Shown here in pieces: positions 1 through 40,897 of a stretch of DNA of 40,897 bases; position 1 is the first letter of the stretch; the number at the start of each line of letters is the position of its first letter. Source of the stretch: Clostridiales bacterium (lineage in GTDB: Bacteria; Bacillota; Clostridia; Christensenellales; Borkfalkiaceae); assembly GCA_015055945.1 (NCBI GenBank), contig SVHH01000009.1, positions 1 through 40,897 on the forward strand, given 5' to 3'. The translations under genes and the position numbers were made by a program. The notes beneath the pieces are model-generated. The model searched no databases. It was not told where the DNA came from and saw only the letters and a program-made list of their open reading frames with translations.

Positions 1-17
1 TGTCGGGAAAATAAATT

Positions 18-323
18 ATGAAAGCCCCGACCTTTCACAAGGAGGAAAATAATATAGAAAAGAAAATTAGAAACCAAGAACAAATCGTAAATGGAAGAAT
101 CTTTTACGAACGTGACGAGAATTGGAATTGTGTAAGAACTCGTGAAGTAAAAATTGGAAAAACTACCTATTATATAATTTCTCGTCAAAACCCAAACGCC
201 AAGACTTCGGCGTTTGATATAACCAAGAGATTGATTGAAAGTCAAGCGGAAAGTTTGACGGACGATTTATCTATAACAACAGAATCGCTTGAAGGTTGCA
301 ATTCGGGAGGTAAAAAACAATGA
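18..323 (+). CDS. TnpW-like transposon-encoded small protein
   Basis: A 101-residue protein of unknown biochemical role. Its middle (about residues 44-75, around REVKIGKTTYYI and ITKRLIE) resembles the TnpW family carried next to TnpX recombinases in Tn4451-type elements: a beta-hairpin-like IGxTTY block and then a short amphipathic helix. Its stop overlaps the start of the recombinase in an ATGA arrangement, so the two are translationally coupled. The ATG at 18 has only a weak ribosome site. A strong AAGGAGG lies inside the reading frame at about 40-46 with no ATG, GTG or TTG start suitably placed after it, so the true N-terminus is uncertain. The family match is from memory of the motif; no known catalytic motif is visible. 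Confidence 0.6.
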   Translation: MKAPTFHKEENNIEKKIRNQEQIVNGRIFYERDENWNCVRTREVKIGKTTYYIISRQNPNAKTSAFDITKRLIESQAESLTDDLSITTESLEGCNSGGKKQ

Positions 324-1990
324 ATTTGCAATCAAATAGAAAAATAAAACATTTAGAACAGCAGTACACAGCCCTTTATTGTCGTTTAAGCTCAGATGAT
401 GACCTTGAGGGCGATAGCAACAGTATCAAAAACCAAAAGTTATTGCTTTCGGACTATGCGAAAGAAAATAAGTTTAGGAATATTCGTTATTACATAGACG
501 ATGGATTTAGCGGTAGTAATTTTGAACGCCCTGCGTTTAAGCGTTTGCTTAACGACGTAGAAAACGGCGAAATTTCGACTGTTATCGTAAAAGATATGTC
601 AAGATTTGGACGTGACCATATACTCGTGGGCTATTACACCAAGTATTATTTCCCCGATGCAGACGTAAGGTTTATAGCAATCTTCGACCAAATGGATACG
701 GAAACAAACCCCGATGACGACATTATTCCGTTTAAGAACATCCTAAACGAAATGTACGCAAAAGATTGTAGTCGAAAGATTAAAGCCGTAAAACAAGCGA
801 AAGGTAATTCGGGCAAACATCTTACATCTATCCCACCTTTTGGCTATATGAAAAACCCCGAAAATAAGGAAAAATGGATAATAGAACCTATCGGTGCGGC
901 TGTCGTAAAAGAGATTTTTTCTCTTTGTATCAAAGGATACGGACCGACTCAAATTGCAAGACTTTTAACTGAACGCGGAATAGATACTCCCGTAGTTCAT
1001 TTTCACAAACTTAAACTGCCAACACCTTTCAAATTAAAAGAAGATTCTAATATATGGTGTTCGAAAACAGTTGCACAAATTCTTGAAAATGAACAGTACC
1101 TTGGACATACCATAAACTTTAAGACTTATAGGAAATCATATAAATCAAATAAGTTTTTAGTAAATCCGAAAGAAAAATGGGTAATTTTTGAAAACACGCA
1201 AGAAGCAATAATCGACCAAGAAACTTTTGATACTGTACAAAAAATCCGACAAGGAAAAAGGAGACCTACAAATATGGGCGAAATGAATATCTTATCAGGT
1301 ATGCTCTATTGTGCTGATTGTGGGAAGAAAATGTATCTTTGCCGTTGTACAACAACTAAACAAGCAGAATATTTTAATTGTTCTTCATATCGCAAGCAAC
1401 AGAAAAGAACTTGTACGTCACACCAAATTACGGCACACGCAGCGATGGCGTTGATTAAAAACGACTTGAAGTACACAATTAAGTTTGCAAACGAAAACAA
1501 AGAAGAGTTTATGAGTATTCTTAAAAATTGCTCGGATGCGAAAAGCAAACGAGAATTGGCATCGTATCTTGACGGTAAAGCAAATGCAGAAAAGCGCATA
1601 AAAGAACTTGATAAAATAATTCAAAGCCTTTATGAAGATAAGGTTGCAGAAAAAATTTCCGAAGAACGCTATATGAGAATGAGTGATAATTATGAAGCCG
1701 AACAAAAGGCGTTGACCGAAAGGCTCAACTACTTAAAGGCAGAAATAGAAAAAGCCAAAACCCAATATGGCAACATACAAAGGTTTATGGCTATCGTTAA
1801 AAAGTATAGCGATTTTGATGAGATAACACCTGAAATCTTGCGTTCTTTCGTGGACAAGGTGATTATTCACGAAAAAATAAAGGTTAATGGACACTATGTT
1901 CACACAATAGAAATTATTTACAACTGTGTCGGCGCGATTGATTTGCCTGACTTCGACAGATTTTTAAGAGAAGAAAACTATATAGTATGA
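320..1990 (+). CDS. Large serine recombinase (TnpX-like site-specific recombinase)
   Basis: A 556-residue large serine integrase expected to excise and insert the element through a phosphoserine DNA intermediate. The N-terminal resolvase domain has the YxRxS motif (YCRLSSDD, catalytic Ser24), then the DGFSG and KDMSRFGRD blocks. A recombinase domain follows at about residues 160-310. A zinc-ribbon has cysteine pairs near residue 331 (CADC) and near 353-364. A coiled-coil region (about 400-490) and a C-terminal DUF4368-type tail (SFVDKVIIHEKI) complete it. This matches TnpX-type recombinases, although it is shorter than TnpX of Tn4451 (about 700 residues). GGAGG precedes the start and the gene overlaps the TnpW-like gene by 4 bp. 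No disruption is seen, so the protein looks intact. Confidence 0.93.
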   Translation: MNLQSNRKIKHLEQQYTALYCRLSSDDDLEGDSNSIKNQKLLLSDYAKENKFRNIRYYIDDGFSGSNFERPAFKRLLNDVENGEISTVIVKDMSRFGRDHILVGYYTKYYFPDADVRFIAIFDQMDTETNPDDDIIPFKNILNEMYAKDCSRKIKAVKQAKGNSGKHLTSIPPFGYMKNPENKEKWIIEPIGAAVVKEIFSLCIKGYGPTQIARLLTERGIDTPVVHFHKLKLPTPFKLKEDSNIWCSKTVAQILENEQYLGHTINFKTYRKSYKSNKFLVNPKEKWVIFENTQEAIIDQETFDTVQKIRQGKRRPTNMGEMNILSGMLYCADCGKKMYLCRCTTTKQAEYFNCSSYRKQQKRTCTSHQITAHAAMALIKNDLKYTIKFANENKEEFMSILKNCSDAKSKRELASYLDGKANAEKRIKELDKIIQSLYEDKVAEKISEERYMRMSDNYEAEQKALTERLNYLKAEIEKAKTQYGNIQRFMAIVKKYSDFDEITPEILRSFVDKVIIHEKIKVNGHYVHTIEIIYNCVGAIDLPDFDRFLREENYIV

Positions 1991-1994
1991 GAAA

Positions 1995-2017
1995 AGGCGT
2001 GGCATCACGCCACGCCT
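1995..2017 (+). terminator. GC-rich hairpin after the recombinase gene
   Basis: A perfect 9-bp inverted repeat (AGGCGTGGC / GCCACGCCT) with a 5-nt loop starts 4 bases after the recombinase stop. It has no U-tract, so it may be a weak terminator, an RNA-stabilising 3' end or a recombinase-end structure. Confidence 0.5.
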
Positions 2018-2098
2018 AACTCTTCAAAAGGATAGCGCTTACAGTAAAATCCCTATGGGATAAACTATAATTAGTAACCGTTTTCTTTTTTTATATAT

Positions 2099-2998
2099 TT
2101 ATTCTTCTTTCTTATCTTTTAAGTTAAGAATAGTTATACCGCCGAGCACCAAAACTATACCCAAAATTTTGAACACGGTTACGCCTTCGCCCATAAAGGC
2201 TAAGCCTATTACCGTTGCGGTTATCGGGTCGAGCATCGCCATAACCGACACCGTGCCCACACTTAAATTCTTTAGTCCCGTTGAGTATAATATAAAGGGC
2301 ATTATCGTGCAAAGGATTACTAACCCTAACGCGTATCCCGCACCTTGCCAAGTGCCGAGAAGTGTAAAGTTGTTAAACAAGTTAGATGCAGGCACAACTA
2401 TAAACATCGCGAACAAAAATGAGTAAAAGTTGATAACCAAAGCGTCGTATTTTTTTGAAAGGCTTTTAGTAAACACGCTATAAAGCGCGTAACCTAAACC
2501 ACTTAGCACGCCGAAGATAACGCCTTCTAGCGAAACGCCGCTGTTGGTATCGAACACGCCCGAAACGCACGCAACGCCGACAAGTGCTAAAACTAGTGCG
2601 ATAATTTTCTTGACCGTAATCTTTTCTTTAAAGAATATTGCTGCAATTATAAGTACAAAAACTGGCGCAGTGTTAAGTAGTAGCGACGGCACGCTTGCCC
2701 CGCCCAAAATATGTATTGCTCTAAAATAGCAAAGGCTGAATACTGAAATGCCAAATGCGCCCGAACATATAAAAAGCAACAAATCTTTAGGCTGAACTTT
2801 TAATAATCTTGGATCTTTTATTAGGATAATAAAAAAGAGAAAAAGACTTGTGAAAATGCACCTTATACCGGCACAGTCTACCGACGAAAAGCCTACCCTT
2901 TTAAGCCCATCTACGAATATTGCTATTATGCCCCACAAGATGCCCGATAGTAGTACGAACACCGTGGATAGCCCTTTGCTTTCGCCAAGTTTTATCAC
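2099..2998 (-). CDS. EamA/DMT-family transporter
   Basis: A 299-residue inner-membrane protein of the drug/metabolite transporter superfamily with about ten hydrophobic segments arranged as two EamA repeats. Repeat one starts FVLLSGILWGIIAIF; repeat two starts GVIFGVLSGLGYALYSVF. Both have the short charged loops and the small-residue-rich helices typical of the family. The substrate cannot be told from sequence; members export metabolites or amino acids. The start is GTG with AGGGAG 9 bp upstream. The gene follows iscU at 73 bp on the same strand, without an obvious terminator between, so read-through from the isc operon is possible. No terminator is visible after its stop, where the mobile element begins. 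Confidence 0.88.
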   Translation of the reverse strand: MIKLGESKGLSTVFVLLSGILWGIIAIFVDGLKRVGFSSVDCAGIRCIFTSLFLFFIILIKDPRLLKVQPKDLLLFICSGAFGISVFSLCYFRAIHILGGASVPSLLLNTAPVFVLIIAAIFFKEKITVKKIIALVLALVGVACVSGVFDTNSGVSLEGVIFGVLSGLGYALYSVFTKSLSKKYDALVINFYSFLFAMFIVVPASNLFNNFTLLGTWQGAGYALGLVILCTIMPFILYSTGLKNLSVGTVSVMAMLDPITATVIGLAFMGEGVTVFKILGIVLVLGGITILNLKDKKEE

Positions 2999-3071
2999 AG
3001 ATTTTTCTCCCTGATATTTTATTTATTATTTTCGCTAAAGAGTAATTCAGCATAACGCCGCTTATTCGCGC

Positions 3072-3440
3072 TTAAGCCTTTTTGCTCATATAATCTTCAA
3101 TAGCCTTTTTGATTGCTTCTTCAGCGAGAACTGAGCAGTGAAGTTTTTGTGAAGGAAGTCCGCCTAAAACTTCAACGACGCGCTTGTTAGTAACTTTCAA
3201 CGCTTCTTCAACGGTCATACCTTTAATCATTTCAGTAGCGGTTGAACTGGTTGCAATAGCCGCTGCACAGCCGAAAGTTTTAAATTTTGCATCAACGATG
3301 ATATTGTTTTCAATCTTTAACGAGATTTGCATAATATCGCCGCAAGATGCGTTACCAACCGTGCCGATTCCATCGGGGTTTTCTATTTCGCCTACGTTTT
3401 TGGGGTTTTTGAAAACGTCCATTACTTTTTCGTTATACAT
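3072..3440 (-). CDS. iscU: Iron-sulfur cluster assembly scaffold, IscU/NifU N-terminal type
   Basis: A 122-residue scaffold on which Fe-S clusters are built from sulfur delivered by the cysteine desulfurase. The three ligand cysteines are present: Cys33 (NASCGD), Cys58 (FGCAAAIA) and Cys102 (KLHCSV), with the Asp after the first cysteine that is typical of the family. The start at 3440 is chosen because MYNEKVMD matches the family N-terminus and AGGAG lies just upstream. An in-frame ATG further upstream would add 14 unrelated residues. The gene overlaps the end of iscS by 8 bp, so translation is coupled. It is the last gene of iscR-iscS-iscU. The length is that of the NifU-like scaffolds of Clostridia. 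Confidence 0.95.
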   Translation of the reverse strand: MYNEKVMDVFKNPKNVGEIENPDGIGTVGNASCGDIMQISLKIENNIIVDAKFKTFGCAAAIATSSTATEMIKGMTVEEALKVTNKRVVEVLGGLPSQKLHCSVLAEEAIKKAIEDYMSKKA

Positions 3441-4620
3441 ACTTAATTTCTCCTTCTGCTTTGAATAAGGGCGACATTTCACGAAGTCTTTGAACTGACT
3501 CTTTAATTACGTCAACCGCATAATCAACTTCTTCTAAAGTGTTGTGTTTACCAAATGAAAATCTAATTGAGCCGTGTGCTAATTCTTCAGGAAGCCCTAA
3601 AGCGAGCAACACGTGTGATGGCTCTAATGAACCAGACGAGCACGCAGAGCCTGATGAAACTGAAATACCCGCTAAGTCAAGGCTAAACAAAATTGATTCG
3701 CCTTCAATAAACTTAAACGAGAAGTCCGCGTTTGCAGGAAGTCTTTTTTCTCTTGAGCCGTTGAGTTTTACGAAAGGAACTTCAGCAAGTACGCGTTCAA
3801 TAAAATGGTCGCGTAATTTGCTTACGTACTTAAAGTTTTCTTCCCTTTCTCTATCGGCAATCTTGAACGCTTCAGCAAAGCCCACTATCGCAGGAACGTT
3901 GGTAGTACCGCCGCGTTTCATTCTTTCTTGATGACCACCGGTTAAAATACTGTCAATCTTAAGTCCGTTTCTAACGTAAAGCGCACCGATGCCTTTAGGC
4001 CCGTAAATCTTATGTCCACTCATACTCATCATATCAACGCCAAGTTCTTTAACGTCGGTTTTAAGCACGCCAGCCGCTTGAACGGCATCAGTAAACATAA
4101 CTGCCCCTTTAGAGTGCGCAATTTCAGCAATTTCTTTGATAGGCTCGATAGTGCCCACTTCGTTATTAGCCATCATACAGCCAACGAAAATCGTATCGTC
4201 GCGAATAATGGTTTTTAAGTGTTCTAAATCCACCAAACCATCTTCATCCACTTTCATAAACTCGATTTCAAAGCCTTCTTTTTTGAGCGCTTTTGCAGTT
4301 GCAAGCATAGCAGCGTGTTCTATCGGGCTTATTATCATATGCTTGCCTTTATTCATATATGCGTGTGCAATACCGCGCATTGCCCAGTTATCGCTTTCCG
4401 TTCCGCCTGAAGTAAAATATACTTCGTTAGGTTTCGCGTTTATAATTTTAGCAATAGCATCCCTTGCTTCGTCCACCGCTTTAACAGATTCTCTGCCGTA
4501 AGCGTGCTGACTGTTAGGGTTGCCGAAAATTTCAGTAAAGTACGGCGTCATCTTTTCAAACGCTTCTTTGCAAAGAGGCGTTGTCGCCGCGTGGTCAAAA
4601 TAAATTGGCTTTTTTTCCAT
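3433..4620 (-). CDS. iscS: Cysteine desulfurase (IscS/NifS family)
   Basis: A 396-residue PLP enzyme that removes sulfur from L-cysteine and passes it as a persulfide to the scaffold protein. The fold-type I aminotransferase signature starts with YFDHAATTP. The PLP-binding lysine is Lys204 in MSGHKIYGPKG. The mobile-loop catalytic cysteine is Cys327 in SGSACSSGSLEPSH, the short-loop class I pattern. The ATG at 4620 has AGGAG 7 bp upstream; two in-frame TTG codons before it are less likely starts. The gene is the middle of iscR-iscS-iscU, 13 bp after iscR and overlapping iscU by 8 bp. The partner scaffold next door supports Fe-S assembly rather than a specialised thiolation role. Confidence 0.96.
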   Translation of the reverse strand: MEKKPIYFDHAATTPLCKEAFEKMTPYFTEIFGNPNSQHAYGRESVKAVDEARDAIAKIINAKPNEVYFTSGGTESDNWAMRGIAHAYMNKGKHMIISPIEHAAMLATAKALKKEGFEIEFMKVDEDGLVDLEHLKTIIRDDTIFVGCMMANNEVGTIEPIKEIAEIAHSKGAVMFTDAVQAAGVLKTDVKELGVDMMSMSGHKIYGPKGIGALYVRNGLKIDSILTGGHQERMKRGGTTNVPAIVGFAEAFKIADREREENFKYVSKLRDHFIERVLAEVPFVKLNGSREKRLPANADFSFKFIEGESILFSLDLAGISVSSGSACSSGSLEPSHVLLALGLPEELAHGSIRFSFGKHNTLEEVDYAVDVIKESVQRLREMSPLFKAEGEIKYV

Positions 4621-4633
4621 CAACAATCTCCTT

Positions 4634-5035
4634 TTAGTGTAATTCGCCTTTTATCATTTGTTCAATGGTCATTGAATCAAGCAGTTCGTTTATACCCTTA
4701 TGAAGTCTTTTCCAAACCCCAGCGGACGGGCAACACTTACACTTACTATCTTCTTTAACACACTCTATAATTTCCATATCGTCTTCTAACGCCCTAACGA
4801 TTTCACCCACTGTGATATCCTTTGGCGGACGGGCAAGAAAATACCCACCGCTTGCGCCGCGCGCTGCCGTTACGATATTTCTTCTAGAAAGCATACGCAT
4901 AATGCGCTCTAAATATTTGCCTGAAACTGAAACGTAACTCTCCAAAGTGCTTGCTGAAACTGGCGTGTCGGGATAGTTTAGCCCTAAAAAATGACAAGCC
5001 TTAAGCCCGTATTTTGTCTTGGACGATAATTTCAT
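4634..5035 (-). CDS. iscR: Rrf2-family transcriptional regulator (IscR-like)
   Basis: A 133-residue winged-helix regulator of the Rrf2 family, expected to sense Fe-S status and control the isc operon. The N-terminus MKLSSKTKYGLKA and the helix around SGKYLERIMRML are family hallmarks; the wing is ARGASGGYFLARPP. The cluster-binding zone has Cys92, Cys99, Cys101 and Cys102. IscR uses three cysteines at about 92, 98 and 104, so spacing is similar but not identical. The ATG has AGGAG 5 bp upstream. It is the first gene of iscR-iscS-iscU. An inverted repeat at the predicted transcription start is a likely self-operator. CymR-type function (cysteine metabolism) is the main alternative, but the operon favours IscR. 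Confidence 0.9.
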   Translation of the reverse strand: MKLSSKTKYGLKACHFLGLNYPDTPVSASTLESYVSVSGKYLERIMRMLSRRNIVTAARGASGGYFLARPPKDITVGEIVRALEDDMEIIECVKEDSKCKCCPSAGVWKRLHKGINELLDSMTIEQMIKGELH

Positions 5036-5045
5036 CTTTACTCCT

Positions 5046-5070
5046 AATTGCTACCTTTTTGGTTGCAATT
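5046..5070 (-). promoter_or_regulatory. Candidate operator inverted repeat at the iscR start
   Basis: Ten-base arms (AATTGCTACC and GGTTGCAATT, one mismatch) flank a TTTTT spacer and overlap the predicted transcription start of iscR (about 5066). The position suits repression by the encoded Rrf2 protein. It could also form an RNA hairpin in the leader. Confidence 0.45.
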
Positions 5071-5072
5071 AT

Positions 5073-5101
5073 ATTATATACTTCACACGGTATATTGTCA
5101 A
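5073..5101 (-). promoter_or_regulatory. Sigma-A promoter for iscRSU
   Basis: On the minus strand, -35 TTGACA (5101-5096), a 17-bp spacer and -10 TATAAT (5078-5073) form a perfect consensus promoter. The predicted leader is about 30 nt. Confidence 0.85.
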
Positions 5102-5148
5102 TTAAATTATAGGAGTAAAACACAAAAAAATAAGCATCATAAAAATTG

Positions 5149-5177
5149 TTGACAACGCATAAAAATAATGGTAAAAT
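5149..5177 (+). promoter_or_regulatory. Sigma-A promoter for the manganese riboswitch transcript
   Basis: -35 TTGACA (5149-5154), a 17-bp spacer and -10 TAAAAT (5172-5177). The predicted start, about 5184, lies just ahead of the riboswitch. It is divergent from the iscR promoter. Confidence 0.8.
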
Positions 5178-5182
5178 GATAT

Positions 5183-5320
5183 CAATCCGTAAGGGAGTAG
5201 TAACCGCGAAAGCGGAACAAGTCAACATCATGGCAAATCAAAACTGCCTGGCTTGTTTTAATTTACGAGACTTGCGTATAACTTTAACGGCTATACGGAG
5301 TTTTGTTTTTAAAGAGATTT
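5183..5320 (+). ncRNA. yybP-ykoY (manganese) riboswitch
   Basis: The 5' leader has the hallmarks of the yybP-ykoY class: a GGGAGTAG box at 5193-5200, a CCGC-GAAA-GCGG hairpin at 5204-5215, the GTCAACATCATGG block with its metal-binding loop, and a GAGACTTGCG segment opposite. A closing P1 helix pairs TCCGTA (5186-5191) with TACGGA (5294-5299). This class is known to bind Mn2+ and switch on Mn exporters and P-type ATPases. A U-tract terminator follows directly, so control is probably by antitermination. The 431-base gap between iscR and the ATPase gene is filled by this element, its flanking promoters and the terminator. Confidence 0.87.
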
Positions 5321-5356
5321 ATCCAAAGTAGCCTAAAAGTTACTTTGGATTTTTTT
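5321..5356 (+). terminator. Riboswitch expression-platform terminator
   Basis: Ten-bp stem ATCCAAAGTA / TACTTTGGAT (5321-5330 and 5341-5350) followed by seven T. It sits between the aptamer and the ATPase gene, where Mn2+ binding would decide read-through. Confidence 0.85.
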
Positions 5357-5405
5357 GTTTTAACCTTTTTATAACAAAAAATTTGGTTAAAAATTACTTT
5401 TATTA

Positions 5406-5435
5406 TTGACAAATATATTTTTTAATTGATATAAT
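5406..5435 (+). promoter_or_regulatory. Second promoter, downstream of the riboswitch terminator
   Basis: TTGACA (5406-5411), an 18-bp spacer and TATAAT (5430-5435) lie after the terminator. The predicted start at about 5442 gives a leader of about 25 nt without the riboswitch, so the ATPase can probably be made at a basal level independent of manganese. Confidence 0.65.
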
Positions 5436-5466
5436 TTAAAAACAATATATATAAAGGAGTACAAAA

Positions 5467-8160
5467 TTGATACCACACAATGAAAGTCAAGAAACAGTTT
5501 TGACAAACCTACAAGTTGATGCGGCAAGCGGTTTAACTTCTAGCCAAGTAGCCGAACGCAGAGAAAAGTACGGCGAGAACAAACTCAAAGAACAAAAGAA
5601 GAAAACAATGATTCAACGTTTCTTTGAACAGTTCCAAGATGCAATGATTATTATCTTGCTTATCGCTGCGGCAGTTTCTCTCGGCGTTGCCATCTACACC
5701 ACCGTTTCAACTGGACACTTTGACGTTGTTGAAATGATTGAACCTTTCCTTATTCTTGCAATCGTGTTGCTTAACGCTATTATGGGTGTTGCGCAAGAAA
5801 GCAAGGCGGAAAAAGCGCTTGAAGCGTTGAAGAATATGTCTGCTCCCCACGCTCGCGTTATTCGTGACGGCGTTGAAAAGATTATTATGTCAGCAGAACT
5901 CGTTCCTGGCGACATAATCAAACTTGAAGCAGGCGACTTCGTTCCCGCAGATGCAAGACTTATTAAGAGTGTAAACTTAAAATCAGAAGAATCAGCACTT
6001 ACTGGTGAATCAGTTCCGTCTGAAAAGTTCGCTGACGCTCAAGTTAAAGAAAAAGCACCTATCGGCGACAGAACTAACATGGTTTTCTCTGGTTGCTCTA
6101 TCACCTACGGTACTGCTATTGCAGTTGTTACCGCAACCGGTATGGATACCGAAATGGGTAAAATCGCTGGTATTTTGGCTAACGAAGAAGAATCTAAAAC
6201 GCCCTTACAAGAAAAACTTGCTAAACTCGGCAAAATGCTCGGTTTCTTAGTTCTTGGTATTTGTTTCGTAATGTTTGCCGTTCAACTTATTAGAGACGGT
6301 TTCTCATTTGATAACATCATCGGCGGATTTATGTCTGCTATCTCTTTAGCAGTTTCTGCTATCCCTGAAGGTTTACCCGCAGTTGTAACTATCGTTCTTT
6401 CAATCGGCGTTCAACGCATGGTTAAAAGAAACGCTATTATTAGAAAACTTCCCGCGGTTGAAACTCTCGGTAGCGCGTCTGTTATTTGCTCAGATAAAAC
6501 TGGTACTTTAACCCAAAACAGAATGACGCTTGTTAAGACTTACGTTGACGGTGGCGAAATTATTGACTTTAACGGTGCTGCTGAAGGTGAAACTTACAAA
6601 ATGCTTTGCTACGGTTCACTTTGCTGTGATGGTAAGGTTGTATTTGAAGACGGTGCTGAAAAGCACATCGGCGACCCCACTGAAACGGCTATCGTTCTCG
6701 CAGCGCACAAGGCTGGCGGCGTTCAAGACGAATTAAACTCTCAAAGCCCCAGAAAAGCAGAACTCCCCTTCGACTCTGACCGTAAACTTATGACAACGGT
6801 AAACGTTATCGACGGTAAAATCATCGCAATCGTTAAAGGTGCTTTCGACGTTATCGCTAAAAAGACTATTAAGGGTGATATTGAAAAGGCAAAGGTTGCT
6901 TGTGATGAAATGAGTTCAAACGCGCTCCGCGTTTTAGCAATTGCTTATAAAGAACTCAAAGAAGTTCCCGCTAACCCCACTTTTGAAGAACTTGAAAGTG
7001 AACTTACCTTCGTAGGTTTAGTTGGTATGATCGACCCGCCCAGACCCGAATGTAAAGTTGCGGTTGCTACTTGCCGTAAGGCTGGTATTAAGCCCGTTAT
7101 GATTACTGGCGACCACATCGTTACCGCTACTGCTATCGCTAAAGAACTCGGCATCTTCGTTGACGGCGACAAGGCTATCACTGGTGCTGAACTCGATGAA
7201 ATGAGCGATGAACAACTCGATAAAGAAGTTAGGAACATCTCCGTTTACGCGCGTGTATCACCCGAAAACAAGATTAGAATTGTTAAAGCATGGCAAAAGA
7301 AAGGCGAAGTTGTTTCAATGACTGGTGACGGCGTAAACGACGCACCCGCTCTAAAGGCTGCCGATATTGGTTGCGCTATGGGTATCACTGGTACGGACGT
7401 TGCTAAGGGTGCTGCTGATATGACTCTTACCGACGACAACTTTGCAACCATCGTTGAAGCGGTTAAAGAAGGCCGTGGTATTTTTGAAAACATTAAAAAG
7501 GTTGTTGGTTTCTTACTTTCAACTAACCTTGCTGAAGTTTTGGTAGTATTTATTTCAACCGTAATTTTAGGCTCGCTTATCCCCGAACTCGGCAACCCGT
7601 TCATTCCTATCCAACTTCTTTGGATTAACCTTGTAACCGACTCATTGCCAGCAATTGCACTCGGTAAAGAAGCAGTTGAAAGCGACGTTATGTTTAGAAA
7701 GCCCAATCCTAAGAACGAAAGTTTGTTTGCTCACGGCTTGGCTGCTAAGATTTTCTTAAACGGTATTCTTTTAACTATTACCACTTTGGTTGGTTACGTG
7801 CTCGGTGCTTACTTCATGCCCCACGAAGCAGGACATCTTAACCACGCAGCAGGTAGCACGATGGCGTTTATGATTTTGGCGTTAAGCCAACTCGTTCAAG
7901 CGCTCAATATGAGATCTTCACACTCACTCTTCAAAGTTGGTTTCTTCTCAAATGCTACTATGAATTTATCACTTCTTATCTGTACGGCACTCACTGCGGT
8001 TGTTATGTTTATCCCTGGTGTAAACAACGTATTTGATATGATGTATCTTGACTGGTGGTTATACCTTGTAGGTCTTGGTCTTTCACTCTTCCCCATACTC
8101 GTTATGGAAATTGCAAAGGCTGTTGGCTTTATCAAGCATCATCACCCTGTTAAAAAATAA
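5467..8160 (+). CDS. P-type cation ATPase (Ca2+/Mn2+ type IIA)
   Basis: An 897-residue membrane pump that uses ATP to move divalent cations, most likely out of the cell. An N-terminal cation-ATPase domain starts at about residue 10. The A-domain TGES is at 179, PEGLP in TM4 at 300, the phosphorylated Asp343 in DKTGTLT, the hinge TGDGVNDAP at 619, and NLVTD in TM6 at 721-725. PEGLP plus NxxTD is the ion-site pattern of SERCA/PMR1-like pumps, which carry Ca2+ and often Mn2+. The start is TTG with GGAG 7 bp upstream. The manganese riboswitch in front argues for Mn2+ as a physiological substrate, or for Mn-responsive regulation of a mixed pump. The length is normal for the family and no motif is missing. 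Confidence 0.94.
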   Translation: MIPHNESQETVLTNLQVDAASGLTSSQVAERREKYGENKLKEQKKKTMIQRFFEQFQDAMIIILLIAAAVSLGVAIYTTVSTGHFDVVEMIEPFLILAIVLLNAIMGVAQESKAEKALEALKNMSAPHARVIRDGVEKIIMSAELVPGDIIKLEAGDFVPADARLIKSVNLKSEESALTGESVPSEKFADAQVKEKAPIGDRTNMVFSGCSITYGTAIAVVTATGMDTEMGKIAGILANEEESKTPLQEKLAKLGKMLGFLVLGICFVMFAVQLIRDGFSFDNIIGGFMSAISLAVSAIPEGLPAVVTIVLSIGVQRMVKRNAIIRKLPAVETLGSASVICSDKTGTLTQNRMTLVKTYVDGGEIIDFNGAAEGETYKMLCYGSLCCDGKVVFEDGAEKHIGDPTETAIVLAAHKAGGVQDELNSQSPRKAELPFDSDRKLMTTVNVIDGKIIAIVKGAFDVIAKKTIKGDIEKAKVACDEMSSNALRVLAIAYKELKEVPANPTFEELESELTFVGLVGMIDPPRPECKVAVATCRKAGIKPVMITGDHIVTATAIAKELGIFVDGDKAITGAELDEMSDEQLDKEVRNISVYARVSPENKIRIVKAWQKKGEVVSMTGDGVNDAPALKAADIGCAMGITGTDVAKGAADMTLTDDNFATIVEAVKEGRGIFENIKKVVGFLLSTNLAEVLVVFISTVILGSLIPELGNPFIPIQLLWINLVTDSLPAIALGKEAVESDVMFRKPNPKNESLFAHGLAAKIFLNGILLTITTLVGYVLGAYFMPHEAGHLNHAAGSTMAFMILALSQLVQALNMRSSHSLFKVGFFSNATMNLSLLICTALTAVVMFIPGVNNVFDMMYLDWWLYLVGLGLSLFPILVMEIAKAVGFIKHHHPVKK

Positions 8161-8173
8161 TCTTAACTAAACT

Positions 8174-8207
8174 AAAACGCCGACGGAAAATTCCGTCGGC
8201 GTTTTTT
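8174..8207 (+). terminator. Rho-independent terminator after the ATPase gene
   Basis: A near-perfect 15-bp stem built on ACGCCGACGG / CCGTCGGCGT with a short loop and a run of six T on the plus strand. The A-rich 5' side may also let it work on the minus strand, after the gene ending at 8241. Confidence 0.9.
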
Positions 8208-8240
8208 CTTTTGCAAAAATATTAAGGAAAAACTTTTGGT

Positions 8241-8939
8241 TTAATTAAGCATATTTTCTTCTCCGCCAACCTTAAAAAACTTAATGGCGTTTATTCCTTT
8301 AGGGTCGCCGTAAAGGGCGGTGCAAAGGCGCAAATTCTCCTTTTCTAAGGCAGATACGCGCTCTTTTAATTCTTGATTTTCTTTTCTTTCTCGCATAGCA
8401 ATTTTGGCAACCATTGCGTTTATTTCTTCTTTTAATCTTTCAAAGTTTTCTTCAGAAATAACTTGTTTTTCACACTTTGCGGAAAGTTTACTTATATCGT
8501 AACCTTCCATTTCTAACTGCTCGGTAATAGTTTTAATGAGTTGCGGTTTTTGTTTAACGGCGTTTCTAAACTTGTTTTGATACCTAAGCGCAACTTTAGC
8601 ATCGCCTTCAGCAAGTTCCATAATGCAACTTCTTGCAGACCTTCCAAAAGTTTTTGCAATAAGTACTTTTTTTATCAACGCGCTTTCTTCTTGCTCGTCA
8701 AACTCTATAATTTTACCAACCGACAAAGGCTTGCCGTCAAGATATCTTTCACAAAAATCGCTGTCTTCCGCGCTTCGTTTTGCAACCGCGTAATATAGGT
8801 TTCTAACAGTACCCTTTGCCTTTCCAAACTTTTCACCGTAACTTTCAAAAACTTTAGAGAGCGACTCTCCCCCGCGAGTTTTTAAAAACTCAGCCAAGCC
8901 TAAAACGTCCTTTTCCTTATACCCGTAAATTTTATCCAT
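8241..8939 (-). CDS. Myb/RsfA-like coiled-coil protein, putative regulator
   Basis: A 232-residue soluble protein with no certain assignment. Its N-terminus (about residues 1-60: KEKDVLGLAEFL, then KFGKAKGTVRNLYYAV) resembles the Myb-like helix-turn-helix of RsfA-type prespore regulators, where a GR.PGAVRNxYY pattern is common. The C-terminus (about 150-220) is a leucine-heptad coiled coil (LKERVSALEKENLRL), also as in RsfA. The middle is a helical, Lys/Arg-rich segment of unknown role. The start at 8939 is chosen for AGGAG 7 bp upstream; an earlier in-frame start would add 14 basic residues. It is divergent from the gene at 9015 across a 75-bp gap. The many sporulation genes in the window make a sporulation role plausible, but this is inference. 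Confidence 0.6.
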   Translation of the reverse strand: MDKIYGYKEKDVLGLAEFLKTRGGESLSKVFESYGEKFGKAKGTVRNLYYAVAKRSAEDSDFCERYLDGKPLSVGKIIEFDEQEESALIKKVLIAKTFGRSARSCIMELAEGDAKVALRYQNKFRNAVKQKPQLIKTITEQLEMEGYDISKLSAKCEKQVISEENFERLKEEINAMVAKIAMRERKENQELKERVSALEKENLRLCTALYGDPKGINAIKFFKVGGEENMLN

Positions 8940-8974
8940 ATTCTTGCTCCTTTTTCTTTTTTGTAATAATCTTA

Positions 8975-9002
8975 TTGACATAATAAAGTAAAATTATACA
9001 TA
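8975..9002 (+). promoter_or_regulatory. Possible promoter for the gene at 9015
   Basis: TTGACA at 8975-8980, then a weak TACATA (8997-9002) after 16 bp. The leader would be very short. The same gap must hold the promoter of the divergent gene, for which only a TATAAT-like -10 (8998-8993, minus strand) is visible. Confidence 0.4.
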
Positions 9003-9014
9003 GATATAAGAGAT

Positions 9015-9956
9015 ATGTATTATTATTTTTCAAGCGAAACACCCGCCGCCATTAAAGTAAACGGTGCTTTTTGCGGAATATTATCGAAAGAATTAAAACA
9101 AATTAATATCGACAGCCTTTCACCCTTTATTGAACTGTGTCCCGTTTCAACCTGTCAGCCGTGCACTAACTTTTTACTTGACAATAACTTTTTTTGCTGC
9201 CCACCCAAGAGTGTTATTTTGACCGATCTTAAAGGTGGATACTTAATTAAGTTTTCTCCACTAATTTTAAGTAGCGAATTTAAGATTATTGAGCAGCACA
9301 AATCTAGTAGTGCGCTAGTTACGGTATTCAATGAAAACGGCTTAAAACTTTCTATTGAAACCCCAAAAGACTTTTACGCGGAAACGGTTAATTTAAACAT
9401 AAACCGAGCGGAAATCAAAGAATTTGACATCAACGGCGTACATTTTATAAGCGTACTATTTGAAAACGAAAATAAGTTTTTAGCCATCTATGAAGTAGGC
9501 AATAATATTAGAAAAATCTTTTTTAGACAGGTTAACGAATACTGTACGGACGGCGAGTTTTTCACTGTGGAAAACTTTTGTGATATAGCAAAGCATCAAG
9601 TTAAAACCTTTTGGGAATATAAAAACGGTGCTTTTTGTTCTTCAAAAAAAGAGTGTTCGCAGAATAAAGACTTTAACGCCGACAACTTAAATGAAAAACT
9701 TATCTCTTACAGTTTTTTAGAAGAATACTTAGCGGGATGTGAGTGGGATAAATTTTTATGCGGCAGCGTTTTAAAAAACAAAAACCGCTTAAGCGGTTTT
9801 TTAGGAAAATTCATAGGTATAATGCCACCCCCGCGATTTAGATGCGGTGATGAAATAGGGTTAATATATACTAAATGCGACAACTTATACTTTGTAGAGT
9901 ATTTTAAGTTTTGCTTAGAGAATAGAAAAATTTGTAATATTATAAAGTGCGAATAA
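9015..9956 (+). CDS. Hypothetical protein, cysteine-rich N-terminal half
   Basis: A 313-residue protein I do not recognise. There is no signal peptide or membrane segment. The N-terminal 60 residues look beta-rich (AIKVNGAFCGILSKE) and include clustered cysteines (ELCPVSTCQPC, then FFCCPP), which could bind metal or form disulfides. The remainder alternates short strands and charged turns. The start ATG has only a weak AAGAG ribosome site. It is divergent from the Myb/RsfA-like gene and convergent with the cyclophilin-like gene, so it is probably monocistronic. A perfect 20-bp palindrome with a T-tract lies within the coding region at 9781-9802 and looks like a terminator inside the gene. Confidence 0.7.
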   Translation: MYYYFSSETPAAIKVNGAFCGILSKELKQINIDSLSPFIELCPVSTCQPCTNFLLDNNFFCCPPKSVILTDLKGGYLIKFSPLILSSEFKIIEQHKSSSALVTVFNENGLKLSIETPKDFYAETVNLNINRAEIKEFDINGVHFISVLFENENKFLAIYEVGNNIRKIFFRQVNEYCTDGEFFTVENFCDIAKHQVKTFWEYKNGAFCSSKKECSQNKDFNADNLNEKLISYSFLEEYLAGCEWDKFLCGSVLKNKNRLSGFLGKFIGIMPPPRFRCGDEIGLIYTKCDNLYFVEYFKFCLENRKICNIIKCE

Positions 9957-9958
9957 AA

Positions 9959-9995
9959 AAAGAAGTTAGGACATCCTAACTTCTTTAATTTTTTA
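9959..9995 (+). terminator. Bidirectional terminator between convergent genes
   Basis: A 13-bp perfect stem (AAAGAAGTTAGGA / TCCTAACTTCTTT) with T-rich sequence on both sides separates the genes ending at 9956 (+) and 10004 (-). Confidence 0.85.
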
Positions 9996-10003
9996 TTTAA
10001 GTT

Positions 10004-10885
10004 TTAAGCGATAGATGCTGAAACAACTTTTGCAGCGATTACGGTTTCACCGTTAACTGAAGCAACGGGAACAGTAATGGTGTGCTGGTTGTAGCAAACT
10101 TCTTGTGAGCCTTCAGCAGTGAAAATGCTAGTAGTTGCAACAAAATCACTTTCCTTAACAACGTGCTTGGTTAAACCGTGGTTGTTGTCAGGTTGGGTTT
10201 CGTCATACTTGCCAGTGTAGTAAACAACGTATTTTTCAACACTGCCTGAAGTCATAGACTTAGAAATTAAGTCGAGCGCGTGTTTGTTGTCTTCATTATC
10301 CATATCGATTTGAGCAAAAATGCAGAACCAACCGTTATAACCAGAAAGTGCTGAATCAGAATCACTTACAGGAATAAACCAAGTTGCTCTACCAGAGTTC
10401 ATAGTTGCGTTACTGGTATCATAAGAACCATCGTAAGCATACCAAGTTCTCCATAAACCGATAGAACCTTTTTTAGCAAGAAGGTTTGAACCTGAAACGC
10501 CACCGCGTTCAAACTCGCCTTTTACTTGGGGCATAATCTTTTCTTGTGCTTTAATTGACGTACCGTCAACAAGGAAATCGCCCAACATTACTTGGTTAAC
10601 AAAATTCGTTTGCTTATAGAAAACGGTGTTGTTATAGTAACCTTGTTTAACGTACTTGGTTACGTTTTCAACCGTTTTGGGCGCAAAGTGTCCGTAAAGG
10701 TCGATAGTTAAAGTAACGTTTTCAAAGCCAACATCAACTTCTTCTTCCGTTTGTTCATAGTTATAAACGGTAATGTTAAGTTTAATTTGAGTAATGTCTT
10801 CAGCGCAGCCTGCCATGCTAAAGCAAGAAACAATAAGCAAAGCGCTTGCGATAAGAAGGCTGAGAAGTTTCTTAAATTTCTTCAT
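10004..10885 (-). CDS. Cyclophilin-like lipoprotein (degenerate peptidyl-prolyl isomerase)
   Basis: A 293-residue exported lipoprotein. A signal peptide (KKFKKLLSLLIASALLIV) ends in a lipobox SMAGC, so it should be anchored to the outer face of the membrane. The body matches the cyclophilin layout: a strand VTLTIDLYGHFAPKTVENV (like the family's APKTVxNF), then YNNTVFYKQ in place of FHRV, then KGSIGLWRT in place of GxxsMAR. The usual catalytic Arg and the FFI motif region are altered (ATWFIPV), so isomerase activity is doubtful and a binding role may be more likely. The start at 10885 is chosen for the signal peptide and a GGAG 6 bp upstream; an upstream in-frame start adds 32 residues that overlap the promoter. 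It is monocistronic, between two terminators. Confidence 0.8.
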   Translation of the reverse strand: MKKFKKLLSLLIASALLIVSCFSMAGCAEDITQIKLNITVYNYEQTEEEVDVGFENVTLTIDLYGHFAPKTVENVTKYVKQGYYNNTVFYKQTNFVNQVMLGDFLVDGTSIKAQEKIMPQVKGEFERGGVSGSNLLAKKGSIGLWRTWYAYDGSYDTSNATMNSGRATWFIPVSDSDSALSGYNGWFCIFAQIDMDNEDNKHALDLISKSMTSGSVEKYVVYYTGKYDETQPDNNHGLTKHVVKESDFVATTSIFTAEGSQEVCYNQHTITVPVASVNGETVIAAKVVSASIA

Positions 10886-10952
10886 ACTATTCTCCGAGCA
10901 ATAATTTACTAATCTAAGGGCATACCCCTCTAATTTAAAATAATATACTATT

Positions 10953-10981
10953 ATTTTACTTGAAAATAAAAGATTTGTCAA
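10953..10981 (-). promoter_or_regulatory. Sigma-A promoter for the cyclophilin-like lipoprotein gene
   Basis: On the minus strand, TTGACA (10981-10976), a 17-bp spacer and TAAAAT (10958-10953), giving a leader of about 60 nt. Confidence 0.8.
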
Positions 10982-11082
10982 TGCTTATAAGCACTTTACT
11001 TTCTCTTTTGTTATATTTTTTTGCTAATTTTGCACAAACAATATAAACTAGAGTTAAACTAAAGTTTATTTGTAATTAAAAT

Positions 11083-11115
11083 AAAAATCCGCAAGATAAT
11101 ATCTTACGGATTTTT
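11083..11115 (-). terminator. Terminator of the ribosomal protein operon
   Basis: A stem of AAATCCG...AAGATA against TATCTT...CGGATTT with one mismatch, and T-tracts on both strands. It lies after rplL and before the lipoprotein promoter. Confidence 0.8.
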
Positions 11116-11142
11116 TGTTTGTTTTTGTTTTCTAAATAGTAA

Positions 11143-11511
11143 TTATTCAGCAACAACAGTAGCGCCTGCTTCCTTGAACTTAGCGATCATAGCATCTGCT
11201 TCTTCTTTGGTTGCGTTTTCTTTAATTACTTTGCCGTTTTCAGCAAGAGCCTTAGATTCAACAAGACCTAAACCGGTTGCTTCCTTAATAACTTTGATAA
11301 CACCAATCTTGTTGCCACCAACTTCTTTAAGAACTACCTTGAATTCGGTCTTTTCTTCAGCAGCAGGTGCTGCTTCAGCAGCGGGAGCAGCAACTGCAAC
11401 TGATGCAGCAGCGCTTACGCCAAATTCTTCTTCTATTGCTTTAACGAGTTCGTTAAGTTCCATAACGCTCATGCCTTTAATTTCTTCTAACATTGCTTTA
11501 ATATCTGCCAT
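11143..11511 (-). CDS. rplL: 50S ribosomal protein L7/L12
   Basis: A 122-residue stalk protein of the large subunit that recruits translation GTPases. The N-terminal dimerisation helices ([22 protein letters not shown]) are followed by an Ala/Glu-rich flexible hinge (about residues 35-52) and the conserved C-terminal domain with KTEFKVVL and [19 protein letters not shown]. The ATG has AGGAGG 8 bp upstream. It is the last gene of the rplK-rplA-rplJ-rplL run, 50 bp after rplJ, and a terminator follows. Length and domains are normal. Confidence 0.98.
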
Positions 11512-11561
11512 TTTTGTTTCCTCCTAATAATGGACTAATTTTTTAATTTAATATTTTGCTA

Positions 11562-12050
11562 TTAAGCATTTTTTTCTGCAACTTGATTAAGCGCAATAGC
11601 GAGTGCTCTGGGAACACCAAGTAAAGCACTTGCAAGCATACCGTAAAGTTGTTGTTTTGAAGGGATTGCAGCAAGCGCCTTAACGCCCTTTTCATCCAAT
11701 CTCTTTTCTTCAAAATAAGCGCTCTTTACAACAACCTTATCTTGATATTTCTTTGATGCATCTACAATAACTTTAGCCGCACCAGTTTCATCCGCGCCGA
11801 ATGCAACAGCCGTAGGGCCGTTCAAGTCGTCGTTGAAATCGGTAATTCCTAAAGATTCAAACGCTTTCTTAATAAGGGTGTTCTTGTAAACCTTATATTC
11901 AACGTTGTTCTTTCTAAATTCACGACGGAGTTCGGTGTCTTCTGCTACGGTAAGACCGCTAAACTTAACGAAAACAACTGATTTTGCGTCTTGAATTTTT
12001 TCTTTAATAACACCAGCTAATTCTATTCTTGCCTCTTTGTTTGCCGACAT
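11562..12050 (-). CDS. rplJ: 50S ribosomal protein L10
   Basis: A 162-residue base of the L7/L12 stalk. The sequence SANKEARIELAGVIKEKIQDAKSV and YKVYKNTLIKKA are typical; the C-terminal helix that binds L7/L12 dimers is present. The start at 12050 is chosen because AAGGAGG lies 7 bp upstream and the leader hairpin sits just before it. An in-frame start at 12119 would translate through the leader terminator. The L10 leader RNA upstream indicates autoregulation by the L10(L12)4 complex, with its own promoter inside the end of rplA. Confidence 0.97.
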   Translation of the reverse strand: MSANKEARIELAGVIKEKIQDAKSVVFVKFSGLTVAEDTELRREFRKNNVEYKVYKNTLIKKAFESLGITDFNDDLNGPTAVAFGADETGAAKVIVDASKKYQDKVVVKSAYFEEKRLDEKGVKALAAIPSKQQLYGMLASALLGVPRALAIALNQVAEKNA

Positions 12051-12205
12051 TTGATTACCTCCTTGTTTTAATGAAAAAGCCCTTGTACACCAAAACGGAA
12101 TACAAGGGCATAAAAACACTAGTTCTTATACTAAAATTTCCGCCTCGGTGGGTTTGTGATAAATCACAATTACATATACCTACTGTCTTGGGCTATTTAA
12201 TTTAC
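12051..12205 (-). ncRNA. L10 leader (ribosomal protein autoregulatory leader with attenuator)
   Basis: The 155-nt untranslated leader of rplJ has the conserved L10-leader blocks on the minus strand: AGACAGTAGG, then ACCCACCGAGG, then an AACTAGT segment. It ends in a terminator-like hairpin, GCCCTTGTA / TACAAGGGC (12109-12101 and 12087-12079) followed by five U. In Firmicutes such leaders bind L10-L12 and attenuate transcription. It starts at the predicted transcription start from the promoter at 12212-12240. Confidence 0.88.
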
Positions 12206-12211
12206 TATGTT

Positions 12212-12240
12212 AGTATATCACTTTAATTTAGTCTTGTCAA
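12212..12240 (-). promoter_or_regulatory. Sigma-A promoter for rplJL
   Basis: TTGACA (12240-12235), a 17-bp spacer and TATACT (12217-12212) on the minus strand. The -35 abuts the rplA stop codon. It lets rplJL be transcribed apart from rplKA. Confidence 0.82.
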
Positions 12241-12927
12241 CTAAATTTTAGCGTTAATTTTAACGCCGGGACCCATTGTGCTTGCTAACGCTACACTCTT
12301 AACGTATTGACCTTTTGCAGCAGCGGGTTTTGCCTTAACGATGGCTTCCATAAGTGCTTCGTAGTTTTCTTGAAGTTTTTCTTTGCCGAAACTCTTCTTA
12401 CCGATTGCACAGTGAATGATTGCGTTCTTGTCAAGTCTGTATTCAACTTTACCTGCTTTGGTATCTTTGATAGCCTTAACAACGTCCATAGTAACGGTAC
12501 CTGACTTAGGGTTAGGCATCAAGCCTTTCGGACCTAAGATTTTACCGATACGACCTACCAAACCCATCATGTCGGGAGTGGTGATGATTACGTCGTAATC
12601 AAACCAGTTTTCGGTTTGAATTTTTTGAATCATTTCTTCTGCGCCTACGAAATCTGCACCTGCTTCTTTTGCTTGGTCAGCCTTTTCGCCTTTAGCGAGA
12701 ACTAAAACCTTAACTTCTTTACCAGTACCGTTGGGAAGAACGAGCACGCCTCTAACTTGTTGATCGGCTTGCTTGGGATCTACGCCTAAACGAACGTGAA
12801 GTTCTACAGTTTCATCAAACTTTGCTTTAGCAGTGTCAAGAACCAAACCGATTGCTTCTTCTACTTCGTAAAGCTTAGTTGCTTCGATAGCCTTTGCGCT
12901 ATCAATATATTTTTTTCCGTGTTTCAT
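12241..12927 (-). CDS. rplA: 50S ribosomal protein L1
   Basis: A 228-residue protein of the mobile L1 stalk, which helps release deacylated tRNA from the E site and often represses its own operon. Hallmarks are [11 protein letters not shown] at the start, [12 protein letters not shown], the [11 protein letters not shown] loop and the C-terminal GPGVKINAK. The ATG has GGAGG 9 bp upstream. It lies 53 bp after rplK, and a structured element that resembles the one before rplK occupies that gap. Length is normal. Confidence 0.98.
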
Positions 12928-12942
12928 TTAAATTTACCTCCT

Positions 12943-12973
12943 GTGGTACGTCCGAGCATTGCTACTCTCCCAC
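12943..12973 (-). promoter_or_regulatory. Candidate r-protein operator before rplA
   Basis: On the minus strand GTGGGAG (12973-12967) can pair its GTGG with the CCAC of TACCAC (12948-12943), which enters the ribosome site. A small AGC-AAT-GCT hairpin lies inside. The same GTGGGAG...TACCAC frame occurs before rplK. Translation control by L1 is the natural guess. Confidence 0.45.
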
Positions 12974-12980
12974 TAATTCA

Positions 12981-13406
12981 TTAATCTACGACTTCTACAC
13001 CCATACTTCTTGCAGTACCAGCGATCATGCTTGCAGCTGCTTCTAAAGTATTTGCGTTAAGATCGGGCATTTTGAGTTTTGCGATTTCTTCAACTTGAGC
13101 CTTGGTAATCTTTGCAACCTTGTTCTTATTGGGAGCAGCAGATGCACTTTCGATACCACACGCCTTCTTAATAAGAACGGGTGCCGGCGGGGTTTTCAAG
13201 ATGAACGTAAATGAACGGTCTTGATAAATCGTCATAACTACAGGGATAATAAGACCTGCCTGATCTTGAGTCTTAGCATTAAATTCCTTGGTAAATCCCG
13301 GAATGTTAATACCGTGCGGACCTAACGTTGAACCTACGGGCGGACCGGGTGTTGCCTTGCCTGCGGGCAATTGCAATTTCACGATAGCCGTAACTTTCTT
13401 TGCCAT
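12981..13406 (-). CDS. rplK: 50S ribosomal protein L11
   Basis: A 141-residue protein of the GTPase-associated centre, binding 23S rRNA with L10. It has the N-terminal [19 protein letters not shown] block and the C-terminal RNA-binding domain with GTARSMGV near the end. The start at 13406 is chosen because MAKKV is the family N-terminus and GGAGG lies 8 bp upstream; an upstream in-frame start would add 22 residues made of the leader. The 120-bp gap from nusG contains a structured leader. Confidence 0.98.
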
Positions 13407-13424
13407 AATAGTTTCCTCCATTTG

Positions 13425-13472
13425 GTGGTAATATCGTTGCGCCAGTGCGTTTAAATTTAACGCAACTCCCAC
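13425..13472 (-). promoter_or_regulatory. Candidate r-protein operator before rplK
   Basis: On the minus strand GTGGGAG (13472-13466) and TACCAC (13430-13425) can close a stem next to the rplK ribosome site. GTTGCG / CGCAAC and GCGTT / AACGC hairpins lie inside. The layout parallels the element before rplA. Confidence 0.5.
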
Positions 13473-13526
13473 TCTTTATATAACGCTGAGCCTTGCCCTA
13501 GCGTAATACGCGTATAATATATAATG

Positions 13527-14087
13527 TTATTGAGCCGTTTCTTCAGTAACTTCAGTTTCAACAGCCACTTTCTTAACTTGAACGAAGTCGAGTTCAACGT
13601 CGGTTTTTCTGCCGAACATTTCTACGTTAACTTTAACCTTTTGGGTTGCTTCGTTAAGTTCTACAACCACACCGCTGAAAGATTCAATAGGACCTGATAC
13701 AACGGTAACGGTATCGCCAACAGTGAAATCTACTGAAAGAGCAACTTCTTCAAGACCCATTCTTGCAACTTCAGCATCAGTGAGCGGCAACGGTCTGCCT
13801 TGCGGGCCTACGAACCCCGTTACACCTCTCGTATTAGTTACGAGATACCAAATGTCGTTTGAATAAATCATCTTCAAGAAAACGTAGCAAGGGAATTTCT
13901 TTCTTTCGACTAATTTTTTCTTACCGTTAGCCTTTTCTTCCAAGGTTTCTTCAGTAGGAATTTTAATCTCAAAGATATTTTCTTGCAAGTTGTTGTTTTC
14001 AATTAACTTTTCAAGGCTGTCCTTCACCATTGCTTCGTAGCCGGAGTAAGTGTGAATAACATACCATCTTCCTTGTTCTATTGCCAT
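13527..14087 (-). CDS. nusG: Transcription termination/antitermination factor NusG
   Basis: A 186-residue RNA polymerase-bound elongation factor. The NGN domain (RWYVIHTYSGYEAMVKDSLEK, then FPCYVFLKMIY and NTRGVTGFVG) is followed by the C-terminal KOW domain (VGDTVTVVSGPIESFSGVV). The ATG has AGGAG 8 bp upstream. It sits between secE and rplK as in most bacteria. Length is standard. Confidence 0.98.
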   Translation of the reverse strand: MAIEQGRWYVIHTYSGYEAMVKDSLEKLIENNNLQENIFEIKIPTEETLEEKANGKKKLVERKKFPCYVFLKMIYSNDIWYLVTNTRGVTGFVGPQGRPLPLTDAEVARMGLEEVALSVDFTVGDTVTVVSGPIESFSGVVVELNEATQKVKVNVEMFGRKTDVELDFVQVKKVAVETEVTEETAQ

Positions 14088-14103
14088 TTACAAACTCCTG
14101 CTA

Positions 14104-14394
14104 TTAGGGTGTGATCAATTTTAACAATTCGGACAAGCCGAAATCGAACGCGGTTAAAATGACCAAGAAAACAACAACCACAGCAATTACAACGCCAGTT
14201 TGCTTGATAACCTTACCGAAAGAAGGCCAACTAACCTTCTTAAGTTCGGCAAAAATATCTTTAATCTTAGCGCCAATTTTTGCAAAAAAGCCAGGTTTCT
14301 TGTTTTTCTTCGCCTTTTTAACTTCTTTTTGCTTTTCGGTGTTTTCACTATTCTTTGTGAATTCGCCTTTCGCATCTAACTGATTGAGTTTCAT
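14104..14394 (-). CDS. secE: Preprotein translocase subunit SecE
   Basis: A 96-residue membrane subunit of SecYEG. A lysine-rich cytosolic N-terminus of about 40 residues is followed by the conserved amphipathic helix (DIFAELKKVSWPSFGKVIKQT) and one C-terminal membrane segment (VVIAVVVVFLVILTAFDF). An AAGGGG ribosome site precedes the ATG. The gene lies 16 bp before nusG. The 58-bp gap from rpmG carries a small AGCCC / GGGCT hairpin (14418-14431). Confidence 0.96.
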   Translation of the reverse strand: MKLNQLDAKGEFTKNSENTEKQKEVKKAKKNKKPGFFAKIGAKIKDIFAELKKVSWPSFGKVIKQTGVVIAVVVVFLVILTAFDFGLSELLKLITP

Positions 14395-14452
14395 TGCGAT
14401 TGCCCCTTAATTTTCTAAGCCCCTTAGGGCTAAAATAATCGTGCGAAATTTA

Positions 14453-14617
14453 TTATTTCGCTTCCTTATGAGTGGTATGCTTTTTGCAGAACTTACAATA
14501 CTTTTGCATTTCCAATCTTTCAGCATCGTTTTTCTTATTCTTAAAAGTATCGTAATTTCTTTGCTTGCATTCCGTACAAGCCAAAGTAATCTTTGCTCTT
14601 GCGCCTTTTGCTGCCAT
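14453..14617 (-). CDS. rpmG: 50S ribosomal protein L33
   Basis: A 54-residue large-subunit protein of the zinc-binding type: two CxxC pairs (CTEC and CKFC) are present. The core is [18 protein letters not shown] and ends near [14 protein letters not shown]. The start at 14617 is chosen for the MAAKGAR N-terminus and an upstream GGAAGG; an upstream in-frame ATG would add 7 residues. It is the first gene of rpmG-secE-nusG, behind a strong promoter. Confidence 0.97.
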
Positions 14618-14671
14618 AATGCACCTTCCGAACATCAAAAAATTACACCCCTTGAACTGGGATGCTGATTT

Positions 14672-14700
14672 ATTTTACCAAATAATAATATATATGTCAA
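14672..14700 (-). promoter_or_regulatory. Sigma-A promoter for rpmG-secE-nusG
   Basis: TTGACA (14700-14695), a 17-bp spacer and TAAAAT (14677-14672) on the minus strand, with a leader of about 48 nt. No tRNA gene is found in this gap, unlike in some Firmicutes. Confidence 0.85.
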
Positions 14701-14777
14701 GTTTTTTACGCGTTTTTTGCAAATATTTTAAACAAAAACACGCCTTTTTTAAACCTTTTACTACATTTTGCAAAATT

Positions 14778-14818
14778 AAAAAACCCGACCACAATATATT
14801 GCGAATCGGGTTGTTTTT
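14778..14818 (-). terminator. Terminator after spoIVFB
   Basis: AACCCGA / TCGGGTT (14782-14788 and 14806-14812) with further partial pairing in the loop and T-tracts on both strands. Confidence 0.8.
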
Positions 14819-14861
14819 TTGTTTAAATTTTTAGGGTTTTTACCCCACTTTTTACTTGGTA

Positions 14862-15698
14862 TTATATATATTTACTTAAAGGCGCGTAGATATCGCCCTT
14901 TTCTATCAAGTCGTTTATTGCGCTTTCCGTTAAATAACCAACTCTTTTTTGGTCGTCGTAAACTACTATCTCGTTCACGGCGTTTATATCTAATATCGAA
15001 AGCATTTTTTTAACCGTTGCGCTCTGGTGCAACGCTTGTCTTTTTATATCCATACCGCGCTTTAACTTTTCCACCGTCAATGCAGTATAAAGTTTAATAT
15101 ACCTATTCTCTTTATTCTTACCAAACGCACCGAAAAGCACGAACAGCAAAAACAAAAGTAGCGAAAGATTACACTCGCTAAACATAGTCAGGATAAAACC
15201 CGCCGCAAGCAAAATTGAAAAGACAACACACAAAATTTTTACTAGTTTTTGCGCTTTTTTCTCGCCGAACTTATCTTTTAACAGCGCAGAAACCACCCAC
15301 CCGCCGTCAAGCGGTGCTGTGGGTATAAAGTTTACGAGCGCCATTGAAAAGTTGGCTTCCGCAACGACATCGGTAAATGCGTAACTTTCAGGATATATCC
15401 ACCAAGTCGCAACAAAAAACAAGCCGATAGCAAGGTTTAAAAATGGACCTGCTAATGCAATTTTTATTTCATCTTGGGGCTTTAAGCCGTCTATATTACC
15501 CGAAACCACAGCCCCGAAAGGCATAAGCGTTATTTTATTTAGCCTATACCCCGCGTTTGCCGCAACGATAGAGTGCCCTAATTCGTGAATTACCGCGCAC
15601 ACGGTGTAGATTATAAATATAAAAATCTTGCCAGTGAGCGCGTAGTAAAACCCGAACACGAAAAACAGCGGATGAACGCTTAAGTTTATACCGCCCAT
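14862..15698 (-). CDS. spoIVFB: SpoIVFB-like site-2 protease (M50 family)
   Basis: A 278-residue intramembrane zinc metalloprotease. In sporulation SpoIVFB cleaves pro-sigma-K in the membrane around the forespore. The zinc site is HELGH (His38, Glu39, His42) in the second hydrophobic segment, and the third ligand is Asp131 in NFIPTAPLDGG. Six or so hydrophobic segments are followed by a C-terminal CBS-like domain (about residues 215-275), the ATP-sensing region of the Bacillus enzyme. It overlaps spoIVFA by 13 bp and is followed by a terminator. A general M50 protease is the alternative, but the partner gene settles it. No sigK is in this window. Confidence 0.9.
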   Translation of the reverse strand: MGGINLSVHPLFFVFGFYYALTGKIFIFIIYTVCAVIHELGHSIVAANAGYRLNKITLMPFGAVVSGNIDGLKPQDEIKIALAGPFLNLAIGLFFVATWWIYPESYAFTDVVAEANFSMALVNFIPTAPLDGGWVVSALLKDKFGEKKAQKLVKILCVVFSILLAAGFILTMFSECNLSLLLFLLFVLFGAFGKNKENRYIKLYTALTVEKLKRGMDIKRQALHQSATVKKMLSILDINAVNEIVVYDDQKRVGYLTESAINDLIEKGDIYAPLSKYI

Positions 15699-16462
15699 AC
15701 AACCGAATTATCAATTATTTGATAATCGGAAATAACCGAACCGTCGCTCGTAGTAAAGCACATAGTTGCTTGAGCACTGCAATATCCAACGGGGATATTA
15801 TGATAAACGCTGTCGTTTAAGCCCGCGTAAGCAAAGTCTAGCCCGCCGAGCACTGACTTAAAGTTTTTACTGTGAGTAATTTCAATGGTATATTTACCGT
15901 CTTCACCCTTGGTTACTTGAGTAACCTTGCCGTCGCAAGAAGCATATACACTGCCCTTACCAGAAAGAGTTATAACGCCTTCAGATAATTGCATATTAGC
16001 GCCGTCGTCAAGCGCGATTACGGGCGCAAACTCGTCGTAAGTGCGCGCGTCCACTTGTACCGTGTTTTGATTGCCGAATACTCCGCGTAAGAACACGTTT
16101 ATTCCGCTATCCGCATAAACTGCGTTGGTTAAAAATATAGTTGCAACGAGTAACCCTATGATAATCAATTGAACGCCGATTACCGAAACCTTAAACTTCT
16201 TTTTCTTTTCGACCACTTGTTCAATAGTCGGCTCGCTGAAATTTTCGTTTAATTCGTTTTGCTCTTCGGGTTGGTCGAATAAAGAAACTGCAGTTTCTTC
16301 TTGTTCTTCCATTTGCGCGTTTACCTTTTCAACCACTTCACGCTTTACTTGGTCGTGGTTGATTTTTTTTGCCTTGCGGCGTTTTTTTTGCGGTTTAAAT
16401 GTTACGCTTACCGTGTTTACTGGAATTTCAAGCATAGTTGCGTATTGCAATTTATCGTTCAT
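15686..16462 (-). CDS. spoIVFA: SpoIVFA-like protein with degenerate M23/LytM domain
   Basis: A 258-residue membrane protein expected to anchor and inhibit SpoIVFB until a forespore signal arrives. A charged cytosolic N-terminus of about 90 residues (Lys/Arg-rich, then Glu-rich) leads to one membrane segment (VIGVQLIIIGLLVATIFL). The outer part ends in a LytM/M23-like beta domain (GKVTQVTKGEDGKYTIEITH, about residues 178-240). The zinc-binding HxH of active peptidases is absent (LGGLDFAYAG in its place), as in SpoIVFA. AGGAG precedes the ATG. The operon with spoIVFB strongly supports the call. Confidence 0.82.
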   Translation of the reverse strand: MNDKLQYATMLEIPVNTVSVTFKPQKKRRKAKKINHDQVKREVVEKVNAQMEEQEETAVSLFDQPEEQNELNENFSEPTIEQVVEKKKKFKVSVIGVQLIIIGLLVATIFLTNAVYADSGINVFLRGVFGNQNTVQVDARTYDEFAPVIALDDGANMQLSEGVITLSGKGSVYASCDGKVTQVTKGEDGKYTIEITHSKNFKSVLGGLDFAYAGLNDSVYHNIPVGYCSAQATMCFTTSDGSVISDYQIIDNSVVWAV

Positions 16463-16490
16463 ATAAATTCTCCTTTTTGTTCGTCTATAA

Positions 16491-16521
16491 ATCTATATGA
16501 ACGCTTGTGCTTGTTTATTAC
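16491..16521 (-). promoter_or_regulatory. Possible sigma-E-type promoter for spoIVFA-spoIVFB
   Basis: On the minus strand a GTAATAA -35-like block (16521-16515) and a CATATAGAT -10-like block (16499-16491) are 15 bp apart. They resemble the sigma-E pattern (GHATATT, about 14 bp, CATACANT), which is expected for this operon. No sigma-A consensus is seen in the gap. Confidence 0.35.
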
Positions 16522-16557
16522 AAAAAAATCGACCGTCTTTTTATCAAAAACGGTCGA
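16522..16557 (-). terminator. Terminator after apgM
   Basis: CGACCGT / ACGGTCG stem (16530-16536 and 16550-16556) followed on the minus strand by a run of seven U. Confidence 0.85.
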
Positions 16558-16573
16558 ATTTATATTATTTTTA

Positions 16574-17785
16574 TTATTGCGCTAAGAATTTTTTGATTAA
16601 TTCCACACCCGACGAATAACTTGCGCCAGTTTTTTGTGCTTGTTCTTCATCATAAGACGTCGCACCGTTAGAAAGATTACGCTTGCTGTTGTAAATCATA
16701 TACGGTACGGGGTCTGAGCAGTGCGTCATAATCGACAAGGGCGTGGGATGGTCGGGCGCGATTAAAACAGCGAAGTCTTCGCCCATACTTTCCAAGCCTT
16801 CAATCACAGCCTTAACAACCTTTTGGTCAATTTGTTCGATAGAATAAATCTTGTTTTTAGTGTCGCCGTGATGTCCGCATTCATCGGGGGCTTCCATATG
16901 GATATAAACGTAATCTAAACCACTCTTTAACGCATCTAAACAAGCCTTTGCCTTACCGTCAAAGTTGGTGTCGTAATTACCAGTTGCGCCTTCAACTTCA
17001 ATAACGCGCATATCAGCAATTTTGCCTATACCTTTAAGAAGGTCAACAGCGGAAATAATGCCGCCCTTTAATCCAAATCTTTCTTCAAAATTTTGAAGTG
17101 CGGGTTTCGTTCCTTCCCCCCAAAACCAAAGTGAATTCGCGGGGTTTTTGCCATTTTCTATTCTCTTTTTATTTACTGGGTGGTCTTTTAATAGTGCGTG
17201 TGATTTTTCCATAAGGCGAAGAAGGTTTTTACCTTGTTCACTCTTAGGCAAGTATTCTTTTACGGGCTTACCAGTAATATCGTGCGGCGGAGTGCAATCG
17301 CCAGCGATAACGCCGTTTGCCATAACCAAACAATGGCGGTAACTTATACCAGCGTAAAGCGAATACACTTCATCGTTTAATTCTTTTGCAAGATATTCAA
17401 TAAGTTCTTTTGCTTCGGCAGTAGAAATTTCCCCCGCGCTATAATCAATCATTGTTTTATCGGCGTAATTTTCTTCGTTAGACACGGTAACCAAGTTTGC
17501 GCGAGCGGTTACGTCGGTATCTTTTAATTCAATACCGATAGATGCCGCTTCTAACGGAGAACGCCCAGTGTAACATTCTTTAGGGTCATAACCCAAAACT
17601 GAAAGGTTAGCAACGTCGCTGCCAGGTTTCATTCCGCAAGGCACGGTGCGGCAAAGCCCAACTTCACTCTTTTTTGCAAGCGCGTCCATAAATGGCTTAT
17701 TTGCGACCATAAGGGGCGTTTTATTGTCTAAAAACGGTTGGCGATAATCTGCCATACCGTCGCCTAAAATTACAACGTATTTCAT
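16574..17785 (-). CDS. apgM: Cofactor-independent phosphoglycerate mutase, archaeal-type ApgM
   Basis: A 403-residue alkaline-phosphatase-superfamily enzyme that should interconvert 3- and 2-phosphoglycerate. Metal-binding blocks are LGDGMADY at the start (Asp), the phosphate-accepting Ser in GSDVANLSVLGYD (about residues 58-70), YTGRSPLEAA, HMEAPDECGHHGD (about 295) and APDHPTP (about 345). The subfamily seen in Clostridia and Bacteroides has also been proposed to include homoserine kinases, so the substrate is not certain. The ATG at 17785 has GGAG 6 bp upstream; a TTG 12 bases earlier overlaps that site. It overlaps the ung stop by one base (TAATG), so the two are coupled. Confidence 0.9.
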   Translation of the reverse strand: MKYVVILGDGMADYRQPFLDNKTPLMVANKPFMDALAKKSEVGLCRTVPCGMKPGSDVANLSVLGYDPKECYTGRSPLEAASIGIELKDTDVTARANLVTVSNEENYADKTMIDYSAGEISTAEAKELIEYLAKELNDEVYSLYAGISYRHCLVMANGVIAGDCTPPHDITGKPVKEYLPKSEQGKNLLRLMEKSHALLKDHPVNKKRIENGKNPANSLWFWGEGTKPALQNFEERFGLKGGIISAVDLLKGIGKIADMRVIEVEGATGNYDTNFDGKAKACLDALKSGLDYVYIHMEAPDECGHHGDTKNKIYSIEQIDQKVVKAVIEGLESMGEDFAVLIAPDHPTPLSIMTHCSDPVPYMIYNSKRNLSNGATSYDEEQAQKTGASYSSGVELIKKFLAQ

Positions 17786-18450
17786 TATAAACTCCAATCA
17801 ATCGGCTGTATGCCGTGTTTAATTAAATATTCGTTAGTTTTTACAAAATGCCCGCACCCGAAAAATCCGTTATACGCGGATAATGGGCTTGGGTGTGCAC
17901 ATTCTAAAACAAGATGTTTATTCGTGTCGATAAGCGGTTTTTTACTGCGAGCGTTTCCACCCCAAAGCAAGAACACAACGTGCTCTTTTTGGTCGGAAAT
18001 CTTTTTTATTATAGCGTCGGTGAAAAATTCCCAGCCCTTGCCTTTATGCGAATTTGCTTGATGGGCGCGCACGGTTAAAACGGCGTTAAGTAACAGCACG
18101 CCTTGCTTTGCCCAGCCAGACAAATTACCAGTATTTTTTGGTGGAATACCCGTTTCCGCATAGAGTTCTTTATACATATTGACAAGCGACGGCGGAACTT
18201 GAATACCGTCGGGCACGGAAAATGACAGCCCCATCGCTTGACCTTCGTTATGATAGGGGTCTTGGCCTAAAAGCACCACTTTAAGATTATCGAACGACGT
18301 GTACTTCATACTGTTAAATATATCGTACATAGACGGATAAACGGTGTGGTTAGAATATTCGGTTTTAAGGAATTCTCTAAGCGTTAGGTATTCTGGTGAA
18401 GAAAACTCTTGCGCTAAGATTTCATCCCATTGTTCAGTTATTTTTATCAT
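17785..18450 (-). CDS. ung: Uracil-DNA glycosylase, family 1
   Basis: A 221-residue base-excision repair enzyme that removes uracil from DNA. The water-activating Asp64 lies in GQDPYH, and His186 lies in HPSPLS, both hallmark motifs. Between them are the LLLNAVLTVRAHQANSH and FLLWGGNARSKK blocks. Length matches family 1 enzymes. There is no strong ribosome site before the ATG at 18450; a TTGTCA / TATATT promoter-like pair precedes it by about 40 nt. It is followed, with a 1-bp overlap, by apgM. Confidence 0.97.
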   Translation of the reverse strand: MIKITEQWDEILAQEFSSPEYLTLREFLKTEYSNHTVYPSMYDIFNSMKYTSFDNLKVVLLGQDPYHNEGQAMGLSFSVPDGIQVPPSLVNMYKELYAETGIPPKNTGNLSGWAKQGVLLLNAVLTVRAHQANSHKGKGWEFFTDAIIKKISDQKEHVVFLLWGGNARSKKPLIDTNKHLVLECAHPSPLSAYNGFFGCGHFVKTNEYLIKHGIQPIDWSL

Positions 18451-18496
18451 AATGCTATAACAAGTTATCTTATTGAATATATAATACCATTTTCCT

Positions 18497-18525
18497 TTGA
18501 CAAAATCAATTTAATTTAATATAAT
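18497..18525 (+). promoter_or_regulatory. Sigma-A promoter for mntP
   Basis: TTGACA (18497-18502), a 17-bp spacer and TATAAT (18520-18525). The leader would be about 27 nt, too short for a riboswitch. Confidence 0.85.
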
Positions 18526-18558
18526 TAAAAAACATTATTTACCTATATAGGAGAAAAC

Positions 18559-19152
18559 ATGAACGTTTTTGACGTTATTTTAATAGGACTTGCACTATCC
18601 ATAGACGCGTGCGCGATAACTATTTCTAACTGTGCAACCTATAAGGATACTCTAACAAAGAAGAAAGAATTATATATGCCCGTATCCTTTGCATTATTCC
18701 AAGGCTTAATGCCGTTAATAGGTTATTTGATAGGCTGTGCGTGCGCTTCGCTTATTTCGTCTTTCACAAAATATCTTACGGCGGCTATTTTCTTAATTCT
18801 TGCTATAAAAATTGTAATTGACATCATTAAGGAAAACAAAGAAGTTGTAATCACTAAAGAAGACGTTAAAAAGGAAAAAGCACCGTTTACCTTATGGCTA
18901 ACCATAGTGCAAGCGGTTGCAACCAGTATTGACGCGCTCGCGTGCGGCGTAACCTTTATCGACTACACCTTGCCCGAAGTTTTCACAGCCATTGCTATAA
19001 TCGCCAGCACGACTTTTATTCTAGTATTTGCAGCACTTTTCTTTGGAAAATCGCTCGGCAAACTTTTCGGCAAATACGCAGAGTGGTTTGGCGCAGGTAT
19101 TTTATTTTTGCTTGCTTTTAAGTCACTATTGGAAGCAACTGGAATTGTTTAA
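18559..19152 (+). CDS. mntP: Manganese efflux pump MntP
   Basis: A 197-residue inner-membrane exporter of Mn2+. It has six hydrophobic segments in two repeats, each with the family's acidic membrane motif: LALSIDACAITIS (about residues 10-22) and ATSIDALACGV (about 120-130). AGGAG precedes the ATG. It is monocistronic, between its own promoter and a strong terminator. Many mntP genes sit behind a yybP-ykoY riboswitch; this one does not, although that riboswitch occurs 13 kb away before the P-type ATPase. Calcium or another divalent ion is possible but less likely. Confidence 0.93.
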   Translation: MNVFDVILIGLALSIDACAITISNCATYKDTLTKKKELYMPVSFALFQGLMPLIGYLIGCACASLISSFTKYLTAAIFLILAIKIVIDIIKENKEVVITKEDVKKEKAPFTLWLTIVQAVATSIDALACGVTFIDYTLPEVFTAIAIIASTTFILVFAALFFGKSLGKLFGKYAEWFGAGILFLLAFKSLLEATGIV

Positions 19153-19162
19153 CGAAAAAACT

Positions 19163-19193
19163 AAAAGCCTTTCGAAATTCGAAAGGCTTTTTT
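19163..19193 (+). terminator. Bidirectional terminator between mntP and yihY
   Basis: A 14-base near-perfect palindrome built on AAAGCCTTTCGA / TCGAAAGGCTTT with T-runs on the plus strand and A-runs on the 5' side. It separates convergent genes. Confidence 0.9.
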
Positions 19194-19195
19194 AT

Positions 19196-19990
19196 TTAAC
19201 TTAAAGAGCGTTTTCTAAAAATATTTGCATTTATTATTACACCTATTACCATACTTATCATAATGATATAAGTCCAAAGCAAAAATACTATTATCCCCGC
19301 TAAACTTCCATAAAAGGCGTTGTAAGAGTTAAAAAGCCTTAAGTAAATTGCAAACCCAAGCGTTCCTAAAACAACGGCAAAAAGCGAAAATAAACTACCT
19401 AGTGCTACTTGCCCAACTTTAAGTTTTACGGGGCTTATGAAAAGATTTAATAAAATTATTATAACAAAACTTACTATTATTACGGAAAAAGCAATTGATA
19501 CAGCGGTTAAAAGTTCCCTTAAATCGTCAACTAAAAATGAAAAAGAAAAAAGGTTTTCGCCAAAAGCGACTGCAAACGAACACACTAAAAATATCAAAAA
19601 AAGCACAATGATGGCAAAAAACGCAAACAAGTAGCGCATAGCACCCCTTTTCGACATTGATTTTTGCGCGTAAATATGCTCGCCGTCCTTACCCATTTGA
19701 TTGAGTAGCCTTATGCACGAATAAATTGCGGAAAACACGAATAATAAAGTTGCACCCTTAGACGCGGTTTGCGCCGTGTTTATAATGCTTTCGCTTGCGG
19801 GGCGGAATTCTACTGGCAATCTTGATGCAAGGTCTTTAGTTATGTCCACTCCGAACACACCGAACGCGGTAAACAGCAAAAATACAAGCGGGATAACCGA
19901 CGTTAAAAAGTAATACACCCACGCGCCCGCAACAGTGGTAAGCCGTTTTTCCGAAAGGGTTTTATTTATCCTTTTGATAAACTTTTTCAT
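19196..19990 (-). CDS. YihY/virulence factor BrkB-family membrane protein
   Basis: A 264-residue polytopic membrane protein with about six hydrophobic segments. The family signature YNAFYGSLAGIIVFLLWTYI is near the C-terminus (about residues 225-245), and the N-terminal VAGAWVYYFLTSVIPLVFLL segment is typical. The biochemical role is not known; it was long misannotated as RNase BN. The ATG at 19990 is chosen from the family alignment. No ribosome site lies upstream, because the U-tract of the pfkB terminator ends only 3 bases before the start. Expression may depend on read-through or on an alternative TTG start 27 bases upstream. Confidence 0.9.
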   Translation of the reverse strand: MKKFIKRINKTLSEKRLTTVAGAWVYYFLTSVIPLVFLLFTAFGVFGVDITKDLASRLPVEFRPASESIINTAQTASKGATLLFVFSAIYSCIRLLNQMGKDGEHIYAQKSMSKRGAMRYLFAFFAIIVLFLIFLVCSFAVAFGENLFSFSFLVDDLRELLTAVSIAFSVIIVSFVIIILLNLFISPVKLKVGQVALGSLFSLFAVVLGTLGFAIYLRLFNSYNAFYGSLAGIIVFLLWTYIIMISMVIGVIINANIFRKRSLS

Positions 19991-19993
19991 AAT

Positions 19994-20024
19994 AAAAACA
20001 GTTTGCGTTATCCGCAAACTGTTT
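19994..20024 (-). terminator. Terminator after pfkB, abutting the yihY start
   Basis: AAACAGTTTGCG / CGCAAACTGTTT with a 5-nt loop and five U on the minus strand. The U-tract stops 3 bases before the yihY ATG. Confidence 0.85.
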
Positions 20025-20032
20025 ATACTTTT

Positions 20033-20959
20033 TTATATTTTTTGAGTGAAAATCTTAGAATAGATTTCTTTGTATTTGTCCTTGTAGAAAAGGTTAGTAC
20101 CGCTAGTAGTTACCGATGCCGTTCCAGCCGCAACGCTCATCTTCAAAATTTCGTGCATAGGCACGCCTTGAATTAAGCCCACGCAAGCAGCCGCAACCAT
20201 ACAATCTCCAGCACCCACGGTTGAATTTACCGCAACCGACGCTGACTTGCAAAAATAACTTTCAGTTCCGTTGGTAAGCACCGCGCCGTCAGAGCCTAAG
20301 GACACCAAAACGTTTTTAACGCCCTTGTCGATATACTTATACGCCGCCCACACAATATCTTTAAGGTCAACAACCGATTCGCCCGCAAAGTTTTCTAACT
20401 CTCTAAGGTTAGGCTTTGCCATAAACAATTCACGGCTACCTATCGCCGCAAGCATATTTTCCTTTTCGGTGTCTACTATAACCTTAACAGATTTTGGGAT
20501 AACTTTCAATACTTCGCCGTAAAACTCTGGACTTACGCCTTTAGGTAAACTTCCACTCATAACGGCAACTTCACAAGAAGGCGCAACTTCTTTTACCAAA
20601 TCGATAAGCGCAAGTTGTTTTTCTCTTTCAACCGTTTCGCCCCTATCGTTTATTTCGGTAAGCATAGAGCGTTTATCGATAATTTTATAGTTTACTCTCG
20701 CGTTGCCCTTATTGTAAATAAACTTATGCTGAACTCCTTCCTTTTCAAGAACGTGTTCAAACATTCTGCCGTGATTTTCGAACATAAACCCAGTTGAAAA
20801 ACTCTTTTCACCAAGTCTTGCCACACCCACGGCAACGTTTAACGCTTTGCCCGAATAAGTTTCCACCTTGCTGTCTATCTTGTTAAGCATACCCACGTTT
20901 AAACTATCCAGTTCAATAGTGCAGTCAATGCTCGGATTCGGACATATCGTAAGAATCAT
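20033..20959 (-). CDS. pfkB: PfkB-family sugar-phosphate kinase (1-phosphofructokinase/tagatose-6-phosphate kinase type)
   Basis: A 308-residue cytosolic ribokinase-fold kinase. The N-terminus MILTICPNPSIDCTIEL is typical of FruK/LacC enzymes. The substrate-binding block is GKALNVAVGVARLG, where GKGxNVA is usual; the second Gly is Ala here. The catalytic base and anion hole are in STVGAGDCMVAA (Asp about residue 251). The likely reaction is ATP-dependent phosphorylation of fructose-1-phosphate or tagatose-6-phosphate. No PTS genes are adjacent, so the sugar is undecided. AGGAGA precedes the ATG. It lies 38 bp after the EF-G-like gene, with a GCGCTT / AAGCGC hairpin in the gap (20976-20996). 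Confidence 0.88.
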   Translation of the reverse strand: MILTICPNPSIDCTIELDSLNVGMLNKIDSKVETYSGKALNVAVGVARLGEKSFSTGFMFENHGRMFEHVLEKEGVQHKFIYNKGNARVNYKIIDKRSMLTEINDRGETVEREKQLALIDLVKEVAPSCEVAVMSGSLPKGVSPEFYGEVLKVIPKSVKVIVDTEKENMLAAIGSRELFMAKPNLRELENFAGESVVDLKDIVWAAYKYIDKGVKNVLVSLGSDGAVLTNGTESYFCKSASVAVNSTVGAGDCMVAAACVGLIQGVPMHEILKMSVAAGTASVTTSGTNLFYKDKYKEIYSKIFTQKI

Positions 20960-20997
20960 TTATACCATCTCCTATGCGCTTTTATTTATTAAGCGCG

Positions 20998-23058
20998 TTA
21001 TTTGTTGGCTTCGGCAATAATTTTTTCTTGTGCGGAGAAGGGAACTTCTTCGTAAGATAAGAATTCTTGAGAATACTTGCCTCTGCCTTGCGTCATACTT
21101 CTCAAGTCAGTAGCGTACTTAAGCATTTCAACAAGCGGTGCTTCAGCGGTAATTTCTTGTAAGCCGTCAACCGTTTCCATACCCAAAATTCTACCGCGAC
21201 GCTTATTCATATCGCCTAAAATATCGCCAGTGTAGTTATCGGGAACTGTAATCTTATATGAATAAATAGGCTCTAAAATAACTGGTTTTGCCTTTCTAAC
21301 CGCTTCATCATAAGCGAGTTTTGCAGCGGAAACGAACGCAACTTCTTTACTGTCTACGGGGTGATATTTACCGTCGAAAAGCGTGCACTTTAAGTTAACC
21401 ATAGGATAACCTGCAAGTACGCCCTTTTGGATGGCTTCTCTCAAGCCCTTTTCAACCGCAGGGATAAATTGCTTAGGTACTGAACCGCCAACCGTTTCGT
21501 CAACGAATTCAAATACACCGTCTGCCGCGCCAGATTCAAATCTAATATTAACAACGCCGAATTGACCTGCGCCGCCAGTTTGCTTTTTGTGTTTGCCTTC
21601 GCCTTCAGCCTTGCCAGTAATAGTTTCTTTGAAAGCAACCTTGGGGTCAGCAAGAACTGCTTCGCAACCGAATTTAGCCTTTAACTTCTTGCAAAGGATT
21701 TCTAAGTGAGTTTCGCCTTGACCGCGAATAACCGTTTCACCAGTATCTTTATCTTTTTCAACCTTAAAGGTAAGGTCTTCTTCTGCTAAACGGTTAAAAC
21801 CTTGGAATACTTTGTCTTCTTCGCCAGACTTAGCCGCAGAAATCTTCATAGTAAGAACAGGCTTGGGGAAAACTATATCGTAATATTTAATCTTGAACTT
21901 TTCATCACAGAGTGTGTCGCTAGTGTTGGTGTTAACGAGTTTGTTAACCGCACCGATATCGCCCGCAACGAGTTCGTCAACGGGTTCTTGTTTTTTACCT
22001 TTCATAACGTAAAGCCCGTTGATGCGTTCCTTTTCGCCAGTAGTTGAGTTATAAACGGTCATACCACTCTTTAAAGAACCGGTAAACACTCTAATCATAT
22101 TGAGTTTACCAACGAAAGGATCGGCAACGGTTTTGAATACTTGCGCAGAGAAAGGCTTGTCTTCTTCACAAACGATAGAATGAATTTCACCGTTTTCATC
22201 AGTAGCCATAACCGGTCTTCTTTCAAACGGAGACGGAAGAAGGTCAACTATTTCATACATAACGTTCAAAACACCCATGTTTTGAAGTGCAGAGCCGCCC
22301 ATAATCGGAATAGTTTCACCAGCACAAAGCCCCGCTCTAATACCCGCAACTACTTCATCGTTAGTAAGAGTGCCTTCGTCAAAGAACTTGTTGAGAAGTT
22401 CTTCACTGGTTTCAGCAGCCGCTTCAATAAGCGCGTCTTTCAAAGTCTTAACGTCATCTTCCATGCCCGCGGGTACTTCCACTTGTTGTCTGCCGCCGGG
22501 AGAGAATTCAAACGCTTTACCAGAGATTACTGAAACGTAACCTTTCATCTTACCATCACGCATAATCGGTAAGTGAGTAGGAGAAATTTTTCTGCCGTAT
22601 TTAGCGCGGAATGCTTCAACCGTGCCAACGTAATTGCTGTTTTCTTTATCAACACCGTTTACGAAAATCATAAGCGGAATATGGCGGCGCAAGCAATAAT
22701 CAATAGATTTTTCCGCACCAACAGAGAGCGTGCCGTTAGCATCCGCAACGAGTATTGCTGAGCCTACCGCGCGCATTGCTTCTTCAAATTCGCCTTCAAA
22801 ATCATAAAAACCAGGTACGTCTACGATGTTGATTTTACAGTCTTCCCAATATGTATAAGCACATGCTAAAGAGATAGATATACCCCTTTGCATTTCTTGA
22901 TCGTCATAATCCATAACGGTATTTTTTTCAGTAGTTTTACCAAGTCTGTCAATTGACTTACCGTTAAATAAAATTGCTTCCGCAAGAGAAGTTTTACCAC
23001 TTCCGCTGTGCCCTATTATAGCAACGTTCCTTATTTTATCAGATGTAATTTTGCCCAT
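20998..23058 (-). CDS. EF-G-like translational GTPase paralogue (FusA2 type)
   Basis: A 686-residue protein with the five-domain layout of elongation factor G, but altered nucleotide motifs. G1 is GHSGSGKT (residues 16-23) instead of GHIDAGKT. G3 is DVPGFYDF (80-87), so the catalytic His of DTPGH is Phe84. G4 is NGVD (134-137) instead of NKxD, which weakens the expected guanine specificity. The domain IV region (about 450-570, near KETITGKAEGEGKHKKQTGG) and the C-terminal domain are kept. It matches EF-G-like proteins such as mycobacterial FusA2, whose function is not settled. It is not the canonical fusA, which normally sits with rpsL and rpsG. It has its own promoter and precedes pfkB. Confidence 0.88.
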   Translation of the reverse strand: MGKITSDKIRNVAIIGHSGSGKTSLAEAILFNGKSIDRLGKTTEKNTVMDYDDQEMQRGISISLACAYTYWEDCKINIVDVPGFYDFEGEFEEAMRAVGSAILVADANGTLSVGAEKSIDYCLRRHIPLMIFVNGVDKENSNYVGTVEAFRAKYGRKISPTHLPIMRDGKMKGYVSVISGKAFEFSPGGRQQVEVPAGMEDDVKTLKDALIEAAAETSEELLNKFFDEGTLTNDEVVAGIRAGLCAGETIPIMGGSALQNMGVLNVMYEIVDLLPSPFERRPVMATDENGEIHSIVCEEDKPFSAQVFKTVADPFVGKLNMIRVFTGSLKSGMTVYNSTTGEKERINGLYVMKGKKQEPVDELVAGDIGAVNKLVNTNTSDTLCDEKFKIKYYDIVFPKPVLTMKISAAKSGEEDKVFQGFNRLAEEDLTFKVEKDKDTGETVIRGQGETHLEILCKKLKAKFGCEAVLADPKVAFKETITGKAEGEGKHKKQTGGAGQFGVVNIRFESGAADGVFEFVDETVGGSVPKQFIPAVEKGLREAIQKGVLAGYPMVNLKCTLFDGKYHPVDSKEVAFVSAAKLAYDEAVRKAKPVILEPIYSYKITVPDNYTGDILGDMNKRRGRILGMETVDGLQEITAEAPLVEMLKYATDLRSMTQGRGKYSQEFLSYEEVPFSAQEKIIAEANK

Positions 23059-23121
23059 GATTATGTCCCCCTTAAATTTGTGTTACATGGTATACTATTA
23101 TCGCCTGCTGCGATTATATTC

Positions 23122-23150
23122 ATTATAAACCAAAAAGCAACACTTTTCAA
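23122..23150 (-). promoter_or_regulatory. Sigma-A promoter for the EF-G-like gene
   Basis: TTGAAA (23150-23145), a 17-bp spacer and TATAAT (23127-23122) on the minus strand, with a leader of about 57 nt. An AGGGGG ribosome site follows. Confidence 0.78.
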
Positions 23151-23193
23151 GGGGGTTTTAAAAATTAGTTTGTATTTTTTTGTAAATTAGTTA

Positions 23194-23574
23194 CTAATAA
23201 TCATTATCGTCGAAAGCAGAAGAAAATTCGGCAGCGGAAATGCCCCTATTGTCATCGTTTCTAGGTTGGGGCTTGCACGGCGGCGGACACGGCGGGCGCT
23301 TTTGCGGTTTTTTAGGCGGCGGATAATCTTCACTACACCTAATATCAACCAAGATTACGTCCCCACCGATTTTAACTATTTTTCTATCTTCAATATAAAT
23401 TTCCGTTTTATCAAAAACACGGAAAAGTTTGCAAGTTCTTCGTCCCGGCACGAAAATTCCTATAAGTCGCCCTTCGGGGAAAACTAGTTTTATATCCGTA
23501 ACGCGCCCTAAACATCTACCGTCGGTTACGTTTATAACGTCCTTTTTGGTTAAATCTTTATAAGTTAGTTCCAT
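23194..23574 (-). CDS. YlmC/YmxH-family PRC-barrel sporulation protein
   Basis: A 126-residue protein. The first 80 residues form a PRC-barrel (TYKDLTKKDVINVTDGRCLG, then KIGGDVILVDI) as in the YlmC/YmxH family, which is linked to sporulation in Firmicutes and of unknown mechanism. The C-terminal 40 residues are a Pro/Lys/Cys-rich extension (PPPKKPQKRPPCPPPCKP) and a disordered tail, longer than in the usual family member. In many Clostridia the gene follows sigG, as here, with a terminator between the two. Confidence 0.85.
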   Translation of the reverse strand: MELTYKDLTKKDVINVTDGRCLGRVTDIKLVFPEGRLIGIFVPGRRTCKLFRVFDKTEIYIEDRKIVKIGGDVILVDIRCSEDYPPPKKPQKRPPCPPPCKPQPRNDDNRGISAAEFSSAFDDNDY

Positions 23575-23609
23575 AATACCAAGTTATGATTTTTGCGCCT
23601 ATAAAATGC

Positions 23610-23640
23610 AAAAAGACAGCCGTTTTTAACAGCCGTCTTT
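23610..23640 (-). terminator. Terminator after sigG
   Basis: On the minus strand AAAGACGGC pairs with GCTGTCTTT through one G-U, followed by U's. It separates sigG from ylmC. Confidence 0.75.
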
Positions 23641-23648
23641 GTACACTT

Positions 23649-24422
23649 CTATATTCTTATTGTGTTTCTTATTTCTTTTAGCGCAGTTTTTTCTAAACGA
23701 GAAACTTGCGCTTGGCTTATCCCTACCTGGCGGGATATTTCCGTTTGAGTTTTACCTTCGTAATATCTTAAATATATAATCTTTCTTTCTCTATCGTCAA
23801 GTTTATTCATAGCGGTATCAAGCGCCACTTTTTCCGTCCAGTTTTCATCAGTGCACTTTTCATCGCCCAGTTGGTCAACTAAAAGAAGTTCATCACCCGA
23901 CTTATTATATACTGGGTCGTAAAGCGAAACGGTGTCGGATATAGCGTCTAGCGCGTAAACCACTTCGGATAGTGCAACGTTCATTTTATCAGCAACCTGC
24001 TCTAGTGTAACTTCTTCATCTTCTTTTTCAAGCTCCCCACGCGTTTTTAAGGCAAGGTAAGCGGTGTCCCTAATACTTCTTGAAACACGCATACTGTTGC
24101 CGTCGCGAAGAAGTCTTTTTACGTCGCCGATAATCATTGGCACGGCGTAAGTTGAAAATTTTACGCCGAAAGATAAATCAAAGTTATCAATGGCTTTAAT
24201 AAGTCCTATACACCCCGCTTGAAAAACGTCGTCAATATTAACGTTTTTTAAGCGAAAACGCTTGATAACCGACAACACCAGTCGCATATTTGCTACGACA
24301 AATTCTTCACGCGCACCCTTTTCACCAAGTTTAATTCTTTGAAGAAGTTCGTTAGATTTTTCTTCACTTATCTTAGGCAGCGTTGCGGTGTTTATACCGC
24401 AAATCACAACTTTATTTGACAT
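23649..24422 (-). CDS. sigG: RNA polymerase sporulation sigma factor SigG
   Basis: A 257-residue late forespore sigma factor. The N-terminal tag SNKVVICGINTATLP is the sigma-G signature (NKVEICGVDTSKLP in Bacillus). Region 2 follows (FVVANMRLVLSVIKRF, DDVFQAGCIGLIKAIDNFD, KFSTYAVPMI), then regions 3 and 4 with the helix-turn-helix TQTEISRQVGISQAQVSRLE. The start at 24422 is chosen because it matches the family N-terminus and has AAGGAGG upstream; an earlier in-frame start adds 19 residues. Normally sigG directly follows sigE; here a 2.8-kb SipW cassette separates them. Confidence 0.97.
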   Translation of the reverse strand: MSNKVVICGINTATLPKISEEKSNELLQRIKLGEKGAREEFVVANMRLVLSVIKRFRLKNVNIDDVFQAGCIGLIKAIDNFDLSFGVKFSTYAVPMIIGDVKRLLRDGNSMRVSRSIRDTAYLALKTRGELEKEDEEVTLEQVADKMNVALSEVVYALDAISDTVSLYDPVYNKSGDELLLVDQLGDEKCTDENWTEKVALDTAMNKLDDRERKIIYLRYYEGKTQTEISRQVGISQAQVSRLEKTALKEIRNTIRI

Positions 24423-24501
24423 AAATCCTCCTTTATGTAACCTTGAAAAAAAGGAAAGATTTACATTAAGTTTGCGCAATTAAAAACTTTTTATACCAAT
24501 T

Positions 24502-24534
24502 AAAAACGCTCGGTTTTACGCGAGCGTTTTTTTG
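24502..24534 (-). terminator. Terminator at the end of the SipW cassette
   Basis: AAAAACGCTCG / CGAGCGTTTTT (24502-24512 and 24521-24531) with T-runs on both strands. It isolates the cassette from sigG. Confidence 0.88.
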
Positions 24535-24538
24535 GCTA

Positions 24539-25675
24539 TTATTTTAACGATGCTACAACTTGTTCAATTGTTCTACCATCTGCAATATCGGCGTTGCCTT
24601 TAGTTTTCCATGTATCAGTATTGAACGAACCACCCGTGTTAAACATAGTACCACCACTATAAGCGTTTATAGTGGCCGTGCCTTGATACATACCACCAAT
24701 TTGAGTCCAGGTTTGACCGTCGTCAGAAGAAGTAAATACAGTAGCGTAAACCACAGCCGTTTTATTAGATTCTAAAAATCCTTTTTGTAAAGTGTCCGTG
24801 GTCAAATAAATGGTCATTTCATTACCATTAGCATCACCCGTGTTAGTGTTGTCATCAAGGTTTTCACGCTTAATCATTGCCTTAACGGGAACTTCTTCTC
24901 CATTAATATTCATCTTTAAATTGCCACCAAATAAATTACCAAGTAACTCAACGTCATTTGTAGACGCGCCCGAAACGTTGCCGATATATGAGCTATTATG
25001 ACGGTTGTTTTCGTCGTATTTATCCATTTGGTCAATAAGTTGGTTATAAGAGTCTTTTGCAACCACGTTATTAAGAATTGCCTTAAATTGCGTAAGTGCG
25101 CCACTTACTGCAATCTCACCTTCTTCGGGCAATTCTTCAGCAATTATAAATTCATAAAACATTACGGAGTTAAGAACTAAATTGCTTCTATTTGAAGTGT
25201 TTGAAAAAGCAAACTTTACGTCAAAAGTAAGATATTCTCCCTTAGGAACTCTATCTTCACGCGCTAGACCAATCAAGGTGTAGCCTATATTGTTATTATC
25301 GTATTGTTCGGAAGTATATTTAACCGCGTTAAAAGCGTAATCGTCAGTAGTTGAAGAGTTATAAACGGTTATAGACAGAGTTATGCTTGAATAAGCGTTA
25401 TTTAAAAGCGTTTTGGTAGTGCTTAAATAAGTGCTTTGATACCCGTTAATAATTACTGAGCCGTCGCCAGATTTCTTCTCAACGTTTGTGATGTAAACGA
25501 CCGTGCTTGCGGTTGACGGAGCAACCCATTTATATTCGGTAATACCCACGTTAAAGTTTGTGTCTTGATAATTAACAGTAGAATCAACGGTGTATTTCCA
25601 AGTTGCGTAAACGCCAGGCACAGACATAACGGCAACGAGCAATATCAAAACGAAAAGCCTAAACTTAAGTTTCAT
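24539..25675 (-). CDS. Exported protein with SipW-type signal peptide (TasA/camelysin-like), second copy
   Basis: A 378-residue secreted protein. A hydrophobic signal (KFRLFVLILLVAVMSVPG) ends in VYATWKYT, the aromatic motif of SipW-dependent signal peptides, and the same GVYATW motif begins the mature part of the first exported protein of this cassette. The body is Thr/Ser/Asn-rich, beta-strand-like and without cysteine, as in TasA-type fibre proteins, and is about 1.7 times longer than the first copy. The start at 25675 is chosen for AGGGGG 8 bp upstream; an in-frame start 33 bases earlier is less likely. It follows sipW at 57 bp without a terminator and is closed by one. The function as matrix or surface fibre is inferred. 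Confidence 0.75.
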   Translation of the reverse strand: MKLKFRLFVLILLVAVMSVPGVYATWKYTVDSTVNYQDTNFNVGITEYKWVAPSTASTVVYITNVEKKSGDGSVIINGYQSTYLSTTKTLLNNAYSSITLSITVYNSSTTDDYAFNAVKYTSEQYDNNNIGYTLIGLAREDRVPKGEYLTFDVKFAFSNTSNRSNLVLNSVMFYEFIIAEELPEEGEIAVSGALTQFKAILNNVVAKDSYNQLIDQMDKYDENNRHNSSYIGNVSGASTNDVELLGNLFGGNLKMNINGEEVPVKAMIKRENLDDNTNTGDANGNEMTIYLTTDTLQKGFLESNKTAVVYATVFTSSDDGQTWTQIGGMYQGTATINAYSGGTMFNTGGSFNTDTWKTKGNADIADGRTIEQVVASLK

Positions 25676-25732
25676 TAGCGCTACCCCCTTCTTCAGTAGA
25701 CGAAGCATCGCCTTTCGTTTCAGTTTCGGGAA

Positions 25733-26500
25733 CTAGTAAGGCCATTCTTTCTTAAGTTTGTTTAATTTACCATCAACGATAGGACTGATAATAACAGCAC
25801 CAACAACTAAAAGCATGCAAAGCCAACCTGCGGGAGATTGCATAAAGAGAACAAAAGAGCCAATAAATGCAACTTTTTCACCCCTATAAATACCTTTCAT
25901 TTGTTCGTATTTAACAGGGAAACGGTCAGCCGATTCAACAGCATCGCCTTGCAACAAGAACCATCTTTCATTAGGGTGTCTTTCATTAGGCTCTTCAATA
26001 CCTACTATTCTATGAACGATAAGTATTTCGTCAACTTCGTAAACGACGATATCATAAAGTTTAAGTTCTTCTTCTTTGGGAAGTTTATAGGTTAAAATAA
26101 GGTCAAAAGTTTGAATTTGATCGTTTAATTGATTTTCAGTTAAATAAGTGTTTTTAGAGTGCTTTTTAGCCATTGAGCCAGTTTGAACTACTCTGTAAGT
26201 AGGAACTGAATCAAAATAAACTTCTTGAGTGCAGTTTATATAAATAGAACCAGAAAAAACAACCGCAAAAATGGCAACCAAAATAATCGTCAAAGCGTAA
26301 TCACACACTTTGCCGAGTTTTGATTGTTTTTTAAGTTTTGATTTTTCATATTCACTTATAATTTTATCGTCTTCTGCCCCAAGTCTAATGAGTTTTGATT
26401 GCATTTTAAATATAATTGCAATACAAAATATGGAAAGACCTGTAAGTAGAACGAAAACTATAAGACACAATATGAAAGTATATATCTCATAATTAGTCAT
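25733..26500 (-). CDS. sipW: SipW-type (ER/archaeal-type) signal peptidase I
   Basis: A 255-residue membrane signal peptidase. Two N-terminal membrane segments (about residues 8-32 and 68-88) and one near the C-terminus (about 225-242) flank the catalytic region. The nucleophile is Ser109 in VVQTGSMAKK. The general base is His163 in ILIVHRIVGI, not the Lys of common bacterial enzymes. The box LQGDAVESADRFPV (about 184-196) supplies the conserved acidic residues. This Ser/His type is SipW, which processes TasA-like substrates, and two such substrates flank it. The ATG at 26500 has GGAAG 7 bp upstream. A hairpin upstream may lower its expression relative to the substrate gene before it. Confidence 0.92.
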   Translation of the reverse strand: MTNYEIYTFILCLIVFVLLTGLSIFCIAIIFKMQSKLIRLGAEDDKIISEYEKSKLKKQSKLGKVCDYALTIILVAIFAVVFSGSIYINCTQEVYFDSVPTYRVVQTGSMAKKHSKNTYLTENQLNDQIQTFDLILTYKLPKEEELKLYDIVVYEVDEILIVHRIVGIEEPNERHPNERWFLLQGDAVESADRFPVKYEQMKGIYRGEKVAFIGSFVLFMQSPAGWLCMLLVVGAVIISPIVDGKLNKLKKEWPY

Positions 26501-26513
26501 TTTTTTCTTCCGT

Positions 26514-26555
26514 CTAAAAAAAGCACATAAACCAGCCGTATGCAAATACGGCTGG
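26514..26555 (-). terminator. Hairpin/attenuator between the first exported protein and sipW
   Basis: A perfect 10-bp stem CCAGCCGTAT / ATACGGCTGG (26555-26546 and 26541-26532 on the minus strand) with a 4-nt loop. Nine bases of mixed sequence and then seven U follow. It may terminate part of the transcripts, so that substrate is made in excess over the peptidase. Confidence 0.65.
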
Positions 26556-26589
26556 CTCATACGTTTGTTTTTGTTGTTTAATCAATAAA

Positions 26590-27263
26590 TTAGTTAACAG
26601 TACCGTCGGTTACACGAACAAGAATGTTACCAACAAGACCTTCTTTAACACCAGGATGTCCTTCAGGATCGTACTCAACGTGACCACCGAAAACGTCGTG
26701 TTCATGCTTGGTATCAAGAACGAAAGTTTGTGAAAGGCTAATCATACCTTCCAAATCTGTTTGGTTTAAGGTGTAAGTGAAAGTGCCGTTTGCTTCTTTA
26801 GTCCAAGTGAAAGGTTTATCAAGAGAACCGTTAGCAGTATTAGAGAAAGTGAAAATGTCAACGGGAGCAGCATTTTTACTAAAACTTCCGTCAGCACCTA
26901 CTCTATATTGCATAGGAACGGTAGTGTCGAAGTAAAGTTCAGAGAGAACACCGTTTTCTTTAATTTCCTTAGGTGCGGTTTCAGCAGGGGTAAAGGTTAC
27001 TTTCAAGAAAATAGCTGAATCATTGTTGCTTGCGAAAACGAGTTTTGCTTCGTGATCTGTGTTTGCTTGGTCAACGGTAAGAACCAAGTTAGATTCTACC
27101 TTATAAGTACCGTTTGCGCCAGTAAGTTCTGCGTCTGCAATGGTAACTTTTGTTTCTGCAAAAGCGTCTGCGATGTCGTTAGTACCAGCATATTGCCAGG
27201 TTGCGTATACGCCACCGATGGTTAAGCACATGAAAAGTGCTACGAGTAAACTGAGTTTTTCAT
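26590..27263 (-). pseudogene. Exported TasA/camelysin-like protein with a one-base frameshift after the start codon
   Basis: The ATG at 27263 has AAGGAG upstream and is followed by five A, after which its frame stops at codon 8 (TAG). With six A the frame would read a full signal peptide, KKLSLLVALFMCLTIGG, then the SipW-type motif VYATWQY and the 200-residue mature part, which is open down to 26590; the restored protein would be 224 residues. The intact frame from an internal ATG at 27231 would keep only about ten residues before the motif and has no ribosome site. The mature part is rich in Thr, Asn and charged residues, with beta-rich character and no cysteine. A sequencing error, a real mutation or slippage on poly-A are all possible; I mark it broken with caution. 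It is the first gene of the SipW cassette. Confidence 0.75.
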
Positions 27264-27293
27264 AAAAATTCTCCTTTATAAAAAAGTACCTAC

Positions 27294-27322
27294 ATTATAC
27301 CCCCGCAGTATACTTTTGTCAA
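27294..27322 (-). promoter_or_regulatory. Sigma-A promoter for the SipW cassette
   Basis: A perfect TTGACA (27322-27317), a 17-bp spacer and TATAAT (27299-27294) on the minus strand. It predicts strong vegetative-type expression, not a sporulation sigma factor. Confidence 0.85.
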
Positions 27323-27367
27323 CACTTTTTATGAAAAATTTATTTACTGCGCCAACTCACTATTTTT

Positions 27368-28075
27368 CTAGTTATATTTCATAAATTCTTTCTTTAATCT
27401 GCCTATAATTTTTTTCTCTAAACGCGATATATAACTTTGTGAAATGCCAAGCATATCCGCAACTTCTCGCTGGGTTTTTTCATCCTTTCCTTTTAAGCCG
27501 TACCTAAGTTCCATTATTTCGCGCTCTCTATCGTTTAGTTTTGTTAGCGCAACGCCTAAAAGGTCGTTTTCTACCCCGTTTTCAATCTTTTTATAAACTA
27601 TATCGCCGTCAGTGCCCATAACGTCGGATAGCATAAGTTCGTTGCCTTCCCAGTCGGTGTTTAGCGGCTCGTCAAAAGAAACTTCGCTCTTTAACTTTAC
27701 CGTGCGGCGTAGGTGCATTAAAATTTCGTTTTCTATACAGCGTGATGCATAAGTTGCAAGTTTAATATTCTTTTCTAAATTAAACGAATTTACCGCCTTA
27801 ATTAGCCCTATCGTGCCCACGGAAATTAAGTCGTCAAGGTCAACCCCAGTATTTTCAAAGCGGCGTGCAATATACACCACAAGCCTTAAATTATGCTCTA
27901 CTAAATCATCTCGAACTTGCTTTTCCCCTGTAGATAGTTTTTCCAGCATTTTACTTTCTTCTTCGGTCGAATAGGGTTGGGGCAAAACTTCGCCACCACC
28001 GATAAATCTTAAAAGATTATCGCTTAAATCAAACAGTTTAAGAAACTTTTTTAGCCTTAAAATCCACTTTTTCAT
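27368..28075 (-). CDS. sigE: RNA polymerase sporulation sigma factor SigE (pro-form)
   Basis: A 235-residue mother-cell sigma factor made as an inactive precursor. The amphipathic N-terminal pro-sequence ([16 protein letters not shown], about 27 residues) precedes [10 protein letters not shown], the usual cleavage zone. Region 2 ([20 protein letters not shown], then [32 protein letters not shown]) and region 4 ([22 protein letters not shown]) are complete. The ATG at 28075 has AGGAG 7 bp upstream; a GTG 6 bases before is too close to it. It overlaps spoIIGA by 38 bp, so the protease and its substrate are translationally coupled. Confidence 0.97.
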
Positions 28076-28868
28076 CGCCACTCTCCTTATAGAGCGCGGG
28101 GTGTAAAATCACGTCGTAACCATCCCCCACGCTATACTTTGAAATCATTAAGGTTACGTTATTAAATGTATTCTGCTTGTCCTTAATATATATCTTTAAT
28201 TCATCCACTTTTACGCTTAAATTGTCGCTTTTGCCGTTTACTGTTTGAACGCTTATTTTTTCAAATCTAAAGTCGGTTAAACTTTCCACAAAATTAGCAA
28301 AGAAAAATCTTTTACTACACACTATTACTGGTAAATTATTATGATAAACGCCGTTTCCAGTATCAAAAAAACCCTTGCATAAAACTTGTTTTTTGTTTAC
28401 GGTTAAACTTATATCAACTGTATTTGCCGCAATATCTTTTCTTCTATATATATGGTTTACAACACTGCCGAAAAACTTTAGCGCAAAATATACTGGCAAG
28501 CATATCAGCGCTGAAAAGGGCTCTATCGAATAGTCAAGGTTAAAAATATTGAAAACGCCTATAATTACCCCGCCTATTAAAAACGTATAACAAAAAAATA
28601 CAGCGGAGTTTATAAAATATTCTCTAAAATTCCTATACTTTGCGGGTATCAATACTACAAGAAGTCCGCTAGCAATTTTGATTAAAAACGATATAACTTT
28701 TACACCGTCAACGAGCGGAAAGATAAGCGCAAAAACCGCACCTAAAATGCTTGCTAATATAAGCGAGCCCTTTTTATAGCGCGCACCCGTTAAAATAAAC
28801 GTAGCGTTTAATATCATATAATCAATGAAAAAATTATTGATTAACACGTACTCAATATAAACGACCAT
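28038..28868 (-). CDS. spoIIGA: Sporulation sigma-E factor-processing peptidase SpoIIGA
   Basis: A 276-residue membrane-embedded aspartic protease that processes pro-sigma-E at the sporulation septum. Five N-terminal hydrophobic segments (residues 1-130, starting [17 protein letters not shown]) are followed by a pepsin-like half-domain with the catalytic Asp169 in GFFDTGNGV. The downstream PVIVCS block fits the family. Length is a little under the Bacillus protein (about 309). It directly overlaps sigE. I could not identify a clear Spo0A box or sigma-A promoter in the 140 bp upstream. Confidence 0.93.
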
Positions 28869-28970
28869 ATATCCCCCGCGTTAGAGCATTTTAACACGGA
28901 GAAAAACCCAAAAAATATAAGTTTATCTTGCTTTTTGCTTGTTTTTGTAGAATAAATGACAGTATAAATA

Positions 28971-29002
28971 AAAAAACACGCTTTTTATCCAAGCGTGTTT
29001 TT
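28971..29002 (-). terminator. Terminator after hemW
   Basis: A 12-bp perfect stem AAAAACACGCTT / AAGCGTGTTTTT with a 7-nt loop and T/A runs on both sides. Confidence 0.88.
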
Positions 29003-29009
29003 GTTATGT

Positions 29010-30119
29010 TTAATTCATAAATGCTAATATTATATCATTTTGCACGTACAAATACTCATCTTTAATAGTTAAAATATCGCCGTTTCTATCTAAATAGCGC
29101 ATTTTCTTTTGCAAAACGTCTTTATAATCTTCATCAAAGTTAGCCGAATATTTTTCATTAAACTCTTTTATATTAAGCCCCGCCGCCGTGCGTAGTGCTA
29201 GCATAATATGTTCAAACTTAGCGTCTTCGCCTTCAATAATATCCGAAGAAATTTCCGGACTTTTGTTGTAGATTATAGCGTTCATATACTCGTCAATACT
29301 GAAAGTGTTGGTAAAGCGTCTGCCGTCCGCAAACGAACTTGCCGATACCCCAACGCCGATATATTCACCGCGCTTCCAGTAATTCATATTGTGTTTTGAA
29401 TAAAACCCGTCCTTAGCAAAGTTAGAAACTTCATACCTAGAAAAGCCTTTTTCTTTTAAGTACGCTCTAATTCCGTCGTAAATATCAGCGACTTCATCAT
29501 CGGATAATAATTCGCCGTTAAGATAATCGGTGTAGATAGGCGTGCCGACTTCGGGGGTTAACGCGTAAACGGATAAGTGGCTCACTCCGCCCGCAATTGC
29601 AAGGTCAACCGACTTTTTAACTTGGTCTAAAGTTTGGTCGTGAAGCCCCATCAATATATCCGCGCTTATATTTTCACCCTTTAAAAGGTTACAGCACTCT
29701 AAAAAGTCCTTTGCGGTATGTATGCGGTTAAGTTTTTTAAGTTGGGCGTCATAACCAGTTTGCAAGCCGATTGAAAAACGATTTATACCCACTTGCTTAT
29801 AAATCTTAATCTTTTCTTTATCCACAGTGCCGGGATTTAATTCGATTGTGATTTCCGCATCTTTTCTAACGGTAAAGCACTTTTTTACTTGCCTTATTGC
29901 CCCAGCAATAAGATTTGCATCGACAACTGACGGAGTGCCGCCGCCGATATAGATTGTGTCTATAATCTTATCGGGGTATTGTTTTGCGCGCCCCATAATT
30001 TCACGGTACAAGCACGCAAAATAACTCTCCGCCTTGCCTAATTCTCTGGGGTACGATGCAAAGTCGCAATAAGTACATTTTTGCTTACAAAATGGAACAT
30101 GAATATAAATTCCTGCCAT
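29010..30119 (-). CDS. hemW: Radical SAM protein HemW (heme chaperone, formerly oxygen-independent coproporphyrinogen oxidase-like)
   Basis: A 369-residue radical SAM protein. The 4Fe-4S cluster site is CKQKCTYC (Cys11, Cys15, Cys18), followed by a SAM-binding IYIGGGTPS and the HemN-like C-terminal domain (from about residue 290). The family inserts or traffics heme; it lacks coproporphyrinogen oxidase activity in the cases studied. It starts 3 bp after the lepA stop; the same lepA-hemW order is common in Firmicutes. AGGT precedes the ATG. No other heme gene is in the window. Confidence 0.94.
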   Translation of the reverse strand: MAGIYIHVPFCKQKCTYCDFASYPRELGKAESYFACLYREIMGRAKQYPDKIIDTIYIGGGTPSVVDANLIAGAIRQVKKCFTVRKDAEITIELNPGTVDKEKIKIYKQVGINRFSIGLQTGYDAQLKKLNRIHTAKDFLECCNLLKGENISADILMGLHDQTLDQVKKSVDLAIAGGVSHLSVYALTPEVGTPIYTDYLNGELLSDDEVADIYDGIRAYLKEKGFSRYEVSNFAKDGFYSKHNMNYWKRGEYIGVGVSASSFADGRRFTNTFSIDEYMNAIIYNKSPEISSDIIEGEDAKFEHIMLALRTAAGLNIKEFNEKYSANFDEDYKDVLQKKMRYLDRNGDILTIKDEYLYVQNDIILAFMN

Positions 30120-30122
30120 AAA

Positions 30123-31934
30123 TTACCTATCGTTATCAGTTTTAAGAATAGAGATAAACGCTTCGGACGGAATTTCAACCGTACCGATAGAACGCATCTT
30201 TTTCTTACCTTCTTTTTGTTTTTCCAGAAGTTTCTTCTTTCTAGTTACGTCGCCGCCGTAACACTTAGCCAAAACGTCTTTTCTAAATGCTTTAACAGTT
30301 TCTCTTGCAATAATCTTTCCACCGACAGCCGCTTGAATAGGAATTTCAAACATTTGACGGGGAATAACTTCTTTTAACTTTTCCGCAATTTGTCTACCGC
30401 GCTCGTAAGCCTTGTCCTTATGCACGATTATAGAGAGCGCATCGCAAATATCGCCGTTAAGCAGCATATCCATCTTAACCAAGTCGCTTCTTTGATAGCC
30501 GGAAACTTCATAGTCGAAAGATGCATAACCTTTCGTTCTTGACTTTAGACTATCGAAAAAATCGTAAATAATTTCGTTAAGCGGCAAGGTGTATTTTAAC
30601 TCTACCCTACTCTTATCGAGATACACCATATCTTTATAAACACCGCGCTTATATTGACAAAGTTCCATGATTGGCCCAACATAGTCCGGCGGGGTTAAAA
30701 TGCTTGCGTTGATTATAGGTTCTTCCATATAATCAATTTCAGTTACTGGCGGTAAGTGCGTGGGGTTTTCAATAACCATTTGCGTTCCGTCCGTCTTATA
30801 AACCTTATAAGAAACTGACGGCGCGGTCGTGATGATTTCAAGGTCGAATTCTCTTTCAATTCTCTCTTGAATAACGTCCATATGAAGTAGCCCTAAAAAG
30901 CCGCATCTAAACCCAAAGCCGAGCGCTGCTGAGTTGTCGGGCTCGATTGAGAGCGCTGCGTCGTTAAGTTTGAGTTTTAGGAGCGCGTCTTTTAAGTCGT
31001 TAAACTTACTTCCGTCTAAGGGGAACACGCCCGAAAACACCATAGGTAGTGCCTTTTTATAACCAGGGAGCGGCTCTGTGGCTGGGTTTTCCACACCAGT
31101 AATAGTGTCTCCAACCGCAGTATCTTCAATGCTCTTAATGCTTGCCGCAATATAACCAACTTCGCCCGCAGATAAACTGTCTTTAGGCTGCATTTTGGGT
31201 GAGAACACGCCGACTTCAGTTACGTCAAACTGTTTGTCGCTCATAAAGGTTTTAATCTTAGTGCCGATTTTAACCTCGCCGTCCATAATGCGCACGAAAC
31301 ATATTACACCTTTAAAATTGTCGTAATAACTATCGAAAATAAGCGCTTTTAGCGGTGCGTTTTCATCACCCTTAGGTGCGGGGATTTTTTCTATAACTTG
31401 TTCTAAAACTTCTTCAATATTAAGCCCGGTCTTTGCGGAAATTCTCGGTGCGGATTGCGCTTCAATACCCAAAATTTCTTCCACTTCGGTTGCAACTTCA
31501 TCGGGGCGCGCGCTCGCTAAGTCAATCTTGTTGATAACGGGCATAATTTCCAAATCGTTATCGATTGCAAGGTAAGCGTTAGCCAAGGTTTGCGCTTGCA
31601 CGCCTTGGGTTGCATCGACAATTAAAATTGCGCCTTCGCACGCCTTTAATGAACGAGAAACTTCATAAGTAAAGTCCACGTGCCCGGGGGTGTCGATAAG
31701 GTTGAAAATATATTCTTCACCATTTTTTGCCTTGTAGAACATTCTAACGGGCGTAAGTTTAATGGTGATACCACGCTCACGCTCTAAATCCATAGAGTCG
31801 AGAAGTTGTTCTTCCATATCGCGCTCGCTAACCTGCCCCGTTTTTTCCATAAGGCGGTCGGCAAGCGTACTTTTACCGTGGTCGATATGCGCCACTATAC
31901 AAAAATTTCTAACGTTTTCTTTCTTTACTGCCAT
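30123..31934 (-). CDS. lepA: Elongation factor 4 (LepA)
   Basis: A 603-residue ribosome-associated GTPase with a role in translation initiation or back-translocation. G1 [10 protein letters not shown]3 DTPGHVDF and G4 NKID are all canonical, in contrast to the EF-G-like paralogue at 20998-23058. Domains II, III and V and the LepA-specific C-terminal domain ([16 protein letters not shown], about residues 570-585) are present. The ribosome site is a weak AGGT; the 17-nt region around the start (TAGGTAATTTATGGCAG) is identical to that of the following gene hemW. Confidence 0.97.
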
Positions 31935-31968
31935 AAATTACCTAAAATAATAAGTTTAATTCTTTATT

Positions 31969-31997
31969 AGTATATAATAAACCCAAAAATAAATCAA
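31969..31997 (-). promoter_or_regulatory. Sigma-A promoter for lepA-hemW
   Basis: TTGATT (31997-31992), a 17-bp spacer and TATACT (31974-31969) on the minus strand, about 30 nt before the lepA start. Confidence 0.7.
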
Positions 31998-32027
31998 GCA
32001 AATTAAAAACCGTGCAAAAAACATAAA

Positions 32028-32058
32028 GAAAAAAGCAGACTAAAAAGTCTGCTTTTTT
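32028..32058 (-). terminator. Terminator after the Rho_N-domain gene
   Basis: AAAAGCAGACT / AGTCTGCTTTT with a short A-loop and T-runs. The stem and its flank (to 32066) recur almost exactly at 32724-32762. Confidence 0.88.
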
Positions 32059-32061
32059 AAT

Positions 32062-32340
32062 TTATTCGGTAATAATTTTTATTAACTGCTTTCTAAAATC
32101 TAATAACGCTTTATCTATCTTTTTAATTTTTTCTACCATAACAAAGTCATCTACCATAACCGAATTTTTTGGCAAAATAGGTCTCCCCCTTTTTGAATAA
32201 TATGGCTTAACCTTTTTACTTAAAACGTCGTTAATTGCAATAATTAAATCTTTCTTTCGCATTGTGGTTGGTGCACGCACCCCTATTTCTCTTGCATAAT
32301 CTCTTAACTCATATAACGACTTATTCTCAAAACTTACCAT
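32062..32340 (-). CDS. Small Rho N-terminal (SAP-like) domain protein
   Basis: A 92-residue protein. Residues 5-37 (KSLYELRDYAREIGVRAPTTMRKKDLIIAI) match the Rho_N/SAP-like helix-extended-loop-helix fold that binds nucleic acid, with the usual KKDLI segment. The rest is basic and ends in a short amphipathic helix; the ATPase part of Rho is absent. Small Rho_N-only proteins are common in Clostridia and their role is not known. AAAGGGTG precedes the ATG. A terminator follows the gene. Confidence 0.75.
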   Translation of the reverse strand: MVSFENKSLYELRDYAREIGVRAPTTMRKKDLIIAINDVLSKKVKPYYSKRGRPILPKNSVMVDDFVMVEKIKKIDKALLDFRKQLIKIITE

Positions 32341-32468
32341 ATTACACCCTTTATTAAATTATATCAAAAAAATTTTATATAAGCAAGCGATACGACTTGA
32401 TAAAGCCGCATTTTTAACGCCGCTTACTGATAAAATATTTATAAAGTAAGTGTTTTAGGGGGTTAGTT

Positions 32469-32711
32469 ATGACTGTAAATGATGCGGTTGCGACAAGAAT
32501 AGTAAAACTTCTTAGAGAAAAGAAAATGTCGCAATATAGATTAGAGCAAAATTCTTTTATTGCGCACGGTGCTATGAACAATATTTTAGCAGGCAAAAAT
32601 AAAACCGTAACGCTTACAACTGTTTTACGCCTTGCCCGTGGTTTTAATATGTCGGTTGAAGATTTTCTTAACGATGAAATTTTCCATTCGGAAGAATTAG
32701 AACTTGAATAA
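32469..32711 (+). CDS. XRE-family helix-turn-helix regulator
   Basis: An 80-residue DNA-binding protein made almost entirely of a Cro/C1-type helix-turn-helix: KLLREKKMSQYRLEQNSFIAHGAMNNILAG (residues 14-43), then LTTVLRLARGFNMSVEDFL. A short acidic tail (HSEELELE) ends it. AGGGGG precedes the ATG. It is a single plus-strand gene between two minus-strand genes, with its own terminator after it. The target is unknown. Confidence 0.9.
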   Translation: MTVNDAVATRIVKLLREKKMSQYRLEQNSFIAHGAMNNILAGKNKTVTLTTVLRLARGFNMSVEDFLNDEIFHSEELELE

Positions 32712-32723
32712 TGAAAAGAATAC

Positions 32724-32752
32724 AAAAAGCAGACTGAAAAGTCTGCTTTTTT
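32724..32752 (+). terminator. Shared terminator of the XRE and SprT-like genes
   Basis: AAAAAGCAGACT / AGTCTGCTTTTT with a 4-nt loop and T/A runs on both strands, between convergent genes ending at 32711 (+) and 32756 (-). Confidence 0.9.
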
Positions 32753-32755
32753 AAT

Positions 32756-33319
32756 TTATTCGTATTGTAAATGCACTCTACATTTTGAACATAGGTATGC
32801 GCTTTTTCCAAAAAGCGTTTTCTTTAAGCCCTTTTTTAAGCAAAAGCGGTTGCCACATTTGGGACAATACACTATATCCATAGTTAAGGGGTCAAAGTCT
32901 TTCAAAAGAAAGGCTTTTTTGTTTTTATAAGCGCCCTTTTCTAAACTTGCTTTGCCGTAAACCCTAATCTTAAACTCGCCTATTTTGTTTACGACATCCG
33001 CCCACTTTCTCCACGCTCCGCGGTGGCTCATTCCACCCTTTACGGTGTGAAGAAGTTCGTGCACGACTGTGTTATAAATATCTTCGTCTTTAGTCAAAAA
33101 CTTGTTTACGGTAACGTAATATTCATACCCTAAGCACTTTTTTGTTGTTGGTCTAAAATGCGTTCTTCCGTAATAAGAACAGCCCTTATTTTCACCAAAA
33201 TAAATAGATTTTGATATAGGCACGCCGTAAGATATAAGTTTAGCAATGCTGTTTTTTATGACGTTTTCATATTTTTCGCTCACCGCGAAAAAATAATTTT
33301 CTTTCATTATTATAGTCAT
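32756..33319 (-). CDS. SprT-like zinc metallopeptidase-fold protein
   Basis: A 187-residue protein of the SprT/SprT-like family. The zinc site is HELLH (VVHELLHTVKGGMSH, about residues 87-101). The C-terminal zinc ribbon has CPKCGN (about 152) and CSKC (about 177). Eukaryotic relatives (Spartan) cleave DNA-protein crosslinks; the bacterial role is not defined. Two in-frame ATGs (33319 and 33307) lie close together and neither has a clear ribosome site, so the exact N-terminus is open. It follows tex on the same strand, across a structured 120-bp gap. Confidence 0.88.
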   Translation of the reverse strand: MTIIMKENYFFAVSEKYENVIKNSIAKLISYGVPISKSIYFGENKGCSYYGRTHFRPTTKKCLGYEYYVTVNKFLTKDEDIYNTVVHELLHTVKGGMSHRGAWRKWADVVNKIGEFKIRVYGKASLEKGAYKNKKAFLLKDFDPLTMDIVYCPKCGNRFCLKKGLKKTLFGKSAYLCSKCRVHLQYE

Positions 33320-33349
33320 TTTAAGGGATTAGAAACAAGCAGTTCAAGG

Positions 33350-33435
33350 CTCGTGAGTGAAAACAGACGAGATTAACCTTTTTGGTTATCGAGATTGTTT
33401 TCACGAAACAGTTAACGCAGAAATGCGCAGTTTAT
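33350..33435 (-). other. Structured intergenic element between tex and the SprT-like gene
   Basis: GTGAAAACA (33357-33365) is complementary to TGTTTTCAC (33396-33404). Nested inside, GATTAACC-TTTTT-GGTTATC forms a second stem, so most of 33357-33404 folds into one long hairpin. A competing CTCGT / ACGAG pairing (33350-33354 with 33367-33371) excludes the outer helix. No U-tract follows, so it is not a normal terminator. Function unknown. Confidence 0.5.
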
Positions 33436-33441
33436 AAAACC

Positions 33442-35730
33442 TTATCTGCCGAATTTTTTCATCAAAAGCGCCACCATGTCTTCATTAGACATTTGTTTCT
33501 TTTCATTTTCGCGCTTTCTTTCAGCATCACGGCGACCTTGTTTTCTTTCTTTATCCGTCTTTTGGTTGCCTACGTTAAGCCCGTGCGGAAGTTCGCTAGT
33601 TTTCATCGTGAGTGAAATCTTTTTCTTAACCGTATCCACGCCTAAAACTTTAACCTTAACCACGTCGCCAACCTTTAATGCATCAGACGGGTGCTTAATG
33701 TAGTTATCAGAAATTTGTGAAATGTGCACCAAACCGTCTTGATGAACGCCGATATCAACGAACACGCCGAAGTCGATAACGTTTCTAACCGTGCCGGTAA
33801 GTTCCATACCTTCTTTTAAGTCGGCAAGGTCCATAAGGTCGCTTCTAAGTATAGGCTTAGGCAAACTATCACGGATATCTCTACCCGGTTTTAAGAGTTC
33901 GCTTACGATATCTTGAACGGTCGGAACACCGACGCCACATTCTTTTGCAGCGTTTTCCCAGCCCTTAACTTCAATCTTTGCTTTAATATCGCCGATTTTG
34001 CCGAGCGCAACGTCGTCTAAAGTATAGCCAGTGAACGCCAAAAGTTTTTCAACTGCGGGATAAGATTCGGGGTGAACGCCAGTGTTATCTAAAACGTTTC
34101 CGCCAATAATTCTAAGGAAGCCTGCGCATTGTTCAAACGCTTTTGCGCCGAGTTTTTTAACGTTCAAAAGGTCTTCACGCTTTTTGAAAGGTTGTTTTGC
34201 TCTATAATTAATAATTTCTTTTGCAATACCTTTATTTAAGCCCGCAACGTAAGATAATAAACTTACTGATGCGGTGTTAAGGTCTACACCAACGCTGTTA
34301 ACACAGTCTTCAACAACACCGCCGAGCACTTCTTCCAAGCGTTTTTCGGGCATATCGTGTTGATATTGACCTACACCGATAGACTTAACGTCGATTTTAA
34401 TAAGTTCCGCCAAAGGATCTTGAAGTCTTCTTGCAATAGACACTGCAGAGCGTTGCGCGGGCTCGTAATCGGGGAATTCTTCCGCGCCGAGTTTACTTGC
34501 GCTGTAAACTGATGCGCCCGCTTCGTTAACAACCGCATAAGAAAGTTCTTTGTCAACTTCTTTAATCATATTTGCAACGAAGATTTCAGATTCTTTACTT
34601 GCAGTGCCGTTACCGATAGAAATTACCGATACGTTGTGCTTTTTTATTAACGCAAGCAAGATTTTCTTTGCTTCTTCAATTCTATTTTGGGGCGGTGTCG
34701 GAAAAACTACAGCCGTATCTAAAACGTTGCCTTCGCTATCAACTACTGCGATTTTGCAACCAGTTCTATAAGCGGGGTCAAGCCCTAAAACGATTTTACC
34801 TTTTAGCGGGGGTTGCAAAAGCAAGGGGCGAAGGTTAACTTCAAACATCTTGATTGCTTGTTCGCTTGCCTTTTCGGTGAGTTCGCTTCTAATTTCTCTC
34901 TCTATTGACGGAAAAATAAGTCTTGAGTAAGCATCCGCCGCCGCATTTTTAACGATTACACCACTTTCCGTATCGTTCTTAACGTAAACGTTACAAATTG
35001 CTTGTACAAACGCATCCGTATCAACCACTACTGAAACCTTCAAGCACTCTTCTTTTTCACCGCGATTAACGGCAAGAATTCTGTGTGAAGGAATTTTGTT
35101 GATTTTTTCAGAATATTCCGCATACATATCGTAAGTTTTGGCGTTTTCCGCTTCCAAAAGTTTGCAAGCAAGTTCGCCAACGTCCATAACTTTTTTACGG
35201 AGTACTTTTCTAAGTTCAGCATCATCACTGATTTTTTCAGCGATAATATCAGACGCGCCTGCAATTGCTTGCTCAGCCGTTTCTACGCCCTTTTCTTCAT
35301 TGATAAATTCTTGGGCTTTTTCAGTAACGCTACTTGCCGTTTGCTCTAAAATAAAGTCGGCAAGCGGAGAAAGTCCTTTTTCAATAGCAACGCTTGCGCG
35401 GGTTTTTCTCTTTTGCTTAAACGGTCTATAAATATCTTCTGCTTCGGTTAAAGTTTCAGCGCCAGCAAGTGCGAGAGCGATTTCATCCGTCATCTTGCCT
35501 TGTTCAGTAATAGAATCAGCAATTTCTTGCTTTCTCTTGTCAAGATTTCTAAGATATTTAAGCCTATCGGCAAATTCTCTTAAAACTTGGTCGTCGCAAG
35601 ACCCCGTTTGTTCTTTACGATAACGCGCGATGAACGGAATAGTATTGCCGTCATCGATAAGCGTAATAATGTTTGCCGAGTGGTCGGCGCGCAAGTTAAA
35701 TTCTTTTGATAATTTTAAAGCGTAGTCCAT
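33442..35730 (-). CDS. tex: Tex-family RNA-binding transcription accessory protein
   Basis: A 762-residue nucleic-acid-binding protein. Order: N-terminal Tex domain (RYRKEQTGSCDDQVLREF, about residues 37-55), a YqgF/RNase H-like core (KIVLGLDPAYRTGCKIAV, about 313-330), a helix-hairpin-helix region (NSVGVDLNTAS and GLNKGIAKEII, about 480-510), and an S1 domain (GTVRNVIDFGVFVDIGVHQDG, about 645-690). A basic tail of about 50 residues (KTDKERKQGRRDAERKRENEKK) ends it. It likely acts with RNA polymerase or ribosomes; the bacterial role is poorly defined. AAGGA precedes the ATG. It is 11 bp after rarA in the same operon. Confidence 0.96.
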   Translation of the reverse strand: MDYALKLSKEFNLRADHSANIITLIDDGNTIPFIARYRKEQTGSCDDQVLREFADRLKYLRNLDKRKQEIADSITEQGKMTDEIALALAGAETLTEAEDIYRPFKQKRKTRASVAIEKGLSPLADFILEQTASSVTEKAQEFINEEKGVETAEQAIAGASDIIAEKISDDAELRKVLRKKVMDVGELACKLLEAENAKTYDMYAEYSEKINKIPSHRILAVNRGEKEECLKVSVVVDTDAFVQAICNVYVKNDTESGVIVKNAAADAYSRLIFPSIEREIRSELTEKASEQAIKMFEVNLRPLLLQPPLKGKIVLGLDPAYRTGCKIAVVDSEGNVLDTAVVFPTPPQNRIEEAKKILLALIKKHNVSVISIGNGTASKESEIFVANMIKEVDKELSYAVVNEAGASVYSASKLGAEEFPDYEPAQRSAVSIARRLQDPLAELIKIDVKSIGVGQYQHDMPEKRLEEVLGGVVEDCVNSVGVDLNTASVSLLSYVAGLNKGIAKEIINYRAKQPFKKREDLLNVKKLGAKAFEQCAGFLRIIGGNVLDNTGVHPESYPAVEKLLAFTGYTLDDVALGKIGDIKAKIEVKGWENAAKECGVGVPTVQDIVSELLKPGRDIRDSLPKPILRSDLMDLADLKEGMELTGTVRNVIDFGVFVDIGVHQDGLVHISQISDNYIKHPSDALKVGDVVKVKVLGVDTVKKKISLTMKTSELPHGLNVGNQKTDKERKQGRRDAERKRENEKKQMSNEDMVALLMKKFGR

Positions 35731-35741
35731 ATATTTTCCTT

Positions 35742-37049
35742 TTAATTATTTTTACCTTTTTTCTTTCTAATTTCTTTAATAGTTTTTTCGTACCCGTTGT
35801 CTTTGGGCTTATAGTAAACCTTGTCCTTTAGGCTATCGGGTAAATATTGTTGTTCTACGTAGCCGCCAAAGTCGTGCGGATACTTATACAAAGATTTTTG
35901 CTTTTTATCTTCTTTTGAAGCGAATTCGTAATTTTTAAGGTGCGGTGGAATATTATCGTCCTTGACGGTTACTGCATCTTCTTCCGCCGAATACATCGCG
36001 GTAACGACCGTGTTAGACTTTTCCGCTTCCGCTACGTAAATAACTGCTTCCGATAAGGGTATTAACCCTTCGGGTAGCCCCAACCTTTCATACGCGAGCA
36101 AAGCGTTTGTTGCAACCACCAACGCGTTGGGGTCGGCAAGCCCTACGTCTTCAGCAGAGTGAACGACCAATCTTCTTGCCAAAAGCAAGGGGTCGCACCC
36201 GCCTTTTATTAAACGCTGCATATAATAAAGCGCAGCGTTTGCGTCGCTCCCCCTAAGGCTTTTACAAAAAGCGGATAAAATATCGTAATACAAATTTTCA
36301 TCAAAAGAAAGTGCCTTTTGTTGAATAGATTCTTCCGCATCTTTTAAGGTTACGGTAATTTTCCCAGTGCTATCTGGCGCAGTGGTAAGCGCAGCGAGTT
36401 CTAAAGCGTTATACGCAACGCGTAAATCACCTGCCGCAGCACGCGCAATATGTTCTAACGCATCCGTTTCGACGGTTAAATCATAATTGCCAAGCCCCTT
36501 TTCTTTATCGTTAATTGCACGGTTTAAGGCGGTTATAATATCTTTTTCTTTTAATTTTTTAAGTTCAAAAACCCTACATCTTGAAACGATAGCGGGCGTC
36601 ATGGCGGCGAAAGGATTTTCGGTTGTAGAGCCGATAAAGATTATATCGCCGTTTTCTATCGCGGGAAGTAAACTGTCGCTTTGGGTTTTGTTAAAGCGGT
36701 GGCACTCATCTAGCAAAAGGTAAGTTTTTTTGCCGTAAAGTTTAGCGTTAGTTTGCGCTTCTTCAACCACTTTTTTAACATCCGCAACACCGCTGTTTAC
36801 GGCGTTTAACTTGACGAAGTTTCCGTCCGTACCTTTAGCGATAACGTTTGCAAGCGTAGTTTTGCCGCAACCTGGCGGCCCCCAAAAAATACAGCTCCCA
36901 AGCCTATCCGTTTTGATTGCGCGGCGAAGCAGCCCCGTTTCAGAAACGATATGGTCTTGACCCAAAAATTCCGAAAGGGTGTTTGCGCGCATGCGTTCAG
37001 CAAGTGGAGCGTTTGTATTATTTTTATTTACCAAATCAAATAAATCCAT
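35742..37049 (-). CDS. rarA: Replication-associated recombination protein RarA (MgsA), AAA+ ATPase
   Basis: A 435-residue clamp-loader-related ATPase that acts at stalled forks. Walker A GPPGCGKTT is at residues 57-65, Walker B LLLDECHRF at about 110, sensor-1 STTENP at about 140, then the C-terminal tetramerisation domain (RGSDANAALYYMQRLIKGG, about 265). It has no ribosome site: the -10 box of its promoter ends 7 bases before the ATG, so the mRNA is predicted to be leaderless. Divergent ylbJ starts 54 bp away. It is followed by tex. Confidence 0.95.
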   Translation of the reverse strand: MDLFDLVNKNNTNAPLAERMRANTLSEFLGQDHIVSETGLLRRAIKTDRLGSCIFWGPPGCGKTTLANVIAKGTDGNFVKLNAVNSGVADVKKVVEEAQTNAKLYGKKTYLLLDECHRFNKTQSDSLLPAIENGDIIFIGSTTENPFAAMTPAIVSRCRVFELKKLKEKDIITALNRAINDKEKGLGNYDLTVETDALEHIARAAAGDLRVAYNALELAALTTAPDSTGKITVTLKDAEESIQQKALSFDENLYYDILSAFCKSLRGSDANAALYYMQRLIKGGCDPLLLARRLVVHSAEDVGLADPNALVVATNALLAYERLGLPEGLIPLSEAVIYVAEAEKSNTVVTAMYSAEEDAVTVKDDNIPPHLKNYEFASKEDKKQKSLYKYPHDFGGYVEQQYLPDSLKDKVYYKPKDNGYEKTIKEIRKKKGKNN

Positions 37050-37055
37050 AGAATT

Positions 37056-37084
37056 ATTTTAACATATCCTATATTTTTTTTCAA
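37056..37084 (-). promoter_or_regulatory. Promoter giving a predicted leaderless rarA mRNA
   Basis: TTGAAA (37084-37079), a 17-bp spacer and TAAAAT (37061-37056) on the minus strand. The A of the rarA ATG (37049) is 7 bases past the -10 box, at the expected start site. Confidence 0.65.
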
Positions 37085-37102
37085 GTTATAATACAATATA
37101 TT

Positions 37103-38080
37103 ATGACGAAAAAATTACTAACCGCAAAAGAGTTTTTGCTTTTTATCTTCCTAATAGCCTTTTCGCTAATTTTATCGGTGGGCGGGAACTTTTCATACGC
37201 GTGCATAGACGGAATTAAACTTTGGTTTGCGTGCGTTTTTCCATCGCTATTTCCATACCTTTTTATAACGGCAATTTTGACTAATCTATCCATTACCGCA
37301 CGCCTTTCAAAAAAATTATCTCCTATAACTAAAAGGCTGTTTAACACTGGTGGAATAAGCGGTTTCGCGCTTATTATAAGTTTAATCTCAGGCTATCCGT
37401 TGGGCGCAAAAACAGTTTCCGACCTAAAAGAAAAAGGGCTACTAACCGACGCCGAAAGCGTGCGCTGTGCCGCCTTTTGTTCTACTAGTTCGCCTATGTT
37501 TCTAATCGGCAGTGTGGGTAGTATAATGTTTAACTCAAAAACCTTTGGCATAATGCTGTTTTTGGTGCATTTTATCTCGGCTATCCTTGTAGGTTTTATA
37601 TTTTCGTTTTATAAGCGAAAAGATAAGCCTTGTGATAAATTTACGATGCCGTTACTAAAAAATAGCGACAATCTACTCTATGACAGCGCATATCAAGCGG
37701 TGATTTCCGTTCTTGTTGTGGGCGGACTTATAACAATATTTTACGTCTTGACCGAAGTGCTGCTTGCCTTTAATATTTTAACGCCCGCAATTAACCTTTT
37801 AAGCACAATTACACGAGATAAAAAGATTGCTGAAAGTTTAGTTTTGGGAGTTTTTGAGTGTACGCGCGCACTAAAGAGTTTATCACAAGCCCCGCAGCAT
37901 ATTTTAACCTTACCTATTGCCGCCGCGCTTTGTGGGTTTGGGGGCGGCTCGGTAATAGTTCAGTCGGTTTCATACTTAAAAAAGGCAAAAATAAAAACCG
38001 CCTTATTTATCCTTGCAAAGATAATTTCAGCGGTTATAAATTTTATAATAGGTTTAATTATTTCTTTAATTGTTCTTTAA
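37103..38080 (+). CDS. ylbJ: YlbJ-like sporulation integral membrane protein
   Basis: A 325-residue polytopic membrane protein with about eight hydrophobic segments of the nucleoside-recognition (Gate) type: SLISGYPLGAKTV (about residues 92-105), then a long central loop and ALCGFGGGSVIVQ (about 280-292). In Bacillus ylbJ is a sporulation gene next to rsmD (ylbH) and coaD (ylbI); the same three genes are neighbours here, although ylbJ is reversed. No ribosome site is visible before the ATG; a TATAAT lies 10 bases upstream. The 3' end overlaps coaD by 23 bp in the convergent direction. Confidence 0.85.
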   Translation: MTKKLLTAKEFLLFIFLIAFSLILSVGGNFSYACIDGIKLWFACVFPSLFPYLFITAILTNLSITARLSKKLSPITKRLFNTGGISGFALIISLISGYPLGAKTVSDLKEKGLLTDAESVRCAAFCSTSSPMFLIGSVGSIMFNSKTFGIMLFLVHFISAILVGFIFSFYKRKDKPCDKFTMPLLKNSDNLLYDSAYQAVISVLVVGGLITIFYVLTEVLLAFNILTPAINLLSTITRDKKIAESLVLGVFECTRALKSLSQAPQHILTLPIAAALCGFGGGSVIVQSVSYLKKAKIKTALFILAKIISAVINFIIGLIISLIVL

Positions 38081-38537
38081 GATCGGCTAAGATTTGTTTG
38101 GGCACGTAATTTGAAAAATCTCCACCCGAACCGATGATGTTTCTAATAGCAGTAGAACTAACGTGTGAAAGGGTTGCGGGCGTGGGGATATAAACGGTTA
38201 TAATTTCGGGATACATATCTTGATTATAACGCGCCATAGTGTTTTCATACTCGTAATCTTTTTCATCACGAAGTCCCCTAACGGTAACCTTAACGCCCTT
38301 ATTTTTCATATAGTCGGTGAGCATACCTGAGAAAGAATCGACTTCAACCTTAGGTTCGTTTTTATAGAGATTTTTAATGGTGTCAATTCTAACCTTATCG
38401 GAAAAAAGCGGAGTTTTATCCACGTTTACACCCACGGCAATAATAACCTTGTCAAACATTTCAAGGCATTTACTAACCACGAAATCGTGTCCGTTTGTAA
38501 AAGGGTCAAAAGTCCCCGCAAAAACGCAAACTTTCAT
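38058..38537 (-). CDS. coaD: Phosphopantetheine adenylyltransferase
   Basis: A 159-residue nucleotidyltransferase of coenzyme A synthesis: 4'-phosphopantetheine plus ATP gives dephospho-CoA. The ATP site GTFDPFTNGH (residues 8-17) and the second motif SHVSSTAIRN (about residues 125-134) are both intact. Arg near TVRGLRDEKDYEYE is the usual substrate contact. It starts 2 bp after rsmD stops and is the last gene of alr-membrane protein-rsmD-coaD. Its last codons overlap ylbJ on the other strand. Confidence 0.97.
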   Translation of the reverse strand: MKVCVFAGTFDPFTNGHDFVVSKCLEMFDKVIIAVGVNVDKTPLFSDKVRIDTIKNLYKNEPKVEVDSFSGMLTDYMKNKGVKVTVRGLRDEKDYEYENTMARYNQDMYPEIITVYIPTPATLSHVSSTAIRNIIGSGGDFSNYVPKQILADLKEQLKK

Positions 38538-38539
38538 AT

Positions 38540-39073
38540 TTACTCTCCTTTTTCAAAAAACGTTAAGTGAATTCTTCCGTACTTTCTTGTGTCAACTATT
38601 TTTAAGCCAGGCACTTCGCCATTAAAAGGCTTTTCGTCTTCAAAAATAGCAACACCGTTATCACTGAGTGCTCTACTTACGCACTCTAAAATACTTTGCC
38701 CTAAGCCTAATTTATAAGGCGGGTCAATATAGATAAAATCAAACTTATCGGCGGTGTTTTTAATTAAAGTTAAAGCATCGCCGTTTTTTATTTCAAATTC
38801 TTCGGTAACCTTTAATTTTTCAAGATTTTTTCTTAAAACTTCGATAGAACGCTTGTCCAAATCGTTAAAAGTAACCTTTGATGCGCCGCGAGAGAGCGCT
38901 TCAATACCAACCGCACCCGAACCGCAAAATAGGTCGAGAAAAGTTTTGCCGTAAATTTTGAACTGCAAAATATTAAACAAACTCTCCCTAGCCTTATCGG
39001 AAGTGGGGCGGATATCCTTGCCCGAAAACTCGGTCAAAACCCTACCGCGATATTTTCCACCAACTATTCTCAT
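38540..39073 (-). CDS. rsmD: 16S rRNA (guanine(966)-N2)-methyltransferase RsmD
   Basis: A 177-residue SAM-dependent methyltransferase that modifies G966 of 16S rRNA. The N-terminal RIVGGKYRGR and RPTSDKARESLFNIL blocks, the SAM site LDLFCGSGAVGIEALSRGA (about residues 47-65) and the catalytic DPPY (about 117) are present. The start overlaps the stop of the upstream membrane-protein gene by 4 bp (ATGA). The coaD pairing is conserved in Firmicutes. Confidence 0.96.
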   Translation of the reverse strand: MRIVGGKYRGRVLTEFSGKDIRPTSDKARESLFNILQFKIYGKTFLDLFCGSGAVGIEALSRGASKVTFNDLDKRSIEVLRKNLEKLKVTEEFEIKNGDALTLIKNTADKFDFIYIDPPYKLGLGQSILECVSRALSDNGVAIFEDEKPFNGEVPGLKIVDTRKYGRIHLTFFEKGE

Positions 39074-39651
39074 TTGTCAGTGCCGTAAATCTTTTCGTGT
39101 TTTTGTCTAATCATTTCTTGTTGACGTTCAACCTTTTTAGCGCCCAAGACATACGGAATACCCGTACAACAGCAAATAAACGGAATAGAAAGCAAAATGT
39201 AAAAATAATTTCCGCCCAAAAGTTGCACGATTGCTTGCACCATCATATAAAGAAATGTGGATATAATTTGAAAGATATCGTTACTCGTCCCTGAATACAT
39301 TAAAATAACGTCAATAATAACGCAAATAATAAGTGGAGCGCAAACGATAAGCCCGACAGCAAAACCTTTCCAAGGTGCGTATTCTTCAGCCACTTTTAAT
39401 TCTCTATATTCGCCAGTCTCTATAATAATTCTTCTTTCAGCATCATTGGCGTTGCGGGTTTTAAGTGCCATTTCTCCATCCTTAAATGCCATAAAGCACA
39501 CAATGACCGCATAAAGAACAAGGTTAAGCGCAAGTAAAATAAGTTTAAGCGCAAATTGGTCTTCTTCCATAGTCCAAACGCCCCACGCAGTGAGCGCCAT
39601 ACAGCCCAAGTAAATAAAAGGCAAAATTGTTTGTTTTAATAAATATTTCAT
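39070..39651 (-). CDS. Hypothetical membrane protein, four hydrophobic segments
   Basis: A 193-residue protein I do not recognise. Hydrophobic segments are at about residues 8-26, 36-54, 95-120 and 140-165. A charged loop (about 60-90: LKTRNANDAERRIIIETGEY) lies between the second and third, and a basic C-terminal tail (KKVERQQEMIRQKHEK) ends it. There is no known motif. ATG at 39651 is preferred to a GTG two codons upstream because of GGGG spacing. It is translationally coupled to rsmD (4-bp overlap) and sits 27 bp after alr, so it is part of that operon. Confidence 0.7.
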   Translation of the reverse strand: MKYLLKQTILPFIYLGCMALTAWGVWTMEEDQFALKLILLALNLVLYAVIVCFMAFKDGEMALKTRNANDAERRIIIETGEYRELKVAEEYAPWKGFAVGLIVCAPLIICVIIDVILMYSGTSNDIFQIISTFLYMMVQAIVQLLGGNYFYILLSIPFICCCTGIPYVLGAKKVERQQEMIRQKHEKIYGTDK

Positions 39652-39678
39652 AATCACCCCACGAGCAAGTTAGCCCCG

Positions 39679-40692
39679 TTATCTTAAGTAAATTTTTTCT
39701 GCCCTTTTGGCAGCGTTTGTCAAAATTTCGTAACTAATGGTTTTATGCTCTCTAGCAAGCCGCTCGGCATCATCCATAACGCACGCCCACCCATCAAGTT
39801 CGCCACGGTACGCGCTTACGTCCATACACCTATTATTAAAAAGTTCATCAGTTTCGGTGCGAAATATTCCGTCGGCATAACCACAGCGCACAAGACTTAT
39901 ATCAGTGTCGTGCTGAGCAATTTTACCACCGTACAACGCACGCTCACCAAACTTAAGTTTTTTAGTGCTTAAGACCGGTGCAAAAACCTTTAGCGCAGGC
40001 TTTACCGAAACCACATCACTGTCAAACGGTTTATAACCATAAAGTAAAATGCCAAACCTTACCATATCCATTTGCACGCCAGACAAAAACCCACCGCTTG
40101 CAGAAATATGACATGTTACTTTATTATTATAACCTTTAATCAAGTTATTTGCAAGTAAAAATTTATCAACCTGTGATAAAAGCGCATTTTTATTTTCTGG
40201 TGCAAAAAAGTGAGAGTATAATCCGTCTACTTCAATCCCATCTAAATTAAAGGCAAAATCGAGAAGTTTTTTAAGATTTTCTAAACCCTTTACCCCTTGC
40301 CTATTCATACCAGTATCATACTTTATATGAACTTTTATCTTTACGCCTTGTGATTGAGCGCAATTCGACAGCATTTTTAGGTGTTCTTTTTCGTAAACGG
40401 TTGCTGTAAGGTTAAGTTTAACAGCGGAAGAAACTTCACTCGGGAAAAATGGTATTAAACACAAAATATCCTTATCAATACCGCAAAGTCGTAATCTTTT
40501 TGCTTCTTCAAAAAGCGCAACCGCAAAGCAGTCGGCTGTGTTATATAGTATAGAAGAAACTTCTTCCGCACCATGTCCATACGCATCGGCTTTAACTACC
40601 GCACAAAACTTCACGCCCTTATTTAATTTTTTCTTTAATAAAAGTGCATTGTTTTTTATTTCGCCCAAGTTTATAACTGCTTTATTCAACAT
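39679..40692 (-). CDS. alr: Alanine racemase
   Basis: A 337-residue PLP enzyme that makes D-alanine for peptidoglycan. The PLP lysine is Lys34 in VVKADAYGHG; the second catalytic residue is likely Tyr254 in RALYGGKI, with RCGYADG after it. The protein is about 30 residues shorter than the usual 370: the C-terminal beta domain is compact, and the CMDxxMVD block is reduced to CMDVSAYRGE. No ribosome site precedes the ATG; a TATAAT lies 7 bases upstream, so the mRNA may be leaderless. It heads an operon with a membrane protein, rsmD and coaD. Confidence 0.94.
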   Translation of the reverse strand: MLNKAVINLGEIKNNALLLKKKLNKGVKFCAVVKADAYGHGAEEVSSILYNTADCFAVALFEEAKRLRLCGIDKDILCLIPFFPSEVSSAVKLNLTATVYEKEHLKMLSNCAQSQGVKIKVHIKYDTGMNRQGVKGLENLKKLLDFAFNLDGIEVDGLYSHFFAPENKNALLSQVDKFLLANNLIKGYNNKVTCHISASGGFLSGVQMDMVRFGILLYGYKPFDSDVVSVKPALKVFAPVLSTKKLKFGERALYGGKIAQHDTDISLVRCGYADGIFRTETDELFNNRCMDVSAYRGELDGWACVMDDAERLAREHKTISYEILTNAAKRAEKIYLR

Positions 40693-40698
40693 AGTGAT

Positions 40699-40729
40699 AT
40701 TATATGAAAAGCAAAAATAAAAACTGCAA
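40699..40729 (-). promoter_or_regulatory. Promoter giving a possible leaderless alr mRNA
   Basis: TATAAT (40704-40699) on the minus strand, with a weak TTGCAG (40729-40724) 19 bp upstream. The A of the alr ATG is 7 bases past the -10 box. Confidence 0.5.
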
Positions 40730-40737
40730 AAACTAAC

Positions 40738-40769
40738 AAAAAAGCCACTGATTTCTCAGTGGCTTTTTT
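40738..40769 (-). terminator. Terminator of an upstream minus-strand gene outside the window
   Basis: AAAGCCACTGA / TCAGTGGCTTT with a 4-nt loop and long T/A runs on both strands. The 128 bases after it, to the window end, hold no gene I can support. Confidence 0.85.
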
Positions 40770-40897
40770 TAATAGAAACTATTAGTTTCTGGGGGTTTTA
40801 AGTTGTGCTTGTGCTCGTTATCTTTTGCCCTTAGCGACAAATTGCCCGTTTAATATTAGGCTGTTATCACGATACTGTTATCCATATATTTATCCGC

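Follow-up and report, generated by a model that had tools for sequence, protein, structure and literature searches.

Between the sporulation sigma genes sigE and sigG of a gut bacterium of the Clostridiales lies a cassette of three genes, encoding an exported beta-rich protein (A), a SipW-like signal peptidase and a second exported beta-rich protein (C), which we consider to be probably a self-contained, vegetative and exchangeable SipW-dependent surface-fibre system whose tie to sporulation is positional only. The cassette was analysed within a stretch of 40,897 nucleotides, referred to here as the window, and in related genomes, and it is more than a product of chance because the same gene order and signals recur in dozens of genomes. 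A literature search covering titles and abstract openings found no description of an A-SipW-C cassette. If this interpretation is true, the cassette would represent a widespread and unnamed SipW-dependent surface system of uncultured small-genome gut Clostridia, distinct from the TasA/camelysin system and coexisting with it in one cell, with A as a clear candidate for the major subunit and C for its partner.

Architecture of the cassette

In most spore-formers spoIIGA, sigE and sigG are contiguous. On the minus strand of the window, to which all coordinates given here refer, the order is spoIIGA, sigE, A, the SipW-like peptidase gene, C, sigG and a gene of the ylmC/ymxH family. The upstream neighbours are spoIIGA (28041..28868), which matches PF03419 over its cut-off (E 1.6e-35) and TIGR02854 at 96.1 bits, under the cut-off of 209.55, and sigE (27368..28081; NF006158, 372.5 bits, cut-off 339). 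Downstream lie sigG (23649..24422), which reaches NF006071 with E 1.1e-107 and 359.5 bits, just under the cut-off of 372, and the ylmC/ymxH-family sporulation protein gene (23194..23574; TIGR02888, 53.2 bits, cut-off 44.2). The initial annotation had described a unit set between sigE and sigG with signals of its own, and this is confirmed: the cassette has a sigma-A promoter (27294..27322) that matches the consensus, TTGACA-17-TATAAT, at 12/12 positions, and two terminator-like hairpins. One of these, in the gap between A and SipW (26524..26563), has an 18-pair stem followed by a T run and a fold z of -5.09; the other, 3' of C and before sigG (within 24495..24536), has a fold z of -4.88 and is absent from the consensus scan list.

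Both kinds of signal recur in related loci. In 37 of 59 related cassettes, 19 of them with a perfect match, a sigma-A promoter matching at least 11 of 12 positions lies no more than 150 bases upstream of A, and the other 22 have none at this level; this count dropped 8 of 67 loci, including the window, to which the rule could assign no start. No promoter of this quality precedes SipW (0/59) or C (0/56, with some C starts misplaced), and control stretches contain one in 15 of 1180 random positions, which may include real promoters, and in 7 of 1180 shuffled ones. Of the 51 related cassettes with at least 45 bases between A and SipW (in 8/59 the gap is shorter), 47 have a gap that folds with z below -2. 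A scan for a hairpin with a T run found one in 41 of 67 such gaps and none in 26, and at least five T in eight positions follow 14 of the 35 stronger hairpins, counts from which it appears that termination after A is not general. Where it is present, the hairpin may attenuate the expression of SipW and C.

The peptidase (25733..26500, 255 aa) has the features of an ER-type signal peptidase I, namely Ser/His instead of Ser/Lys and a conserved Asp. Ser109, His163, Asp186 and Asp192 are invariant in 17/17 homologues, and these correspond to the catalytic residues of the family. The window protein matches NF046067 (E 1.5e-11) and TIGR02228 (E 3.6e-8) under their curated cut-offs (44.2 bits against 190 and 33.4 against 51.85, respectively). 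Each of the 17 homologues is found by both models with E no higher than 0.01, and the SipW-like profile extends as far as SEC11A, a member of the signal peptidase complex (E 0.0021).

The exported proteins and the TasA/camelysin question

The coding frames of A (26590..27264) and C (24539..25675, 378 aa) begin with SipW-type signals ending in GGVYATW and PGVYATW, respectively, so that the shared GVYATW motif reported earlier is upheld, as is the lack of cysteine in the mature part of either protein. The window copy of A may not be made, since its apparent start is out of frame: translation from the ATG at 27263-27261, which AAAGGAG precedes, runs one base off the A frame and terminates after seven codons, and a start at the first ATG that is in frame (27231) would remove nearly all of the signal peptide. 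In 59 related loci a rule-based search located an ATG upstream of the signal motif and in frame with it. The window and one further locus (L108) were added to this table by hand, so the resulting 2/61 out of frame cannot be read as an unbiased frequency, and the table lacks six loci that do have an A frame.

Among 46 A sequences, residues 1-25 share a mean identity of 65%, against 27% for the remainder, a pattern that would follow from a signal constrained by its peptidase and an exposed part free to drift. An AlphaFold2 model of A (mean pLDDT 86.4) is confidently a beta protein with a loose N-terminal stretch, and this loose segment of the monomer model is no more than compatible with donor-strand exchange, in which an N-terminal strand completes the next subunit. 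The model of C (mean pLDDT 66.1) is too weak for a claim about its fold. The window C belongs to a type that we call C1; other relatives carry a C2-type partner with a PPC/ColH-like domain (PF04151 in 6/24; 3jqw at E 0.00066), and kinship between C1 and C2 was not demonstrated by hhalign (probability 14.7%).

The proposal that A and C match TasA/camelysin-type fibre proteins did not hold. Neither window protein matches PF12389 (M73) or NF046066 at E up to 1, or the SipW-cognate signal model TIGR04088; at E up to 0.1, 46 A members have neither M73 among their Pfam matches nor the TasA and SipW-cognate models among their NCBIfam matches, and M73 is likewise absent from the Pfam matches of 24 C2 members. 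These family models do find the substrates of a separate SipW operon in the same genome (G000:C4), where PF12389 scores over its cut-off and TIGR04088 does so in both substrates. Membership of A or C in the TasA/camelysin family was thus sought and not found by Pfam, NCBIfam, PDB profile, hhalign and fold searches, and no sequence match or significant fold match to any known fibre protein was obtained for either from Pfam, NCBIfam, PDB profiles or Foldseek. The Foldseek search with the A model gave no significant match, which does not settle the fold, and that TasA is missing from the fold matches shown should not be read as a negative result.

A true TasA/camelysin-family matrix operon that has diverged too far for the family models is still to be weighed, and we judge it quite unlikely. 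The combination of a SipW with two exported beta-rich proteins speaks for such kinship, as does the retention of aromatic residues just past the cleavage region of A (W23 in 44/46 members, Y25 in 46/46). The donor strand of TasA directly follows its signal, which offers a further parallel. It spans residues 28-38 in the account of PMC9674648. One of the 46 A members also touches the BsaA-family model (E 0.03). Against this stand the models that miss the A members and hit the second operon, an hhalign probability of 0.4% for mature A against ten camelysin-type proteins of the genus, and the Foldseek result.

Distribution, placement and the sporulation locus

The cassette occurs in 17 of 44 genomes of the genus (one weak match excluded) and at 69 public loci, of which 16 are genomes shared with the genus set. 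An A-like frame precedes SipW in 66 of the 69; a BLAST recount places an A-like match before SipW in 67/69 and a C-like match after it in 61/69, the C tally being taken from BLAST because some frame-based picks were wrong genes (for example at L118). Three loci (L120, L146 and L164) have no A frame because their contigs start less than 260 bases from SipW, and the A records of L111 and L133 are incomplete at contig starts.

Of the link to the sporulation locus suggested by the initial annotation, the adjacency is real and the functional tie is not supported. In the genus 11 of 17 cassettes adjoin sigE and/or sigG and six lie elsewhere. Ten genus genomes have an unbroken sigE-sigG junction, and G002 has both this junction and its cassette on another contig, which is the very case that had been named beforehand as refuting a functional link. 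The distribution is also patchy, with spoIVA present in 36/44 genus genomes versus 17/44 for the cassette, or in 18/18 versus 7 of 18 when high-quality genomes are taken, and the cassette is absent or elsewhere in genomes having sigE, sigG or spoIVA. By co-occurrence it does not behave as a sporulation-regulated gene, and proximity to sporulation sigma genes is here no sufficient sign of control by sporulation.

It is nevertheless conceivable, if improbable, that the position is functional, in that read-through from the spoIIGA-sigE promoter would boost A early in sporulation, A would coat or glue sporulating cells or spores, and the hairpins would insulate sigG. No terminator-like hairpin lies between sigE and the A promoter of the window, so sporulation transcripts could run into A; the bias of genus copies toward sigE/sigG points the same way, as do a cassette again 3' of sigE in another lineage (L101) and the first description of TasA as spore-coat associated (PMC9674648). 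The L101 cassette, however, is convergent with sigE, which makes read-through impossible there, and it is a single case in about 29 off-site placements, with about 0.1 expected by chance on a rough estimate. A terminator-like hairpin separates sigE from A at L109, one of seven such gaps examined, the G011 cassette is downstream of sigG, and the off-site copies, the unbroken junction of G002 and the sigma-A consensus of the promoter all weigh against this account.

To call the cassette a neutral insertion, as had also been raised, says too little about the unit itself, since it is a conserved operon. A mobile or selfish insertion that landed at sigE-sigG by chance and has no role of its own appears highly improbable. 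It would fit the many chromosomal places at which the A-SipW-C unit is found and the poor congruence of SipW with host genes, but the fact that promoter, active-site residues and signals are conserved implies that the unit is under selection. No mobility gene was seen by eye among the families that occur near the cassette in at least four loci, the flank being too short to judge at 29/69 loci, and the cassette gave no plasmid, phage or viral-contig match.

The same incongruence suggests, short of proof, that cassettes are exchanged between hosts. Identities of A and SipW rise together (Spearman 0.49, 78 pairs); SipW follows sigE weakly (Spearman 0.28, with 121 of 2000 Mantel permutations as high) and shows a Spearman coefficient of 0.03 with a four-gene set for which data are missing (728 of 2000), both Mantel tests covering 16 genomes. 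The 11/17 bias toward sigE/sigG is a separate observation, which a merely positional tie leaves unexplained.

Proposed mode of action and known SipW systems

In the vegetative surface-fibre system that we favour, sigma-A RNA polymerase would start at the consensus promoter during ordinary growth and yield abundant A message. Many of the transcripts in the window would probably end at the hairpin after A, with a minority reading into SipW and C. Both A and C would leave the cell via Sec, and their GVYATW-type signals would be cut by their own SipW-like peptidase. A, predicted to be a small beta-sandwich protein, would most likely form a fibre or matrix by extracellular polymerisation, and C would be a scarcer partner acting as anchor, nucleator or tip. 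A two-component fibre, as the initial annotation proposed, is a reasonable reading. In gut Clostridia the unit would be passed on and lost as a whole, and probably also exchanged as one, and the genus would carry it mostly beside sigE/sigG, outside the sporulation programme.

Among the closest known systems is tapA-sipW-tasA of Bacillus subtilis, in which a SipW-type peptidase gene also lies between two exported substrates and one major and one minor partner are proposed. SipW there cleaves TasA and TapA (PMC9674648), and TapA is far scarcer than TasA (PMC10151520). It differs in the lack of any match of A or C to a TasA model, or of mature A to a camelysin profile, in that the likely major protein comes first here and last in tapA-sipW-tasA, and in its control by SinR as described in PMC9674648, in place of the consensus sigma-A promoter seen here. 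The sipW-bsaA operon of Clostridium perfringens resembles the cassette in pairing a clostridial SipW with a polymerising exported protein of ~23 kDa (PMC7395162), a property that A would share, and in that bsaA, its major subunit gene, is followed by a predicted terminator with read-through into the rest (PMC7395162); it also holds a two-component system, which the A-SipW-C unit is without, and its BsaA model is matched by only the one A member noted above. In Bacillus cereus, the sipW-calY operon likewise encodes a specific SipW along with two exported substrates (PMC10151520), whereas its CalY proteins are camelysins and A and C miss the camelysin model.

A broader reading, which we regard as speculative and on balance doubtful, is that these cassettes form a second, non-camelysin class of SipW-dependent fibre in ruminant-gut Clostridia. 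This class would have its own divergent peptidase, sometimes extended by an undescribed cytoplasmic domain, present in as many as four copies, which may link secretion to the inside of the cell. Lineages would exchange the cassette at a preferred sigE/sigG-flanked site, like a serotype locus, and A could be switched off through changes in an A-run just after its start codon; in two genomes the frame is shifted there, in opposite directions. In the S-layer cassette switching of Clostridioides difficile, divergent surface-protein alleles are exchanged as a block between conserved flanks, whereas for the present cassette exchange by recombination in the sigE/sigG flanks is something that we only infer.

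The C-terminal repeats occur in some relatives and are absent from the window SipW, and their count across loci, made with two repeat queries, is a lower bound. The tail has no trusted match in Pfam, NCBIfam or PDB; Med12, the best Pfam candidate (E 6e-5), was rejected as it falls under its cut-off. This uncharacterised tail, with its repeats, is an unusual feature for a signal peptidase and lends itself to testing.

Anatomy and conservation of the SipW cassette

The minus strand of the window carries, in order, spoIIGA, sigE, a three-gene cassette, sigG and ylmC/ymxH, the cassette encoding an exported protein (A), a SipW-like signal peptidase and a second exported protein (C). It starts with a sigma-A-type promoter of perfect consensus (27322–27294, minus strand), followed by the frame of A (27264–26590, minus strand), the peptidase of 255 residues and then C (25675–24539, minus strand). 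Both exported proteins have signal peptides ending in GVYATW, strong hairpins lie 3' of A and 3' of C, and residues Ser109, His163 and Asp186 of the peptidase do not vary across 17 homologues. The initial annotation of a three-gene unit with its own promoter between sigE and sigG is confirmed, with one correction at the start of A, where the ATG behind the ribosome-binding site is one base out of frame and is followed by an adenine run of out-of-frame length (ATG and run together at 27256–27263). Neither an LPXTG motif nor a hydrophobic tail is seen at the C-termini of A and C as read from the window, so that anchoring to the cell wall or membrane in either of these ways is unlikely.

The SipW of the window has a relative in 18 of the 44 genomes of the host genus (G000–G043, G000 being that of the window). 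The match in G020 was only partial and was missed by the family profile, leaving 17/44. A scan of public genomes returned 72 loci with SipW matches, of which three short haloarchaeal ones (L166–L168) were set aside; the remaining 69, which share 16 genomes with the genus set, include 52 whose titles name gut samples from goat, sheep, deer, yak or buffalo. An A-like frame lies 5' of SipW in 66 of them (67 by BLAST), SipW in those without one being at most 260 bases from the beginning of the contig, and C-like matches lie 3' in 61/69. Sigma-A promoters with at least 11/12 matches occur no more than 150 bases from A in 37/59 loci, and 19/59 have all 12/12 upstream of A, against control counts at the 11/12 threshold of 0/59 before SipW, 0/56 before C, 15/1180 in random stretches and 7/1180 in shuffles. 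Among A–SipW gaps of 45 bases or more, 47/51 fold with z < −2 relative to shuffles, and a hairpin directly followed by T is present in only 41/67 loci; the gap is therefore structured as a rule, but a classical terminator after A is not general. Residues 1–25 of A have a mean identity of 65%, against 27% for the remainder (46 sequences).

An in-frame ATG precedes the signal motif of A in the 59 related loci found by rule, to which the window and L108 (from G025) were added by hand. The latter has the same adenine run, with the frame shifted in the opposite direction to that of the window. A is interrupted farther downstream in L098, L135 and L142, and a search of L149 for a recognisable A start found none. 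A may be switchable or in decay; alternatively, the defects may come from misassembly, the genomes being metagenome-assembled.

Placement beside sigE and sigG

In six genus genomes (G000, G004, G008, G013, G022 and G029) a single contig carries the cassette flanked by sigE and sigG, with an additional gene between sigE and A in G004, and the same order is implied in G030, where it is split over two contigs. It is immediately upstream of sigG, with sigE elsewhere, in G003, G012 and G019, between sigG and ylmC in G011, and at other places in six genomes (G002, G015, G017, G021, G024 and G025). The sigE–sigG pair is unbroken in ten genomes, nine of them lacking the cassette (G001, G006, G009, G020, G031, G033, G036, G037 and G043). 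The tenth, G002, has its cassette on a different contig, the arrangement named beforehand as refuting the proposed functional link to sporulation; that link is not supported. Among the 69 public loci, 12 cassettes adjoin sigE/sigG, ten of these in genus-set genomes, 28 have flanks sufficient to place them away from these genes, and 29 have flanks that are too short. One of the 12, in L101 (9319–15143), belongs to another lineage and has the cassette 3' of sigE and convergent with it, sigE itself standing beside an ftsZ-like gene named by eye. Leaving aside the cassette genes, sigE/sigG and their usual neighbours, any gene family that recurs in at least four loci is within 4 kb of SipW in at most three of them. 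The sigE/sigG site is therefore a true bias in the genus, yet no requirement. The junction also accepts other inserts, since G004 and G010 have an isopropylmalate/isocitrate-dehydrogenase-like gene there, again named by eye (L083:8951–10012 and L054:6357–7418).

As regards sporulation itself, spoIVA is present in 36/44 genus genomes and in all 18 of high quality, true sigE in 40/44 on a judgement of match strength (a weaker match alone in four genomes being taken for sigma-K), and sigG at E 1e-90 or better in 216/251 family genomes. The cassette occurs in 7 of the 18 high-quality genomes (8 if G020 is counted) and is therefore, as far as gene content shows, dispensable for sporulation. Read-through from sigE into A is possible in the window, because no terminator-like hairpin was found in the 104-base gap between them.

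Proposed function and known SipW systems

Anatomy and conservation together give good support to a predicted SipW-dependent surface system. The succession of promoter, A, hairpin and then SipW with C could give abundant A but only small amounts of SipW and C; we infer these expression levels, as we do cleavage and polymerisation. By analogy with known SipW systems, A is probably a fibre or matrix subunit with C as its partner. A layout of the same logic is on record for sipW–bsaA of C. perfringens, for which PMC7395162 describes a predicted terminator after bsaA, a short message with a longer read-through product, and a requirement of SipW for export of a self-polymerising protein. PMC9674648 reports that TasA and TapA are both cleaved by SipW and that TasA polymerises via an N-terminal donor strand, and PMC10151520 that TapA is much scarcer than TasA. 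The TasA/camelysin label first given to A and C is not supported. The window genome has another SipW operon besides this one (L179, G000:C4:186000–204000, at 7434–11450), with two camelysin-type substrates that carry GTTFAWF signals.

Possible exchange between lineages and accessory features

Identities of A and SipW correlate (Spearman 0.49, 78 pairs), those of SipW and sigE weakly so (0.28; Mantel 121/2000), and those of SipW and a four-gene set, which has missing data, not at all (0.03; Mantel 728/2000). Relative to the window genome, G011 is 83% identical over the four-gene set, with SipW only 48% identical and a C of another type (that of the window being C1), and G003 is 73% identical over the set (partial genes; 84% for sigE alone), with SipW at 76% and a dissimilar C (29% over 134 residues). 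These values fit exchange of a surface locus as a block or part-block; independent old copies of the cassette are a possible explanation in place of exchange.

A domain of about 115 residues occurs in 0 to 4 copies at the C-terminus of SipW (L100:2959–4635, L139, L105, L116, L108 and others), with one or more copies in at least 24/69 loci. It is probably cytoplasmic from a reading of topology, and had no trusted match in Pfam, NCBIfam or PDB. The domain has no match in the window genome; it is also borne by other membrane proteins, with matches in 36/44 genus genomes. Elsewhere in the window are a large open reading frame resembling a serine recombinase by eye (320–1990), near the contig end, and a ribosomal protein L10 leader RNA (12064–12210).
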